From positions 310,001 to 374,000 of the forward strand of contig NZ_LGTQ01000009.1 in the NCBI RefSeq assembly GCF_001306455.1: DNA of 64,000 bases, given 5' to 3'. The stretch comes from Jiulongibacter sediminis (lineage in GTDB: Bacteria > Bacteroidota > Bacteroidia > Cytophagales > Spirosomataceae). Shown here in pieces: positions 1 to 64,000 of the stretch. The notes under the pieces are model-generated. The model saw nothing but the letters and a program-made list of their open reading frames with translations. It was not told where the DNA came from and searched no databases. The translations under genes were made by a program, and so were the position numbers. Position 1 is the first letter of the stretch; each line of letters opens with the position of its first letter.

Positions 1-148
1 TTTTCAGGTGCAGCGAAACAGCCTGCCGACTTATATCAAAATTCTCAGCTAATGCATTGATATTTTGTGGCTCTTTGGCCACCATGCCAATTATTTCTCT
101 CCTTGTGGGGTCAGCAATCGCTTGAAATACATCTCTTCTAGCTTCCAT
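1..148 (-). CDS. ArsR-family HTH transcriptional regulator (N-terminal part)
   Basis: The gene is cut by the left window edge; only its first 49 codons are present. Translation from the ATG at 148 gives a winged-helix start of the ArsR type: a 'FQAIADPTRREII' segment near residues 8-20, followed by 'INALAENFDISRQAVSLHLK', the DNA-recognition helix. The DPTRR signature is typical of small ArsR regulators that often sit beside SRPBCC/AHSA1 proteins, but the partner gene would lie outside the window. The start is fixed by a consensus promoter just upstream and by two palindromes that overlap it. Family assignment is fairly sure; the inducing signal is unknown. Confidence 0.85.
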   Translation of the reverse strand, partial: MEARRDVFQAIADPTRREIIGMVAKEPQNINALAENFDISRQAVSLHLK

Positions 149-150
149 AC

Positions 151-192
151 GCAAGTATTTGCTTGCAAATATATATGCAAGTTTTTACTTGC
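151..192 (-). promoter_or_regulatory. Twin palindromic operators over the arsR-type promoter
   Basis: Two near-identical 16-bp palindromes of the form GCAAGTnnnnRCTTGC lie at 151-166 and 177-192, with starts 26 bp apart. On the minus strand the box TATATTTG (173-166) matches the Bacteroidota -7 consensus TAnnTTTG, and a TTG (196-194) lies 20 nt upstream. One operator covers the -33/-7 spacer and the other covers the start-site region. This arrangement is what a self-repressing ArsR-type dimer would need. Operator identity is inferred from position and symmetry. Confidence 0.75.
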
Positions 193-241
193 ACAATAAA
201 GTGTTTGAAAAAAAGTCGGATTATCGCCAATTGCTAAAAAC

Positions 242-277
242 AAAAAAAGCCCAACCTGTTACCAGATTGAGCTTTTT
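242..277 (-). terminator. Rho-independent terminator after tatC
   Basis: On the minus strand a stem of about 14 bp (AAAAGCTCAATCTG pairing with CAGGTTGGGCTTTT through G-U wobbles) encloses a short loop and runs into a T tract. It lies about 20 nt past the tatC stop codon. The wobble pairs form only in minus-strand RNA, which supports that direction. Confidence 0.8.
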
Positions 278-296
278 GTATAAGCTTTTTTTAGTC

Positions 297-1160
297 CTAA
301 ATAGCCGATTTGGCTTCCTCTTTCAACTGTCGTCTGTATTCTCTCCTGGAAACCACAATACTAACCTCGTAAAGGAAGTATAATGGAATGGCCACTAAAA
401 TCTGGGAGATCATATCTGGAGACGGAGTAATAATCGCTGCTACGATTAAAAGTACGACGATTGCATGACGACGATAAGTTTGCAAAAAGGTAGGGTTAAC
501 AACTCCAACTTTCGTTAGAACAAAGATCGCCATAGGCATCTGAAAAGTTACCCCACAGGCCAATACCAGCGTGGAAAGAACCCCGATATAAGACTGAATA
601 TCAAACTGGTTTTCAATGCTTGGGTCAATCTGGAAGTTCACGAGGAAATTGATAGCAAAAGGAGCCACAATGAAGTAGCCAAAACAAATTCCCATTAAAA
701 AAAGCATAGTTACATAGAAAACAGCTCCACGACTTGCCTTTTTCTCAGTGATTTTCAGCCCTGGTTTCACAAAACGCCAAATCTCCCAGAAAACGTAAGG
801 GAATGCGATCACTAAACCACCAATAGCCGAAGCAGTAAGCTGCATCATAAACTGCCCTGAAACCTGTCGACTCATGAGCGAGAAATTCATTTTCTCAACA
901 CAAAGCCCGGTCCAGCCCACCGCTGTACCAATTTTACACATCATTCTGTAGGTCCAGAAGTCAGGCTCTGAGGGGCCAAGTATGATTGTATTGAAAATCC
1001 AGTGCATAGAAAACCACGCAAGGATCATAAACACTAATATTGCTCCCAAACTACGAATCAGATGCCATCTTAATTCTTCCAGATGTTCAATAAAGGTCAT
1101 TTCTGATCCTTCTTCCTGATCTTCGTCGTAGTCGATTTCTTTAGATTGGTCTAATGCCAT
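297..1160 (-). CDS. tatC: Sec-independent (Tat) translocase subunit TatC
   Basis: This is the polytopic receptor subunit of the twin-arginine system, which exports folded proteins across the inner membrane. The 287-aa protein has the family N-terminal signature FIEHLEELR (residues 23-31), six hydrophobic segments and the expected length after a short acidic N-terminal extension (DYDEDQEEG). The ATG at 1160 is preferred over an upstream in-frame start at 1226 because the extra residues overlap the glyA terminator hairpin; M21 is another possible start. It is a single-gene unit here, with no tatA/B nearby. Several proteins later in the window carry RR-type signal peptides and could be its cargo. 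Confidence 0.95.
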   Translation of the reverse strand: MALDQSKEIDYDEDQEEGSEMTFIEHLEELRWHLIRSLGAILVFMILAWFSMHWIFNTIILGPSEPDFWTYRMMCKIGTAVGWTGLCVEKMNFSLMSRQVSGQFMMQLTASAIGGLVIAFPYVFWEIWRFVKPGLKITEKKASRGAVFYVTMLFLMGICFGYFIVAPFAINFLVNFQIDPSIENQFDIQSYIGVLSTLVLACGVTFQMPMAIFVLTKVGVVNPTFLQTYRRHAIVVLLIVAAIITPSPDMISQILVAIPLYFLYEVSIVVSRREYRRQLKEEAKSAI

Positions 1161-1190
1161 TTTGATTAATAATCTGACTTTAAAAGTAAC

Positions 1191-1223
1191 AAAAAACCTT
1201 GCCCGTAGTTCACGAACAAGGTT
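1191..1223 (-). terminator. Terminator after glyA
   Basis: Minus-strand RNA forms AACCTTG...CAAGGTT (7 bp, extendable) followed by six Ts. It sits about 20 nt downstream of the glyA stop and upstream of the tatC start, so tatC is expected to have its own promoter. Confidence 0.8.
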
Positions 1224-1241
1224 CAATATTTTAATCTTATC

Positions 1242-2522
1242 TTATTGAAACAAAGGATAATCCTTCATCCACTCATTAATCTCTCCTCTTACAGAAGCGA
1301 TCACCGCATCGTTATCATTGTTGGTTAAGACTTTGTCAACCAGACCTACCATTCTCACAAAATCATCTTCTTTCAGGCCTCTTGTGGTCATGGCAGCAGC
1401 ACCTACACGCATACCGCTGGTAACCATCGCTTTTGCTTCATCAAAAGGCACCATGTTTTTGTTTACCGTTATGTCGGCTTTGATTAGCGTGTTCTCTGCC
1501 AGTTTACCTGTAATGCCTTTTGGTCTAAGGTCAATCAATGCCAAATGGTTATCTGTACCACCAGAAATTACTTTATAGCCGAGTTTCACAAATTCGTTAG
1601 CCATCACATTGGCGTTTTTCTGAACCTGCTTTACGTAATCAGCGTACTGGTCAGTCAACGCTTCTCCAAAAGCCACAGCTTTACCGGCAATGGCATGCTC
1701 AAGCGGTCCACCCTGTGTGCCTGGGAACACTCCGGAGTCTAGTAGCGAAGACATACTTCTGATAGCACCTTTCATAGTTTTCTTTCCGAAAGGGTTATCA
1801 AAATCATTACGCATCATAATCACACCACCGCGAGTTCCTCTAAGAGTTTTGTGGGTGGTTGTGGTTACAATATGACAATGATCAAACGGATCGTTTAAAA
1901 GTCCTTTGGCAATCAAACCGGCAGGGTGAGAAATGTCAGCCAACAATATAGCTCCGATCTTGTCGGCAATATTTCTCAATCGTTCATAGTCCCAGTCTCT
2001 TGAGTAAGCCGAAGCACCACAAATGATCATTTTCGGCTTTTCAGCCAATGCCTTCTGCTCTACTTTATCCCAGTCGATAAGCCCGGTTTCTTTTTCAACA
2101 CCATAAAAATGTGGCTCAAAATACTTTCCTGAGATATTAACTTTAGAACCATGAGAAAGGTGACCACCATGAGAAAGGTCAAAACCTAAGATTTTATCAC
2201 CAGGCTCCAGACAGGCTAGGAAAACCGCTGTATTTGCCTGAGCACCTGAGTGCGGCTGTACGTTTGCCCACGTAAGTCCAAAAAGTTCTTTGAGTCTATC
2301 AATGGCCAGTTGCTCCAGCTCATCGACTACTTCACATCCACCATAATAGCGTTTGCCAGGTAGGCCTTCAGCATATTTATTGGTTAAAACACTGCCTGTA
2401 GCTTCCATTACCTGCTCAGAAACAAAGTTTTCAGAGGCAATCAGCTCTATACCATGAAGCTGCCTTTGGTGCTCTCTCTTAATCAGATCAAATACTTGAG
2501 TATCACGAGTTATCGTAGACAT
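1242..2522 (-). CDS. glyA: Serine hydroxymethyltransferase
   Basis: This cytosolic PLP enzyme interconverts serine and glycine while loading tetrahydrofolate with a one-carbon unit. The 426-aa length is normal for the family. Visible signatures are PHSGAQAN near residue 91, the PLP-lysine segment [14 protein letters not shown] near residue 225, and the GGTDNHL segment further on. It is transcribed alone: the minus-strand box TATTTTTG at 2566-2559 lies about 40 nt before the ATG, and the hairpin at 1191-1223 ends the unit. Confidence 0.98.
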
Positions 2523-2558
2523 GAACGCTGTTTTTTATGAGGTTTTTGAAATGAACTG

Positions 2559-2566
2559 CAAAAATA
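2559..2566 (-). promoter_or_regulatory. -7 box upstream of glyA
   Basis: TATTTTTG on the minus strand matches TAnnTTTG exactly and lies 37 nt upstream of the glyA ATG. No clear TTG -33 element was seen. Confidence 0.55.
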
Positions 2567-2602
2567 AGGGAAGCCCTTTATTTTGCTCTATAAATATCTT
2601 TT

Positions 2603-3178
2603 TTATTCGGTTTCTTCTTCGTCGCCTTCTGATTCAGAATCATCAAGCTCGTTTACCGGAGCAGGAATCACAGGTTCAGCATTTTGTGTGGCTTCGGCCT
2701 CGATCTCAGCCAATGGCCTGAAATTGCCGTTTTCTACCTTTTTGGCATCCATTTGATCGTATGGGATAACTTCGAGAATTTTAGTGGCATTGATATCTGA
2801 AATAATATAGTCTTCTGTGGCTCCAAGTCTTTGAACCAAGGCTTCATAAGCATCTTTAACATTTAAAGCATTGATCAGCATCACTACGGCCGTTTTCTTC
2901 TCCTGTTTCGTTTTCTCATCAAAAATGATGTACTGCACACGGCATTTAAACCAAACCTCGGCGTTGTTTTCCTGAACAAAAACCTCGGCTAGTTTCATTT
3001 TGGTAATGGCTGTCAGCTCAAAGTGCGGACGGCCACCGGCCAGGTAATCATAGCCACGTGCCTCGGCATCAGTATAGGAGACCGCATCAAAAAGATAAGC
3101 TTCTGTGATGTTTTTGACCTTATCGTCTTCAATAACCTGTTGAAATTTGATTTTGACCTGATACCAACTTGTATGCAT
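2603..3178 (-). CDS. DUF4494 family protein
   Basis: This 191-aa soluble protein begins MHTSWYQVKIKFQQ and matches, from memory, the Bacteroidota-restricted DUF4494 family of unknown function. The ATG at 3178 is chosen over an in-frame start at 3217 because the promoter box at 3222-3215 lies between them. The last 40 residues are acidic and low-complexity (ELDDSESEGDEEETE), likely disordered. Neighbours are glyA downstream and the SerC-like enzyme in divergent orientation, both tied to serine metabolism, but no functional link is shown. No signal peptide or membrane segment is present. Confidence 0.8.
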   Translation of the reverse strand: MHTSWYQVKIKFQQVIEDDKVKNITEAYLFDAVSYTDAEARGYDYLAGGRPHFELTAITKMKLAEVFVQENNAEVWFKCRVQYIIFDEKTKQEKKTAVVMLINALNVKDAYEALVQRLGATEDYIISDINATKILEVIPYDQMDAKKVENGNFRPLAEIEAEATQNAEPVIPAPVNELDDSESEGDEEETE

Positions 3179-3214
3179 TAGAATAGATTCTTTTTTTGAT
3201 GAAAAATGAAGCTG

Positions 3215-3222
3215 CAAATGTA
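3215..3222 (-). promoter_or_regulatory. -7 box of the DUF4494 gene
   Basis: TACATTTG on the minus strand fits TAnnTTTG and lies about 36 nt upstream of the chosen ATG at 3178. Confidence 0.6.
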
Positions 3223-3357
3223 GGGTTTACATGGAGAACGACTCCCTTCAATTTCAAAAAAAACGGAAGATGCTAAATCACTAAGCAGATGATTGTTTAT
3301 GTCCGGAAAGAAATAAAATCTATTAGACTGTTACACGGCAATTGTCCGTATTTCGTA

Positions 3358-3365
3358 TAATTTTG
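3358..3365 (+). promoter_or_regulatory. -7 box of the SerC-like gene
   Basis: TAATTTTG matches TAnnTTTG, giving a predicted leader of about 20 nt before the ATG at 3392. It argues against the earlier in-frame ATG at 3365, which overlaps the box itself. Confidence 0.6.
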
Positions 3366-3391
3366 TGCCTTCATTTTCAATAACAGTTTTG

Positions 3392-4474
3392 ATGTCTAGA
3401 AGTAAAACATTCTTTACGGCCGGTCCGGCTGAGCTTTACCCACGTTTTGAGGAGTTTTTACAGGATTTTGTCGATCAGCAATTGGGGTCAATTTCTCACC
3501 GAAGTCAGCAATTCAAGGATATTTATCAGCATACTGACGAGCAACTGAGGGAGTTGATGAACATACCTGCTGAAAACGCCATCATGTTTACCGGTACGGC
3601 CTCTGAAATTTGGGAAAGAATTGTTCTAAACTGCACAGAGCTGGAAACCTTTCACCTGGTGAATGGCTCATTCTCAAAGAAGTTTTATCAATATGCTGAT
3701 AGCCTGGGGCGTCATGCTCATAAGTTGGAAAAGCCAATGGGTGAGGGCTTTAGTTACGCTGAAATTGAGGTTCCGGAATTTGCAGAGCTTATTTGTGTTA
3801 CACAAAACGAGACCAGCACTGGAGTTCAAACCCGAGAGCCTGATATTAATAAATTGAAGCGTGGAAATTCCTCAAAGCTCGTGGCGGTAGATATGGTTTC
3901 TTCAGCCCCTATTCCTGAAATTGATTTTTCTCTGGTGGATACTGCTTTTTTCTCTGTTCAGAAATCTTTTGGCTTACCGGCTGGGCTTGGAGTTTGGATT
4001 GCCAATGAGACTTGTCTGGCCAAGTCTGAAGAGTTGGCTGCCAAGGGCTCTATAGGGGCACATCATTGTTTGCCGGACCTTTGGAAACAAAGCAGGGCTT
4101 ATCAGACTCCGGCAACGCCTAACGTTATGGGTATTTACCTTCTTGGCCGCGTAGCGGAGGATATGAATAAGAGAGGTATTGATAATTTGAGAAAAGAGAC
4201 CGATGCCAAGGTCAATAAGCTCTATAAATACTTTGAGAAGAAGGAAGGTTTTTCATTGGGTGTTGAGAAGCCTGAGCACCGTTCCAGAACGGTGGCGGTG
4301 ATCAATACGGAGAGACCTTCTGCTGAGATCATCAACGCCTTAAAAGTAAAAAATCTCATCGTAGGTGCTGGTTATGGCCCCAAAAAGGAGAGCCAGATCA
4401 GAATTGCCAATTTCATTGCCAATACCCCTGAGCAGATAGATGCCCTAATCGCCGCCTTTGATGAGTTATTTTAG
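3392..4474 (+). CDS. Class V PLP aminotransferase, phosphoserine aminotransferase-like (SerC)
   Basis: This is a fold-type I, PLP-dependent class V aminotransferase of 360 aa. The N-terminus FFTAGPAELYP and the SHRSQQF segment (about residues 36-42) resemble SerC, which makes phosphoserine from 3-phosphohydroxypyruvate. The likely PLP lysine lies in FFSVQKSFGLPAG near residue 190, and the TPATPNV segment near 248 resembles the SerC substrate-site region. Other class V members (alanine-glyoxylate aminotransferase type) cannot be excluded. It stands alone, with glyA nearby but in the other direction. Confidence 0.8.
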   Translation: MSRSKTFFTAGPAELYPRFEEFLQDFVDQQLGSISHRSQQFKDIYQHTDEQLRELMNIPAENAIMFTGTASEIWERIVLNCTELETFHLVNGSFSKKFYQYADSLGRHAHKLEKPMGEGFSYAEIEVPEFAELICVTQNETSTGVQTREPDINKLKRGNSSKLVAVDMVSSAPIPEIDFSLVDTAFFSVQKSFGLPAGLGVWIANETCLAKSEELAAKGSIGAHHCLPDLWKQSRAYQTPATPNVMGIYLLGRVAEDMNKRGIDNLRKETDAKVNKLYKYFEKKEGFSLGVEKPEHRSRTVAVINTERPSAEIINALKVKNLIVGAGYGPKKESQIRIANFIANTPEQIDALIAAFDELF

Positions 4475-4533
4475 TGGAAGTTAAAAAAGCTGAGGGTTAG
4501 CCGTTTATTGAGAAATTATTCTCAATATGGATT

Positions 4534-4563
4534 TTTGAACTATAAAAAATATGATTATCTTTG
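4534..4563 (+). promoter_or_regulatory. Strong Bacteroidota promoter of rpmE
   Basis: TTTG (4534-4537), an 18-nt spacer, then TATCTTTG (4556-4563) matches both elements of the Bacteroidota sigma-ABfr promoter. It lies 45 nt upstream of the L31 start, as expected for a strongly expressed ribosomal gene. Confidence 0.8.
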
Positions 4564-4608
4564 CAGCCCGTTTTAAGAAGAACTGAGTATTATTTAGAGA
4601 TATAAGCA

Positions 4609-4857
4609 ATGCAAAAAGACATTCATCCAAATTATAGAGAAGTAGTTTTCTGGGATTTATCTTCAGATGACAAATTCATTACACGTTCATGTGTAGAGAC
4701 AAAAGAGACCATCACTTGGGAAGATGGCAAAGAGTACCCTGTATGTAAAGTGGAGGTTAGCTCAAAGTCTCACCCGTTCTACACTGGTAAAAGCATGCTT
4801 GTGGATACTGCAGGACGTGTTGATAAATTTAAGAAACGTTACGGCAACAGAAAATAA
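4609..4857 (+). CDS. rpmE2: 50S ribosomal protein L31 type B
   Basis: An 82-aa protein beginning [16 protein letters not shown], with [21 protein letters not shown] further on: the type B (C-minus) L31 pattern. It lacks the four-cysteine zinc site of type A L31, so it is the zinc-independent form. In many bacteria this paralogue is induced when zinc is scarce, but no Zur box is evident here and the promoter is a plain strong one, so it may be the only L31. It is a single-gene unit ended by the hairpin at 4880-4909. Confidence 0.97.
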
Positions 4858-4875
4858 GCTGGAGCTTAAGATTTT

Positions 4876-5754
4876 TCAGAGCCCTTTCCTTTTGGTTAGG
4901 GCTTTTTTATTGCCATACAACAGTAGGGAAAGTAGAATCAAACCTGCTCCAATGTAAAATCGGACATTTAAAAGCTCTTCTTCTTTGAAGATCACCCATG
5001 CCATCAGGATGCCGTAAACGGGTTCCAGGTTAATGGCGAGGTTCATCTCAAACGCTGTGAATTTTTTTAACAGATTTAGGTTGACCATATAGGGGAGAAC
5101 AGTACACAAAAGTGCCAGAACAAGCAAATAAATCAAATCTAGATTTTGAGGTAGGGCCCACATCTCAGCTGATTTAATAAATGGAAGGATAGGAAGACAA
5201 ATCAGAAAGGCACCGGTAAGTTCAATGGTGTTCAACTTTAATGCCGAGTGCCTTTGTATCAATCTGGCGTTGGCGACAACATATATAGCGGATAAGAAAC
5301 CCGCCAGCAGTCCTATCAAAATGGCAAGTCCATGTTTTGGTATGGCAAAGAAAATCAGGGTCATTCCCAGGATCACCAGAAGACCTAAAAGAACATCAAA
5401 AACCTCAATCTTTTTTCGTTGGCTCAAGGGCTCTATGATGCTCGTGAAAAAGGCTGTTGTAGAAACTGTGATTAAGCTTACAGAAACATTCGAGAGTTTG
5501 GCTGAGCCAAAAAAGCAGATCCAGTGGATCCCCAGAATGGCTCCAACGCTGAGTATCGGTAAAAGAGAACTCCAGTCCTGTTTTTGTTTTTTCAGGGAAA
5601 TCAAAATCGCAAAGGCCGCTGATGCAATCATTGACCGATAAAGCACAACATCTAAGGCCGAAAGCGTAATCAGTTTACCCAAAATAGCGGTAAGGCCTAG
5701 CAAAATAATCATGCTGTGAAGCAGAACATAGTCTGAGAATTGTTTACCAAGCAT
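4876..5754 (-). CDS. EamA/DMT-family transporter
   Basis: A 292-aa membrane protein with about ten hydrophobic segments in two repeated halves, the layout of the drug/metabolite transporter superfamily (EamA). The C-terminal half shows an 'LEPVYGILMAW' motif near residue 242, typical of the second EamA repeat. The substrate is unknown; relatives export amino acids or metabolites. It follows the GNAT gene on the same strand after 40 nt, so the two may be co-transcribed. Its last codons double as the rpmE2 terminator. Confidence 0.9.
   Translation of the reverse strand: MLGKQFSDYVLLHSMIILLGLTAILGKLITLSALDVVLYRSMIASAAFAILISLKKQKQDWSSLLPILSVGAILGIHWICFFGSAKLSNVSVSLITVSTTAFFTSIIEPLSQRKKIEVFDVLLGLLVILGMTLIFFAIPKHGLAILIGLLAGFLSAIYVVANARLIQRHSALKLNTIELTGAFLICLPILPFIKSAEMWALPQNLDLIYLLVLALLCTVLPYMVNLNLLKKFTAFEMNLAINLEPVYGILMAWVIFKEEELLNVRFYIGAGLILLSLLLYGNKKALTKRKGL
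4880..4909 (+). terminator. rpmE2 terminator lying inside the 3' end of the EamA gene
   Basis: AGCCCT (4880-4885) pairs with AGGGCT (4898-4903), followed by seven Ts. The convergent EamA gene ends at 4876, so the hairpin is made from sequence that encodes the last residues (TKRKG) of that protein. Confidence 0.8.
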
Positions 5755-5794
5755 TTTCTACTAGTTAAAAACAAACTGTTTTGGCTTACAACGG

Positions 5795-6478
5795 TCAGCT
5801 ATTTTTTTTCTCCTTATCTTTTTTCAGAAGAATTCGCTGCTTCATGCTGATCCACTTTTCGTACAGTGAAGATTCTCTCACGAAATCCCATTTAGGATCT
5901 TTCCGCTCGGCACGGTCTTCCTTTTTTGCGTGATATTTCATACCTGTGCACAGGCAGTGAGCTCTGTTGGTACGAGTCAGAATATCGTAGTTGACGCAGG
6001 TTTGGCAACCTTTCCAGAAAGCATCGTCTTTTGGTAGCTCACTGAAGGGTACCGGCTCATAACCAAGCTCAGAGTTAATTTTCATTACTGCCATGCTGGT
6101 GGTTAGACCTATGATGTTGGCATCGGGATATTTCTCTCTGGAGAGTTTGAAAGCTTTGCCTTTGATAGCTGTCGCTATACCACTTTTACGGTGATCAGGA
6201 TGAACTATAAGGCCGGAGTTAGCCACAAAGCGGCCATGCTCCCATGTTTCTATGTAGCAGAAACCTATCCAGTCGCCATTTTTATGGGTGGCAATGATGG
6301 CTTTGCCCTCCTGCATCTTCGAGATGATGTATTCTGGTGTACGCTGTGCAATACCCGTACCACGGGCTTTTGCACTGGAGGCCATTTCATCGGTGATGGT
6401 TTTAGCATATACCTCATGCTCTTTACCAGCCACCTGAATGATATAGTCTTTGAAAAATGTCTTTTTTAATGAGCTCAT
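5795..6478 (-). CDS. GNAT N-acetyltransferase of the Bacteroidota argG-associated type
   Basis: A 227-aa GNAT-fold protein. The acetyl-CoA loop region is visible as GLIVHPDHRKSGIATAIK near residue 90-107. The segments AKARGTGIAQRTPEYI, GLTTSMAVMKINSELGY, and the cysteine-rich tail FWKGCQTCVNYDIL...HCLCTGMKYH match the GNAT that heads the arginine operon (next to argG) in many Bacteroidota, where it is taken to do the first acylation step of glutamate. That role is from family context, not shown here. In this window argG and argC are not adjacent; an EamA transporter follows instead. The lysine-rich C-terminal tail is extra. Confidence 0.8.
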   Translation of the reverse strand: MSSLKKTFFKDYIIQVAGKEHEVYAKTITDEMASSAKARGTGIAQRTPEYIISKMQEGKAIIATHKNGDWIGFCYIETWEHGRFVANSGLIVHPDHRKSGIATAIKGKAFKLSREKYPDANIIGLTTSMAVMKINSELGYEPVPFSELPKDDAFWKGCQTCVNYDILTRTNRAHCLCTGMKYHAKKEDRAERKDPKWDFVRESSLYEKWISMKQRILLKKDKEKKNS

Positions 6479-6674
6479 CGTCGTTTGTGAGGGGCTTATC
6501 CTCTCGTCAGGAGACGCTGTATCCTAAACTTTAATATGAAAGAAAATATAAAAACGGAAGGCAGAAAGCTACCGTGAAGGCAGAGTTCTCATTGGGTCCT
6601 TGCGGACCTCATTCGTCGGGTAGGCGATATGGGAAGCTTGATGTTTGTCATTTCCTTAAAACGCTGCAAAGATA
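6479..6674 (-). promoter_or_regulatory. Promoter and long structured leader of the GNAT gene
   Basis: The minus-strand box TATCTTTG (6674-6667) is a full TAnnTTTG match, yet the ATG is at 6478, leaving a leader of about 180 nt. Within it are a GGTCC-GCAA-GGACC hairpin with a GNRA-type loop (6595-6608) and a GAGG/CCTC hairpin (6489-6503) close to the start codon. Long structured leaders can carry riboswitches or attenuators; no known class is recognised here. Confidence 0.45.
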
Positions 6675-6717
6675 AAGTCTTATTAGATACAATAGACAAT
6701 CTTAACAATTTATTTAA

Positions 6718-7659
6718 CTACCGGCGATTGTCAATATTTTCAAGCATACTAAGATAACTGTTGAATCTGCTCTCTGAGATTTCACCGGCAATTACGGCAT
6801 CCTTTACGGCACATTTGGGCTCATTAACGTGAAGGCAGTTGTGGAATTTACATTCACCCAGAAGCTCCCTCATCTCAGGGAAGTAGTGGCTGATTTCCTC
6901 GTTTTCCATGTCCATCAAACCAAGTTCTTTAATTCCCGGACTGTCGATTACATAGGTTCCCGGTCGGGCTTCAAACATCTCTGCAAAAGTAGTTGTATGT
7001 ACTCCCTTGTTGGCAAAAGTTGAGACTTCAGATGTGGCCAGTTCAAGCTCAGGTATGATTTCGCTTATTAATTGAGATTTACCCACACCCGAGTGACCTG
7101 AAATAAGAGACGTTTTACCTTCGATAAGTTGGTCAACAGCCTTCAGGTTGATTTTTTCAAGGGCAGAGATACTGTGGCAGGGATAACCCAAACCCTCATA
7201 CATATCCATGATTTCTTTTTGATAAGCCTCACTTTCGGAATCAAGAAGGTCACACTTATTGAAGAGAAGTACAGTAGGTATTCTGAAAGACTCAGAGCTC
7301 ACCAGAAAGCGGTCAATAAAGCCGAGTGAAGTTCTGGGCATGACTAAAGTCACAATCAGGATAGCCTGATCTATATTACAAGCGAGCAAATGACCGTGAG
7401 CAGTTTTGTGAACAGACTTTCGGATGATGTAATTTTCCCGAGGCAAAATCTCAGAAATAACCCCGGTATTTTCAGCATTATCTTCAAGATGAAAGATGAC
7501 TTTATCACCAACGGCGAGAGGATTGGTTACTTTCAAACCTTTAATCTTAAATTTTCCTTTAAGGCGACAGCGGTATAATTCGCTTTCATTTGTACGGACT
7601 TCGTACCATGAGCCTGTTGAACGCCAGACAATACCTTCTATTTCAGTGCTTTTTGACAA
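6718..7659 (-). CDS. rsgA: Ribosome small-subunit-dependent GTPase A
   Basis: A circularly permuted GTPase that helps mature the 30S subunit. The 313-aa protein has an N-terminal OB fold, then G motifs in the permuted order: NKCD (about residue 122), GHSGVGKS (about 175) and DSPGIKELG (about 215). These are followed by the zinc-binding Cys/His set in CKFHNCLHVNEPKC. All key residues are present and the length is normal. It is a single gene on the minus strand with a candidate -7 box at 7729-7722. Confidence 0.97.
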   Translation of the reverse strand: MSKSTEIEGIVWRSTGSWYEVRTNESELYRCRLKGKFKIKGLKVTNPLAVGDKVIFHLEDNAENTGVISEILPRENYIIRKSVHKTAHGHLLACNIDQAILIVTLVMPRTSLGFIDRFLVSSESFRIPTVLLFNKCDLLDSESEAYQKEIMDMYEGLGYPCHSISALEKINLKAVDQLIEGKTSLISGHSGVGKSQLISEIIPELELATSEVSTFANKGVHTTTFAEMFEARPGTYVIDSPGIKELGLMDMENEEISHYFPEMRELLGECKFHNCLHVNEPKCAVKDAVIAGEISESRFNSYLSMLENIDNRR

Positions 7660-7721
7660 CTTAAAAAAAACTTAAAATATTATTCATCAGAAAAATGGGG
7701 CATGAAGAGCTCTGATTTTAT

Positions 7722-7729
7722 CAAATGTA
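7722..7729 (-). promoter_or_regulatory. -7 box upstream of rsgA
   Basis: TACATTTG on the minus strand matches TAnnTTTG, about 63 nt before the rsgA start. The -33 element is not obvious. Confidence 0.5.
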
Positions 7730-7913
7730 CTTAAATATGCTCTTGATCATACTTTTCAAACGATTTCGGAGCCGAAAAATAAATAGTTTACCGTTAAATC
7801 ATATTTTAAGATAATTTTAAGATTTCGGGCAACATTTTTTCTTCTACTTCGGTTAATTTAGGTGTATTCGCACAAAAGCATAACAAAGGTCACTTATTTA
7901 AATTTTATTAGAC

Positions 7914-8033
7914 ATGAAAAAGGGAGTTTTATTCGGCCTAGCCGCCGTAGCTGTCGGAGTAGTCGTAGCATCTTTAGGAGGTAAAAAAGGAAAGCCTGCC
8001 ACCACACAGGCTTCTAATTCATACTGGAAGTAA
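7914..8033 (+). CDS. Small membrane peptide, 39 aa, unknown
   Basis: An ATG at 7914 opens a 39-codon frame. It encodes a lysine start (MKKG), one hydrophobic helix of about 18 residues (residues 5-22) rich in Ala, Val and Gly, then a polar tail (GGKKGKPATTQASNSYWK). The composition is that of a single-pass small membrane protein rather than random reading. It occupies an otherwise empty 440-bp gap and is closed by a strong hairpin at 8070-8091, which supports a real transcript. A weak -7-like TAATTTAG lies upstream. Function is unknown. Confidence 0.6.
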   Translation: MKKGVLFGLAAVAVGVVVASLGGKKGKPATTQASNSYWK

Positions 8034-8069
8034 TATTGACTTTCCGAACAACATTTCTATTAAAAGAAA

Positions 8070-8091
8070 AGGGGCAATTTTTATTGCCCCT
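8070..8091. terminator. Bidirectional terminator
   Basis: AGGGGCAAT (8070-8078) pairs perfectly with ATTGCCCCT (8083-8091) around a 4-nt loop. T-rich stretches follow on both strands, so it can serve the small plus-strand gene and the convergent epimerase gene. Confidence 0.85.
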
Positions 8092-8103
8092 GATTTTCTA
8101 TTG

Positions 8104-9171
8104 TCAACTCAAAATGGATCTCAGGTCTTCTTCATGTGCCTGAAGCCACTCTGTTATTTCCTCCACAATCTGTTTTATTCCTATCTCCGGCTCCCATCCC
8201 GTTCTTTCGGTAACTTTTGAATTATCAGTCACGTAGAGTTTGATATCTGCGGGTCTGTTTTCAGTGATTTTATCAATAGGAATTGTTTTTCCGGTCACTT
8301 CCTGACAAATCTTTGTCAATTCCTGCAACGATGTGCTCACCTCTGTTCCACCACCCACATTGAATGTTTCTCCGTTTACGTCTTCCATATGATGCATCTG
8401 CCAGTCGATAAGTCGATACAGGTCTTTGACATGAAGCATGTCCCGGGTTTGTTTGCCGCTGCCATCATATCCGATATAGGCCAGCTTTTTCTCAAAATAA
8501 TGTTTGGCAATCCAAAGCACCATTACCCCCTGATCCACCTTGCCCATTTGCCATGGACCGGTTAAAACCCCACAACGGTTAACCAATGTTTTTAAGCCAT
8601 AAAACTCATTATACTCCTGAATAATAAGCTCAGAAGCCAGTTTGGTGGTACCATAAAGAGAGCGAGCCCCGTCTAAAGGGAAATTTTCTGCAATCCCTTT
8701 TGAGGATACTCCTAGTAGGTTTTGCTCATCAGAAAGAGCAAAACGAGTTTCTTTTTCATCAAAGTTTAGGGTCTCAATGCTTTTGATAGGGTAGATCCTG
8801 CTTGTCGACAAGAAGATGAAAGCTGCTTTTGACCGAACAGCATAATTGAGACAATTCACCGTTCCAAATAGATTGGTGTTCATTAAATAATCGGGTGTAC
8901 CCCCATTTAAACCGGCCAGAACTGAAGGCTCAGCTGAGGCCTCAAGGACAAAATCAACATCCGGAAGGGCGTCAAAGTCTTCTTTGTTTCTGATATCACC
9001 ATGCACAAACTCAATTCCGCTTTTCGTAAGTCGAGCCACATTAAGTTCAGAACCTTTTCTTTTAAGGTTATCCAGACAAATGATATGGTAAGAAGGGTAA
9101 TTTTTTTTGAGTTCAAGAGCCAGTGAAGAGCCCACAAATCCGGCACCGCCGGTGATCAATACTTTTGTCAT
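8104..9171 (-). CDS. NAD-dependent SDR epimerase, CDP-paratose 2-epimerase-like
   Basis: An extended short-chain dehydrogenase of 355 aa. The NAD loop GGAGFVG is at residues 8-14, the catalytic serine in FLSTSR (122-125), and the YGTTK pair gives Tyr173 and Lys177. The segments EASAEPSVLAG, NRCGVLTGPWQMGKVDQGV and GSGKQTRDMLHVKDL resemble CDP-paratose 2-epimerase (RfbE/TyvE), which makes CDP-tyvelose for surface polysaccharide. No other CDP-deoxyhexose genes are present, so the true nucleotide sugar is uncertain. It is a single gene between a terminator and a sulfatase. Confidence 0.85.
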   Translation of the reverse strand: MTKVLITGGAGFVGSSLALELKKNYPSYHIICLDNLKRKGSELNVARLTKSGIEFVHGDIRNKEDFDALPDVDFVLEASAEPSVLAGLNGGTPDYLMNTNLFGTVNCLNYAVRSKAAFIFLSTSRIYPIKSIETLNFDEKETRFALSDEQNLLGVSSKGIAENFPLDGARSLYGTTKLASELIIQEYNEFYGLKTLVNRCGVLTGPWQMGKVDQGVMVLWIAKHYFEKKLAYIGYDGSGKQTRDMLHVKDLYRLIDWQMHHMEDVNGETFNVGGGTEVSTSLQELTKICQEVTGKTIPIDKITENRPADIKLYVTDNSKVTERTGWEPEIGIKQIVEEITEWLQAHEEDLRSILS

Positions 9172-9284
9172 TGAGGTGTTTTGTCGAAAAATTTATGCAA
9201 GTCTAGGCATTTTAGACTGAAAGGGGGGAGTATTGCTCCTTAAAACCTATTGAATTTTTATTTCAAGGATTGCCGTTTAATAAA

Positions 9285-10724
9285 TCAATTCAAATCCCCC
9301 CGGGGCCTTCTATTTTCACCTTCCACACCGGTTAAATCATCACCAATGTCCGCTCTGATGGTTTCGGCGTATGCTTCCAGTTCTTTTACGATTTCAGGAT
9401 ACATTCTTTGCACATCGTATTCTTCGCCCGGGTCGCGTCTGAGGTCATAGAGAGCCATCGGTTCTTCATGGTTTTCGGTACTTGGGCCCGGGTATCCGTC
9501 TTTTCCGGGTAAAAAACCTTTGAAAGTTCGACCATAATGCGGCAAAACCAGCTTCCACTGATCTTTGCGAACGGCTTCCAGATTATTGCGTCGATAGTAA
9601 TAGGCAAAAAATTCCCGAGGTTTGGCGTCCATATTTCCATCAAAAATTTCTTTGAGACTAACACCATCAATTTTGTTGGCCGGCATTGAAGTTCCGCATA
9701 TTTCAGAGATGGTTGGTAGCAGGTCAATGGTAGAAGTCAGTTGGTTACAAACCATACCGGCAGGCACATGGCCTTTCCAGCGAACGATGCCCGGCACCCG
9801 ATGGCCGCCTTCATAACTCACCCCTTTTCCTTCACGGAAACCGCCACTGGAGCCGGCGTGATTGCCGTAATTCAGCCAGGGACCATTATCGCTGGTGAAA
9901 ATCACCAAAGTGTTTTCTTCCAAGCCATTCTTTTGAAGGGTTTGCATAATCTGCCCTACGGACCAGTCGATTTCCAACATCAAATCTGCATAAAGGCCCT
10001 GACCGCTTTTTCCTTTGAATTTATCTGAAACACCAATTGGAACATGCGGCATAGAGTGCGGGAGGTAAAGGAAGAAGGGCTTGTTTTTGTTCTTTTCGAT
10101 GAACGAAACGGCCTTTTCAGTGTAAAGTGTGGTCAATTTTGCCTGGTCTTCTAGCGTTTCTACGTATTCTGAAATTTCATTATCGACGACGATCGGCAGT
10201 TTGGCAATGGTGGCTTTCCAGCCCGCACTGGAGGGCTTGCCATCATAACCCATGGGCCACATGTCATTTGAATAAGGGATGCCGACATATTCATCAAATC
10301 CTTGCTGCAAGGGTAAAAATTCTTTTTCGTCGCCCAAGTGCCATTTGCCATAAATTGCTGTGGCATAGCCCTTTTCTTTGAGAAGCTCAGCAATGGTTGT
10401 TTCATTGGGGTGAAGCCCCACCTTATCTCCCGGGAAATAGGCCCCATGAATATTCATACGATTTGGGTAAGTACCCGTCATTAGGGCCGCTCGGGATGCA
10501 CTGCATACAGCCTGTGCCGAAAGGAAACTGGTGAAACGAATGCCTTCAGCTGCAAGACGATCAATATTTTCAGTACGATAGGTGCTGGCTCCGTAGCAAC
10601 TCAAATCGCCATAGCCCATATCATCCATAAAAATGAGAACGATATTCGGACTATCTGATTTTTGGAGGGTGATGGCACTGTGTAAAAGGAATAATAGAGG
10701 CAGGAAAAGGAAGTATTTCTTCAT
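9285..10724 (-). CDS. Secreted S1-family sulfatase (arylsulfatase type)
   Basis: A 479-aa enzyme with an N-terminal signal peptide (residues 1-20). The metal-binding pair Asp34-Asp35 and the formylglycine motif C74-S-A-S-R-A-A-L-M-T-G mark an active S1 sulfatase, which removes sulfate esters from glycans or aryl compounds in the periplasm or outside the cell. The motif has Ala in place of the usual Pro (CxASR), which anaerobic-type maturases accept. No maturase (FGE or anSME) and no SusCD pair is nearby, so the substrate cannot be inferred. The second sulfatase at 18668 is clearly different. Confidence 0.93.
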   Translation of the reverse strand: MKKYFLFLPLLFLLHSAITLQKSDSPNIVLIFMDDMGYGDLSCYGASTYRTENIDRLAAEGIRFTSFLSAQAVCSASRAALMTGTYPNRMNIHGAYFPGDKVGLHPNETTIAELLKEKGYATAIYGKWHLGDEKEFLPLQQGFDEYVGIPYSNDMWPMGYDGKPSSAGWKATIAKLPIVVDNEISEYVETLEDQAKLTTLYTEKAVSFIEKNKNKPFFLYLPHSMPHVPIGVSDKFKGKSGQGLYADLMLEIDWSVGQIMQTLQKNGLEENTLVIFTSDNGPWLNYGNHAGSSGGFREGKGVSYEGGHRVPGIVRWKGHVPAGMVCNQLTSTIDLLPTISEICGTSMPANKIDGVSLKEIFDGNMDAKPREFFAYYYRRNNLEAVRKDQWKLVLPHYGRTFKGFLPGKDGYPGPSTENHEEPMALYDLRRDPGEEYDVQRMYPEIVKELEAYAETIRADIGDDLTGVEGENRRPRGDLN

Positions 10725-10801
10725 TCAGGTTGATGTTTTGAGCAAGTTAACAAAAACAGGCAATGTTATGGAGGAGAAGGGTATCAGTCCTGAAAAATTG
10801 C

Positions 10802-10809
10802 TACTTTTG
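10802..10809 (+). promoter_or_regulatory. -7 box of gltX
   Basis: TACTTTTG fits TAnnTTTG and lies 25 nt upstream of the gltX ATG. The following bases (CAGCCC) are like those after the rpmE2 box. Confidence 0.65.
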
Positions 10810-10833
10810 CAGCCCAATTTTGTAGATTAAAAT

Positions 10834-12327
10834 ATGTCAGTAAGAGTTCGTTTTGCACCAAGTCCCACAGGACCATTACATATCGGAGGGGTTCGTACGG
10901 CCCTTTATAATTACCTTTTTGCCAAAAAGAATGGTGGTGAGTTTATTCTGAGAATAGAGGATACCGACCAGTCAAGGTATGTGGCCGGTGCGGAAGAATA
11001 CATTGTTGACAGTTTGAAATGGCTGGGTGTCAATTTTGATGAAGGCCAGTCTGTAGGTGGGCCTCATGCTCCGTATCGTCAGTCGGAGCGGAAGGATATT
11101 TACCACAAATATGCTCAGCAATTGATTGATACAGGCAAAGCCTATTACGCCTTTGATACGGCCGATGAATTGGCCGAAATGAGAGCTGAACTGGAGGCTG
11201 CCAAGGTGGATAATCCTTCGTACAATTCGGTGACCCGAATGAAGATGAAAAACTCTTTTACCCTTTCAAAAGAGGAAGTTGAGGCAAAAATTGCTGCGGG
11301 TGAGCCGCACGTGATTCGTCTCAATGTGCCCATTAAAGAGGAGATTCGTTTCAAAGATATTATCCGCGACTGGGTGGTGGTGCATAGCAGTACCATTGAT
11401 GATAAAGTGCTTCTCAAAGCTGACGGAATGCCTACTTACCATCTGGCAAACATTGTGGATGATCATGAAATGGGCATTACCCATGTGATCAGAGGAGAGG
11501 AGTGGCTGCCGTCTGCACCACTGCATGTTTTATTGTACAGAGCCTTTGGCTGGCAGCATCCTGAGTTTGCTCATTTGCCTTTATTGCTGAAACCGGAAGG
11601 CAACGGAAAGCTGAGCAAAAGAGATGGTTTGCTGGGCGACTTCCCCGTTTTCCCGATGGAGTGGAAAGATGAAGCAGGAGAGGTTTCAAGAGGTTTCAGA
11701 GAGGATGGCTATTTGCCGGAAGCAGTGTTGAATTTCCTTGCCCTGCTGGGCTGGAACCCGGGTACGGAGCAGGAGTTTTTCAATCTGGAGGAGTTGGTTC
11801 AGGCCTTTTCATTGGAGAAAATCAATAAATCAGGAGCTCGTTTTGATATTCAAAAGGCCCAGTGGTTTAATGAGCATTATATCAAAAAAATGCCTGAATC
11901 AGAGCTAGTGGCTCAGGTGAATGCTATGGTCAACGATGAGCCTCTGGCGGCCAATCTGGTGACTTTGATGAAAGACCGCGTGAAGTTTGTCAAAGAGATT
12001 GTCAGTGAGGTGCCTTACCTTTTCAATGCACCGGCTGAATATGATATGGCTATCGTCGAAAAGAAATGGGATGATTTGGCCAAAAAAGCGATGCCAATCA
12101 TTGTGGATTTACTGAAAGGAGTGGACGATTTCACCACCGAAAATATCCATCATGCCATATGGGAAGGCCTTCCTGAACACGAAATCAAGCCAGGCAAAGT
12201 GATGCAAGCTCTCCGTCTGGCCGTAACCGGTGTAGGCAACGGCCCGGACCTTATGCTAATGCTTCAGATTCTTGGGAAAGATGAGGTGATTGGGAGAATT
12301 GAGAGGGCGATAGAGAGATTGAAATAG
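10834..12327 (+). CDS. gltX: Glutamyl-tRNA synthetase
   Basis: A class I aminoacyl-tRNA synthetase of 497 aa that charges tRNA-Glu. The HIGH-type motif is PSPTGPLHIGG (residues 9-19) and the KMSKS equivalent is KLSKRDG near residue 258. The anticodon-binding helical domain fills the C-terminal third. Length and motifs are normal for the discriminating type. It is a single gene with a consensus promoter and a hairpin region downstream. Confidence 0.98.
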   Translation: MSVRVRFAPSPTGPLHIGGVRTALYNYLFAKKNGGEFILRIEDTDQSRYVAGAEEYIVDSLKWLGVNFDEGQSVGGPHAPYRQSERKDIYHKYAQQLIDTGKAYYAFDTADELAEMRAELEAAKVDNPSYNSVTRMKMKNSFTLSKEEVEAKIAAGEPHVIRLNVPIKEEIRFKDIIRDWVVVHSSTIDDKVLLKADGMPTYHLANIVDDHEMGITHVIRGEEWLPSAPLHVLLYRAFGWQHPEFAHLPLLLKPEGNGKLSKRDGLLGDFPVFPMEWKDEAGEVSRGFREDGYLPEAVLNFLALLGWNPGTEQEFFNLEELVQAFSLEKINKSGARFDIQKAQWFNEHYIKKMPESELVAQVNAMVNDEPLAANLVTLMKDRVKFVKEIVSEVPYLFNAPAEYDMAIVEKKWDDLAKKAMPIIVDLLKGVDDFTTENIHHAIWEGLPEHEIKPGKVMQALRLAVTGVGNGPDLMLMLQILGKDEVIGRIERAIERLK

Positions 12328-12387
12328 GGCCTTTTTACCAGTTTAAATTTAGGAGGTATCAGTTTTACTTTTGATAACCTTCCTTAC

Positions 12388-12443
12388 AAAAAAATAGCAG
12401 AAAAAAGATAAACTCAAAGTTTGGCTTCAAACTGCTATTTTTT
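12388..12443 (+). terminator. Composite hairpin after gltX
   Basis: An outer pairing of about 12 bp (AAAAAATAGCAG with CTGCTATTTTTT) encloses an inner hairpin AGTTTG-GCTT-CAAACT (12418-12433). The two share bases, so they are mutually exclusive folds; either ends in a T6 run. It probably terminates gltX. Confidence 0.6.
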
Positions 12444-12505
12444 CTTGATGATATTGTAAGCCGTCTTTTTTGGGCTCTGGATTTTATGAAGTTACTGATT
12501 CACCA

Positions 12506-12916
12506 TTAACTTTTTGCGAGTATAATGGCTTTTTTACTTCTTCCCCAGGCAATAAAAAGAGCAACGCCTATCAACACAATGTTCATTCCAATATTTGAAT
12601 ATTCATCTCTTGAAGCATGAAATCCTGCGGCTAAAACCATTACTAATGCAAGGCCTAAAGCTGCCCAAACTGTCAATAATGGTTTTATACGGAAAACAGA
12701 TGGAAGCAATAAGCCTATGCCTCCCAAAAATTCGCTAATACCAATAAACCTTACCAATCCTATTGGAGTGGATGTTACCCATGGAAGTGATTCTGCCAAT
12801 GCCGCGATTGGCTGACTAGCTTTCATCATACCTGCCATAATAAACATTACAGCCAATAGTCCTTGTGCAACCCATAATACGATGTTAATTGCTTTGTTGT
12901 TTTTTTGGTTTGTCAT
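12506..12916 (-). CDS. DoxX-family membrane protein
   Basis: A 136-aa protein with four hydrophobic segments and the DoxX-like pattern (FIMAGMMKASQP near residue 24, then GISEFLGGIGLLLP). DoxX proteins are small inner-membrane proteins, some linked to quinone or thiol redox stress. The ATG at 12916 is preferred; the frame is open to 12985, but the added residues look non-coding (AYENDDFCSSNKKEC). It lies 83 nt downstream of a Crp-family regulator on the same strand, so the pair is probably co-transcribed or the regulator controls it. Confidence 0.85.
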   Translation of the reverse strand: MTNQKNNKAINIVLWVAQGLLAVMFIMAGMMKASQPIAALAESLPWVTSTPIGLVRFIGISEFLGGIGLLLPSVFRIKPLLTVWAALGLALVMVLAAGFHASRDEYSNIGMNIVLIGVALFIAWGRSKKAIILAKS

Positions 12917-12999
12917 TTTACATTCTTTTTTGTTCGAGGAGCAAAAGTCATCGTTTTCGTAGGCCCGTGCATTGATGTACATCAAGAAATGAAATTGGG

Positions 13000-13473
13000 T
13001 TAATTTTTTTGAGAAATTTCATGCCGGACACGACTTAAAGCCTCAGGTGTAATTCCTAAATAAGAGGCTACCATTTTTAATGGAACCCTTTGAATAATGT
13101 TTGGATAGGTTTTGATAAAATGCTCATATCTTTCTTTAGCATTTGAACTCATTAACATTATAATCCTGGTTTGCATCGTATCTATCCTTCTTAACAAAGC
13201 ATTTATATCAGGACCTTCTTTCAACAAGTCCTCTTTTGAAACGACGTTTATAGTAGTGTCTTCAATAGCATCTATAAATAATTGACACGGTGCATTGGGC
13301 TCACAACTATCAGCAACCAACCAACCTTCCGGACCAAACATATAGATATGTTCTTTCCCTTTTTCATCAATTGTATAGCTTCGCAATAAACCACTTTCAA
13401 CAAAATAAACCCTGGAGTTGATATCTCCTTTTCGTTGTAAAACAACTCCCTTTTTTACGCTTATTTTTTCCAT
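13000..13473 (-). CDS. Crp/Fnr-family transcriptional regulator
   Basis: A 157-aa cyclic-nucleotide-binding-like regulator. The beta-barrel sensor runs from GVVLQRKGDINSRVYFVESGLLR (residues 9-31) and the C-terminal helix-turn-helix shows MVASYLGITPEALSRVRHE (about 133-151). It is shorter than the usual 190 aa: the first sensor helix is missing, but the frame has no upstream extension and no frameshift was found. Such Bacteroidota regulators rarely bind cAMP; the ligand is unknown. It sits directly upstream of the DoxX gene. Confidence 0.88.
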   Translation of the reverse strand: MEKISVKKGVVLQRKGDINSRVYFVESGLLRSYTIDEKGKEHIYMFGPEGWLVADSCEPNAPCQLFIDAIEDTTINVVSKEDLLKEGPDINALLRRIDTMQTRIIMLMSSNAKERYEHFIKTYPNIIQRVPLKMVASYLGITPEALSRVRHEISQKN

Positions 13474-13703
13474 TACCAGTTCCTATTATGGTTTGTTCAA
13501 ATGGCAAGAACAGAAGTGAAGATGAAATTCGTTAGTGAGTATGTCTTAATTATCTGCATCTCATGGGGTGCAGAATTCATCTTTACTCAAAACTATCCAA
13601 ATACTTTGAAAAGTATCTTGGGCATATTATACTGATACTATCGAAGAGTAAATTAGCTTGTTTTAATTTAAGACAGAAAAGGAATATTATCTTTATTCAG
13701 TCT

Positions 13704-14642
13704 ATGAAAAAACTATTCAAAACCCTTATTACAGGTTTTTTTATAAACACCTCCTTCGCCCAACAAACAGACACCATCTTTGTTTCCTCAGGCGATGTCA
13801 ACTTGCATTCGGTATTGATGAAGGCCAATAGGCCCGAGAAAAGTCCATTGGCCATTATCATCGCTGGTTCCGGCCCTACAGACTTGAATGGCAATAACCC
13901 GATGATGAAAAACAATAGTCTTCGGTTTCTGGCTGAGGGATTGTTTGAGAAAGGGATTTCAACTGTTCGTTTTGATAAAAGAGGGGTGGGGAAGAGCAAG
14001 GTGGCTGATTTGAAGGAGTCTGAGCTGAGGTTTGAAGATTTTGTGAATGATGTTAATGCCATAGTTCATCATTATAAAAATGCAGGTTTTGACCGAATTT
14101 TTATCCTTGGTCATAGTGAAGGTTCACTTATAGGAATGTTGTCGGCGGCTCAAACAAATACCGATGATTTTGTGTCTCTGGCGGGTGCCGGCAAAGCGAT
14201 TGACCTGATTTTGCAGGAGCAACTGGAATCAAAATTACCGGAACAGTTTGCCAAAGAGGCCAGAACAATCATGGATAGCCTGAAGATAGACAAAACGGTA
14301 GAAAAGATGTCTTTTCCTCTTTTATCTGTTTTCCGGCCATCGGTACAGCTTTATATGATTTCATGGATGACGTATGACCCTGCTGCCGAGCTGGCGAAAC
14401 TTAAAATGCCTGTGCTCATCGTCCAGGGGACCACCGACATCCAGGTGAGTGTTGAGAATGCCGAGCTTTTACACAAGGCTAATCCGCAATCTGAATTGAG
14501 AATCATTGAAGGTATGAATCACATTTTCAAAGAAGTAGGAGAGGAGCAGTCTGCAAACCTCGCCACCTATTCAAATCCTGATTTGCCGCTGCATCCTGAG
14601 CTAATTCCGGTAATTGCGGAGTTTGTTTTGTCTCAGAATTGA
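13704..14642 (+). CDS. Secreted alpha/beta hydrolase
   Basis: A 312-aa serine hydrolase with a signal peptide ending near FAQ (residue 20). The oxyanion region GSGPTDLNGNNP lies near 55-66, the nucleophile elbow GHSEGS puts Ser138 at the active site, and the C-terminal VQGTTDIQV and NHIFK segments hold the likely Asp and His. The start at 13704 is chosen because it begins the signal peptide; the frame is open upstream to 13563 without coding character. A near-consensus -7 box TATCTTTA lies at 13688-13695. Substrate is unknown; peptidase- or esterase-type activity is equally possible. Confidence 0.85.
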   Translation: MKKLFKTLITGFFINTSFAQQTDTIFVSSGDVNLHSVLMKANRPEKSPLAIIIAGSGPTDLNGNNPMMKNNSLRFLAEGLFEKGISTVRFDKRGVGKSKVADLKESELRFEDFVNDVNAIVHHYKNAGFDRIFILGHSEGSLIGMLSAAQTNTDDFVSLAGAGKAIDLILQEQLESKLPEQFAKEARTIMDSLKIDKTVEKMSFPLLSVFRPSVQLYMISWMTYDPAAELAKLKMPVLIVQGTTDIQVSVENAELLHKANPQSELRIIEGMNHIFKEVGEEQSANLATYSNPDLPLHPELIPVIAEFVLSQN

Positions 14643-14705
14643 GTTAAGAAAAAGAGCTTATTAATATTTCTTGCCTACCTATTTTATTTTTTTTGTATTG
14701 AGGTG

Positions 14706-15011
14706 TTAAAAACTAACATTAAGGCTCAGCTGTCCACCTAAACCCTCCCGGATAATTCGCATAAGCGTCGAGAGCCGAATATCAGAGGCATTATTTTCGA
14801 TTCTTGAGATATAGGTCTTTGTTGTGCCGCACTTTTGAGCAAGTTCTTCCTGTGTCATACCCTTTTCTTTGCGAAGCTCCTGAAGCATTACCCCAAGTTT
14901 AAAAGCCTCAAATTCCTGCTCATAGGCCTCACGTGTTTCAGTTCCTCTTGTGCCGTATTCCTGATCCAGGTGGTCTGAAAATGAAGTCAATTTGTTTTTA
15001 GTCTTTTCCAT
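14706..15011 (-). CDS. XRE-family antitoxin (HigA-like)
   Basis: A 101-aa protein with a Cro/C1 helix-turn-helix in its middle (MLQELRKEKGMTQEELAQKCG...YISRIENN, about residues 42-75). It is the second gene of a pair and overlaps the upstream toxin gene by 14 nt, the usual order of higBA modules (toxin first). It would neutralise the toxin and repress the shared promoter. The N-terminal 40 residues, rich in Glu, are likely the toxin-contacting part. Which toxin family it pairs with is inferred from the neighbour. Confidence 0.88.
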   Translation of the reverse strand: MEKTKNKLTSFSDHLDQEYGTRGTETREAYEQEFEAFKLGVMLQELRKEKGMTQEELAQKCGTTKTYISRIENNASDIRLSTLMRIIREGLGGQLSLNVSF

Positions 15012-15345
15012 CGAAATATTGTTGTTTAAGTTTTAAAGCCATTTCAATTTCATTTTTTGGGGTCTTTTGCGTTTTCTTTTGAAAGCCGTTGACAAGAATG
15101 ATGAGTTGCCCTTTATCAAAAAAGCTGAAAACTCTGTAAATGTTTGAACCAACTTCCACTCTGACTTCAAATAGTCCATCTGTCCCAGTCAAATGTTTGA
15201 AAAACTTTTCAGGAATTCGCTCTAGTGTTGAAATGAGCTGTAAAGTCCAGTTAAATTTCTTTTTGACTTGTGGCCTTAAACTATTGTAGAAGTTCAGGTA
15301 ATGGTCCTCAAAATAGAGGATTTCTCTAATTGGCTTTTCATTCAT
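14998..15345 (-). CDS. RelE/HigB-type toxin (phage Gp49-like)
   Basis: A 115-aa basic protein with the RelE/HigB fold pattern: FNWTLQLISTLERIPEKFFKHLTGTDGLFEVRVEVGSN in the middle, with R (VR) and Y (NIYRVFSFF) positions, then LIILVNGFQKKTQKTPKNEIEMAL. This C-terminal block is typical of Gp49-like HigB toxins, which cleave mRNA on the ribosome. It is transcribed with the antitoxin from a promoter that overlaps a 22-bp palindrome. Activity is inferred from family, not shown. Confidence 0.85.
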   Translation of the reverse strand: MNEKPIREILYFEDHYLNFYNSLRPQVKKKFNWTLQLISTLERIPEKFFKHLTGTDGLFEVRVEVGSNIYRVFSFFDKGQLIILVNGFQKKTQKTPKNEIEMALKLKQQYFDGKD

Positions 15346-15365
15346 TCAAGTGAATTTAGATAAGA

Positions 15366-15399
15366 CAAAGATAAAAATTGTTATCTAATTAGGTAACAA
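15366..15399 (-). promoter_or_regulatory. Toxin-antitoxin promoter with overlapping palindromic operator
   Basis: The minus-strand box TATCTTTG (15373-15366) is 21 nt before the toxin ATG. Immediately upstream, 15378-15399 is a 22-bp palindrome (half-site TTGTTAyCTAA, one mismatch) that fills the -33/-7 spacer. This is the expected place for autorepression by the XRE antitoxin. Confidence 0.7.
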
Positions 15400-15614
15400 C
15401 TAATTGAAAATTTCTTAATCCCCTTAAAACCTTAATTTCTTAATGGTTCAAGAAACCGAATGGTTAAACATTAAGGAGTAAAGATAAATTAAGTGATAAG
15501 TTTTCTTTAAGAATCAGGAACTCTCGAAGAAAACCCTTGTTATCGGGGCAAAAAGATGCTTATCCTCTTTTTTGACCATTAAAACAGACTTTTTACGATT
15601 GGTCAAAAACTGCA

Positions 15615-15643
15615 TTGGGTTCGTATCTTATACTGTAAATTTG
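15615..15643 (+). promoter_or_regulatory. Promoter of the 69-aa gene
   Basis: TTG (15615-15617), an 18-nt spacer, then TAAATTTG (15636-15643) match both promoter elements. The ATG is 47 nt further on. The gap between 15400 and 15614 shows no gene or repeat. Confidence 0.65.
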
Positions 15644-15689
15644 TTTTACCGCTGAGGTGTCGAAGGCACAAAGCATTACTAAAAATACC

Positions 15690-15899
15690 ATGAGCAAGAA
15701 GAAAGAAGAGATCGAAGAAAAGCCAAAAGTACACAAAGACCTTGATGGTTTTAATATCAAAATCAACTCATTCGGAGAGATCCAAATGAGTTATGATATC
15801 GAACGAATTAATGAGTTTCTCAATAAGAATGTCGACGATAAAAAGCTTCGTGATATTGATATTGAGGAGCAAATGGCGAAGCCGAAGAAGAAAAAGTGA
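15690..15899 (+). CDS. Small conserved-looking cytosolic protein, 69 aa
   Basis: A 69-aa protein with a lysine/glutamate-rich start (MSKKKEEIEEKPKVHKDL), a folded-looking core (FNIKINSFGEIQMSYDIERINEFLNK) and a lysine-rich end (KPKKKK). The ATG at 15690 fits the promoter; an in-frame GTG at 15657 would add a stretch with little coding character. No signal peptide or membrane segment. I do not recognise a named family, although small proteins of this look are common in Cytophagales. Function unknown. Confidence 0.7.
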   Translation: MSKKKEEIEEKPKVHKDLDGFNIKINSFGEIQMSYDIERINEFLNKNVDDKKLRDIDIEEQMAKPKKKK

Positions 15900-15900
15900 C

Positions 15901-15984
15901 TTCGACAAGCTCAGTCACCGGACTTAAGTCGGATTTGTCATCGAATAAAATTAAGTAACAATATCGGTGGTTGAGCCTGTCGAA
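15901..15984. repeat. REP-like interrupted inverted repeat (TTCGACAAGCTCA family)
   Basis: The arms 15901-15920 and 15965-15984 are inverted copies with 17 of 20 positions matching (core TTCGACArGCTCA). The same kind of palindromic motif is scattered in intergenic DNA of many marine Bacteroidota. Degenerate relatives of the right arm occur at 45512 and 58923 in this window. Confidence 0.65.
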
Positions 15985-16028
15985 ACCACAATTGCTATTA
16001 TTTATTTAAACCCAATAACCAACAAACT

Positions 16029-16808
16029 ATGAGAAGTCATGAAATCGACTACAACATTTTGGGAGAAGACATCCAGGTTGTAGAAATTGAATTAGATCCT
16101 AACGAAACCGTCATTGCTGAGGCAGGAAGTATGCTTTATATGGAAGACGGTATTTCTTTTGAAACCCGCATGGGTGACGGGAGTCAAGCCAATCAGTCTG
16201 TCCTTGGTAAGCTTTTTCAGGCCGGTAGCCGCGTCCTCATGGGAGAGTCACTTTTCATGACCCATTTTACCAACCGTGGCGTAGGGAAACGAAAAGTTTC
16301 TTTTGCTGCTCCATACCCCGGAACAATCAAAGCCGTGGATCTGAGTCAGATTTATCAGCAAACGCTGATTGTTCAGAAAGACGCTTTTCTTTGTGCGGCC
16401 ATGGGAACCCGGATTTCTATTCATTTCAATAAACGTTTCGGGGCCGGACTTTTTGGAGGTGAAGGCTTCATTCTGGAACGTATTCAGGGCGATGGTATGG
16501 CCTTTATTCACTCCGGCGGAGTGGTGATGGAGAAAACCTTGAATAACGAAACCCTTAGAATTGACACAGGTTGTATCGTGGGTTTTGAGCCACAGCTTAA
16601 TTTTGATATTCAGGCGGCCGGAGGATTACGCTCCATGGTTTTTGGGGGCGAAGGTATGTTTTTGGCAACCCTTTCCGGAACAGGTAAGGTTTGGATTCAG
16701 TCTCTTCCGATCTCCAAACTGATTCGTCGCCTGTCGCCCATGGGTGGAAATTCAAGAAAAGAAGGAGGCTCAGTTTTGGGTGGATTAGCGGATATGTTTG
16801 AGAGCTAG
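16029..16808 (+). CDS. AIM24/TIGR00266 family protein
   Basis: A 259-aa beta-rich protein. The segments [21 protein letters not shown] (residues 22-42) and repeated glycine-bracketed blocks ([23 protein letters not shown]) are those of the TIGR00266/AIM24 fold, a TRAP-like beta prism. Its biochemical role is unresolved in bacteria; mitochondrial Aim24 affects membrane organisation. It ends 2 nt before the lycopene cyclase start, so the two are one transcript. Confidence 0.9.
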
Positions 16809-16810
16809 AA

Positions 16811-17962
16811 TTGAAGGAAATAGAGCAATATGACTTCGCCATCATCGGGGCAGGGGCCGCAGGGCTTCAGCTGGCTTTGGCTTTGCTGAATGATTCTTTT
16901 TTTGCTGATCAATCTCTTGTAATTTTTGATGCTGACCTCAAAGACGAAAATGATAAAACCTGGTGTTTTTGGGAAAAAGGGAAAGGTCAATGGGACGAGC
17001 TGATCAGGCATTCGTGGTCTCAAACCACTTTTGCAGACAGTAAAGAGTTGTTAAAACTTAATACTTCGCCCTACCACTACAAAATGCTCCGAAGCCTCGA
17101 TTTTTATAATTTTGCCAAGTCAAAAATAGAACAATCTGGTCGGGTCAAATGGATTACTGAGAATGTTCAGACTACACGGGAATCAACCGAAGGGATTGAG
17201 ATTTCTGTTCAGGGCAAGACTTTTAAAGCGGGCCATTGTTTTGACAGTCGATTACCTGAAACCTACTTTAAAGACCGGGAGAGCCATAAAGTTGCCCAGC
17301 ATTTTAAGGGTCAGTTCCTGAAGTTTGATGAGCCGGTCTTTGACCAACAGAACTTCACCATGATGGACTATCGGTTGATCTACAAAAATACTACTTCCTT
17401 CATGTACATTTTGCCGGTGAATAGTCGGGAAGCCTTGTTTGAGTACACTTTTTTTAGCCCTGATCTCGTTGATGAATCGGTCTATCTGGATCAGATCAGG
17501 TCTTATGTTACTGAGTATTTTAAGAATCATAAATTTGAGGTGACCGAAGAGGAGGATGGTATAATTCCTATGACCAATTTTCCTTTTCATAAGTATCACT
17601 CAAAGCATTTGACCAAAATAGGTACGGCTGGTGGCTGGGTGAGAGCGTCAACGGGTTATTCGTTTAAGAATGCCGGAGGAAATGTGAAGAAGATCATTGA
17701 AAATCTCAAAAAGAGACAACATCCATCGACAGGCGTTTTCAAAAAGAAATATCACTTTTTTGATACTTTGCTTCTGAATGTGTTGCAGTACGAGAATCAC
17801 CTTGGTCCTGCATTTTTCGGGCAACTCTACAGAAATAACCGTCTGGAGACCATCTTCAGGTTTCTTGACGGTGAATCTGACATTTTAGATGATTTGAAAA
17901 TCGTCACTTCAGTGAATCCATGGCCTTTTTTAAAGGCGATTTACCGGGAGTTAATAGGTTAA
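16811..17962 (+). CDS. crtY: Lycopene beta-cyclase (CrtY type), TTG start
   Basis: A 383-aa FAD/NAD-fold protein with the dinucleotide motif IIGAGAAGLQLA (residues 11-22). The blocks TWCFWEKG, YHYKMLRSLDFYNF, MYILPVNSREALFEYTFFS and GTAGGWVRASTGYSFKNA are characteristic of CrtY, which cyclises lycopene to beta-carotene at the membrane. The only workable start is TTG at 16811: a stop in the same frame lies 10 nt upstream and no in-frame ATG is near. No other crt gene is in the window. It overlaps the 3' end of the convergent SET gene by 4 nt. Confidence 0.9.
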   Translation: MKEIEQYDFAIIGAGAAGLQLALALLNDSFFADQSLVIFDADLKDENDKTWCFWEKGKGQWDELIRHSWSQTTFADSKELLKLNTSPYHYKMLRSLDFYNFAKSKIEQSGRVKWITENVQTTRESTEGIEISVQGKTFKAGHCFDSRLPETYFKDRESHKVAQHFKGQFLKFDEPVFDQQNFTMMDYRLIYKNTTSFMYILPVNSREALFEYTFFSPDLVDESVYLDQIRSYVTEYFKNHKFEVTEEEDGIIPMTNFPFHKYHSKHLTKIGTAGGWVRASTGYSFKNAGGNVKKIIENLKKRQHPSTGVFKKKYHFFDTLLLNVLQYENHLGPAFFGQLYRNNRLETIFRFLDGESDILDDLKIVTSVNPWPFLKAIYRELIG

Positions 17963-18558
17963 GCCGCTTTTAACAATTTATGCTTCAAAGCATAAACAGA
18001 TTTGTAGCTTTCCGGCCTTTTCTTCAGTTCCTCAATCTCGGCTATGGTTTTTTGGTCCATGACCGGGTAAAGCGGTTGAGGCACGTCAAAAAGATGCTGA
18101 ATACTTTTAGAGACTTTGGCGTCCCAATCTAAATAGTAATGATCAAAGTCTGAGGGCATCAAGGTGCCACGACATCCTTCTTTGCCGCAGGCAATAGTCA
18201 TTGGTTCTGTTAGATTAAAAAGGCCGTATTCATCGGTAATTTGTTCACCGGGAAAGATATCATGGATAGCAATTTCAAATCCGTAACCAGTACTCATGGA
18301 ATTGCAGTGGCAGCAATGATTAACATACTTGGCAAAATCCCAGCTGACCACACGAACGCCATCCTGATCCATATAAGAATATTTTTCAATCACCTCCTGA
18401 AGGGCAGGCTCATAATTGCGAAACTCCTCTGGTTTTACACAAACTTCAAGGGCGTCTTTTACATAGGTAATGGTGCCTTCCGGAATAAACGCAGTGGCAA
18501 AAACGCCATAGCCAATCTGGTCGTTGATATAGACTAGTTTAGTATCAGGATGAAACAT
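17959..18558 (-). CDS. SET-domain protein
   Basis: A 199-aa protein with a compact SET domain: GYGVFATAFIPEGTI (residues 16-30), the YVNHCCHCNS segment (the NHxxxxN-type SAM pocket, about 92-101) and the DEYG motif near 128, with Cys residues (IACGKEGCRG) that resemble a post-SET zinc site. SET proteins methylate lysines; bacterial targets are mostly unknown. It is a lone gene whose stop overlaps the crtY stop codon region, so the two transcripts converge with no separate terminator. Confidence 0.85.
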   Translation of the reverse strand: MFHPDTKLVYINDQIGYGVFATAFIPEGTITYVKDALEVCVKPEEFRNYEPALQEVIEKYSYMDQDGVRVVSWDFAKYVNHCCHCNSMSTGYGFEIAIHDIFPGEQITDEYGLFNLTEPMTIACGKEGCRGTLMPSDFDHYYLDWDAKVSKSIQHLFDVPQPLYPVMDQKTIAEIEELKKRPESYKSVYALKHKLLKAA

Positions 18559-18667
18559 ATTTTGATTCAGTTTTTTGCAGCAATTTTATGCAAAAGTTGA
18601 ATCAGTGATACAAAAGAGGTTGAAATTATTTTTTCTAATTAAGTGGCTTATAATGAGTGGTTAATAA

Positions 18668-20104
18668 TTATCTTTTCGTCAATTCAAGATACCTGTTTCG
18701 TAGCTTTTCAAGCATTTCAGATTCAGTTTCTGCGAGGTTTTGGTTTTGCCCCAGATCTCTTGACAAATCATAGAGCTGTTCTTCCATTGAAAACCCGGTT
18801 TCATTATTGACATGTTGTACCACAGCAGGGCCTTGATTTGCCGGGAGATAAGCCCAATTTTTCCAGCGAAGGGCTGTTCTTCCCATAGCTTGAATGACCA
18901 ACTCTTCTCTACCTTTTTGCTCTTTACCCAAAAGCATGTTTAGGAAATTTTGACCATCATAATGGCTTTCGCCTGAACTTATGAGTGATTTCATGGATGC
19001 GGCTATGTCTAATTGAGAAATCATTTCGTCAGAGGTTCCGGGGTTTATTTTTCCTTTCCAGTAAGTAATGAATGGTACGCGGGTTCCGGCCTCAAATAAA
19101 CTGTATTTCCCTCCTCGTAAAGGTCCTCTTGGTGTGTGATCACCGAGTTTTTCAACAGCGTCGTCATAGTAGCCGTCGTTCAGAACAGGGCCGTTATCTG
19201 AGCTGAAAATGATTAGGGTGTTTTCTAATAGTCCGTCTTTTCCCAGTTTGTCTAATAATTGACCTACACAGTAATCAGCTTCCAGAATAGCATCTCCACG
19301 AGGACCCATGCCTGATTTCCCTACGAACTTTTCGTTCGGAACCCGCGGAACATGTGGCTCATGGAGTCCGTAATACAGGAAGAATGGTTTCTGACGGTTG
19401 GCATCGATAAAGCTATAAACCTCATTGAGAAAGATTTCATACATGGTCTCGTCAGTCCAAAGAGCTGACTTTCCACCCTTCATGAAGCCAATTCGGGGAA
19501 TACCATTATGCACGGACATATTATGACCGTGCTGCCACTTTATTTTGGTCATGAGTTCCGGATTTGAGATGGCCGTCGGTTCACCTTCGAAATTTTCCTG
19601 ATAGTTGACATAAAGCGGGTCGTCAGGGCTAAGATTTTCAACCATCTTATTTTTCACATAGACCGTGGGTACACGGTCGTTAGTAGCGGCCATGATATAA
19701 CTGTAGTCGAAACCGAGATGCCATTTCCCAATTACAGCGGTGCTGTAGCCTGCACTGCTGAAGATATCGGCAATAGTAGTGGTATCTGGATGAATGAGTA
19801 GGGGAGCATCACCAGCTAGTACTCGAGCCCGCTCATTTCGCCAAGGGTAAATGCCTGTCAAAAGTGAAAAACGACTTGGAGTACAGGTAGCAGAGGTGGC
19901 GTAGGCTTGAGTAAATTTTATACCGCCAGCGGCTAGTCGGTCAATATTTGGGGTATGAAGTGTTCCGCTTTCATAGGCACTCACATCTCCATATCCTAGA
20001 TCATCGGCGTAGATGATGATGACGTTGGGGGTTTGAGTTTTTTCTTCCTTTGAGCAGGAAATGAATAGACTGACAAGGCAAAGAAATCCGAGGGCTTTTT
20101 TCAT
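18668..20104 (-). CDS. Lipoprotein S1-family sulfatase
   Basis: A 478-aa S1 sulfatase. The lipobox LFISC puts the lipidated cysteine at residue 17, so the enzyme is membrane anchored, probably at the cell surface or periplasm. The metal pair Asp34-Asp35 and the motif C74-T-P-S-R-F-S-L-L-T-G are intact; this is the classic CxPSR form. The ATG at 20104 starts the signal peptide; an upstream in-frame TTG adds seven residues. A SusCD pair, glycosidase and maturase are absent. A perfect palindrome separates it from the helicase gene upstream. Confidence 0.93.
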   Translation of the reverse strand: MKKALGFLCLVSLFISCSKEEKTQTPNVIIIYADDLGYGDVSAYESGTLHTPNIDRLAAGGIKFTQAYATSATCTPSRFSLLTGIYPWRNERARVLAGDAPLLIHPDTTTIADIFSSAGYSTAVIGKWHLGFDYSYIMAATNDRVPTVYVKNKMVENLSPDDPLYVNYQENFEGEPTAISNPELMTKIKWQHGHNMSVHNGIPRIGFMKGGKSALWTDETMYEIFLNEVYSFIDANRQKPFFLYYGLHEPHVPRVPNEKFVGKSGMGPRGDAILEADYCVGQLLDKLGKDGLLENTLIIFSSDNGPVLNDGYYDDAVEKLGDHTPRGPLRGGKYSLFEAGTRVPFITYWKGKINPGTSDEMISQLDIAASMKSLISSGESHYDGQNFLNMLLGKEQKGREELVIQAMGRTALRWKNWAYLPANQGPAVVQHVNNETGFSMEEQLYDLSRDLGQNQNLAETESEMLEKLRNRYLELTKR

Positions 20105-20156
20105 GGGATAGGGTTTGGAAGACAAGATACAAATTTCTCAAACACCGATAACCTGT

Positions 20157-20199
20157 AAAATAAACCTCACAGGTCTTCAAGACCTGTGAGGTTTATTTT
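20157..20199. repeat. 43-bp perfect palindrome (intergenic repeat/terminator)
   Basis: Arms of 21 bp at 20157-20177 and 20179-20199 are exact inverted copies around one central base; the core is AACCTCACAGGTCTT. Its 3' edge touches the helicase stop codon. Hairpins with this core are a well-known dispersed element in Bacteroidota genomes. It likely also ends the helicase transcript. Confidence 0.8.
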
Positions 20200-23128
20200 A
20201 ATCGAGTAAACTCATGATATCCTCCTGATCCAACGATTTTGAGAAGGTTTCTTCGGTGGTGATAAGCTCATCGAAAAGTTTTCTTTTCGCTCTCTGAAGA
20301 GTCAAAATCTTTTCCTCCACCGTGTTTCTACTGATAAACTTATAGGTAAATACTGTGTTTTTCTGACCGATTCTATGAGCCCGGTCCACCGCCTGAGCTT
20401 CTATGGCCGGGTTCCACCAAGGGTCAAGAAGAAATACATATTCTGCAGCCGTAAGGTTAAGACCAACGCCTCCAGCTTTTAGTGAAATGAGGAAGACCTT
20501 AATATCAGGGTTTTCCTGAAATTTCTCTACTTCCTTTTTGCGGTCTTTTGTGCCTCCATCGAGATAGGAGTGGCAAATTTTATGCTTATCCAGATACTTT
20601 CGGATAATATTTAGATGTTTGACGAACTGACTAAAAACGAGCACTTTACTTCCGCCTTCAATAACACTTTTGAGCTTATGAATTACGTCTGAATCTTTGC
20701 CACTATCGCCCTCATATTCTTCATCTACCATAAGTGGATTATTGGCAATTTGGCGAAGCTTGGTAAGGCCCTGTAAAACAACAAGCTGAGACTTGTTAAT
20801 GCCTTGCTGCTCAATATGGTCAAGGATGAGATTACGGTAGTAGGCCTTCGTTTCTTCGTATACTTTTTCCTGCTGTTCAGACATATCGCAGTATTGTACA
20901 CTATCGATTTTTTCAGGTAGCTCAGTGGCTACCTGAGATTTATGCCTGCGAAGCATGAAAGGCTTTATTTTGCTGTAAAGTCGTTTAGTGGCTGCTTCGT
21001 CCTGTTTTTTCTCGATAGGCTGCTGGTATTTATCTTTAAAATACGATTGCGACCCTAATAGTCCCGGATTGACAAAAGTCATTTGACTCCATAAATCCAT
21101 GGTATTGTTTTCCAATGGCGTACCGGTCAGGATTAATCGGTTTTTACAATTCAGCAGGCGAACGGCCTTTGAAATATTGGATGCCGGGTTTTTAATGGCT
21201 TGGGATTCATCAAGAATTACATATTCAAATCTAAATTTCTCGATAAAATCAATATCCAATCTTAGGACTCCGTAGGAGGTTAGAATAAGGTCGTATTCTC
21301 CGAAATGTCCTGTATCTTTTGTTCTTAAAGTACCAGAGTGTACCAAGACCTTCAGTTCAGGTGTAAAGCGTTCAGCTTCTTTTTGCCAGTTATACAATAA
21401 TGAGGTAGGCATCACCAACAGCGTTGGGTGTTTGACTCCGTCTGATTTAAGCGATTGTAGAAATGCCAGGGTCATCACTGTTTTACCAAGACCCATATCA
21501 TCGGCCAGACAGCCCCCCAGATTAAAATCACGGAGGAAACAAAGCCAGTCGTATCCGGCTTTTTGGTACGGCCTCAGTTCTCCCTGAAATTCTTTGGGAA
21601 CATCGTAAGATTTGATTTCGTCAAAATGTTGGAGGTTTTCGAGTTTACGTCCAATGACCGTGTTGGCTAATCCATCCTCGTCCAGATTTTGCACCATGGC
21701 GATATGGTGTTTTTTGAGAATCAGCTCATCTTCATCACCAAGATCTGATAGTGTAAACAGTTCATGGTATCGGATAAACCACTCTTCAGGTATCACTGCA
21801 ATCTTACCATCGGGTAATCTGAACTCCCTGATATTGGCCAGAACAAGTTCTCTGAGTTTTAGAATAGGTAACTCAAAACTCCCGAAACGGACCTTCGTTT
21901 TAATGTCAAACCAGTCGTTATTCTCGACGATATTAACCTCAATAGAAGAAACACCAAGGAAATATTCTTTTTTGGCGTCAGGTGCTTGTTTTACGTCTAT
22001 CCCCGCTTCCTTAAGTGCATCAGCGTTGAGCTGTAACCAGCTGAAAGCTTCTGATTTTGGCAGAGCTTTACGGCCATGGATAAGGTTTTGACCAAGCGAT
22101 TTAATTTTCTCTATGATTTGCTTTTCAAAAGCAAGATCACGTTTCATTTTATGGAAAATCCATGCATCATCTTTTTCTTCAACGTTGACATAGGAGTTAG
22201 CGGCGAAGCTATCGAAACGGAAAGTCTTGTCGCCATAGGCAAAGCTGAGGTCAAATGTAATTTTTGAGCTGGTAACATCGTCATCCTGACCTTGAGAAAA
22301 AAGGTCTTTGGCAATTTTTCCTCCGCCACTTTCAGTTAGAAGAAGAATTGGTTTTGCGGTGGCCTGTTCTTCGACAATATTAAAGCCCTCACCATGGCCA
22401 AAAACGTTAAATTGGGCTACTAATGGCCCTACAAACTTCCTGAAGTACGTTTTCTCAATTTTTCGGTCAATGCGGATATTGTTTTTATCCAGAAAAGGTT
22501 TGAGCTTTTTCGCATCAACGTATGGCTCAAAATGATACAGACTGTTTTCGCTCAAAAGAAAGGCCGGAGAATCACATAAAATCTGAGCACCCACATGCTG
22601 CAGACGCACCTTTTCACCCTTGCATTTAATCACAGGGAAATAAATGGTATGATCTTCTTTGCGGTCAAAATTGAGATACACCTTCGCCGGTTCGTCCAAC
22701 ACATTAACCTCCTGACCCATCGGAATGCCGTCGTTTGACATCACAAAAAAGCGTTTGCCAATCAGTTTTGGCAATATAGACGCCCGGTATTTATTGAGGT
22801 ATTCCTCAATAGCTGCCTGAAGAGCCAGATCCGGCTTTTCCCCATAAACCTTAGTGAAGTAGTCGAAAGGTTTAAGTTTTTTGGGATTAAATTTTTTTAG
22901 AATGGCATCCTGCTGAATGGCATCCATAAGCTTCACCAGTTCAATATCGACCTCGTCAATGCCTTTTGAAAACTCCTTGATATTCATGGAAGAAACATTC
23001 TGATAGGCATAGGTCAGCTCCTCTTTGGCATTTAATTGGACCATGTAAGATTCAAACAGATAGCCAAGGTACTGATGCTCAAAGAGCGAGTAGATGATTT
23101 GAAAAGGCTCGGCGGTTGATACCTTCAT
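20198..23128 (-). CDS. SNF2/SWI2-family DEAD-box-like helicase
   Basis: A 976-aa superfamily 2 ATPase. After a 500-residue N-terminal region comes the SNF2 core: Walker A DDMGLGKT (about 541), Walker B DESQ (about 648), SxTGTPLENN, and helicase motifs V-VI in SLKAGGVGLNLTAA and QAVDRAHRIGQ near residue 920. Such bacterial SNF2 proteins (HepA/RapA-like or with SWIM domains) remodel DNA or RNA polymerase complexes; the N-terminal region shows no SWIM zinc cysteines. Its position in a defence context is not indicated: the neighbours are a sulfatase and a Kelch protein. Confidence 0.93.
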   Translation of the reverse strand: MKVSTAEPFQIIYSLFEHQYLGYLFESYMVQLNAKEELTYAYQNVSSMNIKEFSKGIDEVDIELVKLMDAIQQDAILKKFNPKKLKPFDYFTKVYGEKPDLALQAAIEEYLNKYRASILPKLIGKRFFVMSNDGIPMGQEVNVLDEPAKVYLNFDRKEDHTIYFPVIKCKGEKVRLQHVGAQILCDSPAFLLSENSLYHFEPYVDAKKLKPFLDKNNIRIDRKIEKTYFRKFVGPLVAQFNVFGHGEGFNIVEEQATAKPILLLTESGGGKIAKDLFSQGQDDDVTSSKITFDLSFAYGDKTFRFDSFAANSYVNVEEKDDAWIFHKMKRDLAFEKQIIEKIKSLGQNLIHGRKALPKSEAFSWLQLNADALKEAGIDVKQAPDAKKEYFLGVSSIEVNIVENNDWFDIKTKVRFGSFELPILKLRELVLANIREFRLPDGKIAVIPEEWFIRYHELFTLSDLGDEDELILKKHHIAMVQNLDEDGLANTVIGRKLENLQHFDEIKSYDVPKEFQGELRPYQKAGYDWLCFLRDFNLGGCLADDMGLGKTVMTLAFLQSLKSDGVKHPTLLVMPTSLLYNWQKEAERFTPELKVLVHSGTLRTKDTGHFGEYDLILTSYGVLRLDIDFIEKFRFEYVILDESQAIKNPASNISKAVRLLNCKNRLILTGTPLENNTMDLWSQMTFVNPGLLGSQSYFKDKYQQPIEKKQDEAATKRLYSKIKPFMLRRHKSQVATELPEKIDSVQYCDMSEQQEKVYEETKAYYRNLILDHIEQQGINKSQLVVLQGLTKLRQIANNPLMVDEEYEGDSGKDSDVIHKLKSVIEGGSKVLVFSQFVKHLNIIRKYLDKHKICHSYLDGGTKDRKKEVEKFQENPDIKVFLISLKAGGVGLNLTAAEYVFLLDPWWNPAIEAQAVDRAHRIGQKNTVFTYKFISRNTVEEKILTLQRAKRKLFDELITTEETFSKSLDQEDIMSLLD

Positions 23129-23245
23129 TTTCAGGGTTTAAAAGCAGCCATTTTGAATTAAAATGACGTTCGATTTAAAAAGTAAACCTCGAAAATAGGC
23201 AGGAGTGTCTCAGTGGGCAAATTAAGTTATCAACAGGAGGATTTA

Positions 23246-23282
23246 TCCGATGACTTTTTCAAATAAAAGGTAAGTCATCGGA
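23246..23282. repeat. Inverted repeat beside the Kelch gene stop
   Basis: TCCGATGACTT (23246-23256) and AAGTCATCGGA (23272-23282) are exact 11-bp inverted copies around a 15-nt loop, starting 10 nt past the Kelch stop. No strong T tract follows on either strand, so terminator function is uncertain. Confidence 0.55.
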
Positions 23283-23292
23283 CGATTTCTAA

Positions 23293-24243
23293 TTAAAAAC
23301 ACTCCATCGTATTCCTCTCCGGCTGGCCACCACGATTGGCTACACCTGAAGAGATGTAGATTTTTTTACCGACCATTTGTGCAGAAGTACCATGGCGACC
23401 TTGGTTCAAGCTCGGAAGGCTCTCCCAGGTCATCGTTTTTGGGTCAAAGGCTTCAACCTCGTCATGTGCCTCAAGATGGTGAGGACCTTCGCCGCCCATG
23501 AAAACTGCCTTACCTTTATAAGTAACTGCCCCATTTCCTGCACGAGTAGTTGGGATATTATCTTCTGCAGTTGTCCATTGGCCCGTTTTAAAATCGTACA
23601 CATCTGTTTCCGGAATGACGATATCAAAGACGTGCCCTGTTTTATGAGTTGATCTTCTACCGGCGGCTACTACAAGTTTATCGCCTACCATGGTCACATT
23701 GATGTGATCTCGGGCTTGAGGAGCATCGGGCAATTCTTTCCATTGGTTAGTGGCAGGGTCATATTCATCAAACCAGGTCACGTGACCATCCCAATGACCA
23801 TCAGTGATACCACAAACCATGTAAATCTTGTTTTTATACACAAAACAACCGGCCGAACCACGTTTCCTTGGAATTTCAGGACCTTCTCTCCACCCGTCCT
23901 TTTCCGGGTTGTAAATCATGATATTCGGGATCGGTGTTTCATGTGGGAAAGGGCCCGTAAGAGCTCCCAATACATATATTTCTCCATTATAAGCTACCCC
24001 CTGAAAATGATGAATTTCAAGTGGAGTTTCACCCTTCTTCTTCCAGGTTTTAGTTTTTACATCGTAAACTTCCAATGGTTTAATACCGCGGCCACCGAAA
24101 AGATATAATTTGTTTTTGATGGCCACGAAACTGTTTTCACTACGGTGAATGCTTTCATTTTTGGTTTCAACCAGTTGCCAGTTTTGAGCAAAAGTACTTA
24201 AACAAAGAAGTGTAATGACGGAAGAAAGGAGCAGTTTTTTCAT
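23293..24243 (-). CDS. Secreted Kelch-repeat beta-propeller protein
   Basis: A 316-aa protein with a signal peptide (residues 1-19, ending FAQ) followed by about six Kelch repeats. The repeats show the usual GG...Y...W pattern, for example LYLFGGRGIKPLEVYDVKTKTWKKKG, then IYVLG...IMIYNPEKDGW and KAVFMGGEG...EAFDPKTMTWESL. Kelch propellers bind glycans or proteins; some, such as NanM, are sugar mutarotases, but the catalytic residues of that family cannot be checked here. It is a single gene. Confidence 0.85.
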   Translation of the reverse strand: MKKLLLSSVITLLCLSTFAQNWQLVETKNESIHRSENSFVAIKNKLYLFGGRGIKPLEVYDVKTKTWKKKGETPLEIHHFQGVAYNGEIYVLGALTGPFPHETPIPNIMIYNPEKDGWREGPEIPRKRGSAGCFVYKNKIYMVCGITDGHWDGHVTWFDEYDPATNQWKELPDAPQARDHINVTMVGDKLVVAAGRRSTHKTGHVFDIVIPETDVYDFKTGQWTTAEDNIPTTRAGNGAVTYKGKAVFMGGEGPHHLEAHDEVEAFDPKTMTWESLPSLNQGRHGTSAQMVGKKIYISSGVANRGGQPERNTMECF

Positions 24244-24397
24244 ATTTCAAAAGGGTTTATAATCGTACCAAAATAAGGAGATTTTTTTGAAGTTCTTTCG
24301 GCTACCGACAACCGTTTCCTTTCTGTCGAGCAGATTGTCAAAATGGGCTTTTCAAAAATGACTTCAGCATGTCTGACACTTTTTGTCTGACCTGTTG

Positions 24398-24430
24398 AAA
24401 AAAAGACCGCTCTCAGTGAGAACGGCCTTT
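24398..24430 (-). terminator. clpB-distal terminator, copy 1
   Basis: Minus-strand RNA forms a 13-bp stem with a 3-nt loop, followed by seven Us. Two pairs are G-U wobbles that would be mismatches on the plus strand, so the hairpin is built for minus-strand transcription. Confidence 0.75.
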
Positions 24431-24499
24431 AACTCTATTCAAGACTACGCGTCCCGCCCAACCGATTATAGTTCTAACTTTTGTTGTTGGGCCAGAAGC

Positions 24500-24534
24500 A
24501 AAAAAAAAGACCGCTTTCAACGAGAACGGCCTTT
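24500..24534 (-). terminator. clpB-distal terminator, copy 2
   Basis: Same hairpin as copy 1 with a changed loop, followed by nine Us in minus-strand RNA. Confidence 0.75.
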
Positions 24535-24618
24535 ATCTCTATTCAAGACTACGGGTCCCGGCGAGTCGTCGCACCGTCCAACCTATTATAGTTCTAACTT
24601 TTGTTGTATGGCCAGAAG

Positions 24619-24653
24619 CAAAAAAAAGACCGTCCTCAACGAGAACGGCCTTT
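24619..24653 (-). terminator. clpB-proximal terminator, copy 3
   Basis: The first hairpin met by RNA polymerase leaving clpB, about 70 nt after its stop; the stem is the same and is followed by eight Us. Confidence 0.8.
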
Positions 24654-24724
24654 CTATCTATTCAACCCTAACCTATTATAGTTCTTATTTAATGCGTTCA
24701 AAACGCTGATTCATATTGGTGAAC

Positions 24725-27355
24725 TTACACCACTTCGGCTTTGAGCACGTTTTCGAAGATGATGTTACCATCAACATCCAAATCCATGGCTATTACCGCG
24801 TCTTTGTCAATCTCACCACCAAGAATTTTCTTTGATAGCTCGTTTAGAACCAATCGCTGAATTACTCTTTTGAGTGGCCTGGCCCCGAAAACGGGGTCAA
24901 AACCCTGTTCGCCGAGTTTATCCAGTACATCTGTGGTTGCATCCAAAGTAATGCCTTGCTCTACCAGTCTGTTTTTGATCTGATTAAACTGAATTTCCAC
25001 AATCTGGCGGATATTCGATTTGCTCAGCGGATCAAACAGTACGATCTCGTCGATCCGGTTCAGGAACTCAGGTCTGACAGACTGTTTGAGCAATTCCATC
25101 ACATTATCCTTTGCTTCCTGTTTATAATACGTGTGCCATGCGTTGTCGTCACCTTTTGACTCTAAATACTTTTCCTGAATCAGGTGTGATCCAATATTTG
25201 AAGTCATGATGATGATGGTGTTTTTGAAGTTCGCTACGCGACCTTTATTGTCCGTAAGTCGCCCATCATCGAGTACTTGTAATAAGGTATTCCACACATC
25301 CGGGTGAGCTTTTTCGATCTCATCCAGCAAAATTACGGAGTACGGTTTCCTTCTCACGGCTTCTGTCAATTGACCTCCTTCATCATAACCGACGTATCCC
25401 GGAGGGGCTCCTACTAAACGGCTTACAGCGTGCCTTTCCTGATACTCTGACATATCTATACGCACCATGGCGGAGTCGTCATTGAAAAGATATTGAGCCA
25501 GCGTTTTCGCCAATTCTGTTTTACCCACGCCAGTGGTTCCTAAAAACAGGAAGCTACCGATTGGCTTTTTAGGGTCTTGCATGCCAGCTCTTGAACGTCT
25601 AACGGCATCCGCCACCATTTCAATGGCCTCGCCCTGACCTGCCACTCTTTTCTTCAATTCGTCCTCCAGGTGAAGCAGTTTCTCACGTTCACTTTGGAGC
25701 ATTTTTGAGACCGGAATACCTGTCCATTTGGCTACCACTTCCGCAATATCTTCTGCTGTAACTTCTTCATTGATAAGGCTTTCACCGCTTTCTACAGAGG
25801 CTCCCGCATTTGAGGCCAGTTCTTTTAAACGTTCTTCGGCTTGCGGTAATTTTCCGTATCTTATTTCGGCTACCTTACCAAAATCACCGCCACGCTCAGC
25901 CTGTTCAGCTTCAAATTTCAGGTGATCGATGCTCTCTTTCAATTGACGGATTTCATCGACTTTGCCTTTTTCGTTTTCCCACTGAGCTTTGTAGGTATTG
26001 AACTTCTCGTTCAGTTCAGCCAATTCTTTATTGAGAACCGCCTCTTTTTCTTTGTCTTTTTCACGACGGATAGCTTCACGCTCAATTTCCAGCTGCATGA
26101 TACGCCTTCTGAGCTCGTCCATTTCCTCCGGCATGGAGTCCATTTCTAATCTCAATTTAGAAGCGGCTTCGTCCATCAGGTCAATAGCCTTGTCGGGCAA
26201 AAAACGGTCAGAAATATATCTGTTCGATAATTCAACCGCTGAAATTACGGCATCATCCTGAATACGAACACCGTGGTGTACCTCGTATTTTTCTTTGATA
26301 CCTCTCAAAATAGAGATGGCATCGGCCACATCCGGTTCATCAACAATGACCGACTGGAACCTACGCTCTAGTGCCTTGTCTTTCTCAATGTATTTCTGAT
26401 ACTCTTTCAGCGTAGTGGCCCCAATGGCATGCAATTCACCACGTGCCAAGGCTGGCTTCAACAGGTTTGCAGCATCCATGGCACCTTCGCCTCCACCGGC
26501 ACCGATAAGGGTGTGAATCTCATCAATGAAGAGAATGAGCTCACCATCAGAATCAGTAACTTCTTTAATGACGGCTTTCAGACGCTCCTCAAACTCACCT
26601 TTGTATTTGGCTCCGGCCACCAAAAGACCCATGTCTAATGAAATAATGGTTTTTGATTGCAGGTTTTCCGGCACATCGCCCTGCACAATTCGCTGGGCGA
26701 GCCCTTCCACAATAGCGGTTTTGCCCACACCTGGTTCACCCAAGAGAATGGGGTTGTTTTTAGTACGTCTCGAGAGAATCTGAAGCACTCTTCTGATCTC
26801 CTCATCTCGCCCGATCACCGGGTCAATCTTTCCTTTTTTGGCCTGCTCATTGAGGTTTATACTGTACCTGCTTAAGGCCTGATATTTATTTTCTGCGTTT
26901 TGATCTTTCACGGGATTATTCTTTCCTCTTAGTTCTTTAATTGCTTTTTCAACTTCTTTCTCCACAAAACCCTGCTCTTTAAGAAGCTGGGCCACCGAAT
27001 CCTTCGCTGATGCCAGGGCAAGATAAAGGATTTCCACACTCACGTATTCATCATCAAATGCTTTGACTTTGCTTTGAGCACTTGATAAAACGGTTGACAA
27101 GTTATTGCTCAGATAAGGCTGCCCGCCACCGCTAACTTTCGGGTACCCATCGACAAGAGCTTCAAGCTTTTGATTCAAAAGAGTATCTGAAACGCCAAGT
27201 TTATTGAATAAAAATGACGAAGTGTTAGGGTCTTGTTCCAGTAAGGCTTTCAACAGGTGCCCGGTTTCAACAGCCTGCTGCTGATTTCCCTGAGCAATCT
27301 GCACAGCTTGTTGAATCACCTCCTGAGCTTTGATTGTATATTGATTAAGATTCAT
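24725..27355 (-). CDS. clpB: Protein disaggregase ClpB
   Basis: An 876-aa Hsp100 chaperone that, with DnaK, pulls apart aggregated proteins in the cytosol. Domains in order are the N-domain pair (1-150), AAA-1 with GEPGVGKT (about 206), a coiled-coil M-domain (about 410-520) rich in Glu/Lys heptads, and AAA-2 with GTTGVGKT (about 610). The WTGIPVSKM linker is the ClpB mark. It is complete. Upstream no CIRCE or full TAnnTTTG box was found; a near match, AACATTTG, lies about 80 nt before the start. It ends in an unusual array of three terminators. Confidence 0.98.
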
Positions 27356-27604
27356 GGTCGTAATGCTTTTTAAGTGTTGTTGTTCATTTGAGAACGTATT
27401 GATGATTGATCAAAAAGAGTGCAAATGTTGAAATTCGGAAATATTGACCGTTTTCGCTTGAGAAGTTTATCTTTTTTGTGCCAAAAAGTCTGATTGTGAG
27501 AGGGTTGTGGACTTTATTGAGGCAGGAATGGCAGTTTTTTGTCAATCAGATTGAAAAATGGGAAAGCAGCGATTCAATAAATGAAAGGCGTTCTTTAAAG
27601 CAGC

Positions 27605-27634
27605 TTTGGCATTGGTCAGAAAAAACTAATTTTG
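27605..27634 (+). promoter_or_regulatory. Promoter abutting the E2-like start codon
   Basis: TTTG (27605-27608), an 18-nt spacer, then TAATTTTG (27627-27634) match the Bacteroidota promoter. The ATG at 27640 is only 6 nt beyond, so the transcript may be leaderless or nearly so. Confidence 0.6.
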
Positions 27635-27639
27635 AGCTT

Positions 27640-28425
27640 ATGAGTACAAGCCTCAATAACGCCTGGCGAAAAACAGCCAGCACTCTTTATAAAAAACCTG
27701 ATGACTCAAAGATTTTGGGTTCGGTAGAAGTAGATATTACCGAGCTTCAGGAATACATCGCTCAAAAAAGAAAGGAAGGACTAAAAATTACGCTGACTCA
27801 CTTTTTTACTTTGGCTACGGCTCAGGCGATTAAGGAAAAGCTTCCTGAGTTGAATACCTACATCCGGAGAGGGAATGTGAGAACACATGATAAACTAACC
27901 GCTACGGTGAGCGTTTTGCTTAGAGCCAATGAAATGGGCTCTGTAAAAGTGGAGGATATTGACCAGATGAATTATGCCACTTTGGTCGAGTTTCTTCAAA
28001 ACAAAATTGTAGAGGCTCGCAAAGGAACGGAGAACAATACCATGCAGATGAAAGATCGTCTGGCCGCCATTCCCTGGCCTTTTCGCAATCTGGCTTACTG
28101 GTTTATCCGCAAAATGATCATCGACTGGGGTATGTCTTTTGGCGAACTTTCGGCGAATAATTTCGGCTCCTACATCGTCTCCAACATCGGAACGCTGGGG
28201 CTAGATAATGGGTACCCCGCCCTTTTTCCGGCAGCCAATATCTCTTTTGTGCTCATTATGGGTGGGGTAAAAAAGAAGCCTTTGGTGATCAATGATGAAG
28301 TCAAAATCAGAACAGTCATTACCCTCGCAGCAGCTCTTGACCACCGCGTGGTGGATGCTTCGCACGCTGGTATTCTTTTTAAACAGTACAAGAGATTTGT
28401 GAGTCAACCGGAAATTTTTGAGTAG
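27640..28425 (+). CDS. 2-oxoacid dehydrogenase E2-like acyltransferase domain protein
   Basis: A 261-aa protein equivalent to the catalytic domain of E2 acyltransferases, with no lipoyl or peripheral-subunit-binding domain. The active-site block ALDHRVVDASHA (about residue 237) keeps the His and Asp of HxxxDG, but the following Gly is Ala. Segments IPWPFRNLAYWFI and NFGSYIVSNIGTLGLDNGYP fit this stand-alone group, whose role is not known. The frame is open 54 codons upstream from a GTG, but that part lacks family similarity and holds the promoter. It is divergent from clpB. Confidence 0.7.
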   Translation: MSTSLNNAWRKTASTLYKKPDDSKILGSVEVDITELQEYIAQKRKEGLKITLTHFFTLATAQAIKEKLPELNTYIRRGNVRTHDKLTATVSVLLRANEMGSVKVEDIDQMNYATLVEFLQNKIVEARKGTENNTMQMKDRLAAIPWPFRNLAYWFIRKMIIDWGMSFGELSANNFGSYIVSNIGTLGLDNGYPALFPAANISFVLIMGGVKKKPLVINDEVKIRTVITLAAALDHRVVDASHAGILFKQYKRFVSQPEIFE

Positions 28426-28529
28426 ATTCATCGACAAACCTACTCCATTTAGCATTATCAGTTTTGGCCTTTGAAGCAATTGACTAACTTCACTTTCTCA
28501 AATAAAAAAAGACTTACCCCTAAAGGAAA

Positions 28530-29933
28530 ATGAAACAGATCGCTGCACTTGTTTTTGCGATTGCACTGCTCATCAGCTGTGCAAAAAATGCTTCGGTTCA
28601 AAAGAATGACAATCAATTTGCCGAGGCCAGAAAGACTTACGGTCAATACTGTGCCACCTGTCATGGTGAAAAAGTAGAGGCTTTTGTTGATCGTCAATGG
28701 AAACACGGTAAAAGTAAAGACGAAATTATCACCAGCATTACCAACGGATGGCTTGAAAACGGAATGCCAGCCTGGAAAGGCACCGTCAGTGATGCTGGCA
28801 TTGAAGAGCTGGCCGAGTTGATTGTAAGTAGTCTTGGTACCGTAAATCAATATGATTTTGAGGAGGTAGAAAAAACGGACACTTACAGTTCTCAGGGAAT
28901 GACCCTGAAGATGGTGCCGGTTCTTGAAGACATTGATAGTCCTTGGGGTTTAACCTCTCTGCCTGACGGCTCTCTGTTGATCACTGATCGCGAGGGAGAT
29001 CTTTGGAAAGTTGGATCGGATAACTCAAAAATAAAAATCAGTGGTGTGCCGGCTGTTTTGGCCGAAGGCCAGGGCGGTTTATTTGATATCAAACTGCATC
29101 CGGATTATGACGAGAACGGCTGGATTTACCTCACATATGCCAAGTTTAAAGAAGAAGGTGGCGAAACACTCTCTACAACCGCTATGATCAGAGGAAAACT
29201 TTCTGGTAATACGTTGGTGCAGAAAGAAGAGCTTTTTGAGGCTCATCCATACCTGACGACTCGTCACCATTACGGTGCACGTATGGCCTTTGACGATGAA
29301 AATTATTTATATCTCTCAGTAGGTGATCGTGGAAAAAGAGATGAAAATCCGCAAAGTCTTGAAAACGGCTGTGGTAAAATCCACCGTTTCAATGATGATG
29401 GTTCTATTCCTCAGGATAATCCTTTTGTGAATACACCGAATGCCGTGAAATCTATCTGGTCGTATGGCCACAGAAACCCTCAGGGTTTGATTTACAAACC
29501 GGATGTTGACCAGATTTGGGAGCACGAGCACGGTCCACGTGGAGGTGACGAAGTGAATATCATCGAAAAAGGAAAGAATTTCGGCTGGCCGGTCATCTCT
29601 TATGGTATTAACTATAATGGAACCACGTTTACCGATATCTCAGCCAAAGAAGGCATGGTGCAGCCACAGATTTACTATCTGCCGTCTATAGCTCCGTGTG
29701 GTATGACCTATGTTTCTTCGTCAAAATATCCCGGCTGGAATGGTGATATACTGGTGGGCTCACTACGTTTTAACTATATCGACAGACTTGATATCAGTGA
29801 GAACAAGATTGCCAATCAGGAAAAAGAGTTGATCAACATCGGTCGTTTGAGAAATGTCTTTGAAGCCCCTGACGGATTCATTTATGTAGGTATTGAAAAT
29901 CCGGGAACGGTTTACAGGCTTACGCCTCAATAG
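28530..29933 (+). CDS. Lipoprotein cytochrome c / PQQ-type sugar dehydrogenase fusion
   Basis: A 467-aa lipoprotein (lipobox LISC, Cys17). A small cytochrome c domain has heme motif C41ATCH45 and a likely axial Met in NGMPAW (Met80). It is followed by a six-bladed glucose/sorbosone dehydrogenase propeller beginning near residue 130 (SPWGLTSLPDGSLLITDREG, HHYGARMAFDDENYLYLSVGDRG, IWSYGHRNPQGL, HGPRGGDEVNII, residues of the PQQ site). The fusion would pass electrons from sugar oxidation directly to its own heme. Substrate is unknown. It is a single gene ended by a hairpin. Confidence 0.92.
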   Translation: MKQIAALVFAIALLISCAKNASVQKNDNQFAEARKTYGQYCATCHGEKVEAFVDRQWKHGKSKDEIITSITNGWLENGMPAWKGTVSDAGIEELAELIVSSLGTVNQYDFEEVEKTDTYSSQGMTLKMVPVLEDIDSPWGLTSLPDGSLLITDREGDLWKVGSDNSKIKISGVPAVLAEGQGGLFDIKLHPDYDENGWIYLTYAKFKEEGGETLSTTAMIRGKLSGNTLVQKEELFEAHPYLTTRHHYGARMAFDDENYLYLSVGDRGKRDENPQSLENGCGKIHRFNDDGSIPQDNPFVNTPNAVKSIWSYGHRNPQGLIYKPDVDQIWEHEHGPRGGDEVNIIEKGKNFGWPVISYGINYNGTTFTDISAKEGMVQPQIYYLPSIAPCGMTYVSSSKYPGWNGDILVGSLRFNYIDRLDISENKIANQEKELINIGRLRNVFEAPDGFIYVGIENPGTVYRLTPQ

Positions 29934-29954
29934 TTGGAATTAATAGAGTAGAAT

Positions 29955-29988
29955 ATGGCCGGGTGGGAGATCATCCGGCTATTTTTTT
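29955..29988 (+). terminator. Terminator after the sugar dehydrogenase
   Basis: GCCGG (29958-29962) and CCGGC (29975-29979) form a stem extended by weaker pairs, followed by seven Ts. It overlaps the last codons of the convergent lipoprotein gene. Confidence 0.7.
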
Positions 29989-30521
29989 ACTTCACCATTG
30001 ATTTCAAAAGTCTTTCGGTCGCCAATGAAAAGTTCTTGCCATCCATTGACATGATAATCGGTAACCAGGTTCTGATCAAAATTAAAGACAAGGTTTTTCT
30101 CAGAAGCGTAAAGGTAGTTATCGGTACTCAGGTGAGCTTTAATTTGGGAAATCTGACCCGTGCTGTCTTTGAGAATTGTCATTTCTTTGACCGGCAGGGG
30201 GTCGTCAGAGACAAGTGAATAATGTGTTTGAAGAGGCGACTCTTCCGTTTCATAACTCAATTGAAAAGCAGCCTTATTAATATTGGCCTGCTTTAAAAGT
30301 TCCAGCTCTTTTGACCAGTCAATGTCTGAAAGTTCAGCCTCTGATTCTTCCTGATTGATTGTGTTTTTTTTGTGCACCACTGGTTTTGCCATCTCCATTT
30401 TTTCAATGATTTCATTGGCGAAGTCCTCTGAGTCAAAGAAGATATTAACATCCGCTTTGTTTTGCTGGGAGCACGAAAGCAGGATTATGGAGCCGAAAAG
30501 AGCAGCGAAAAGTGTTTTCAT
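29979..30521 (-). CDS. Hypothetical lipoprotein, 180 aa
   Basis: A lipoprotein with a signal peptide and lipobox ILLSC (Cys about residue 17) followed by a soluble domain of about 160 residues with mixed charged and beta-forming stretches. No family is recognised; a tail segment NYLYASEKNLVFNFDQN and the regular length suggest a folded domain. The ATG at 30521 begins the signal peptide; 26 upstream in-frame codons (from 30599) look non-coding. Function unknown. Confidence 0.7.
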   Translation of the reverse strand: MKTLFAALFGSIILLSCSQQNKADVNIFFDSEDFANEIIEKMEMAKPVVHKKNTINQEESEAELSDIDWSKELELLKQANINKAAFQLSYETEESPLQTHYSLVSDDPLPVKEMTILKDSTGQISQIKAHLSTDNYLYASEKNLVFNFDQNLVTDYHVNGWQELFIGDRKTFEINGEVKK

Positions 30522-30634
30522 CAAGGGCAAAGATAGAAGGTCAGTTTTGTTTTTTGCGGGCTGTGTCAGAAAAGGATAGATGAAATCGGGGATTCTCATA
30601 ACTTAGCCACACGTTTAACCCTAACAAAACAAAA

Positions 30635-32026
30635 ATGGCAGAGGAAAATTCACAAAATGAAGAATTTGAACGTCAACCCGTTCCTCAAAAATCCTGGAAA
30701 GACTGGCGGAGCTTCCTTGGAATGTATGCCGGCGAACATGCCGCAGGTACCGAATTTGTCATCGGGCCGCTCTTTTTAACCACCGGTGTGAGTGCCTTTG
30801 ATCTGATCGTCGGCTTGATTGTCGGAAACCTGCTGGCCGTCTTGTGCTGGCGTTTTCTAACCGCCGAGATTGCTGTCAAAAACCGACTTACCCTTTATTT
30901 TCAACTGGAAAAAATCTGTGGGAAAGGGCTGGTGAAGTTTTATAATGTCGCCAATGGCGTCCTCTTCTGTTTCCTTGCCGGTTCCATGTTTACGGTTTCA
31001 GCTACGGCTGTCGGTATTCCATTTAGCATGGAAATGCCGAAACTCACGGATACGATGCCGAATGGCCTGACCTGGATTTTGATCGTGCTGGTGCTGGGGG
31101 CAATTACCACTTGGATAGCCGTCAAAGGCTATCAGATGGTCTCAAAAGCCGCAAACTGGATGTCACCGGTAATTATTCTCGGCTTTCTGATTGGGGGATT
31201 CGTGGCCCTAAAACAACTGGGCGTTAGCTCCTTTGGAGAGTTTTGGGATATCTGGGGAGAAGGCGGAGAGCCGTTTCCGGGTCAGATCAAATATACGTTT
31301 TGGCATGTAGCCATCTGGAGCTGGTTTGCTAATGCGGCTATGCATGTTGGCATGTCTGACCTTTCAGTCTTCCGTTATGCGAAATCGCCAAAATCAGGCT
31401 GGACAACCGCTGCCGGTATGTATGTTGGTCACTTTATGGCCTGGATTGCAGCGGCTTTATTATACTCTGTCTATCTACAGTCTACTGAGGCTCAAGCCAT
31501 GTTGGCAGCTGGTGAAGCTCCTTCTGTGGCACCTGGTCCGTTGGCGTACAGTGCCATTGGCGTATTTGGTGTTTTGGTGGTATTACTTGCCGGCTGGACC
31601 ACCGCCAACCCGACCATCTACAGAGCTGGCCTTGCTTTTCAGACTTTATTCCCGAACATGAAAACCAGTTGGGCCACTATTCTGGCTGGTGGAATCGCCA
31701 CGGTTGCCGGTATTTTCCCGGCCTTTGCGATGAAATTGTTGGATTTTGTAGCCGTTTATGGTTTCATACTGGCTCCGGTGGGTGCCATTATCTTTTTTGA
31801 TGAATACTTGAGCAAAAAGTGGAATCTTATCCCTCGTTTTGCTGAGGCCAAAGGACTCAACGTTAACTGGGCCGTAATGCTGGCCTGGGCTGTTGCGGTA
31901 ATTGCCTTTTATACCTATTCGGTATCTACAGGCACTTTCCTTTCATTCCTGACTTTACCGGCCTGGCTTTCTTGTGGAGTCTTGTTCCTATTGCTTAGCA
32001 AATGGACCCAGAAAGGACATTCCTGA
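30635..32026 (+). CDS. NCS1-type permease (cytosine/purine permease-like)
   Basis: A 463-aa inner-membrane protein with about twelve hydrophobic helices. The N-terminal block SWKDWRSFLGMYAGEHAAGTEFVIGPLFL and the later FANAAMHVGMSDLSVFRYAKS resemble nucleobase-cation symporter-1 proteins, which import cytosine, allantoin or related compounds. The transported compound cannot be told; no degradation gene is adjacent. A strong hairpin terminator follows the stop. Confidence 0.82.
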   Translation: MAEENSQNEEFERQPVPQKSWKDWRSFLGMYAGEHAAGTEFVIGPLFLTTGVSAFDLIVGLIVGNLLAVLCWRFLTAEIAVKNRLTLYFQLEKICGKGLVKFYNVANGVLFCFLAGSMFTVSATAVGIPFSMEMPKLTDTMPNGLTWILIVLVLGAITTWIAVKGYQMVSKAANWMSPVIILGFLIGGFVALKQLGVSSFGEFWDIWGEGGEPFPGQIKYTFWHVAIWSWFANAAMHVGMSDLSVFRYAKSPKSGWTTAAGMYVGHFMAWIAAALLYSVYLQSTEAQAMLAAGEAPSVAPGPLAYSAIGVFGVLVVLLAGWTTANPTIYRAGLAFQTLFPNMKTSWATILAGGIATVAGIFPAFAMKLLDFVAVYGFILAPVGAIIFFDEYLSKKWNLIPRFAEAKGLNVNWAVMLAWAVAVIAFYTYSVSTGTFLSFLTLPAWLSCGVLFLLLSKWTQKGHS

Positions 32027-32047
32027 TGAAAGTTGATTGATATGAAG

Positions 32048-32077
32048 AAAGGCGGCCTTTTTGGGTCGCCTTTTTTT
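32048..32077 (+). terminator. Terminator after the NCS1 permease
   Basis: AAAGGCG (32048-32054) pairs with CGCCTTT (32067-32073), with inner GGCC/GGG contacts, followed by a T run. Confidence 0.8.
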
Positions 32078-32170
32078 ATACTCAGGCCCAAGCTAAAAAC
32101 CATCAATCACAACCATGATTTTGCACTTTGATGATTTTATGAGGACATTGCCACCAGAAAAACAAAACCT

Positions 32171-33349
32171 ATGAAGACCGTCTATATTGTCGCTGCCAAA
32201 AGAACCCCGATCGGAAGTTTCGGAGGAGTATTTAAAGATTTTTCTGCTACTGATCTTGGGGCCAGTATCGTGAAAGGGACGTTGGAGGATGCCGGCATCA
32301 AACCTGAACTTATCGAAGAACTTTTCTTTGGAAATGTGGTACCCTCTAACCTCGGTCAAGCTCCGGCACGACAGGTAGCGGTGAAGGCCGGTCTTGCTCA
32401 GTCTACTCCTGTTACACTCATCAATAAAGTTTGTGCCAGTGGAATGAAAGCCACTATGATCGGAGCTCAAAGTATTCAACTTGGCTTGAATGAAATGGTT
32501 GCCGTCGGCGGAATGGAGAATATGAGTCAGATTCCGTTTTATTTGGATAAAGCCCGTTTTGGCTATGGTTATGGAAACGGACAGATGATTGACGGACTAG
32601 CGAAAGATGGTTTGACAGATCCTTATCAGGACAAAGCGATGGGTTGTTTTGCAGATGCTACCGCTGAGCGATTTGAACTTACCCGTGAAATGCAGGATGA
32701 ATACGCCATTAATTCCTACAAAAGAGCAGCCGAGGCCTGGGCCTCAGGAGAATTTGCCAAAGAGGTTCTTCCGGTCGTACTCAAAGATCGCAAAGGCAAT
32801 GACGTGGTGATTTCAGAGGACGAGGAATACAAAAAGGTATTCTTTGATAAAATACCGAATCTGAAACCTGTTTTTACCAAAGAAGGGACGGTTACGGCTG
32901 CCAATGCTTCAACTATCAATGACGGAGCTGCTTGCCTGATTCTGGCTTCGGAGGAAGCAGTTGAAAAGCATGGGTTGAGACCTATTGCAAAAATTTGCTC
33001 TTCAGCGGATGGAGCCCGTGAGCCGGAGTGGTTCACCATTGCTCCAATATTAGCCGCAGAAAAAAGCCTGGAAAGAGCTGGTTTGAGTCTGAGTGATATC
33101 GACTATTTTGAAGTCAATGAAGCTTTCTCGGCTGTGCCCATGGCCTTTGCAAAGCATTTTGATATTTCACATACTAAAATGAATGTCAATGGTGGAGCCG
33201 TTTCTATTGGTCACCCCTTGGGCTGCTCCGGTGCACGGATTTTGGTCTCTTTGCTCAATGTATTGCAAAGCAAAGGGGCTAAGAAAGGCATGGCCGCTAT
33301 TTGCAATGGTGGGGGCGGTGCTTCTGCGATGATTGTTGAACTAATCTAA
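32171..33349 (+). CDS. Acetyl-CoA C-acetyltransferase (thiolase)
   Basis: A 392-aa thiolase II-type enzyme that condenses or cleaves acetoacetyl-CoA in the cytosol. The nucleophile segment CASGMK is near residue 88, the NGGAVSIGHPLGCSGAR block near 342 carries the His, and the second Cys lies in CNGGGGASAM. All catalytic residues are present and the length is normal. It is a single gene; no beta-oxidation partner lies next to it. Confidence 0.96.
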   Translation: MKTVYIVAAKRTPIGSFGGVFKDFSATDLGASIVKGTLEDAGIKPELIEELFFGNVVPSNLGQAPARQVAVKAGLAQSTPVTLINKVCASGMKATMIGAQSIQLGLNEMVAVGGMENMSQIPFYLDKARFGYGYGNGQMIDGLAKDGLTDPYQDKAMGCFADATAERFELTREMQDEYAINSYKRAAEAWASGEFAKEVLPVVLKDRKGNDVVISEDEEYKKVFFDKIPNLKPVFTKEGTVTAANASTINDGAACLILASEEAVEKHGLRPIAKICSSADGAREPEWFTIAPILAAEKSLERAGLSLSDIDYFEVNEAFSAVPMAFAKHFDISHTKMNVNGGAVSIGHPLGCSGARILVSLLNVLQSKGAKKGMAAICNGGGGASAMIVELI

Positions 33350-33461
33350 TATTTGGTCATTTAGCTAAACTTCAAATTAAAATTCTTGATTATTCAAGTG
33401 GGATATACTAGCTTGTACTCGATCACAGAGATGATTTCGATTTACGGCTTAATAATCCCTT

Positions 33462-34796
33462 ATGACCAAGAAGAGAGCGAAAGGCAAACTGTTTGTGTTG
33501 GACACTTCAGTTTTGTTATTTGACCACAACTCCATCCAGAACTTTGAGGAAAATGATGTGGCCATCCCTATCACAGTTCTTGAAGAACTTGATAATTTTA
33601 AGATTGGCAACGATACCAAGAATTTTGAAGCCCGGGCGGTAATTCGCTTTCTTGATAAGCTCTCAGGGGTCGGTGGACTTGACAACTGGATTAAAATTAC
33701 TCCTAAAAAGGGACGGGTAAAGATTGTTATGGCCACTGATGGCCTTGAGAAGGATGCTACCAAAATTTACGGCAGCGACAAAAACGACCACAAGATCATC
33801 AATTCCGCCCTTTCCCTGCAACAGGAGTTCGGCGAAAAGAATGTTACCCTCGTAACCAAAGACATCAATCTTAGAATAAAGGCCAAGGCTATTGGACTCA
33901 ATGCCGAGGATTACCTCACCGGCAAGGTGAAAGACATGGATACGGTCTCTGAGGGAGCCTCGTCTTTCAATCAGCTGGACTCTGAGATTATCCATGAGCT
34001 TTACGCCAAAGGTCGTATTCAAGAAAACGGGATACTAAACGGCTCAAAAGTAGCTAATGGCTATTATGTGTTGAATAATTGCTCGGAGTCGGTGCTGGCT
34101 CGTTATGATGCCGTGGACGACATGCTGGAGCGGGTGGAAAAAGCCTATGCTTATGGTGTGAAGCCTAAAAATGCCGAGCAGACCTTCGCCTTGGATGCCT
34201 TGATGAATGACGAAATCAAACTCGTGGCAGTACAAGGTGTTGCCGGAACAGGGAAAACTCTTTTGGCTTTGGCCGCAGCTTTGGAGCAAAAAAATAAGTA
34301 TGACCAAATCATTCTGGCAAGACCAATTATTCCACTAAGCAATCGTGAGATCGGCTTTTTGCCGGGTGGGGCAGAGGAGAAAATCTCTCCATATATGCAG
34401 CCTCTTTTTGATAACCTGAAATTCATCAAATCGCAATTCAAAGGCACTGAGAAGAGAGCAAAGGTGCTGGAGGAGTTGGAAGAAAGCGGAAAGCTAACCA
34501 TTACTGCTTTGGCGTTTATCCGCGGCCGTAGCTTTGCCAATGTGATGTTCATTGTAGACGAAGCCCAAAACCTTACCCCACATGAAGTCAAAACCATCAT
34601 TACCCGGGCAGGCGAAGGCACCAAAATTGTGTTTACGGGAGATATTGCTCAAATAGACACGCCATACATGGACGAGCAGTCGAACGGACTTACCTACCTG
34701 ATCGACAAACTCAAAGGCCACCCACTCTTTGCCCATATCAAACTGGAAAAAGGGGAACGTTCAGAACTGGCGAATTTGGCGAATGAGATGTTGTAG
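33462..34796 (+). CDS. PIN-PhoH family ATPase/ribonuclease
   Basis: A 444-aa protein joining an N-terminal PIN nuclease-like domain (LFVLDTSVLLFDHNS, with acidic residues including Asp near 14) to a PhoH ATPase domain (Walker A GVAGTGKT about residue 262, Walker B VDEAQNLTPHE about 365). PIN-PhoH proteins are RNA helicase/ribonucleases, often joined with toxin-antitoxin-like partners in other phyla. This length and order are typical for Bacteroidota. It is a single gene with no strong terminator after it. Confidence 0.93.
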   Translation: MTKKRAKGKLFVLDTSVLLFDHNSIQNFEENDVAIPITVLEELDNFKIGNDTKNFEARAVIRFLDKLSGVGGLDNWIKITPKKGRVKIVMATDGLEKDATKIYGSDKNDHKIINSALSLQQEFGEKNVTLVTKDINLRIKAKAIGLNAEDYLTGKVKDMDTVSEGASSFNQLDSEIIHELYAKGRIQENGILNGSKVANGYYVLNNCSESVLARYDAVDDMLERVEKAYAYGVKPKNAEQTFALDALMNDEIKLVAVQGVAGTGKTLLALAAALEQKNKYDQIILARPIIPLSNREIGFLPGGAEEKISPYMQPLFDNLKFIKSQFKGTEKRAKVLEELEESGKLTITALAFIRGRSFANVMFIVDEAQNLTPHEVKTIITRAGEGTKIVFTGDIAQIDTPYMDEQSNGLTYLIDKLKGHPLFAHIKLEKGERSELANLANEML

Positions 34797-34915
34797 GGGT
34801 AGGTAGCAGAGTCCATCACGGAGGTTACGATAAAGGAAGAAGAATGGCTCAAAAAGAGACTAAGCATCTCATGGGTACTCCTAATATTTAGGTTATTTAA
34901 GACAGGAAGTATTGG

Positions 34916-34923
34916 TAATTTTG
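34916..34923 (+). promoter_or_regulatory. -7 box of the 81-aa gene
   Basis: TAATTTTG matches TAnnTTTG and lies about 22 nt upstream of the ATG at 34946. Confidence 0.5.
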
Positions 34924-34945
34924 TATTGAATCAAAATGTTCCATT

Positions 34946-35191
34946 ATGTTTTACAAGCACCTAAATAAAACTGAAAACCTAAAGGGAGTTTTTTCCTTTG
35001 CAAAGACTGTTGAATTTGGAATCGATACTATTCTTTTAAATACTTCAACAAAGGATATCTCGATTTCTAGGAATTACAGAATGAAAATCGAAGAGTCAAA
35101 TGCTTATGAAGGTAGACTTAAAGATGAATTTCTAGAATTTCTCAAAATTGAGCACTATGGTATTTATTCAGAATATTTTAGAATGAAATAA
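34946..35191 (+). CDS. Hypothetical protein, 81 aa
   Basis: A short frame starting ATG at 34946, directly behind a -7 box. The 81-aa product is hydrophilic with no membrane segment (MFYKHLNKTENLKGVFSF... ending GIYSEYFRMK). The coding region is AT-richer than the neighbouring genes, which hints at acquired or fast-evolving DNA. It sits between phoH and a Crp-type regulator. No family is recognised, and a non-coding nature cannot be ruled out. Confidence 0.5.
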   Translation: MFYKHLNKTENLKGVFSFAKTVEFGIDTILLNTSTKDISISRNYRMKIEESNAYEGRLKDEFLEFLKIEHYGIYSEYFRMK

Positions 35192-35224
35192 CTGAAAGTA
35201 TTTCCAAAGCACAGTCTCCCTCAT

Positions 35225-35239
35225 GGATCCTGCGGATCC
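35225..35239. repeat. Short hairpin GGATCC-TGC-GGATCC
   Basis: A perfect 6-bp inverted repeat around TGC lies 34 nt after the 81-aa frame. The flanking string resembles the hairpin region at 6593-6610 (TCATTGGGTCCTTGCGGACC), so both may be relics of one dispersed element. Otherwise the 35192-35361 gap shows nothing. Confidence 0.4.
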
Positions 35240-35361
35240 GATACTAAAATAATCATTATACTTTACCAAGTTTAAAAACCAGCAAAGTCTACACCTCAAT
35301 TATTCATTTCAGAGCAGTTACGAATAGAAAACCAATTCGGCATAAGTGTTAACTTAGGGGG

Positions 35362-35943
35362 ATGAAAGAAGAGTTTAGAAAATTCATGTCTGCTTATCCG
35401 TTTCTAAATGCCGATGAAGTGGACATCATTGTGGAGCACACACAATTGAAGACTTTCAAAAAAGGGACGATACTTCTTCGGGAAGGTGATATTGCCAAAG
35501 AATGCTATGCCGTAATAAGGGGATGCGTCAGGGAGTACCTCTTAAAAGACGGTCTGGAACGTACCACTGCTTTTTTTACCGAAGGGCACGCTGTCAATTC
35601 TTTTTCCAGTTACACGAATCAGATTCCATCCAAACACTTTCTAGAATGTGCAGAGGACTGCCTGCTAACGGTAGGCAACCAATCTTTGGTGGACGAAATG
35701 TGCGACCGAATACCACGACTCAATGAATTCATCAGATCAGAAGTGGAAAAAGATGCCGGAAAGCTTCAGGAGAGAATGGCCGCTTTTATGACCTCCTCTC
35801 CTGAAGAACGTTTTGCTGATTTACAGGAAAACAGTCCAAACCTTATGAACAGAGTGCCTCAGCATCAAATTGCCAGTTATTTGGGTGTCACTCCGGAATC
35901 TCTGAGCCGAATTAAAAAACGAGTACATACCAAAAGGAAATAG
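35362..35943 (+). CDS. Crp/Fnr-family transcriptional regulator
   Basis: A full-length 193-aa regulator. The sensor domain has KGTILLREGDIAKECYAVIRGCVREYL (about 33-60) and the C-terminal helix-turn-helix has QIASYLGVTPESLSRIKKR (about 170-188). A purine-rich ribosome site (AGGGGG) lies just before the ATG. The nearest genes are a DUF4386 protein (convergent) and the 81-aa frame, so no target is obvious. It is longer at the N-terminus than the Crp protein at 13000. Confidence 0.9.
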   Translation: MKEEFRKFMSAYPFLNADEVDIIVEHTQLKTFKKGTILLREGDIAKECYAVIRGCVREYLLKDGLERTTAFFTEGHAVNSFSSYTNQIPSKHFLECAEDCLLTVGNQSLVDEMCDRIPRLNEFIRSEVEKDAGKLQERMAAFMTSSPEERFADLQENSPNLMNRVPQHQIASYLGVTPESLSRIKKRVHTKRK

Positions 35944-35946
35944 CTA

Positions 35947-36651
35947 TCAACCGTTTATTTCGCTTCTCCTGTAGCCTTTGATCAGCAGCCAGAAGGCAAA
36001 CCAAAATTCGGCAGCCACCGCCAAAACCAACAAGCTGGAAAATGTAAGACTCAGCCATTCTGCCTCCAGAAAAAGGAGCTGAATAATACTGTCTCCACCA
36101 TAACCGATGCCTCCAATGAGCATGGTTATGCCGAGGTATTTGGGGACATTTCCTGAATTGCGAATCACGAAACCAAGCGTAAACAGATGAATCGCGAAGA
36201 ATACTTGCCAGGCCAATACACCATAGTTATGAAGCTTGAAAGACAGTAAGGTCAGTGATTCTATTTCCGGCTGACTGAATGAATTCATAAAATCCGGCTT
36301 TTGCAGAAGAATGGCAGGTACCATATAAATGACCAGATTTACTCCCATAATGATAGCCATGGCCATCCTTGAAAAAGTGGCAATGGTCATCCCCGTTTCG
36401 TTTTCAGCTTTGAAAAGTTGATAAAGAATTACGGTCAGCAGAGTCTCCATGATAAGTACTGCAATATCCCCGGCAATTCCCCATTTAAAGAGATTTTGGT
36501 TGTTTATAAGGTTTTGGAAGGTCAGCGATGCATCACCATCCACTACAATTTCCGTTGGCATATAACCAATGCTTAATCCACCTACCAGGGCTATGATGAG
36601 GTACAAAAGACCTGCTGATTTGGAAGAAATTTTTGCTTGTTTAAGAGTCAT
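35947..36651 (-). CDS. DUF4386 family membrane protein
   Basis: A 234-aa membrane protein with six to seven hydrophobic segments. The start SSKSAGLLYLIIALVGGLSIGYMP and the later NYGVLAWQVFFAIHLFTLGFVI and PKYLGITMLIGGIGYG blocks match the DUF4386 family of unknown function. Its ATG lies 2 nt after the stop of the 54-aa membrane protein, so the two are translationally coupled. Confidence 0.88.
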   Translation of the reverse strand: MTLKQAKISSKSAGLLYLIIALVGGLSIGYMPTEIVVDGDASLTFQNLINNQNLFKWGIAGDIAVLIMETLLTVILYQLFKAENETGMTIATFSRMAMAIIMGVNLVIYMVPAILLQKPDFMNSFSQPEIESLTLLSFKLHNYGVLAWQVFFAIHLFTLGFVIRNSGNVPKYLGITMLIGGIGYGGDSIIQLLFLEAEWLSLTFSSLLVLAVAAEFWFAFWLLIKGYRRSEING

Positions 36652-36653
36652 GG

Positions 36654-36818
36654 CTATTTTGTTTCGTTTTCTGGTTCGTTCTTTTTAACTGAATAAATAC
36701 CAGCCCCCAATGCCAGACCAAGACTTAGCCAGAGGGCAATATTTTCTGTAAAAAAACCGATGGTAGCTCCAAGGATAAGGCCGAGCAACACCGGAAGAGG
36801 TTTGTTAAGTTTTTGCAT
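36654..36818 (-). CDS. Small membrane protein, 54 aa
   Basis: Reading from the ATG at 36818 gives 54 residues: a basic start (MQKLNKPL), two hydrophobic helices with Gly-rich packing (PVLLGLILGATIGFF and IALWLSLGLALGAGIY), then a charged tail (KKNEPENETK). The strong membrane pattern and the 2-nt gap to the DUF4386 gene indicate a real coding region that opens this operon. It may form a complex with its neighbour. No family is recognised. Confidence 0.7.
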   Translation of the reverse strand: MQKLNKPLPVLLGLILGATIGFFTENIALWLSLGLALGAGIYSVKKNEPENETK

Positions 36819-37005
36819 ATTATTTTTAATTCTAAACTTTGTGCAAAGGTCCTACCTCCTGCTATCTTGTGCATTGACTTAAGATAAGAATTGAGTAGAT
36901 AGCCTCTTATTTAGATTCAAATCTGAGATAGGAAGGAAGTTGATTAACCCGCAGCGACTTGAAACATGTAGAACCAAAAAGAAACTTTAACCAAAACCAT
37001 TGCCC

Positions 37006-37623
37006 ATGGGACTGATCATCAAAAACAGAAGACATTTAATGACCCGACTCCCTTTGTGGATCGTAGTGATTTTATTGATTGGTTTTTCGCCGGCCGTCAT
37101 CGGTTTGCTGGGCGAAATATTAGATTCAGAATCCTGTAGGTCAGGAGATTGTATCTGGACTACAGTCCCCTACTTTTCCATGTTTACGGTCCCGGTGGCC
37201 TTTATCATTTTGGTGGTGTTTCTTATCATTGTCATTATTGATTCTATCCAGCTTTTTAAATCGAAACAAGGGAACTCAAAATCGGCTGAATTAAACTTTA
37301 TCAGTCTCTTTGAATCGCAAAGCGACGACATCAAGGTCTCGATGAGCTTAAGGTTCAATGAAAAAAGGCAACTGATTTTTGAAGGTTTGGATACAGGTCC
37401 CAAAGTCAAAGAACTGAAAGGAGGCCTGGATTACGAATACAAATACACGCTGGAACCAACCGAAGTGGCGAAACTGGCTACTGTTCTTGGCATTAAAATG
37501 GGAGACCGAACAGGCCTTTTGCTGGCCCTTAAAGAACGGTTCCATGAAAATGATGCATTCTCTAAATTCGGAGTTTTTATGGATGAAAACGATGTGAAGT
37601 ACGAGACGTTTTTCTGGGAGTGA
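37006..37623 (+). CDS. Hypothetical membrane-anchored protein, 205 aa
   Basis: A protein with two N-terminal transmembrane helices (about residues 15-40 and 62-85) and a soluble C-terminal domain of about 115 residues (from SLFESQSDDIKVSMSLRFNEKRQLIFEG to the end). The ATG at 37006 is preferred; a TTG two codons upstream is in frame. No family is recognised. It is a single gene divergent from the 54-aa operon and convergent with the tetR gene, 9 nt apart. Confidence 0.65.
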   Translation: MGLIIKNRRHLMTRLPLWIVVILLIGFSPAVIGLLGEILDSESCRSGDCIWTTVPYFSMFTVPVAFIILVVFLIIVIIDSIQLFKSKQGNSKSAELNFISLFESQSDDIKVSMSLRFNEKRQLIFEGLDTGPKVKELKGGLDYEYKYTLEPTEVAKLATVLGIKMGDRTGLLLALKERFHENDAFSKFGVFMDENDVKYETFFWE

Positions 37624-37632
37624 TTGGATAGT

Positions 37633-38175
37633 CTATTCGGAAATTTCCTCCAGAAGCATTTCAATGTTCTGTTCTGGGTGGATGGCCAACAGAAACAGTA
37701 ACCCTTCGTATGTAGCAATCATTTGTGTGGCTTTTTTCTGAGCTTCCTTTGAATTGTCTGGTGCCTGAATTATCAATTGTTTCAGTCTATTGTAAAAATC
37801 CCTAACCGTCGTTTTGAAGTCGGCCAGTAAGGAGTATGCTTCAAAATACATGATGTAGTACCTTGACATACCTTCTGTAGTGAGAGCTGTGATTTGAGGA
37901 ACAAAACTCAAATAAAACCCACGAATTTCGTTTTCAATTTCTGAAAGAGTCAGATTGGCCTTCTCAAACCGTTCCCAGTCCACGGATCTGTAAAACGAAA
38001 GGAAGTAGCGTTCAATGACCTCTTGGTACAGCTCACTTTTACTTTTGAAATGATGATAAAAGGCCCCTTTTGACATACCAGAGGCCTCAACGAGTTGCCG
38101 CATGGAAGTATGATGATATCCGTGGTTAATAAAAACCTGAAAGGCCACTTCCAATATTTTGTCTTTTGTTTTCAT
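37633..38175 (-). CDS. TetR-family repressor
   Basis: A 180-aa regulator with a TetR N-terminal helix-turn-helix: MKTKDKILEVAFQVFINHGY, then MRQLVEASGMSKGAFYHHFKSKSELY (recognition helix). The C-terminal domain would bind an unknown small ligand. Its ATG overlaps the stop of the upstream membrane-protein gene by 4 nt (ATGA), so both genes form one autoregulated unit. The operator is proposed at 38689-38706. Confidence 0.9.
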   Translation of the reverse strand: MKTKDKILEVAFQVFINHGYHHTSMRQLVEASGMSKGAFYHHFKSKSELYQEVIERYFLSFYRSVDWERFEKANLTLSEIENEIRGFYLSFVPQITALTTEGMSRYYIMYFEAYSLLADFKTTVRDFYNRLKQLIIQAPDNSKEAQKKATQMIATYEGLLFLLAIHPEQNIEMLLEEISE

Positions 38176-38675
38176 GTGTTTGCTGTCATTGCCGACTTTG
38201 TTGCGAAAATAATAATCCCCAGCCCGATAATCATAGCGGCAGCGATAATCCAATAAATCGTATTTCCTACAGGCGAAGAAGGGCCTTCAGTTTTCTCCTT
38301 GTCAAATGCTTTGAAGGCATACAAAGACAAAGGAATAGAAAGAATGGTGCCGAAAATCTCCAGAGATAGAAGTGAAGTAGGCATAGGACTGGGTGATTTA
38401 GGGAAAATCTCGGCAAGGTCAATTACATAAACAATAAAATAGCCAATGCTGCAGAGAAGTGAGGCCATGAAGGCCCAGCGTTGTTTCCGAAAAACAAAAT
38501 AGGCGAGAAAAAAGCTGATCATGCCTAAGGCTGTCAGAAGGATATTGAAAGCCCCTAAAATCATCGGAGAGATATGCGAGAAGTCGCGGGATTCAATAAA
38601 TCCGCCAGGCACCATAAGTGTTAAATTGACAGCAGATAAGACAAGTAGGGAAGAGATAAGTGTTGGTGTTTTCAT
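38172..38675 (-). CDS. Hypothetical four-helix membrane protein, 167 aa
   Basis: A membrane protein with four hydrophobic segments (about residues 5-22, 37-65, 70-90 and 142-162). No family is recognised; relatives of this size are common as partners of TetR repressors, often as efflux or stress proteins. It is the first gene of a two-gene operon with tetR, sharing an ATGA overlap. Confidence 0.7.
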   Translation of the reverse strand: MKTPTLISSLLVLSAVNLTLMVPGGFIESRDFSHISPMILGAFNILLTALGMISFFLAYFVFRKQRWAFMASLLCSIGYFIVYVIDLAEIFPKSPSPMPTSLLSLEIFGTILSIPLSLYAFKAFDKEKTEGPSSPVGNTIYWIIAAAMIIGLGIIIFATKSAMTANT

Positions 38676-38688
38676 AAAGATTTAAATA

Positions 38689-38720
38689 AAACCGACCGTT
38701 CGGTATGTAAAATTATAAAA
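38689..38720 (-). promoter_or_regulatory. TetR operator and -7-like box
   Basis: ACCGA-CCGT-TCGGT (38691-38704) is a perfect short palindrome close to known TetR-family operators (ACCGACCGxxCGGTCGGT-like). It lies 16 nt upstream of the operon start, just downstream of the -7-like TAATTTTA (about 38714). A bound repressor would block transcription start. Confidence 0.65.
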
Positions 38721-38821
38721 AATTCTGCCAAGACCAGTTTTCTGTCTAATTTTTTAAATCGGCGTATTTGAGGATCTAAACCGAATTCCTGCCGGCTTGA
38801 ATGTTTAGGCCATGAAGAAAC

Positions 38822-40975
38822 CTAAAGCACTATGAGTTTTTTGGTAACCAACGTTGTCCCAAAATTCATTCTCAATACATAAGTTCCTGGGGTAAATAAA
38901 TTTTGATCCAGTCGAAATGTTTGGTCGGCTGAGATCGCATTCTCCGGATAATGAGAGACCCGTATTCCATTTAAGTTGTAAATATCAAGATCCTTCAATT
39001 TTTCATTTTGTAAACTCCTGATTTGAATGAATTGAGTGGCAGGGTTCGGGTAAATCGAGAGCTCAAAGTCCTTTTCCGATGAAAGTATAACTTCGCTGGT
39101 ATCCACGACAATGATATTTTTAGTCACAATCTCGGAACCACAGAAAAGTGGCTCATTAAATCCACCACGTAATTCATTTCGTGGATGATGTTTATAGCGG
39201 TCAACAGATTGCGAAACACATTGAAGAGAAATCAATGTATTTTCTCTATCAATTATTCTTGAGAAGTCCTGAGCACCTGAAAACTCTTCAGTAGAGTCAA
39301 TAGTAAAATAGGGGACATTATTGGTGCAGCTGCCATTGAAAATCATTTCATCCCCCACAAACTTTGGATCATTCAAAATGTTTATGACGGGGTTTTCTGC
39401 ATTTTCATTATCCGGGTATTCAAAATACACTTCTTCTGTCCTTACCTTACAGTTTCCCTGAACAATCTCCAATTGATAATAATGATCAGGCTCTGCGTCA
39501 TAGATTAGGGCCGACTGTTCAAGTACCCCATCTTTATACCAGTTATAGGTAAAGTCTGAATTAATATATATTGGAGAATAAGAGGCATTAATAGGGTTAT
39601 ATACCGGAGCATAAACTTTGATTCCATTAAACATAGCAAAGAACTGATCTAATACACCATGTGCTGGCATGCACTCTGTTGGGGTTAAGGAAATTGGATT
39701 GGGCTGTGGTTTTAACCGGCAGCGACCTTCATCATTTTCAAGCCTGAACAAAACAGCTTCACTGAATTTGAAATCGATATGATAAACAAAAAGGGATTCA
39801 TCGTCATTGATCAGAAAGTCTTTAATATACCCTCCGGGAAAGCCTTTTTGCCATATCAGTTGACCTTGCTGGCTGATTTTTAGTAGCGTTTTGTCAACCG
39901 AGAGATAGATAAAATCACCGGAATTGCTGAGTTTAATATTCTCAAAAGGGCTTTCAAATTCTTTTTCCAGTATCAATTTACCATTCAAATCGAACAACCC
40001 GAAGCTGTTTGATTTTTGAATAATAAGGCGGCTATCCTTTAGGAAAATCTTGTCGGCATTCTGTAAATTTTCAGGAAGATTAAAACGGCCGACCTCTTGT
40101 AAGTCATTGGCATAATAGATAATCTGATTCTGATAAAGTGCTACAAACCCGTTGGTTTGTTCATCGGCCAGCAATAACTCGCTTACTATTGAAGCGGCCT
40201 TACTTTCTCCTGTTCTTGCAGAATAGAAAATAATCTTTTGAGGTTCCCAGCTATTAAAACTGTTGTCTTTCCCGTGCTGCCACAGATTAGCTGGAAGTTC
40301 AACAGAGTGGGTGAGAAGACTATAAGTGTTTGTTGTAGAATCAAAACGATGGACGCTGTAACCATTTTTAGTGATGAGCATACTTCGGTTACCGATATTC
40401 TTTACGGAAAGTAGAGAATCGCTTACAGTACTGGAACTGTCCAAAGTGCCGCTATTAAGGTCATAATAATCAATTGAGAACCCTTCTTCTTTATTTCGAT
40501 AGGTTACCAGCGAGTTTCCATCAATTCTTTTCCCTTTTAGGTTCTGTACATCAATAGCAAAGCTGGAAATTTGATTTAGGGAGTAGTCAAAAATGAAAAC
40601 ACTATCACTTTTCAGGAAAGAAAAATTATTCAACATAATAATTCTATCGCTTTGAATAGTCGGGTTTTCTGAGGGTTTAGCGTGATAACTGTTCAGCTCA
40701 AAACCCTTTCTTATAGTTAAAGTTGTATCATTCTCGTGCAAACGGCCTTCCAAAAAGAAATAGCCAGGAGGGCTGATAGTGATATTGAACTCCAGGCAGC
40801 TGTTGTTTTTGATAGTCTGAATTCGGTCGGGGTATGTGAAATATGGTCCCCACCTGAATCCATGACTTTGACCTAGCATTTCCATGCTTATAATGGCAGG
40901 CGGGTCCATTTGAGCGTTTTGGGCATTCACCAAAACAGGAATGAAAAGCAGGAGTGCGAATAGTTGTCTTTTCAT
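38822..40975 (-). CDS. Secreted protein with T9SS C-terminal sorting domain
   Basis: A 717-aa exported protein: signal peptide (1-19, ending VNAQ), a long central region of beta-rich, seemingly beta-propeller-like repeats (GQLIWQKGFPGGYIKDFLI, IFYSARTG), an Ig-like region near 500-560, and a C-terminal type A sorting domain of about 75 residues beginning SIYPNPATQFIQIRS and ending TTLVTKKLIVL. The sorting domain directs the protein through the type IX secretion system to the cell surface. The central region has no recognised catalytic motif. It is a single gene. Confidence 0.88.
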   Translation of the reverse strand: MKRQLFALLLFIPVLVNAQNAQMDPPAIISMEMLGQSHGFRWGPYFTYPDRIQTIKNNSCLEFNITISPPGYFFLEGRLHENDTTLTIRKGFELNSYHAKPSENPTIQSDRIIMLNNFSFLKSDSVFIFDYSLNQISSFAIDVQNLKGKRIDGNSLVTYRNKEEGFSIDYYDLNSGTLDSSSTVSDSLLSVKNIGNRSMLITKNGYSVHRFDSTTNTYSLLTHSVELPANLWQHGKDNSFNSWEPQKIIFYSARTGESKAASIVSELLLADEQTNGFVALYQNQIIYYANDLQEVGRFNLPENLQNADKIFLKDSRLIIQKSNSFGLFDLNGKLILEKEFESPFENIKLSNSGDFIYLSVDKTLLKISQQGQLIWQKGFPGGYIKDFLINDDESLFVYHIDFKFSEAVLFRLENDEGRCRLKPQPNPISLTPTECMPAHGVLDQFFAMFNGIKVYAPVYNPINASYSPIYINSDFTYNWYKDGVLEQSALIYDAEPDHYYQLEIVQGNCKVRTEEVYFEYPDNENAENPVINILNDPKFVGDEMIFNGSCTNNVPYFTIDSTEEFSGAQDFSRIIDRENTLISLQCVSQSVDRYKHHPRNELRGGFNEPLFCGSEIVTKNIIVVDTSEVILSSEKDFELSIYPNPATQFIQIRSLQNEKLKDLDIYNLNGIRVSHYPENAISADQTFRLDQNLFTPGTYVLRMNFGTTLVTKKLIVL

Positions 40976-41134
40976 GAGAGTGTGTTTTCAAGAGTTGATT
41001 TAAATGTAATGCTTTCTGAATGAAAGAGGTTGTCTCATTTTGAGAAATCATTTGAATCAACCCTAATTTTCCACAAAACTTGATCCACGCTAAATTCTTT
41101 TAGTACATTTAAATCTTCTAAAAAGAATAGATCA

Positions 41135-42841
41135 ATGGCGAATTTTAATATCGACGCGAAAAGCAACATGACCTATGATGCGATCGTGATCGGTTCTGGT
41201 ATCAGCGGTGGCTGGGCAGCGAAGGAATTATGTGAAAAAGGCCTCAAAACCCTGGTTCTGGAGCGTGGACGTTTGGTTGAGCATATCACCGATTATCCAA
41301 CCATGAATAATGATCCCTGGGATTTGGACCTCCGTGGTGCGGCCTCGGTAGATGATATGGCTGACAGGCAGGTGGTGGCCCGTTCGGGCTTTGTCGGGGA
41401 AAACAACAAACACTTCTACGGCAAAGACAGCGAAAACCCATACCGTGAAGAAAAGCCTTTCTTATGGATCAGGGCGAATCAGATGGGTGGCCGCTCGCTA
41501 CTTTGGGGAAAACAAACTTACCGCTGGTCTGACCTCGATTTTGAAGCCAACCTGAAAGACGGTCATGGTGTTGACTGGCCTATTCGTTATAAAGATATCG
41601 CTCCATGGTATACGCATGTAGAGAAGTTTGCTGGTATCAGTGGTCAGGCCTTGGGTTTACCTCAATTGCCTGACAGCCACTTCCTGCCTCCAATGGAGAT
41701 GAACTGTGTGGAGAAAGACATCAAAGCCCGCATTGAGAAGGAATTCCCGGGACGTGTGATGACTATCGGACGGGTGGCCCATTTGACAGAGCCACTCAAT
41801 GGTCGAGGTCAATGTCAATCAAGAAACCGTTGCGATAGAGGTTGCCCTTACGGAGCTTATTTCAGCAGTAATGCCGTGACGCTTCCTGCGGCTAATGCCA
41901 CAGGCAATCTGACGATTAGGCCTTTCTCAATTGCCTCTGAAATTATCTATGATGAAGAGCTGGGCAAAGCGACTGGTGTACGAGTGATTGATTCGGAAAC
42001 CAAAGAAACGGTTGAATATTACGCCAAGATTATTTTCTGTAATGCCTCAACCATCAATACCACACAGATTTTATTGAATTCTACTTCAAATCGTTTTGAG
42101 AACGGACTAGGCAACGACAGTGGTCAACTGGGACACAACCTGATGGATCATACCTACCGGGTGGGTGCTCATGGAAAATTTGATGGTCATGAAGACAAAT
42201 ACTATAAAGGTCGCCGTCCAAACGGAATTTATATCCCGCGTTACTGGAACGTAGATGAGAAAACCAATACAGATAAATTTGTGAGAGGTTTCGGTTATCA
42301 GGGACGTGCCGAGCGAAGCAACTGGGGTGCCGGGGCAAATCAGGAAGCCTTCGGTGGAGAGTTTAAAGATTCGCTCATGACACCGGGTGACTGGGAGTTT
42401 TTCATTACCGGTTTTGCTGAGTGTTTGCCGAATTATGAAAACAAGGTCTATCTGGATAAAGACAAGCTGGATCAGTGGGGAAGACCAACACTGGTGCTCG
42501 ATGCCGAATTCAAAGAAAATGAGCTGGCCATGAACGAGCAAATTCAGATTGATGCTGTAGAAATGCTTGAAAAAGCGGGATTGAAAGACATTGTTGGTTT
42601 TGATAATAAGCACGGAATGGGGTATGGCATCCATGAAATGGGGACAGCCCGAATGGGTCGTGATCCCAAAACTTCGGTGCTGAATGGAAACAATCAGGTG
42701 CATGCCGTAAAGAATGTTTTTGTGACGGATGGAGCTTGTATGACCTCATCGAGCTGTGTCAATCCATCATTGACTTATATGGCCATTACAGCCCGTGCCG
42801 CCAATTTCGCAGTAGAAGAACTCAACAAGAAAAACCTGTAA
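41135..42841 (+). CDS. GMC-family oxidoreductase (flavoprotein)
   Basis: A 568-aa FAD protein. The dinucleotide site is IVIGSGISGGWAAKEL (residues 17-32); the C-terminal GMC block HEMGTARMG and SCVNPSLTYMA (catalytic His/Asn positions) is complete. A cysteine pattern CQSRNRCDRGCPYG near residue 227 resembles the membrane-bound sugar or glucoside 3-dehydrogenase group. With the adjacent subunit-3 partner it would oxidise a sugar or glycoside in the periplasm. The stop is 3 nt before the next gene. Confidence 0.93.
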   Translation: MANFNIDAKSNMTYDAIVIGSGISGGWAAKELCEKGLKTLVLERGRLVEHITDYPTMNNDPWDLDLRGAASVDDMADRQVVARSGFVGENNKHFYGKDSENPYREEKPFLWIRANQMGGRSLLWGKQTYRWSDLDFEANLKDGHGVDWPIRYKDIAPWYTHVEKFAGISGQALGLPQLPDSHFLPPMEMNCVEKDIKARIEKEFPGRVMTIGRVAHLTEPLNGRGQCQSRNRCDRGCPYGAYFSSNAVTLPAANATGNLTIRPFSIASEIIYDEELGKATGVRVIDSETKETVEYYAKIIFCNASTINTTQILLNSTSNRFENGLGNDSGQLGHNLMDHTYRVGAHGKFDGHEDKYYKGRRPNGIYIPRYWNVDEKTNTDKFVRGFGYQGRAERSNWGAGANQEAFGGEFKDSLMTPGDWEFFITGFAECLPNYENKVYLDKDKLDQWGRPTLVLDAEFKENELAMNEQIQIDAVEMLEKAGLKDIVGFDNKHGMGYGIHEMGTARMGRDPKTSVLNGNNQVHAVKNVFVTDGACMTSSSCVNPSLTYMAITARAANFAVEELNKKNL

Positions 42842-42844
42842 ATC

Positions 42845-43438
42845 ATGCAAAGAAGAGAAGCACTAAAAAAATCAGCAATGGCGGCCGGGTCTGCTTTTAT
42901 GGTACCCTCCTTATTTGCCCTGTTACAGTCTTGTCAGGAGACTTCCAGGCTGAATTGGAAACCACAGTTTTTATCCGTGAAAAATGCCGAACTGGTCTCC
43001 TCACTGGTGGATACCATTTTACCAAAAACAGAAACTCCGGGAGCTCTGGAAATGAAAGTGGATATGTTCATCGACCTGGTGTACGGAAAACTCAATACTA
43101 AAGAAGGTCAGGAAGGCATGGCTGCCGCTATGGAAGCTTTTGATGCCAAGGCAAAGGACAAATATGGTAGCCGTTTCGCAGACCTAAGTCCTGAAGACAA
43201 ATCAGCGATGCTCAAAGAGGAGGAGGCTAATTCTCCGAAGTACAACGGCTCCATCTGGGGAACACCCGCAGGTGTTCAGGAACCCGTCGGTTTCTACCGA
43301 AGCTTGAAGTCACTAGCCCTTTGGGGGTATTTTTCGTCAGAGGAGGTGGGTAAGAATATTCTAACCTATGATCCGGTTCCCGGGCCTTATCAGGGATGTA
43401 TTCCGCTGGCAGATGTCGGTAAAACGTATAGTTTGTGA
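42845..43438 (+). CDS. Gluconate 2-dehydrogenase subunit 3 family protein
   Basis: A 197-aa small subunit with a twin-arginine-type signal (MQRREALKKSAMAAGS). The core has VDTILPKTETPGALEMKVDMFIDLVYG near residue 55, typical of the gamma subunit that pairs with GMC dehydrogenases and is co-exported with them by Tat. It is co-transcribed with the GMC gene. A cytochrome c subunit, the usual third component, is not adjacent. Confidence 0.92.
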   Translation: MQRREALKKSAMAAGSAFMVPSLFALLQSCQETSRLNWKPQFLSVKNAELVSSLVDTILPKTETPGALEMKVDMFIDLVYGKLNTKEGQEGMAAAMEAFDAKAKDKYGSRFADLSPEDKSAMLKEEEANSPKYNGSIWGTPAGVQEPVGFYRSLKSLALWGYFSSEEVGKNILTYDPVPGPYQGCIPLADVGKTYSL

Positions 43439-43447
43439 TATTGAGAG

Positions 43448-43478
43448 AAAGGCCATTCCTTAAAGGGGGTGGCTTTTT
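43448..43478 (+). terminator. Terminator after the GMC operon
   Basis: AAAGGCCA (43448-43455) pairs with TGGCTTT (43470-43476) with one bulge, around TTCC/GGGG contacts, and runs into T5. Confidence 0.65.
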
Positions 43479-43481
43479 AGT

Positions 43482-44474
43482 TTAGATTTTGCTTTGCAAC
43501 ATTTCCAGGAACTCCTCTTTTTGGTCAATAAAAATGGCCAGAGAAACACATTCTTTTTTTGAGCCGTAAAAGCTGGTAAACTGAATGTGTTTTTTGAAAT
43601 GTAGAATGAGATTGTAGCTGTCGAGGTCTCCAAGAGGGGAAAGTTGAACAGTATTTTTATCCAATTCCATTGAGTTTTTTGAGGGTTCAATTCTTTCGAT
43701 CTGATCAAATCCAATATTGGCCTCTGCCATAATTCCGTAGGGGAGAAAGAGTCGGTTGTTCTCAATGCGAATTGGTCTTTTACTCAAAGATTTGGCAAAG
43801 CCCAAAATCTGTATTCCACTGTAAACACTCAAAACTGTCAGAATCCACGCAGCTACGATACTCCAACGCCCGAGAAGTAAATGAAAGGCAATGGTTTCAA
43901 TACCGACTAGACCGACAAGAGCATATAGGAGAACTGCCGTTCCTGTGTTTTGATGATAGGTGAATTCTTTTGGTTTAACTTTTCTCCAGTATAGAAGGCC
44001 ATAATAAAAGGTGGCTAGCTCAGTCGCCAGAAAAACGCTCAATTTCGGCGGTAGAATTTCAGCAGTGGCTTGCTTTAGAGCCTGATAGAAATCAAGGTGT
44101 TGTTCTTTGATTTTAAACGCTTTTCTCGCCTGATAGATTTTGGTTGAGACATAGGTCAAAGCTCCCAATTCAATGACGGGAGCAATCCACTTTTTGACAA
44201 AATCAAGTGAATTTTGCTGATCTTTTGGAAGGATTAGCGTGGCAATGACTAAGCCGATCACAAATACAGGGATTACCGTGGTTTTGGGAATTGTCCCTTT
44301 GCGAATCATCAAAAAGTATATGGCTGGTATGGTCAAAGCCAGATCTATGACAATGGCTTCAGGTAGGATCGTTTTGTGAAGACTAGCTGGGGGTAAAAAA
44401 TAAAAAAAGGCCATTACAGCCCATAAAGAAAGAAGAATTGAGAAGATCGAAAAATACCTGAATGAGCTGCTCAT
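43482..44474 (-). CDS. Hypothetical multi-pass membrane protein, 330 aa
   Basis: Six or more hydrophobic segments fill the first 230 residues (for example MSSSFRYFSIFSILLSLWAVM and VIPVFVIGLVIATLILP). A soluble C-terminal region of about 90 residues follows, with alternating beta-like strands. No recognised family. It sits between the convergent GMC operon and the sugar isomerase gene; whether it belongs to the sugar island is unclear. Confidence 0.65.
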   Translation of the reverse strand: MSSSFRYFSIFSILLSLWAVMAFFYFLPPASLHKTILPEAIVIDLALTIPAIYFLMIRKGTIPKTTVIPVFVIGLVIATLILPKDQQNSLDFVKKWIAPVIELGALTYVSTKIYQARKAFKIKEQHLDFYQALKQATAEILPPKLSVFLATELATFYYGLLYWRKVKPKEFTYHQNTGTAVLLYALVGLVGIETIAFHLLLGRWSIVAAWILTVLSVYSGIQILGFAKSLSKRPIRIENNRLFLPYGIMAEANIGFDQIERIEPSKNSMELDKNTVQLSPLGDLDSYNLILHFKKHIQFTSFYGSKKECVSLAIFIDQKEEFLEMLQSKI

Positions 44475-44544
44475 AAGTCTGTTAAAAAGTAGTTCATAAA
44501 GGTAGGCAGACTGACCCGAAATGCCAGATCAGTCTGATAATCTC

Positions 44545-45480
44545 TTAGGCTATCGCTTTCGCCACCACCTCTTTCATCTTTTTCAAACCCAAAGCAGCAG
44601 CTTCGCTGGCATCCATTTTCCAGACGTCTTCATTGAAAATTTCCAGGGAAAGTACAATAGGCACACCTTTATCATTCAGCGTATTTAAGATTTCTCCGAA
44701 AGGGGCGTCTCCGTCACCTGGTAAAACCCGCATTCCATCTGTCAAATCTGCTTTAGGAGTGCTGCCAGGGTAGTCGTTCATGTGGAACATCTGAATTTTA
44801 CTGCTATTGATCATCTCAAGAGCTTCAAAAGGGGAGCCACCACGGCGAAGGTGATAAACATCAGGCAGTATCACAGCATCAGGATGACCGCTTTCGGCAG
44901 CCACAAACAGCGTTTCTCCGAAAAGATGAAGATTGTGTGAGAAACCCCATAGCTCTAATTGAGGTAAAACCCCCATTTCTTTTCCTAGCTCGCATACTTC
45001 ATGGAATCTTTCCGCGGCTTTGCGGAGGTCAATATCCGGTGGATTTGTCGCTCCAAACGGAGGGGCAGCAATACGCTTACAGCCAATCTGAGCCAGCAAA
45101 TCCATTTCCATTTTGATCTGATCCATAGCCTTACCACGCTCTTCATCATTATCGACAATCCAGGCGGCAAAACCGATGGAGTCTTCAATGACAATACCGA
45201 GGTCTTCCGCTTTTTTCCGAACATCAGCAGTTTTGCCTCCGTCTTTGAGGTATTGTTGCAGGGTTCGCATCCATATTTCTATTCCGTTATAACCCACTTT
45301 TGCGGCTGTTTCTATCTCTCCCATAAGCCCGAGATTTTGACGCATAATTGTGCTCGTATTGAGGCAAAAAGAGAAGTTATGCTTTTTCTTTTTGGCTTCT
45401 TTGGCAAAGCCAACCTGACTTCCGGCAGCGAAAGCTGCAGCTCCGGCTAAACCGGACTTAATGACGTTTCTTCTATTCAT
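44545..45480 (-). CDS. Tat-exported sugar phosphate isomerase/epimerase family (TIM barrel)
   Basis: A 311-aa protein with a twin-arginine-type signal (MNRRNVIKSGLAGAAAFAAG, residues 1-20), then an AP-endonuclease-2/xylose-isomerase-like TIM barrel. The acidic and His metal ligands lie in GYNGIEIWM, PQLELWGFSHNLHLF, and FHMNDYPG; the last has the usual His-Asn-Asp pattern. Members of this COG1082-type family act as epimerases, isomerases or, in the 3-keto route, eliminating lyases. The following DUF1080 gene is 61 nt upstream on the same strand. Confidence 0.88.
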   Translation of the reverse strand: MNRRNVIKSGLAGAAAFAAGSQVGFAKEAKKKKHNFSFCLNTSTIMRQNLGLMGEIETAAKVGYNGIEIWMRTLQQYLKDGGKTADVRKKAEDLGIVIEDSIGFAAWIVDNDEERGKAMDQIKMEMDLLAQIGCKRIAAPPFGATNPPDIDLRKAAERFHEVCELGKEMGVLPQLELWGFSHNLHLFGETLFVAAESGHPDAVILPDVYHLRRGGSPFEALEMINSSKIQMFHMNDYPGSTPKADLTDGMRVLPGDGDAPFGEILNTLNDKGVPIVLSLEIFNEDVWKMDASEAAALGLKKMKEVVAKAIA

Positions 45481-45511
45481 TTATATGTTAATAATTAGAG
45501 GTGGTTTAAAT

Positions 45512-45533
45512 TTTGGTGGTTGAACTCGTCTAA
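45512..45533. repeat. Degenerate copy of the GGTGGTTGA...TCGTCnAAACC repeat
   Basis: The string GGTGGTTGAACTCGTCTAAACC resembles the right arm of the inverted repeat at 15965-15984 (GGTGGTTGAGCCTGTCGAA), in the gap between the TIM-barrel and DUF1080 genes. Confidence 0.45.
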
Positions 45534-45541
45534 ACCTGAAC

Positions 45542-46360
45542 TCAAAAATCTGTATCCGGTTCAGTGAAGTCTTTTTCTTCGATCCAAATATTGCGGTAAA
45601 GCACATCGTGACCTTCAGCCTGAAGTTTTAGACCACCTAGTCTATTTGTGATTCCTTTTCCACCGTCGTTTCCTCCATCAAGGCCAGAGTTTTCTCCACC
45701 CCAAACCTGATTGATTTTGACATTGGTATGTGCTTTGGCACCGTTGAAATAGACCGTTGCCATAGGCTTCTCGGTTAACTCACCGTTTTCATCAAAACGT
45801 GCAGCTCTGAACTGAATATCGTAAGCGTTCCATTGACCGATTCCTTTATATAAATGGTAAGGAGAGGGAGTTTCGTTGATGATAGCTCCCATTCCATGCG
45901 AAGTGGTGTCTCCATCCAAAACTTGGATCTCATAGCGGTTTTGAAGATAAACACCGCTATTACCACCCGGTGTAGCCACAAAAAACTCCACATGAGCTCT
46001 GAAGTCTTTGAATTTATCTTTGGTTACAATATCCGCCGAACCGTATTTTCCGCCTTTACCTCCCGGGTCGTTTGAACTGACCACCCACTGGCCGGTTTCC
46101 TGATCTTCTACACTCATCCATTTGATGGGATATTCCCCTGAGAAACGAGGTCCTTCCCAGTATTCCCATTTTTCATCAAGCATTTCGCGGGTTCCGTCGA
46201 GGTACATTTCAGCTTCATCAGTTGGTTTGGCACCGACACCCAAAGCCAGAGCATCTTCCATCATATTGTCCGTTTCGGTGCTTGATTCTCCGCTGCTTTG
46301 ACATTGAGAAAAGAACAGGCTTGAAGCAAAGGCAAGACTTGCTGCCGATAAAATTTTCAT
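45542..46360 (-). CDS. DUF1080 (3-keto-disaccharide hydrolase/lyase-type) protein
   Basis: A 272-aa protein with a lipoprotein-like signal (SLFFSQC, a slightly unusual lipobox). The jelly-roll-like DUF1080 core carries KFKDFRAHVEFFVATPGGNSGVYLQNRYEIQVLD (about 112-145), the hallmark 'GNSGVYLQ...EIQVLD' block, and a GLKLQAEGHDVLYRNIWIE end. Members split or remove the aglycone from 3-keto glycosides. It is followed by the TIM-barrel gene and preceded by an inverted-repeat region. Confidence 0.9.
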   Translation of the reverse strand: MKILSAASLAFASSLFFSQCQSSGESSTETDNMMEDALALGVGAKPTDEAEMYLDGTREMLDEKWEYWEGPRFSGEYPIKWMSVEDQETGQWVVSSNDPGGKGGKYGSADIVTKDKFKDFRAHVEFFVATPGGNSGVYLQNRYEIQVLDGDTTSHGMGAIINETPSPYHLYKGIGQWNAYDIQFRAARFDENGELTEKPMATVYFNGAKAHTNVKINQVWGGENSGLDGGNDGGKGITNRLGGLKLQAEGHDVLYRNIWIEEKDFTEPDTDF

Positions 46361-46368
46361 CTGTATAA

Positions 46369-46415
46369 AATTTTTAAGTCATTGAAATTTAATGTCTTAA
46401 AAATTTTAAGACATT
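46369..46415 (-). promoter_or_regulatory. Nested inverted repeats upstream of the DUF1080-isomerase operon
   Basis: 46391-46415 is a 25-bp perfect palindrome (AATGTCTTAAAA around a central A). A third half-site, AATTTTTAAGTCATT (46369-46383), precedes it with one mismatch. It lies 9-55 nt upstream of the DUF1080 start, a position suited to an operator. Confidence 0.6.
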
Positions 46416-46504
46416 CAGGAATTCACTAAAAAATTTCATCATCACCGGTTTGTGAAATTTGTGATGAGGAAATTTTATGTTCATTTCATAGGTTCAAGGG
46501 GTTT

Positions 46505-47422
46505 TTATTTGGCTCCACTGACGTTCATACGCAGGGTATAAACCGACTTTGAAGCTGTTATGAATAATGTTTTTCGATCTTTTCCTCCGAAGGTGATATT
46601 GGCCGTCCAACCCTCGGGTACATCTATTTTTTCAATAATTTCTCCAACAGGATTATAAATAGTTACGCCTCTGCCTACAAGATATAGATTACCCCGTTCG
46701 TCAACGGTCAATCCATCAGAGCCTTGTTCGCAAAAGAGTGTTTTGTTGGTAAGTGATCCATCAGACTGTATTTCATATTTGTAGGTTTTTTGTCCTCTGA
46801 TGTCAGTGATGAAAAGAGTGTTGTCTTTGCCCACTATACCGTTTGGCTGTACAAAACCATCTGCGGCAATACCGATTTCACCGGAAGGTGATCGGTAATA
46901 AACCCGCATCTCCTTCTGTTCCATTTCGGTATGTTTCCAATAATCTCTCTTATAAAAGGGATCGGTAAAATACATACCTCCAGTGCCATGTACCCAAACG
47001 TCATTTGGACCATTAAAACGCATATTATCCCAGTTTTTGGCAAGCACCTCAACCTTCTTCTTTTTAGAAATTTTCCATAGTTCATTGTCGGCGTCGGCAC
47101 AGGCAATCAGATTTCCTTCGCCATCGAAGAACAATCCATTAGCACGGCCACTGGGCTCCATATAAAGGCTGAGTTCTCCTTTTGCAGAGTATTTCCAGAT
47201 GCGGTCATTGGGCTGATCAGTGAAGTAGACATTCCCTTTTTTGTCAACGGCAGGGCCTTCGGTAAAGGCAAATTGGTCTGAAATCAGAGTGAGTTCTGCT
47301 CCTTCGGCTATTAAGCCGGAGGATTGGCAAATTGAGACATAGGACACAAGACACAAGACACATGACAGGAAACTGGTTAAGAAAGTCTTATGTCTGTTCT
47401 TTTTTTGAATTTGGGTTGACAT
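46505..47422 (-). CDS. SMP-30/gluconolactonase-family protein
   Basis: A 305-aa secreted beta-propeller with the metal-ligand blocks FTEGPAVD (about 53), NGPNDVWVHGTGGMYFTDP (about 137-155) and the C-terminal SDGLTVDERGNLYLVG (about 236). These are the Glu, Asn and Asp ligands of SMP-30 lactonases, which hydrolyse sugar lactones. The signal-peptide region is encoded by a tandem repeat of TGTCTTGTG units, giving SCVLCLVSYVS, an unusual origin for a signal. It lies 6 nt downstream of the lipoprotein gene, so they are co-transcribed. Confidence 0.9.
   Translation of the reverse strand: MSTQIQKKNRHKTFLTSFLSCVLCLVSYVSICQSSGLIAEGAELTLISDQFAFTEGPAVDKKGNVYFTDQPNDRIWKYSAKGELSLYMEPSGRANGLFFDGEGNLIACADADNELWKISKKKKVEVLAKNWDNMRFNGPNDVWVHGTGGMYFTDPFYKRDYWKHTEMEQKEMRVYYRSPSGEIGIAADGFVQPNGIVGKDNTLFITDIRGQKTYKYEIQSDGSLTNKTLFCEQGSDGLTVDERGNLYLVGRGVTIYNPVGEIIEKIDVPEGWTANITFGGKDRKTLFITASKSVYTLRMNVSGAK
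47337..47377 (-). repeat. TGTCTTGTG-type tandem repeat in a signal peptide
   Basis: Minus-strand sequence repeats TGTCTTGTGTCTTGTGTCC-like units of about 9-10 nt, encoding the hydrophobic core of the SMP-30 signal peptide. Similar simple strings occur between genes in many Bacteroidota. Confidence 0.55.
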
Positions 47423-47428
47423 TTTTAG

Positions 47429-47980
47429 TTAATTGTTTGGAGGGGAAATCATGATATGAGCTCTGTAGCTTCCCGGAAACATGATCCAGGGACCACCAGC
47501 AACCATGGGTTTAGTAGGAAGACCTGTGCTCTCGGCTGTGGCCCATGGGATATAAACTACGTATCGAATGTTGGCTTCTTCTTTACTGGGACCGCTTAAC
47601 ACAGCAAGGGTAGACGAACCTTCGGGCATTTTTAATTTGCCGTTTTTGGCTTCCTCTTCCCTGATTTGTTCTACTTCTCCACGGTCTTTTCCTTCAGCCC
47701 TGAGTTCACGGCCACGAGCCATGAAAGGTTCAAGGTCTTTGTGGTAGCAGGCAACACTAAATCCCTCTTTGCCGGGATCGTCGGCCAGGCACACCTGAGC
47801 ATTGGTTCCTTTCTTTATTGTTATGAGATCACCATCTGAGTTGTATCCAAAGACGGTGGCTTCCTCGCGATCAGCGGCATCTAATGCCAGTACAGCATCG
47901 GCGATTTGCTGCTCAACATTAGGAATCTGGGCTCCACATTGAAAAATGGTTAAAGCCAAAAAGCCAAGTAAGTATTTCAT
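47429..47980 (-). CDS. Hypothetical lipoprotein, 183 aa
   Basis: A lipoprotein with signal and lipobox FQCG (Cys about 16), followed by a soluble domain (NVEQQIADAVLALDAADREEATVFGY..., then GNARFF-free middle and YVVYIPWATAESTGLPTKPMVAGGPWIMFPGSYRAHIMIS at the end). No family is recognised by me. The closing GPWIMFPGSYRAHIMI segment is distinctive. It is the first gene of a pair with SMP-30. The start at 47980 is preferred over 48088, which would add 36 residues without a signal. Confidence 0.7.
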   Translation of the reverse strand: MKYLLGFLALTIFQCGAQIPNVEQQIADAVLALDAADREEATVFGYNSDGDLITIKKGTNAQVCLADDPGKEGFSVACYHKDLEPFMARGRELRAEGKDRGEVEQIREEEAKNGKLKMPEGSSTLAVLSGPSKEEANIRYVVYIPWATAESTGLPTKPMVAGGPWIMFPGSYRAHIMISPPNN

Positions 47981-48198
47981 TCGATAGGGTTTTTGTTTCA
48001 ATTTAAAAGGAATAATCCCTTTCTGCAATACAGCAGAGATAAGAATGGGGCATTTGGTGATGAAAATCAGGATTTCAGTTTTGGTCAAATAAACATTTGC
48101 TTTTGGTCTATAATTGAGGAGTGTGGTGTGCGGTGTTCAAATCATATTTGTACCTTGAAATTTCATTACAAACTTTAATTACCCTTTAGTATAGTACG

Positions 48199-48804
48199 AT
48201 GAGAAAAATTTATCTTCTTCTTGTTTTGATTGGATTTGCCGCTTGTCAAAGCACGGCACAAAAAAATGGATATACTTCCCTTTTCAATGGGAAAAACCTG
48301 GATGGCTGGACGATTTATGGAACCGAAAAATGGTTTGTAGAGGATGGGCTTCTGGTTTGCGAAAGTGGACCCGATAAAGGATATGGTTATCTGGGCACGA
48401 ATGAAACTTTTAAGGATTTTGAGTTAAGTGTTGACTTCAGGCAACAGGCCAATGGAAACAGCGGGATCTTTATCAGATCTTCGATTGAAGGTACCAAAAT
48501 TACCGGCTGGCAGGCGGAGGTGGCTCCTCCGGGTCATGATACCGGTGGAATTTATGAATCGTATGGCCGAGGCTGGCTTATCAAGCCTGACCCTGAAAAG
48601 GATAAGTACTTAAAAATGGGCGACTGGAATACCATGAAAGTAAGAGTGGTAGGCCCTAAAATTACTACCTGGCTAAATGGCCATGAGATGATCACGTTAA
48701 CCGATGATAAAATCGGTGCTGCTGAAGGCTCAATTGCCCTCCAAATTCATGATGGAGGTGGCATTAAAGTCGAATGGAAGAATTTGATGGTGAAGAGACT
48801 GTAG
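48199..48804 (+). CDS. DUF1080 lipoprotein, second copy
   Basis: A 201-aa lipoprotein (lipobox FAAC, Cys16) with the DUF1080 core: GYTSLFNGKNLDGWTIYGTEKWFVEDGLLVCESG (about 25-58), FELSVDFRQQANGNSGIFIRSS (about 74-95) and the closing GSIALQIHDGGGIKVEWKNLMVK. It is shorter than the first copy but has the complete fold. As a group these proteins act on 3-keto glycosides. It is transcribed divergently from the lipoprotein/SMP-30 pair and ends at a hairpin at 48812-48834. Confidence 0.93.
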   Translation: MRKIYLLLVLIGFAACQSTAQKNGYTSLFNGKNLDGWTIYGTEKWFVEDGLLVCESGPDKGYGYLGTNETFKDFELSVDFRQQANGNSGIFIRSSIEGTKITGWQAEVAPPGHDTGGIYESYGRGWLIKPDPEKDKYLKMGDWNTMKVRVVGPKITTWLNGHEMITLTDDKIGAAEGSIALQIHDGGGIKVEWKNLMVKRL

Positions 48805-48811
48805 AGAATAA

Positions 48812-48834
48812 ACGCCGGGCCCTAGACTCGGCGT
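48812..48834. terminator. Hairpin between convergent DUF1080 and transglutaminase genes
   Basis: ACGCCG (48812-48817) pairs with CGGCGT (48829-48834) around 11 nt. The T tract is weak, so terminator strength is uncertain. Confidence 0.5.
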
Positions 48835-48840
48835 CTTCAA

Positions 48841-50760
48841 TTAGGTACCCCCGGTCAAGAAGACCACTCTGGCTCTGTCGGCCCGGTTAATATCTTTGAC
48901 AAACTCAAGCCACTTTTCGTAGTCTTCTTTTTCATACTCTCCACCTGCTACACTTACTTCACGATGATATTTCAGAATATTTCCCTCCCGGGTATAAGAA
49001 TTCTGGTATCTGCCAAAAATACTCTCAATACTTGCCTCTTTAGGTAAAGTTTCAATTGTCAGGCCTTCGGGTAAATGGAAAATAATGTCATCCGTATCCT
49101 CAAACGTAAATGAGCTGGGATTCAGAAAGAGTTTGGTAATCCTCTCTTCAGTTTTTGGTGGTGTCTTATAAAAGTTAGAAAGAATATTGGTCTTCAGAAA
49201 TATCCTTTTGCCGGAGGTAGAAGCCAGTTTTCTGACCTCTACTTCGGCTTTCTCTGTGATTGTCGGAATCTGTTGCTTTTTGAGCTGAAAGCTGAAATCT
49301 TTGAGATCAAAAGTTGGAAGGTCTATAGAACTTTGAAGAAACTTCCGCTGCTCGGTTTCATCCATTTGACTTGAAACGTAGGCCCTTCTGTCATGCTGAA
49401 TGCCTCCGTATTTTGAGTCAATTTTCACCTTGGCTTTACCATCTTTCTCCAGCCAAACTTCGGCCATTCGATGTTGAAAATTATCTTTTGGTTCATATTG
49501 AATGGTATTAACCAATTTGCCACTCTCAGGTTTTATAATTAATGCTTTTCGGTTTCCGGTAAAATCTCCGAGGTAGCCAGCAGACTCTGTTTGGCTGGTG
49601 CATTCAAGCCATAATGTATCTTTTTCTACTGGTACGCAGGCTATAACATGATTAAACTGCATTGAAGGGAAATCTTCAAGCGAGGGATCATAATAGCCAC
49701 CGGCCTTAATGAGAGCAGGGTAGGCCTTGATGCCAATAGTTTTCAAAAGGGCTATTGTATAATTTGTCAGAGCTTTGCAATCACCAAAACCCTTCTCAGC
49801 CACCTCAGTAGCGGTCATACTCTGCCATCCACCAATGCCCAGCTGAATGCTCACATATCTGGTGTGCGACTGCATGAATTCGTAAGTGGTCTTTATCTTT
49901 TTATAATTGTCCATTTCAGGTTTTATCAAAGCCTTAAGCTCATTCACTTTTGAAACAGGCAGATGGTCTCTACCTTCATTCAGATTGGAGTAGAAAGCAG
50001 AAATATCTTCCCACTGCTGAAAAACGCCTTTATAGTTTTCAATTTCAAAGTTTTGGGGAGAAGCATAAACTTGGGGAAGCTGATTTTGGTGAGAGTATTC
50101 CTCAAACTTAACAGGGCCATAGTTTTTAATCTCCCATGATTTCATGAAGGGATTTGTGGTCTCTTTGATAACCTCCGGCAAATCGGTATTAACTTCTTTA
50201 AATCTGAACGGGATACCTTCTGTTTTAATGACAAAAGAGGAGGAAAGTACTTTGACATCTTCACTTCTTAGTGGTATCCAGCTTGGATAAAAGAGCATGT
50301 TTTTATCTTCTTTCTCATAGCTGAATTCCACTACATAGGGATAGTCATCAGGCAAAGACTCAAACTCTCCATATTTTACCATATTATCTGTAATGCCTGA
50401 TTCGTACTGCCCCAGACCTACTTTTTCGGTATCTCGTGTTTTAATTTTATCAAGCTTATCGGCGTTTTCGTCATAGAGGTAGCCCTCAATATTTTTGACT
50501 TTTGAGAATTTGTCATAATTGGCTGAAATGTATGCGAAATCTTCCGCTCCTGATTCGTTGAAAATCATGACGGCCCAATGTCGTTTGATCAAAGATTGAC
50601 CCTCGTTTTCGACAAAAAAATCTGTTTTATCAAACAAAACGACGGCATCTACATTTTCGGTTTGTTTAGCATGAATGAGTAATTGTTTATTGACTACCTG
50701 AGCAATACCGATTGATCTGGCCGTAACCAAAAGAAAAAATACAAGTACTGTTTTTTTCAT
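48841..50760 (-). CDS. DUF3857 and transglutaminase-like protein, copy 2
   Basis: A 639-aa secreted protein: signal peptide, DUF3857 beta domain (about 45-260) and transglutaminase-like domain with the catalytic Cys in GFGDCKALTNY (about 325), His in FNHVIACVP and Asp in a following strand, then a C-terminal beta-rich part. These are thought to be outer-face or periplasmic proteins of unknown role, often found in pairs in Bacteroidota. The ATG at 50760 lies 1 nt after the stop of the first copy, so the genes are coupled; an upstream TTG is unlikely. Confidence 0.9.
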   Translation of the reverse strand: MKKTVLVFFLLVTARSIGIAQVVNKQLLIHAKQTENVDAVVLFDKTDFFVENEGQSLIKRHWAVMIFNESGAEDFAYISANYDKFSKVKNIEGYLYDENADKLDKIKTRDTEKVGLGQYESGITDNMVKYGEFESLPDDYPYVVEFSYEKEDKNMLFYPSWIPLRSEDVKVLSSSFVIKTEGIPFRFKEVNTDLPEVIKETTNPFMKSWEIKNYGPVKFEEYSHQNQLPQVYASPQNFEIENYKGVFQQWEDISAFYSNLNEGRDHLPVSKVNELKALIKPEMDNYKKIKTTYEFMQSHTRYVSIQLGIGGWQSMTATEVAEKGFGDCKALTNYTIALLKTIGIKAYPALIKAGGYYDPSLEDFPSMQFNHVIACVPVEKDTLWLECTSQTESAGYLGDFTGNRKALIIKPESGKLVNTIQYEPKDNFQHRMAEVWLEKDGKAKVKIDSKYGGIQHDRRAYVSSQMDETEQRKFLQSSIDLPTFDLKDFSFQLKKQQIPTITEKAEVEVRKLASTSGKRIFLKTNILSNFYKTPPKTEERITKLFLNPSSFTFEDTDDIIFHLPEGLTIETLPKEASIESIFGRYQNSYTREGNILKYHREVSVAGGEYEKEDYEKWLEFVKDINRADRARVVFLTGGT

Positions 50761-50761
50761 T

Positions 50762-52735
50762 TTATTCTTCAACGCGGTTTAATACAATTTGCTCGGCATG
50801 TTTCTCCACAATAAGGTCATAAAACTCTCTCAGGTAGGCATATTCCTGTGCGGAGTATTCTGATTTAAATAGGTTTAACCTTGAGAACACGGTAAGTTTA
50901 CCATTTTGGTTCTGGACGAAATACATAAATTTTCCTCCTTTGTCAGGAAGCATCACGGTGGCGGGTTTAGGGAGCTCTTCAACAATGAAGCCCTCCGGAA
51001 TGACGTACTCGGCTTTTACCATCTGGTTAGTGACATGGCCAAAATCCACAGGGAACTGTCTTTCTTTTCGCATAAACGGATTGTCTTTTATCTGACCCGT
51101 CATGAGGGGGGAGAGATAAATAATATCCGGCATTACTCCGCCATCTTCTTTGCTAAACTTGTATGAAATGGTGGCTGCCTCGTCAATATTCTCAATATTA
51201 GAGGATTGAAAGTCACTGATTTCCCATTCTGAGTGGTTCTCCCTGATTTTCTCCTCAAACTCCTCATTATCCATTTCTTCAAATGTTTTTCGAAGCAGAT
51301 TAGCTGGGTAGCCCAGTTCATTAGTAGTATACGTGCCACTGATAATTCCGTCATCGGGATTGATGGTTGCCGAAATTTCCTCATACTCGTAATACCCTTG
51401 TGCAGACTCCAACGGAACAAATTCATTGCCGAACTCAGATATTTCGCGACCAAACCCATTGATACATATTGCTGGGATTACTCCCATTGGTAAAAGGGGG
51501 TCTGTAATGTCAAAGAGTATTTTTTTGCCATCCAGATTAACGCAGGCCATGGTGTAATTAAACTTATCCATGAGCGGGTACACGGTGTTTATACGTCCGT
51601 TATTCCTGGTGCTCAAAATTATTGGATTCGCACTGAAACCTGCACTCCTTAAAAAGGCGTTAGCCAACAGGTTTAATTCAGAAGCCGTACCTTCTTTTTC
51701 AGAATGAACTTTTCGCATGTTTTCCTGAGGAAACAAACCCACAGTTTTATTCCACTTATAGTTTTTGACCAAATAGGCATGGATGGCTTTCAACTTTTCA
51801 GATTGGTCTTCCATTGTGGCAAACTGTGCCACCTCTTCTTTCAAGAAACTTTGATTTAATAGGCCTTCACCCCATCGGTCAGATTCCAGCAAGGTTTTAT
51901 CCAGTTGTTCCCAGGTTGTATTATAGTCTTTTACCGGTTGGTTGGGGAAAGAGATAGATGAAAGCTCAAACTCTACTTTAGAAACATAGTCACTTGAGGT
52001 AGTGATATAGGGTTCATCTTTAAATGCAGGGGCATTGCCTACGGCAAAACGATATTTCATTGCGTTTGCCATCAAATCGGTCCCCTGAATAGTCATACTT
52101 ATTTGCTCCCTTTCATTAACGGTTAAAGGCAGGTAGCCACCCATGATAATCTGATAATAGAAATAGGAAGGTATAGTAATATTATATTCGCTCCACACCA
52201 CAGGTTTGTCACTCTGGAAACTCCATGTACGTGGCTTGTTGTAAGTATTTAGGGGTGTTTGCCTGATATAAGTATATTCAATAATGGAGCCCACTTTTAC
52301 GTCAGGAAGTGAAAACTTTTTCGTGGAAAATCGTTCTCCCCGATCATAGTAGACTTCTTTTTTGCCGAGTTTAGATTCCACTACTTCTCCGTTTTCAAGA
52401 TTATAGGTAGCTCCTTTTATCTTATAAATATTCTCGCCGGAGGTACGGGATTCGTCAAAGAAGTTAACATTTATGGAGGCTTCATCCAGAGCAGATTCTT
52501 TTAAAATTTTCTTTCTGACATGAACCAAGGTTTCTATCTCAAAACCGCGGGAGGGGGAATATATAAATTGGGAGTCACCGTAATCGTAGAGCACGATTGA
52601 TGAGGCGGTACTATCAAGATTACTGTATGTCTGGGTGAATTCTGAAGGTTTTACTTCGCCAAATTCGAGTTCCTGGGCTTGTGCCAAACCGCAGAATAGC
52701 GTTAGAAGTAGAAGGAAATTGTGTTTCTTCTGCAT
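50762..52735 (-). CDS. DUF3857 and transglutaminase-like protein, copy 1
   Basis: A 657-aa protein with the same plan as its neighbour: signal peptide (ends AQAQ), DUF3857 region with PDVKVGSIIEYTYIRQTPL (about 145), then a transglutaminase-like domain. Here the catalytic Cys is not clear: the usual GDCK loop is replaced by a segment around KEGTASELNLLANAFLRSAG, so this copy may be catalytically inactive. The ATG at 52735 starts the signal; an upstream in-frame start at 52774 adds 13 residues of no signal character. It is first in the two-gene unit. Confidence 0.85.
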   Translation of the reverse strand: MQKKHNFLLLLTLFCGLAQAQELEFGEVKPSEFTQTYSNLDSTASSIVLYDYGDSQFIYSPSRGFEIETLVHVRKKILKESALDEASINVNFFDESRTSGENIYKIKGATYNLENGEVVESKLGKKEVYYDRGERFSTKKFSLPDVKVGSIIEYTYIRQTPLNTYNKPRTWSFQSDKPVVWSEYNITIPSYFYYQIIMGGYLPLTVNEREQISMTIQGTDLMANAMKYRFAVGNAPAFKDEPYITTSSDYVSKVEFELSSISFPNQPVKDYNTTWEQLDKTLLESDRWGEGLLNQSFLKEEVAQFATMEDQSEKLKAIHAYLVKNYKWNKTVGLFPQENMRKVHSEKEGTASELNLLANAFLRSAGFSANPIILSTRNNGRINTVYPLMDKFNYTMACVNLDGKKILFDITDPLLPMGVIPAICINGFGREISEFGNEFVPLESAQGYYEYEEISATINPDDGIISGTYTTNELGYPANLLRKTFEEMDNEEFEEKIRENHSEWEISDFQSSNIENIDEAATISYKFSKEDGGVMPDIIYLSPLMTGQIKDNPFMRKERQFPVDFGHVTNQMVKAEYVIPEGFIVEELPKPATVMLPDKGGKFMYFVQNQNGKLTVFSRLNLFKSEYSAQEYAYLREFYDLIVEKHAEQIVLNRVEE

Positions 52736-52873
52736 ATTGAAATGGGTGGAATAATTAATATTGTGTCGACCCAATTTAGTGCATTTTTTGTACCAAAAGT
52801 CAAAAAGGTTATGCCGAAGGGTTCTCTTTTTTTCAAATGCCAGTTAAATCAGAGTGATGCATGACATCATTTT

Positions 52874-52905
52874 TTTGTGCTAAACGTTTATAAATCATAA
52901 CTTTG
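52874..52905 (+). promoter_or_regulatory. Promoter of the sterol-desaturase-like gene
   Basis: TTTG (52874-52877), a 20-nt spacer, then TAACTTTG (52898-52905) match the Bacteroidota promoter, 27 nt before the ATG. Confidence 0.7.
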
Positions 52906-52932
52906 ACTTCTAATACTCTGCAAGCATACTAA

Positions 52933-54207
52933 ATGGAGACTTACGCTCAAATATTGATTTATGCCTCGCCGGTTTTCTTTATTCTGGTAATGGGGGAGAA
53001 GCTATATGGCAAGTTTGTGAAAGGCGATGATTTCAAAAGCATGGACATGATTTCCAGCCTTAGTTCCGGGTTTACCAATACGCTGAAAGATGTCTTAGGT
53101 ATCGGTGTTTCATTGTTGACTTACGTCTGGTTGGTTGAAAAAGTAGCCTTAATTCATATTCCGTTTACCTGGGTGAATGTGGTCATCGCTTTTATTGCCC
53201 TTGATTTTGCCGGGTACTGGGGGCATCGCCTGAATCATCAGATCAATTTTTTCTGGAACCAGCATTTAATTCATCACAGCTCTGAAGAATTTAACTTAGC
53301 CTGTGCTTTGCGGCAAAGTGTTTCTGATCTCATCAAATTCTTTACTATTTTCCTACTTCCGGCGGCTTTGTTGGGAGTTGATCCGAAGATCATTGCCATT
53401 GTGGCTCCCATTCAGCTTTTTGCTCAGTTTTGGTACCATACAGTTTATATCGGGAAAATGGGATGGCTTGAGAAAATCATTGTGACGCCTTCTCATCACA
53501 GAGTTCATCACGCCATTAATCCGGAATATATTGATAAAAATCACGGCCAAATTTTCATCATTTGGGATAAACTTTTCGGAACCTTTCAGGAGGAGTTAGA
53601 CGATGTGCCTGCGGTTTATGGAATTACACGTCCTGTTCGTACATGGAATCCCATCAAAATCAATTATCAGCACCTTTGGCTGTTGATCAAAGACGCCTGG
53701 CGAACAAAAAACTGGATGGACAAACTGCGGGTTTTCTACATGCCAACGGGCTGGAGACCAGCCGATGTTGAGGCCAAATACCCCGTATACAAAATTGAAG
53801 ATCCGTATCATTTCGAGAAGTATTATCCAAAGCTCTCAACCGGTATGCAGACTTGGTCATGGATTCAGTTTTTCAGCACTTTTGCCTTCTTGATGTTATT
53901 TTTCAATGCTGTACCTGATTTGAACCTTACTGAGCTATTCACGTACGGGTTCTTTCTCTTTTTTAGTGTTTACAGCTATACTGAACTGATGGATAAGAAT
54001 CCCAAAGCCTTTTGGCAAGAGTTACTCAAAAATGGTTTTGGTCTGTTCCTGTTTATTCAAAACGGACAGGCCTGGTATTCTTTAGAGAATGGAGGGATGG
54101 CTTTAAATCTTATATTCCCGGTTTATTTCATTGCGGCTACGTTGGTCACCGGTTATTTCGTCTTTAGAGAGATTAGAATTGCCGGAGTAGTAAGTACTAA
54201 GATTTAA
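52933..54207 (+). CDS. Sterol desaturase / fatty acid hydroxylase superfamily protein
   Basis: A 424-aa membrane enzyme with a di-iron histidine set: HRLNH (His98, His102), HxxHH (His111, His114, His115) and HHRVHH (His188, His189, His192, His193). These are the complete eight-histidine motifs of this family, which adds hydroxyls or desaturates lipids. Extra hydrophobic segments at the C-terminus (residues 300-420) go beyond the usual 280-aa length. Substrate is unknown; in Bacteroidota related enzymes act on alkylglycerol or fatty acids. It is a single gene with a strong promoter and a hairpin terminator. Confidence 0.93.
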   Translation: METYAQILIYASPVFFILVMGEKLYGKFVKGDDFKSMDMISSLSSGFTNTLKDVLGIGVSLLTYVWLVEKVALIHIPFTWVNVVIAFIALDFAGYWGHRLNHQINFFWNQHLIHHSSEEFNLACALRQSVSDLIKFFTIFLLPAALLGVDPKIIAIVAPIQLFAQFWYHTVYIGKMGWLEKIIVTPSHHRVHHAINPEYIDKNHGQIFIIWDKLFGTFQEELDDVPAVYGITRPVRTWNPIKINYQHLWLLIKDAWRTKNWMDKLRVFYMPTGWRPADVEAKYPVYKIEDPYHFEKYYPKLSTGMQTWSWIQFFSTFAFLMLFFNAVPDLNLTELFTYGFFLFFSVYSYTELMDKNPKAFWQELLKNGFGLFLFIQNGQAWYSLENGGMALNLIFPVYFIAATLVTGYFVFREIRIAGVVSTKI

Positions 54208-54235
54208 AAAAAGCAGCTACACGGAGTGTAGCTGC
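54205..54235. terminator. Bidirectional terminator
   Basis: GCAGCTACAC (54213-54222) pairs perfectly with GTGTAGCTGC (54226-54235) over a 3-nt loop. On the minus strand it is followed by eight Ts, so it ends the MFS gene; it can also act after the desaturase-like gene. Confidence 0.85.
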
Positions 54236-54331
54236 AAGATCTTTTTCATGGCAATAAAATACTCTACAAAACTAGTATACTAACGCTAAAGCACAAACGC
54301 AATTTCTACTCTTTTCTATACGTATTTTTAC

Positions 54332-55591
54332 CTATTCTTCGAGGTAATCAAGGTCCTTCCCGTGGGTTTCTTCGATAGTCAGGGTACTGACGAAGCCAAT
54401 GAAATAGGCTAAAAGCCCAACGGCCGCACCGGCCATAATCACCCCGAAATCTGGTTTGAAGAGTGTGAATAGTCCTGTCATAGCAGGCAAAGCACCTCTA
54501 ACCATGTTTGGTACAGTAGTAGCCGCTGTAGCTCTGATATTAGTGCCAAACTGCTCTGCACCTACAGTGACAAACATTGCCCAGTAACCTGTACCCAGAC
54601 CTAACCAAACACAAATGGCATACATAGCCCAGGCTGATTTAAACCCTGCAAAAAGAAATAAAAGAACCCCGGCTGCTGAAAATGCCATCATCCAGAAAAT
54701 AGCTTTTTTCCGGGAATTTAACTGATGACTTATAAAACCACTTAAGAAATCACCAGCTGATATACCGATGTACGCCCACATTACGGCATCTCCGGGGTTT
54801 AGAGGCTCTTCAATGCCAAGAGCTACGCCAAATTCATTGATGAAATAGGCGAGAATGCCGATACAAAACCAGGTAGGAATCCCGATGCCGATACATTTGA
54901 GGTATTTAATGAAGCGATCCCAATTGGTGAAAAATGTTAGGAAATTACCTTTCTGAATTGATTTATCATGGGTGATGTTTTTGTACATCCCACTTTCAAT
55001 AACCCCAACGCGTAACAGTAAAAGTGCAAAACCCATGGCACCGCCAATGAAATAAGCGATAGTCCAGTCGCCTGATAGCCGTACGGTAAAATTACCCACC
55101 ACAGCTCCTAGAAGCCCTATGCCGGCAACAAGCGATGTGCCTATTGCCCGTAAATTTTTTGGTAAACTTTCTGAAACTAAAGTGATACCTGCCCCAAGCT
55201 CACCGGCAAGACCTATACCCGCAATAAACCTTAACCATTTATACGCTTCCACTTTATCCATAAACTCAATCTGAGGGATAAGTCCGCAGGCAATGTTCGC
55301 CAAAGAATAGGTGATAATGGAGCCGAAAAGAACAGAAAGTCTTCCTTTTTTATCCCCTAAAACACCCCAAAGAATGCCACCGAGCAGCAAACCAATCATC
55401 TGGTAGTTCAAAATGTCTTTGCCAAATATGCTGACTTCCTCATCAGAAAGCCCGAGGCTCTTGAGGCTCGGAATCCTCACAATTCCGAAAAGCTGCATAT
55501 CATAGATGTCAACGAAGTAGCCGAGGGCGGCCACAATGACCGGCAGACTGAGCAGTTTTTTCCAGTCTTCTGAATTGAGCTGAATAGCCAT
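54332..55591 (-). CDS. MFS transporter
   Basis: A 419-aa major facilitator with twelve hydrophobic helices and the family loop GVLGDKKGRLSVLFGS (about 77-92, the D-x-x-x-x-R/K motif). The block RFIAGIGLAGELGAGITLVSE resembles the sugar/aromatic-acid branch (sialate- or shikimate-type porters). Substrate is unknown and no catabolic gene is attached. It ends at the bidirectional hairpin. Confidence 0.92.
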   Translation of the reverse strand: MAIQLNSEDWKKLLSLPVIVAALGYFVDIYDMQLFGIVRIPSLKSLGLSDEEVSIFGKDILNYQMIGLLLGGILWGVLGDKKGRLSVLFGSIITYSLANIACGLIPQIEFMDKVEAYKWLRFIAGIGLAGELGAGITLVSESLPKNLRAIGTSLVAGIGLLGAVVGNFTVRLSGDWTIAYFIGGAMGFALLLLRVGVIESGMYKNITHDKSIQKGNFLTFFTNWDRFIKYLKCIGIGIPTWFCIGILAYFINEFGVALGIEEPLNPGDAVMWAYIGISAGDFLSGFISHQLNSRKKAIFWMMAFSAAGVLLFLFAGFKSAWAMYAICVWLGLGTGYWAMFVTVGAEQFGTNIRATAATTVPNMVRGALPAMTGLFTLFKPDFGVIMAGAAVGLLAYFIGFVSTLTIEETHGKDLDYLEE

Positions 55592-55830
55592 AGTTTATTA
55601 CAGGTTTAGGGTATAAGTGGAGCAAAAATAAGGTTTTTTTTTAGCTGATAGGTGACCTTTACTTTTTTCGGATCACAATTGAGAAACTATAGAATTGAGA
55701 TATTTTATTCTTGTCAATAATCGTATTTCAGAAGAAAGTTTGTTGCGTTTAGAGGGTGTAATGATCTTATTTTCAGAATTATATTCTGTTTTTATGGAAA
55801 TAGTTCAATATAAAATCAAAATAATATAGG

Positions 55831-55858
55831 TTATTTCCAAAAGAAATAATCATTTTTG
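55831..55858 (+). promoter_or_regulatory. Palindrome and -7-like box upstream of amt
   Basis: The palindrome TTATTTC-CAAAA-GAAATAA (55831-55849) lies directly before CATTTTTG (55851-55858), one base off TAnnTTTG. The amt ATG is 25 nt further. The position suits a repressor or activator site for nitrogen control. The rest of 55592-55830 shows no gene, only AT-rich DNA. Confidence 0.45.
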
Positions 55859-55883
55859 CGGCCTACAACAAAATGACAGTTTA

Positions 55884-57137
55884 ATGGAAGAAATGCAGGA
55901 AGTCTTGGCCAATCAGGCCGAGATGGTCAATGCTATTGACACGGTGTGGGTGGCTTTATGTGCCGCACTTATTTTTCAAATGGAAGGTGGCTTCGCTCTG
56001 CTTGAAGCCGGATTTATCAGATCTAAAAACTCAGTCAGTATTATTGCCAAAGTGATGATTGATATCATGTTTGGTGGCCTGGCGTTTTACGCTGTTGGTT
56101 TCGGTATTGCTTACGGAGCATCCAATGGCTGGTTTGCCTTTGGTACAGGTATCAGTAAAGAAGATCTTGGATTGGGTTTGACTATTTCTAATTCCTTGTT
56201 TTGGTTTATTCAATTGGGTTTTGCCATAGCGGCTGTTTCTATCGTATCAGGTGCTATCACAGAAAGAATGAAAGTTTGGGCTTACACCGTTTTTGTGGTT
56301 ATTTTCTGTGCCTTTATGTATCCTCTGGCCGCGAACTGGGTGTGGAACCCTAATGGATGGCTGGCAGCTTTGGGTTTTAATGACTTTGCCGGTTCTGCCG
56401 CAGTACATGCTATGGGCGGTTTTGCGGCTCTTGCAGGTGCCATTGCTGTTGGACCCAGAATAGGTAAATATAAGCCAGATGGTACTCCAAACTCCATCAT
56501 GGGTCATAATATACCTTTGGCCGCTGTAGGTGCCTTTATCCTTTGGTTTGGTTGGTTTGGCTTTAATCCCGGCAGTACTTTAGCAGCAGTTGGTAAATGG
56601 GATTTGATCGGCAAAGTGGCTACTAACACTTTTCTCGCTTCAGCTGCCGGTGGAGTTGCCACTACTTTTTACACCTATTTCAGATATACCAAAGTAGATA
56701 TCACGATGGTGATCAATGGTGTTTTGGCGGGTTTAGTTGCCATCACTGCAGGCTGTAATGTGGTTGGCCCTTATTCGGCCATTCTTATTGGTTTGGTAGC
56801 GGGTATTTTGGTTGATGTGGCTGTAGTTCTTATCGACAGAGCAAAAATTGACGATCCTGTAGGTGCTATTGCGGTGCATGGTATAAATGGTACTTTCGGT
56901 ACATTGGCGGTAGGGCTCTTTGCAGAAGAAAGCGGCTTGTTTACTACCGGTGATGCTCATCAGCTTGGGGTTCAGGCCCTAGGCGTGTTTACGATAGCTG
57001 CGTTCTCATCTGTCGTCACTTTTGTGGTATTTAAGATATTGGATAAAATCATGGGTATCAGAGTGAAACCTGATGAAGAGGAAGTAGGTATTGATGCTGT
57101 GGAGTACAGTATTGATGCCTATGATGACTATATGTAA
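55884..57137 (+). CDS. amt: Ammonium transporter
   Basis: A 417-aa Amt/Mep channel with about eleven helices. Key features are FQMEGGFALLEAGFIRSKN near residue 32-50, VHAMGGFAALAGA (about 174-186) and HGINGTFGTLAVGLF (about 332-346), which carry the two pore histidines. An unusual acidic tail (PDEEEVGIDAVEYSIDAYDDYM) follows the last helix. No glnB/glnK gene is adjacent, although amt is usually linked with one. It ends at a strong terminator. Confidence 0.97.
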   Translation: MEEMQEVLANQAEMVNAIDTVWVALCAALIFQMEGGFALLEAGFIRSKNSVSIIAKVMIDIMFGGLAFYAVGFGIAYGASNGWFAFGTGISKEDLGLGLTISNSLFWFIQLGFAIAAVSIVSGAITERMKVWAYTVFVVIFCAFMYPLAANWVWNPNGWLAALGFNDFAGSAAVHAMGGFAALAGAIAVGPRIGKYKPDGTPNSIMGHNIPLAAVGAFILWFGWFGFNPGSTLAAVGKWDLIGKVATNTFLASAAGGVATTFYTYFRYTKVDITMVINGVLAGLVAITAGCNVVGPYSAILIGLVAGILVDVAVVLIDRAKIDDPVGAIAVHGINGTFGTLAVGLFAEESGLFTTGDAHQLGVQALGVFTIAAFSSVVTFVVFKILDKIMGIRVKPDEEEVGIDAVEYSIDAYDDYM

Positions 57138-57156
57138 TTGGTCAATAAAGCCTAAG

Positions 57157-57192
57157 CAGAAGAGCTCGCCAAAAGCGGGCTCTTCTGTTTTT
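57157..57192 (+). terminator. Terminator after amt
   Basis: CAGAAGAGC-T-CGC pairs with GCG-G-GCTCTTCTG (57157-57169 with 57175-57187) over AAAA or CAAAA, followed by T5. The upp gene ends in the tail of this hairpin from the other side. Confidence 0.85.
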
Positions 57193-57835
57193 AAGTCTTA
57201 TTTCCGTAAGATAAATCGCCGGCATCACCCAAACCCGGAACGATATACGATTTGTCGTTTAGGTCTTGGTCAAGGTCGCCCAGATAGAGCCTGCACTCGG
57301 GCATACGTGCCTGAACAAATCGGGCTCCTCTGGAAGAGGCAATTGCCCCGACAAGATAGGTTCTTTTGGGAATTCCATAACGAAGCATGGCATGATAAGC
57401 CTTCTCCAGCGATTTGCCCGAGGCAATCATTGGATCACAAAGAATTAACGTTCTTCCCTGAATATCCGGGCTGCTGATGTAGTCCATCTCAATATCAAAA
57501 TTCTCTTTCGCATCATGTTTGCCTCTATAGGCTCCTATAAAGGCACTATCGGCTTTGTCAAAGTAATTCAGCATACCCTGATGTAACGGAAGGCCGGCCC
57601 TCATAATAGTACAGAGAACGGGTTGCTGGCTGAGTAAACGTGTTTCTTTAATGCCCAAAGGTGTTTCAACTTTGGCCGGTTTATAACCCATATTTTTAGA
57701 GACTTCGTAGGCAAGGATTTCACCCAATCGCTCAATGTTTTTTCGGAAACGGGCCCGGTCTTTTTGAATTTCAGTATCTCTGATTTCGGCTAAAAAATGA
57801 TTGGCAATACTGCTGTTTTCGGTCAGGATATACAT
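57191..57835 (-). CDS. upp: Uracil phosphoribosyltransferase
   Basis: Cytosolic salvage enzyme making UMP from uracil and PRPP. The 214-aa form from the ATG at 57835 (MYILTENSSIANHFLAEIRD) agrees with Bacteroidota members; a further in-frame ATG at 57907 would add 24 residues and is less likely. The PRPP loop is LILCDPMIASGKSLEKA (about 127) and the uracil site GLGDAGDLSYG closes the protein. All key residues are present. It is a single gene convergent with amt. Confidence 0.95.
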   Translation of the reverse strand: MYILTENSSIANHFLAEIRDTEIQKDRARFRKNIERLGEILAYEVSKNMGYKPAKVETPLGIKETRLLSQQPVLCTIMRAGLPLHQGMLNYFDKADSAFIGAYRGKHDAKENFDIEMDYISSPDIQGRTLILCDPMIASGKSLEKAYHAMLRYGIPKRTYLVGAIASSRGARFVQARMPECRLYLGDLDQDLNDKSYIVPGLGDAGDLSYGNKT

Positions 57836-57947
57836 GTCAGGGTTTATTTGAGAAATCAATTTACAGTTTTTACCGAAGTCGCCAACATTAAGTTTTATTA
57901 ACGCCAATGGCTCAAAGTGTTTTAAGAATGTCTGTTACTTTAGGGTA

Positions 57948-58898
57948 ATGAAAAAGTATTGCACTCTCTTTTTTGGTTTACTTCTTACACAAATTGTTTA
58001 TGCTCAGCAAATTGACATACAGTATCAGCCGGCTATAGGTCAAAGCGAGCTAACTTCAGAAATTAGTATTCCTGCGGCACCATCAGGTTACTCGGTTTGG
58101 ATGCCCGAGGGTAAGCCAAAAGGTGCTGTAGTCTTTTTTCATGCTGAAGCGGATAGCAATTCTGTTTTTTCAATGGTACCAAAGGCAAATGCCAGGGAGC
58201 TCGCGGTCATTTTTGTCAGTACTGCGAATCCTTTTGAGTTTTTGTTTGAAGCCACTGCAATGCAGGAGCTTGAGGCATACATTGAAGATGCTTGCCAAAA
58301 ACATGAGATACCAACCGAAAACTTGCTTTTTGGAGGAATGTCACTTGAAGGTACCCGGGCGTTGAAAATGGCGGTATTTTCTCAAAGTGGTGATTGCCGG
58401 ATATGTATTCAACCCAAAGCAGTAATGACCTGCGATTCCCCTCTTGATATGGTAAGGTTTTGGAAAGAAGCCGATAAGGCCTGGCGGCTCAATATCAACG
58501 AAATAGGAGCTAATGAGGGCAAATGGGTAAGTCAGTATCTGGCCAAAAAATTAGGTGGAAAACCTGAAGATGTGATGCATGATTATGTCAATTATTCCCC
58601 ATACTGCTATGTGGCTGAGCATGGTGGGAATGCCCGTTTTTTCAAAGATATTGCCGTAAGAGCTTACACTGAACCTGATGTTCATTGGTGGATAGAAAAC
58701 AGAGGAAAAGATTATTACGGTATGAATGCTATAGACGCCGCGGCTTTGATTAATCAACTCAAAATTGACGGAAATAAAAACGCTGAACTCGTTCTGACTG
58801 AAGACAAAGGCTACCGGCCGGATAACTCACGTCATCCGCATTCATGGAGTATTGTGGATGAGGAGGAGCTACTTGATTGGTTTTTGAGTTTGGAGTAG
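57948..58898 (+). CDS. Secreted alpha/beta hydrolase-like protein
   Basis: A 316-aa protein with a signal peptide (1-20, ending VYAQ). The nucleophile elbow is GGMSLEG (Ser132), an alternative form of GxSxG, and the C-terminal HPHSW segment (about 300) can supply the His. The product differs from the hydrolase at 13704 in sequence. Family is not certain; esterase-like carbohydrate or lipid acting are possible. It is divergent from upp. Confidence 0.75.
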   Translation: MKKYCTLFFGLLLTQIVYAQQIDIQYQPAIGQSELTSEISIPAAPSGYSVWMPEGKPKGAVVFFHAEADSNSVFSMVPKANARELAVIFVSTANPFEFLFEATAMQELEAYIEDACQKHEIPTENLLFGGMSLEGTRALKMAVFSQSGDCRICIQPKAVMTCDSPLDMVRFWKEADKAWRLNINEIGANEGKWVSQYLAKKLGGKPEDVMHDYVNYSPYCYVAEHGGNARFFKDIAVRAYTEPDVHWWIENRGKDYYGMNAIDAAALINQLKIDGNKNAELVLTEDKGYRPDNSRHPHSWSIVDEEELLDWFLSLE

Positions 58899-58922
58899 TC
58901 GGGTTAAGACATTCTTACTTCC

Positions 58923-59048
58923 GTGGTTAGTCGTGCCATGACTAATCTCGTCGAAACCCGGTCGTGAAAAGACTTCTCTTTTTCTTAAATGGGGTAAATT
59001 ATACGTTGTACGACACTTTTCCTTTTGTGGTTAGTCGTGCCACGAAAG
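58923..59048. repeat. Paired GTGGTTAGTCGTGCCA repeats and palindrome
   Basis: Two direct copies of GTGGTTAGTCGTGCCA start at 58923 and 59027 (104 bp apart). The first is inside the 19-bp palindrome TTAGTCGTGCCATGACTAA (58927-58945) and is followed by CTCGTCGAAACCC, like the repeats at 45512 and 15965. The 150-bp gap holds no gene. Confidence 0.6.
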
Positions 59049-59049
59049 A

Positions 59050-59745
59050 TTAGACCTCAATATTATGCGTGAGCACAAAGCCCTCGTTTACTGAGCCTGT
59101 AATGCTGGCCATCTCGTTTTCGAATCCATCTCTGAAAATTCCATCTCTTTCATTCGAGGTATCTGCAAGGCCGTTGGAATAAAAATCTGTGGCATTTTGA
59201 AAAACAGCATCACACACCTCTGCCGGGAAAGCGATTTGAGTAATCAGTTCTGAATTTCCGGAATTATTAAAAACCTGAACATGAATATGCACGGCTCTAC
59301 CGGGATACCAGCCGGGGAAAATTGTTTTGAAAACCACCATTCCGTTACTGTCGGTAATCTGTCTACCCCTTAGGAAATTGGCGTTAGAATGACCACCATA
59401 TTGGGAATAATTTCCATCGGAATCACAATGCCAGATATCAACTCTGGCACCTTCCAGGGCTTCGCAGCCGTTAGACGCATCTTTGATGCTTAGCTGTACT
59501 TCAAGTGGTACACCTTGCCTGTCCAGGGTAATATCCTGATAAACGAAATTGGATGGATTTTTTATAGGGAATGGTCCGGCTGTTTCAGAATTGGTGACCT
59601 CGCAGTTTTCGGATGACGAGCCATTAGTGCTACCATTGGCTTCAAGGTTTTCGCCGGCATTTACTGTATTCTTTACGCAGGCCAGTGTAACCGGTGCAGC
59701 GGACAAAAAGCCAATTCCTTTTTTAATGAAGTCTTTTCTTTTCAT
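59050..59745 (-). CDS. Intradiol ring-cleavage dioxygenase-like protein (exported)
   Basis: A 231-aa protein with a signal-like N-terminus (MKRKDFIKKGIGFL) and the catechol-dioxygenase beta-fold. The four iron ligands are visible: Tyr113 (in WHCDSDGNY), Tyr147 (FPGWYPGR), His153 and His155 (AVHIHV). Family members split catechols, but exported ones of this size often have unknown substrates. It is the last gene of a six-gene minus-strand operon, 44 nt from the previous gene. Confidence 0.88.
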   Translation of the reverse strand: MKRKDFIKKGIGFLSAAPVTLACVKNTVNAGENLEANGSTNGSSSENCEVTNSETAGPFPIKNPSNFVYQDITLDRQGVPLEVQLSIKDASNGCEALEGARVDIWHCDSDGNYSQYGGHSNANFLRGRQITDSNGMVVFKTIFPGWYPGRAVHIHVQVFNNSGNSELITQIAFPAEVCDAVFQNATDFYSNGLADTSNERDGIFRDGFENEMASITGSVNEGFVLTHNIEV

Positions 59746-59789
59746 TTTATTTTTTCGTTTCTCTCATAACCTTTTGAGACCTTGGATGA

Positions 59790-60431
59790 TTAGTTGATTT
59801 TAAATTTAAGTCCCCAGTTAATTCTCCATTGATTTGATTTAGAACTGTTTAGCCGGTCATCGGTTTGAATACCTACATCCAGAACAAGTTTTTTTGAAAT
59901 ATCGTATTCAGTACCTAAAGTATATCTTAACTGATCAAAGTCTCCACCGGTTTCGTAAAAGAGGTCGGCAGAAAGATAAGGCTCAATTTTCTTACTGAGT
60001 TTAGTGCTGATTTCTACCTTATTACGTAAATAATTAGCATCCAGGCTTAGTCCGTCAAGGTCATCTTTAAACTGCTGTTGATACCTTAATCTGTACCCAA
60101 TTCTTAGTGGCTCAAAAGCCTTGGTTTTGTATTTAAGTTCGCCGTAAAATCTATGATAAGTATCGGCTGCCAATTTTTCGGCGTCAGGTTCAGCGATGAG
60201 CCTGTAAAAAGCTGCCAGGCTGAAACCCTTTGGTAAATCGTATTTTAATCCGGCCTCTCCCAGGAAGCTTTTGAAAGGAGTACCTATTTCGGAGGTTCTG
60301 GCTTGAGTATTAACTTCAAGTTCCAGGTTTTTTATGATATCGGCTTCAGCAGTTATTTTACTCCAAACGCCTATCTGTGCCGAGCTTTTAAATCCTGACA
60401 AAATCAGAATGACTACAACTATTTTTTTCAT
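59790..60431 (-). CDS. DUF2490-family outer-membrane beta-barrel protein
   Basis: A 213-aa exported protein: signal peptide (1-18), then an array of amphipathic beta strands (EVNTQARTSEIG, YGELKYKTKAFEPLRIGYRLRYQQQF, FYETGGDFDQLRYTLGTEYD, WRINWGLKFKIN) ending in an aromatic residue pattern typical of outer-membrane barrels. DUF2490 has no known function. It lies 12 nt downstream of the DUF4956 gene in the same operon. Confidence 0.85.
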   Translation of the reverse strand: MKKIVVVILILSGFKSSAQIGVWSKITAEADIIKNLELEVNTQARTSEIGTPFKSFLGEAGLKYDLPKGFSLAAFYRLIAEPDAEKLAADTYHRFYGELKYKTKAFEPLRIGYRLRYQQQFKDDLDGLSLDANYLRNKVEISTKLSKKIEPYLSADLFYETGGDFDQLRYTLGTEYDISKKLVLDVGIQTDDRLNSSKSNQWRINWGLKFKIN

Positions 60432-60443
60432 ATCCTGTGTATT

Positions 60444-61049
60444 CTAGGCGTAATAGAAAGCATGAATTCTGGCAGAGTCACGAAGCATATCAATAGATAT
60501 TATATCTACGCGATGCACGCTTATTCCTGTTCTTAATTTGAGGTCTTCCAGAAGATATTCTCTGTTCTCAGGTTTTATATTTTCCAGATTGTCATAATCA
60601 ATCTGATGGAACACTTCCTTTTTCGTGAGAATGTTACCATCTAGTAGGACAGTGGTTACAATAATAATGAGGTTTATCACACCTAGTTCATCCCAGCTGC
60701 CTTTTGAAACGGCTGTCACAAGTCCCATAGCTATAACCAGAAAAAGGTAGGTCATGTCTTTGGTGTTAATTCCTTCAGTTCTAAACCGCAGCATGCTAAA
60801 AACAGCGAAAAGCCCAAATGCCGCTCCCATGGTCATATCTACTCTGTTTAAAAGGTAGGAAATAAGGAAGATGACCATATTAAAGCCGAAAAAGGTTAGA
60901 AATAGCTCGGTCTTTTTATAAAAGCGATAGTAAACCAATCTTACCATCACAAAAGTGGCCAGCATATCAACCAGCAGTCTCAGAAAAAACTTATCTGATA
61001 GTTTTCCCAGAAAGGCATTCTGCCCCATCAGTTCCAATAGTTCTGTCAT
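60444..61049 (-). CDS. DUF4956 membrane protein
   Basis: A 201-aa inner-membrane protein with four transmembrane helices (about residues 25-45, 50-70, 73-90 and 105-130). The block MTMGAAFGLFAVFSMLRFRTEGINTKDMTYLFLVIAMGL is the DUF4956 signature. The cytoplasmic tail (EVFHQIDYDNLENIKPENREYLLEDLKLRTG) has a small alpha-beta look. This family is repeatedly found next to VTC-domain proteins; it overlaps that gene by 4 nt (ATGA) here, so the two are coupled. Confidence 0.92.
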   Translation of the reverse strand: MTELLELMGQNAFLGKLSDKFFLRLLVDMLATFVMVRLVYYRFYKKTELFLTFFGFNMVIFLISYLLNRVDMTMGAAFGLFAVFSMLRFRTEGINTKDMTYLFLVIAMGLVTAVSKGSWDELGVINLIIIVTTVLLDGNILTKKEVFHQIDYDNLENIKPENREYLLEDLKLRTGISVHRVDIISIDMLRDSARIHAFYYA

Positions 61050-61831
61050 TTATTTAAAGTTTTTAAAAAGGGTTTATAAAGTTTGTCAAAAGTAGGTTTC
61101 AACCTGTTATATCGAACATCGTCTTCTGAAGAGATAATACCAAGGCAATATTTGCTTATAGTTCCGGGTCTTTGACCCAGTTTTTTGAGGCGTTTCCGTA
61201 TTTCAGTTTGTTTGAGTTTATCCTGCTTTACTTCCAGTACCACTAAATCTTCAAATCCCCTCTCCTTCCCCTCTCTACTTACCTGCAGATTAAGATCAAT
61301 GGTCACCCGCTCTGAAGAAGTCTTGTTCACAAGTGTTACCCGGTTATAAGAGACTGAAACTGTAGGTTCAAGGATTTCTCTGAAGAAAGGGCTGACCTCC
61401 TGGAGAAAAGCATTTTCATCATGGAGAATTTCACCCTTCGCAGGGAACTTTGTTTCAATTCTTGATTTCATTGTACGGCCATGATTATTCTTAAATTTTA
61501 CTTCAAAAAACGCTAGGCCCGAATCCAGATATTGTCTTTTTCGAACCTTATACCTGTTTAGTCGACCGGAGCGATGCTGATGAAAAAAATGAAGATCTTC
61601 TGTGTCAAAATACTCTGAAACATATTTAAAGATGCGTTTCTCGTTTATTTCCAGAATTCGGTAGTGCTGTTCCAAGCCTTTGAGTAAATCAGGGATCAGT
61701 ATTTTCTCAAACGTATATTTTACCTCACGCCTGTCAAGCAATTCTGCTCGGCTCATTTCGGCCAATCCTAAACTGCTAAATCCCATAAGGCGATCTTCAA
61801 GATCACTTGCTAAATGATTTTGCTGTTTCAT
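61046..61831 (-). CDS. VTC-domain (polyphosphate polymerase-like) protein
   Basis: A 261-aa cytosolic protein with the VTC/TTM tunnel fold: RREVKYTF (about 35-42), YFDTEDLHFFHQHRSGRLNRYKVRKRQY (about 71-98), FFEVKFKN, SYNRVTLVN, TIDLNL and VLEVKQ. The alternating Lys/Arg-Glu pattern lines the triphosphate tunnel in yeast Vtc4, which makes polyphosphate; bacterial copies are of uncertain activity. It overlaps the CotH gene by 29 nt and the DUF4956 gene by 4 nt. Confidence 0.92.
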   Translation of the reverse strand: MKQQNHLASDLEDRLMGFSSLGLAEMSRAELLDRREVKYTFEKILIPDLLKGLEQHYRILEINEKRIFKYVSEYFDTEDLHFFHQHRSGRLNRYKVRKRQYLDSGLAFFEVKFKNNHGRTMKSRIETKFPAKGEILHDENAFLQEVSPFFREILEPTVSVSYNRVTLVNKTSSERVTIDLNLQVSREGKERGFEDLVVLEVKQDKLKQTEIRKRLKKLGQRPGTISKYCLGIISSEDDVRYNRLKPTFDKLYKPFLKTLNK

Positions 61832-63257
61832 ATCTTGATTCTACATGATTTTTTAGGGCTGAAACTCCATTCTCAAAGCTTTCTGACCCCGTAAGATAGG
61901 TATAGCCTACTACTTCAGGTTCAGCCCCTATGACATAATTTTTAATTAGGTTATAGTTTTTGTCAATCATAGAATGTACCAGAGATACTTCAAAAGCTCC
62001 ATTGACAAATGAATTAACATTTGATCTGTATTGCTGATAATAATCTGTGTCTTCAGCCAGATAACTTATCAATGGCCAATTACTGCTCACTCCGGTCAGC
62101 TCAAGATTTATACTTCTATTGTTTAAACTTAAGGCCTCATTATGATCCCATGGAATCCATTTTAGTGATCCCTTATGGTTATATAGATAATAATTATGAG
62201 CCATTCCTCCGTAGGAATCCCAGTTTACAATGGTATTATTTATGGCCAGATAATTCAAAAAATGATCAACATCAAATACCTTTTCCAGCATATTCTTCCA
62301 TGAATCCTTTGAATTTAATCTGTCTGAACTATTTAACCGCTCCACCAGTGTTCTCACATCTGAAAAATCTGCCTGCTCCTTATTATTCTTTTTCTCAAAC
62401 TGAGATTCCAGAAAACTCTGCAGGGTGCTTTCCGGCTTGTATATATTACCATCTTTTTCACCATATTGACTTTCTACCATAGTGTCATCTATCACTTCTA
62501 CAATGGTATAAACTCCACAGTATTTCACACCTTCACCAAAATCTATATATACTTTACAAAATGAAGTTTGTGCCGCGGGTATACCGGCATTTCTAAACAA
62601 GTCAGCTGCCAGTTTTTCTCTCATAAGGGAGGGATCATTGAAAGCCGGTGAAAAAGACAATTCTTTGAAGCCATAAAATCGTTGATCTTTTACTGCCGGA
62701 AACTCATCTTCCATCTTGTCAAAATGAAGTCTGAATGGCAATTTATATACCCCTGAAGACCAGGACTTGCTAAGGCTGGAATTTCCTTTCAATCTAAAAC
62801 CTACATGCTCCCATGTCTTATCATTGAACGAGATAGAGGTTCCTACATAGATGGGATCTCTGCTGAAAATACTAACAGCTCCACCCTGCCCACCTCCGGG
62901 ATTAAATCCTCCGCCGGGCTGACCTGCTGGGGGGGCACCATTTGGCAGCCCACCACCTTGATTTGGCCTACCGCCCAATCCTCCACCTGTGCCAAAAGCA
63001 TTTCCGGAAAGTGAGGTCATATCTTCTTCAATTTTCTCCCAGGAATCCAGTCCAAGGTTTATGGTTATTGTGTTGACCATTGTCTGAGGAAATACAAGAT
63101 CATAATCAGGACTTACACTGTTTCCATGACTCTCCTCAGTCCAGCCAGCGACCACAGAAGAAGGAATTGAAAATTCGTTCTTATTACAGGATTCTAATAG
63201 AATAATTCCTGTCACGCAAATTGTTACCTTTAAATAGCTATTAATGTTGCCCCCCAT
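61803..63257 (-). CDS. CotH kinase-family lipoprotein
   Basis: A 484-aa lipoprotein (lipobox LLESC, Cys about 24). After the anchor comes a glycine/proline-rich linker (about 95-135), then the CotH domain with RLKGNSSLSKSWSSGVYKLPFRLHF, MREKLAADLFRNAGIPAAQTSFCKVYID, YCGVYTIVEVID and HNYYLYNHKGSLKWIPWDHNEAL. These are the blocks of CotH protein kinases that phosphorylate secreted proteins. The cell-surface anchor and the partner genes suggest a surface phosphorylation system. The upstream gene ends 4 nt before its ATG. Confidence 0.92.
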   Translation of the reverse strand: MGGNINSYLKVTICVTGIILLESCNKNEFSIPSSVVAGWTEESHGNSVSPDYDLVFPQTMVNTITINLGLDSWEKIEEDMTSLSGNAFGTGGGLGGRPNQGGGLPNGAPPAGQPGGGFNPGGGQGGAVSIFSRDPIYVGTSISFNDKTWEHVGFRLKGNSSLSKSWSSGVYKLPFRLHFDKMEDEFPAVKDQRFYGFKELSFSPAFNDPSLMREKLAADLFRNAGIPAAQTSFCKVYIDFGEGVKYCGVYTIVEVIDDTMVESQYGEKDGNIYKPESTLQSFLESQFEKKNNKEQADFSDVRTLVERLNSSDRLNSKDSWKNMLEKVFDVDHFLNYLAINNTIVNWDSYGGMAHNYYLYNHKGSLKWIPWDHNEALSLNNRSINLELTGVSSNWPLISYLAEDTDYYQQYRSNVNSFVNGAFEVSLVHSMIDKNYNLIKNYVIGAEPEVVGYTYLTGSESFENGVSALKNHVESRYETAKSFSK

Positions 63258-63261
63258 TGCT

Positions 63262-64000
63262 TTATAATGTTATTGTTCCAAATGAGGTACCTCCGCTGTA
63301 ATTTCCACCTGCAATCAGCCCATCTGAGTTTGCTCCCGTAGAGGTGCCGCCTATACTGAGATTATAACTGTTTCCACTTTTCAAATTAGATCCTGAATAG
63401 ACGATCGATTGGTATTTTTTCATAGGTTGAAAGCAAATTATTTCTTCGCCTTTTGAATCAGTAATATCAAAAACTACTCCCGCTGATTGCGTCTGACTTA
63501 AATTTGCAAGAATAGAGGGTTGAGTGCTGCTGTTATCCGGCTTTTGAGCCATTCTTGAGCTACCTACGGCGACAAGTGTACCTCCGCTGATTTGAAAACT
63601 CCTGTCATAGTCCAGCGAGCCATTCATACTTTCCGTTGGTCCATGTACCAAAACGGTACCTCCGGTCATAACTATTGACCCGTTAGCATCCAGGCCATCA
63701 CCAGATGCATTGACCACCAGGTAACCGCCATTGATATAAAGAAAAACAGAGGTAGCCCCACTATTGCTAAAACCACCGGGCCCTCCAAAGCCTGAACTAC
63801 TTCCATCGGCGGCATTAATGCCGTCATCACTAGAGGTTATCCAGATATTCCCATCGTTGACGGTGATGCTGGCACTTTCCAGGCCTTCATAGGATTTTGA
63901 GACCGTTATGCTGCCACCATCAATCAGCAGGGCTTCGTCGGCATGAACTCCGTCGTCTGCAGTGACAATCTCAAAAGAGCCGTCTTTTATAGTGATGTAC
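63262..64000 (-). CDS. Carbohydrate-binding beta-helix protein (C-terminal part, runs off the right edge)
   Basis: The open frame runs to the window edge and continues beyond it, so the start is outside. The visible 246 residues consist of beta-helix turns with the repeated pattern S-I-T-V-x-D/N-G-x-I-x-I-x-S-x-D-D-G-I-x-A and two 'DDGINAADGSSSGF' / 'GDGLDANGSI' turns, the pattern of DUF4353-type carbohydrate-binding domains often found beside CotH. A Gly-rich region separates the turns. The end has a beta-rich domain without a sorting signal. It is the gene directly before CotH (4-nt gap), so it heads or sits within the operon. Confidence 0.8.
   Translation of the reverse strand, partial: YITIKDGSFEIVTADDGVHADEALLIDGGSITVSKSYEGLESASITVNDGNIWITSSDDGINAADGSSSGFGGPGGFSNSGATSVFLYINGGYLVVNASGDGLDANGSIVMTGGTVLVHGPTESMNGSLDYDRSFQISGGTLVAVGSSRMAQKPDNSSTQPSILANLSQTQSAGVVFDITDSKGEEIICFQPMKKYQSIVYSGSNLKSGNSYNLSIGGTSTGANSDGLIAGGNYSGGTSFGTITL

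Follow-up and report, generated by a model that had tools for sequence, protein, structure and literature searches.

A conserved VTC-DUF4956 gene cassette of Bacteroidota, a candidate envelope-spanning phosphate-polymer unit

Genes of the CotH, VTC and DUF4956 families are known as a trio beside Pel clusters (PMC7112168, available sections). Among the Gram-positive Pel accessory genes of Streptococcus, Clostridium and Bifidobacterium, the three families are adjacent, with the VTC gene annotated as a poly-phosphate polymerase and CotH as secreted, according to the available text of PMC7112168 and PMC12345266. Deleting the DUF4956 and CotH genes of Streptococcus intermedius alters both the amount of Pel and aggregation; the accessible part of this report gives no effect for deletion of the VTC gene, and one of its section headings states that Pel is produced without need of four extra genes (PMC12345266), two points that count against the reading favored below. 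CotH also shares a cluster with two VTC-domain genes in NELoc-2 of Clostridium perfringens, which differs in carrying a chitin-synthase-like gene as well as a resolvase; the VTC-adjacent proteins are annotated there as tubulin/FtsZ (PMC2879425, in the portion available). The yeast VTC complex (Vtc1/Vtc3/Vtc4) shares with the locus described here a catalytic tunnel domain with matching residues and a constant membrane-protein partner. The parts of the arrangement are therefore partly known; in the literature searched, we found no description of the arrangement together with its likely outer-membrane gate. The original prediction for this locus held that the joint biochemistry of the trio is not described, which has to be amended for the Pel context (PMC7112168) and the deletion phenotypes (PMC12345266), as far as the available text of both goes.

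The stretch of DNA analyzed here, 64,000 nucleotides from Jiulongibacter sediminis (the window), contains a run of six minus-strand genes, delineated from open reading frames and Pfam matches, which encode a Cthe_2159 beta-helix protein, CotH, VTC, DUF4956, DUF2490 and an intradiol dioxygenase-like protein; the best Pfam match of each of the six proteins exceeds the curated cut-off. The intergenic spacing from the beta-helix gene to the dioxygenase gene is 4, -29, -4, 12 and 44 nt, the VTC frame sharing 29 nt with CotH and 4 nt with DUF4956, which reproduces all the gaps and overlaps from which tight packing had been proposed. Scans of the operon were uninformative, with 23 sigma-70 promoter-like sites against 15.1 expected and 7 terminator-like sites against 5.3 expected.

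The CotH-VTC-DUF4956 order of the Pel accessory set is present in the window. The cassette differs from that set in the absence of PelG, in the absence of a DUF4832 protein from the window's run (Pfam) and in the addition of an outer-membrane barrel or a periplasmic adaptor. With PelG as the sole Pel marker, the window's own genome has none, and the profile scored over the cut-off in 0 of 62 DUF4956-bearing genomes, with two weak sub-threshold matches. The trio thus occurs outside the Pel context, contradicting the statement in the available text of PMC12345266 that the authors' own analyses found no synteny of the trio outside Pel, and its function must be more general. The same PelG result, along with the lack of any recurrent glycosyltransferase noticed among the neighbor clusters (which were compared without a family scan), argues against control of a surface glycan or matrix, whereby VTC, DUF4956 and CotH would modulate an exopolysaccharide or surface protein by phosphorylation and polyphosphate would be just an internal signal or cofactor. 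The Pel and aggregation phenotypes of the S. intermedius DUF4956 and CotH deletions (PMC12345266, available text) and the T9SS sorting tails on three of the four linked CotH proteins scanned would fit such control, which we consider unlikely.

Linkage was computed across several samples. In the phylum sample of 296 Bacteroidota genomes, DUF4956 is present in 48 of 48 VTC-bearing genomes, and VTC lies within 1 kb of DUF4956 for 51 of 55 VTC matches and within 3 kb for 54 of 55; against the favored reading, 26 of the 74 DUF4956 genomes are without VTC. Among 77 named loci drawn from the best 80 of 533 DUF4956 relatives, a choice biased to close homologues, the VTC and DUF4956 genes overlap in 53 of 69 cases, and DUF2490, VTC and two small exported genes lie at most four genes from DUF4956, never farther. 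Beyond Bacteroidota, breadth is given by papers, one archaeal contig (L098) and 17 plasmid records with DUF4956, which include 16 of 16 records with VTC, from Deinococcota, Actinomycetota and Alphaproteobacteria (nine are from Aminobacter; eight were opened, two of these without annotation). The synteny counts leave out nine loci in which DUF4956 was uncalled (L061, L066, L097, L124, L148, L150, L152, L156 and L190), L150 and L152 being taken from the record annotation. VTC and DUF4956 are a near-obligate pair, and the gene run is conserved across many Bacteroidota, with linkage beyond chance. The linkage search upholds a conserved joint unit, with CotH as an optional member: CotH, VTC and DUF4956 share one run in 35 of the 77 named loci (best 80 of 533), in 11 of 35 family loci and in 12 of 37 phylum loci, roughly between one third and one half of the loci in each sample. 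The phylum loci were hand-picked to spread over families (38 fetched of 81 DUF4956 places, 37 with the gene called). Chance neighborhood, with no joint function, would accommodate that, at 33 of the 69 named VTC-DUF4956 loci (best 80 of 533), none of the four upstream genes is CotH, the rarity of Cthe_2159 (4 of 35 family loci) and the unique dioxygenase gene; the span over families and phyla and the confinement of DUF2490, VTC and the small exported genes near DUF4956 make it extremely improbable. It is contradicted for VTC-DUF4956-DUF2490 and possible for the dioxygenase. LytS/LytTR regulators were suggested as linked partners by neighbor clusters but showed no near-versus-far enrichment in the named loci (best 80 of 533).

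We tentatively read the core of the cassette as an envelope-spanning phosphate-polymer unit, a polyphosphate synthase-translocase that has a dedicated exit through the outer membrane, and give this a probability of roughly 0.4, on the basis of the VTC-DUF4956 linkage, the VTC tunnel residues, the porin likeness of DUF2490, the adaptor in divergent runs and the phosphate-themed neighbors. If true, bacteria would have an equivalent of the yeast VTC machine equipped with an outer-membrane exit, and there would be a testable role for DUF4956 and DUF2490, two families that Pfam lists without a function.

The VTC protein (61046..61831, minus strand; 261 amino acids; Pfam 6.4e-28), a predicted cytosolic polyphosphate polymerase, scores 98.3 bits against PF09359, for which the cut-off is 23. 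Unlike in the yeast subunits, Pfam detected the VTC domain alone in it, and neither an SPX domain nor a fused membrane domain. A profile of 47 diverse homologues matches yeast Vtc4 (3g3q) at 7.7e-16 and recovers Vtc4, Vtc2 and Vtc3 only. Across these 47 sequences, no variation occurs at K95, R97, E110, K112, R164, D179, E200, K202 or K227, and at least 90% of them keep K38, R175 and S226. In the alignments, counterparts are present for Vtc4 K200, R264, R266, K281, R361, R373, E426, S457 and K458 (numbered along the 3g3q chain, with R264, R266 and E426 setting the offset), so that the tunnel positions, whose presence on a proper alignment had been set as a check beforehand, are conserved. Joint substitution of R264, R266 and E426 impairs the yeast enzyme; the other aligned residues we take to be tunnel residues as well. 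Vtc4 K455 has no counterpart in the alignment to 3g3q, which counts against the synthase reading. As in yeast Vtc4, the VTC protein would polymerize phosphate from ATP into polyphosphate in the cytosol.

DUF4956 (60444..61049, minus strand; 201 amino acids; Pfam 9.5e-48) would take up the chain at the inner membrane and translocate it, replacing the membrane channel of the yeast complex, although it has no detected relation to Vtc1. The AlphaFold2 model (pLDDT 89.0) combines five long helices and a short one at the N terminus with a C-terminal domain of alpha/beta type, which differs from the plain four-helix membrane protein first envisaged. R88, R90 and R173 are basic in 0.99-1.00 of 146 sequences, and basic residues lie at the predicted cytoplasmic face. 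Comparison of the model with the PDB gave no significant structural match (best Foldseek E 0.11; best VIA Z 7.3), which also counts against the translocase reading; the top VIA match, to plant ALMT channels, may mean merely a common arrangement. These data also bear on a different proposal, in which VTC is another triphosphate-tunnel enzyme, or a binding or sensor subunit, gating DUF4956 as an MgtC-like ion or magnesium channel. Tunnel enzymes catalyze varied reactions (PMC4641920, available text), Vtc4 K455 is unmatched, and DUF4956 also occurs without VTC. In a comparison with Pfam MgtC, four of six DUF4956 proteins tested match weakly (best 1.2e-6, L176, below the cut-off) and the window's DUF4956 has no match at E up to 10; there is no MgtC entry among the structural matches listed by Foldseek and VIA. 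With the profile finding Vtc4, Vtc2 and Vtc3 only and the counterparts of R264, R266 and E426 kept, we regard this proposal as quite unlikely.

DUF2490 (59790..60431, minus strand; 213 amino acids; Pfam 1.2e-21), a predicted anion-type pore, had been considered an unusual extra; it is instead a regular member, adjoining DUF4956 in 61 of the 77 named loci (best 80 of 533). B. thetaiotaomicron has a DUF4956-DUF2490 pair as well, BT3498-99. The window protein's AlphaFold2 model (pLDDT 94.8) is a barrel, and the acidic-oligosaccharide porins KdgM, NanC and VhGalP head its VIA list at Z 15.8-16.7 (8xua: Z 16.7, rmsd 2.8, 172 aligned; 4pr7: Z 16.5). By strand parity, 14 inward columns are mostly K/R and 4 mostly D/E, compared with 1 and 2 of the outward columns, and the near-invariant arginines are inferred from the model to face the barrel interior. 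The protein thus shares a predicted fold and inward arginines with these porins, but has no sequence match to the KdgM/NanC Pfam family, only to DUF2490 and, below threshold, OMP_b-brl. Three results tell against an anion pore: unrelated autotransporter barrels follow only about 1 Z behind (15.6, VIA), a small margin; by Foldseek E-value, VDAC and TOM barrels come first, at TM-scores of about 0.2 (NanC, 0.56); and the mature charge of the window's protein is near neutral (29 K+R, 28 D+E), against a family mean of +9.6. In the synthase-translocase reading, the anionic product would cross the outer membrane through this arginine-lined barrel.

One divergent subfamily lacks DUF2490, and the run there includes a periplasmic adaptor gene, found in 14 of 19 divergent loci (L175-L194) versus 0 of 18 others (L157-L174), with 14 of 37 overall reflecting hand-picked loci and not a population estimate; among genes outside the runs, the count is 0 of 401. 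Profile searches relate the gene product to RND/AcrA adaptors (2.2e-11) and to EmrA (2.4e-12), and an adaptor of this export-pump type may take part in place of DUF2490. Against such a role, L185, L189 and L193 have DUF4956 and the adaptor without VTC; at L184, an adaptor locus, a gene for a cation-efflux transporter lies 83 nt upstream; and the named loci L074 and L119 have an adaptor-type gene in the run alongside DUF2490, that of L074 beside 1091- and 479-amino acid genes, an arrangement that, by sizes alone, resembles a common efflux pump. A TolC-like protein beside the adaptor in L185, L189 and L193 matched weakly (Pfam 0.0019), with no TolC in the PDB search, and is not claimed.

Other neighbors have a phosphate theme. 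Phytase-like genes occur in all three alphaproteobacterial plasmids opened, one of which also has a PiT transporter; a phytase-like gene overlaps DUF4956 in L183, L172 has a metallophosphatase gene, and a Porin_O_P gene adjoins DUF4956 (2.4e-47; 2.5e-7). KdgM, NanC and Porin_O_P relatives are uptake channels, which counts against the direction of export. The barrels and the phosphate genes of other lineages, together with the weak MgtC-like match, would suit phosphate acquisition and storage without export, with DUF2490 or Porin_O_P importing (oligo)phosphate, surface enzymes freeing it and VTC-DUF4956 storing polyphosphate. This model leaves unexplained the export-pump-type adaptor and the frequent linkage of a kinase-type surface protein, and the window's genome already has a PPK1 gene; it appears somewhat unlikely.

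The CotH lipoprotein (61803..63257, minus strand; 484 amino acids; Pfam 1e-61) matches the Bacillus CotH structure 5jd9 at 2.4e-14, and its kinase residues K172, E254, D347, N355 and D371 recur in 0.81-1.00 of the 69 distinct CotH sequences from the fetched loci. Judged from sequence, the CotH (PF08757) fold and kinase residues are kept, in line with the surface-type lipoprotein kinase initially proposed. Against a general role in the cassette, no CotH was found within the 20 kb fetched around L049, the sole other same-genus genome with the cassette; a 341-amino acid gene of L171 and L172 matched our own CotH profile (2.3e-4, L172) but had no Pfam match and is doubtful. The beta-helix gene (63262..64000, minus strand, C-terminal part; Cthe_2159 4.1e-13 for the cut piece) runs 965 nt past the window edge, to the equivalent of 64965 (L002:6262-7965). 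The full protein of 567 amino acids, with a lipobox-like LLMAC, matches 4peu at 4.6e-34, and this Cthe_2159-type lipoprotein is a predicted surface binder of anionic polymer. Where present, both proteins may bind or use the polymer at the surface. It is very unlikely that polyphosphate, made by VTC, translocated by DUF4956 and exported through DUF2490, a Porin_O_P-like barrel or the adaptor, replaces ATP as the donor with which CotH phosphorylates surface proteins or glycans; were this true, it would explain the action of a surface kinase in a place that lacks ATP, and the question of phosphate supply to extracytoplasmic CotH kinases becomes directly testable.

The remaining gene of the run (59050..59745, minus strand) encodes an exported intradiol dioxygenase-like protein of 231 amino acids. 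In the other loci compared, including the same-genus L049, none of the five or six genes to either side of DUF4956 is labeled a dioxygenase; of the two supposed extras, therefore, DUF2490 recurs and the dioxygenase is found in the window's genome only. It is, as anticipated, not a usual member, and the idea that it marks a Bacteroidota variant is not supported; it is probably a passenger outside the conserved cassette. Its match to Dioxygenase_C (8.5e-14; 51.8 bits against a cut-off of 27.3) is clear of the threshold, and it aligns with 5vg2 at 3.8e-20, including a Tyr, Tyr, His, His set that we take to be the iron ligands.

Six minus-strand genes occupy positions 59050-64000, separated by gaps of 4, 12 and 44 nt or overlapping by 29 and 4 nt; the open reading frame positions bear out the tight packing first read from the sequence, and each gene is named by a Pfam family above the cut-off (a Cthe_2159 beta-helix protein, CotH, VTC, DUF4956, DUF2490 and a dioxygenase-like protein). 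The first gene is truncated at the window edge; complete in the genome, it encodes a 567 aa protein with a lipobox-like N-terminus and a match at 4.6e-34 to 4peu, a beta-helix structure from Clostridium thermocellum. Cellulose and polygalacturonic acid are described as ligands of the Cthe_2159 family (PMC6712302). On the upstream side of the operon, at 8182-14394 of the fetched locus L002 (equivalent to window positions 65182-71394), lie genes for an alcohol dehydrogenase of the zinc type, a PepSY membrane protein and a TonB-type OMP_b-brl_3 barrel whose N-terminus is rich in Gly and Pro, as well as a divergent LytS/LytTR pair. Comparable genes for a barrel and a PepSY-like protein, together with one for a 144-aa Gly/Pro-rich protein, precede the cassette in another genome of the same genus (L049).

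The cassette is real and conserved, and in part already known. Searches with identical settings, each against 296 Bacteroidota genomes, detected DUF4956 in 74 and VTC in 48, and all 48 VTC-bearing genomes also carry DUF4956 (hypergeometric value 1e-36, with shared ancestry ignored); 26 of the 74 DUF4956-bearing genomes have no VTC. The two genes lie within 1 kb of each other for 51 of the 55 VTC matches and within 3 kb for 54. All 16 VTC-matching records of a plasmid collection are among the 17 matching DUF4956, Deinococcus taeanensis has the identical CotH-VTC-DUF4956 order, and 53 of 121 genomes of the family to which Jiulongibacter belongs carry DUF4956. For the best 80 of 533 DUF4956 relatives, a set biased toward close homologues, loci were fetched; 3 had no called DUF4956 gene, and in the remaining 77 VTC immediately precedes DUF4956 in 69 (overlapping in 53) and DUF2490 immediately follows it in 61. 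The original prediction treated DUF2490 as an unusual extra member; it is instead a regular one. Of the 69 loci with VTC directly before DUF4956, 36 have CotH no more than four genes upstream, and all three genes form a single run in 35 of these 77 loci, 12 of 37 loci hand-chosen across families of the phylum (L157-L194) and 11 of 35 family loci. Cthe_2159, VTC, DUF4956 and DUF2490 are present in L049, and CotH was not found there within the 20 kb fetched.

In two loci (L035, L036), CotH, DUF4956 and DUF2490 follow one another with gaps of 4 and 8 nt and no intervening VTC, an order which suggests that the VTC subunit can be lost. Bacteroidota-type cassettes with DUF2490 in records titled Alphaproteobacteria (L122) and Bifidobacterium breve (L133) probably represent mis-binned or mislabelled contigs. 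Two small exported proteins, missing from the window, recur between CotH and VTC in other Bacteroidota cassettes (L069-L148; e.g. L091, L117, L122): one of 135-247 aa with YD/RHS-like repeats (46 loci of a mixed set) and a GEGG lipoprotein of about 135 aa with a carboxypeptidase-regulatory-like motif (36 loci). In the 77 loci, no copy of either turned up at a distance from the cassette.

The likeliest mechanism, to which we assign a probability of about 0.4, would couple the synthesis of polyphosphate to its passage across the envelope. The VTC tunnel residues, whose absence was to count against a joint system, are present: a profile built from 47 VTC sequences of bacteria and archaea matches yeast Vtc4 over almost its full length (7.7e-16), and the conserved columns line up with residues of the Vtc4 tunnel. 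Among the invariant columns are K95, R97, E110, K112, R164, D179, E200, K202 and K227, with K38, R175 and S226 conserved in at least 90% of the sequences. Vtc4 numbering was fixed by R264, R266 and E426, joint substitution of which impairs the yeast enzyme (PMC9911596); Vtc4 position 455 has no counterpart in this alignment. The membrane channel that the yeast enzyme feeds has a lining of basic residues (PMC9911596). The DUF4956 model (pLDDT 89.0) comprises five long helices and a small C-terminal alpha/beta domain; a basic residue occupies the positions of R88 and R90, where the third long helix ends, and of R173 in 0.99-1.00 of 146 sequences. Structural searches with DUF4956 returned no reliable match. 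Divergent members match MgtC weakly (best 1.2e-6, below the cut-off), in agreement with the description of the streptococcal protein as MgtC-plus-ACT (PMC12345266).

The DUF2490 model (pLDDT 94.8) has 11 strands by DSSP. Its nearest structures by VIA are acidic-oligosaccharide porins (VhGalP, Z 16.7; KdgM, 16.5; NanC, 15.8), which lead barrels of comparable size by a small margin, the next being autotransporter barrels (Z 15.6); the Foldseek E-value ranking places VDAC and TOM barrels at the top, with TM-scores of about 0.2, and NanC at rank 9, with 0.56. When hydropathy across 50 homologues is used to assign strand parity, K/R predominate at 14 inward positions and D/E at 4, and R45, R94, R114, R136 and R169, conserved at 0.88-0.98, all lie on the inward side; the overall charge of the window's own protein is near neutral. 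Such an arginine-lined barrel would suit an anionic substrate, with polyphosphate and acidic sugars as candidates, the latter particularly because Cthe_2159 binds polygalacturonate. An adjoining DUF4956-DUF2490 pair is found in B. thetaiotaomicron (BT3498-99), where it is listed as lower under iron limitation (-7.6; PMC10434189).

In a divergent DUF4956 subfamily (L175-L194, one locus without a called gene), a gene beside VTC-DUF4956 encodes, by profile matches, a periplasmic adaptor. The two profiles, matching RND/AcrA adaptors (2.2e-11; 8 sequences) and EmrA (2.4e-12; 4 sequences), align to each other with an hhalign probability of 97, and mark 14 of the 19 divergent loci; they have no match in the remaining 18 (L157-L174) or among the 401 genes outside the runs of L157-L194. 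DUF2490 occurs in 11 of these 37 loci, never with the adaptor. Among the 77 close-homologue loci, the profiles mark two runs (L074, L119) and 1 of 648 genes outside runs; DUF2490 is also part of both runs, and genes of 1091 and 479 aa come after the adaptor in L074, as they would in an ordinary pump. Three adaptor loci have DUF4956 and no VTC. Periplasmic adaptors of this type usually partner an inner-membrane pump, and eight unlabelled genes scanned in or beside divergent runs included a single transporter gene, which lies 83 nt upstream in L184 and encodes a cation-efflux protein; DUF4956 is thus the natural, albeit unproven, candidate for the inner-membrane partner.

Across the 69 unique CotH proteins encoded in the fetched loci, conservation is 0.86 for K172, 0.94 for E254, 0.96 for D347, 0.81 for N355 and 1.00 for D371. 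Of four linked CotH proteins scanned from other loci, three end in a T9SS sorting tail and three have a lamin-tail domain (in one case just below the cut-off), so that, judging from these signals, these proteins should reach the cell surface. A surface kinase requires a phosphate donor, and this is the place where exported polyphosphate would fit, as the donor for CotH; polyphosphate export specifically feeding CotH is a bold and improbable extension. Arylsulfotransferase-type genes with T9SS tails lie in or beside the run in two loci (L165, L179); like CotH, these would be extracytoplasmic group-transfer enzymes.

In Gram-positives, the CotH-VTC-DUF4956 trio has been described as a set of Pel accessory genes (PMC7112168). 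Pel in S. intermedius rose when the DUF4956 gene was deleted and fell when the CotH gene was, and in one medium either deletion brought aggregation down to less than half; no effect was reported for the VTC deletion, the section heading states that Pel production does not require these accessory genes, and the authors say that their analyses found no such arrangement outside Pel (PMC12345266). Whereas the trio stands beside Pel genes in those clusters, the single marker PelG exceeded the cut-off in none of 62 DUF4956-bearing genomes (two weak matches); among these 62 are the window's genome and the 12 genomes of the phylum set whose trio genes form a single run. Beyond the cited papers, the titles and abstract openings listed, from a library with no preprints and few subscription papers, held no description of this gene combination in connection with Bacteroidota, with export of polyphosphate or with membrane fusion proteins. 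Three elements are new: the trio is independent of Pel, a DUF2490 barrel with a predicted porin-like fold and inward arginines is a regular member, and a putative alternative architecture has a periplasmic adaptor.

Phosphate-themed neighbours of DUF4956, in few loci, are suggestive only. A Porin_O_P gene adjoins DUF4956 in Pseudoalteromonas (2.4e-47) and in L176 (2.5e-7). In each of the three alphaproteobacterial plasmids examined, a phytase-like gene comes after DUF4956-VTC, in one of them beyond an interposed inorganic phosphate transporter gene, and a phytase-like gene overlaps DUF4956 in L183. L172 holds a metallophosphatase with a sub-threshold purple-acid-phosphatase domain, and in one Deinococcus locus an HAD acid phosphatase and a transporter for phosphonate are encoded close by.
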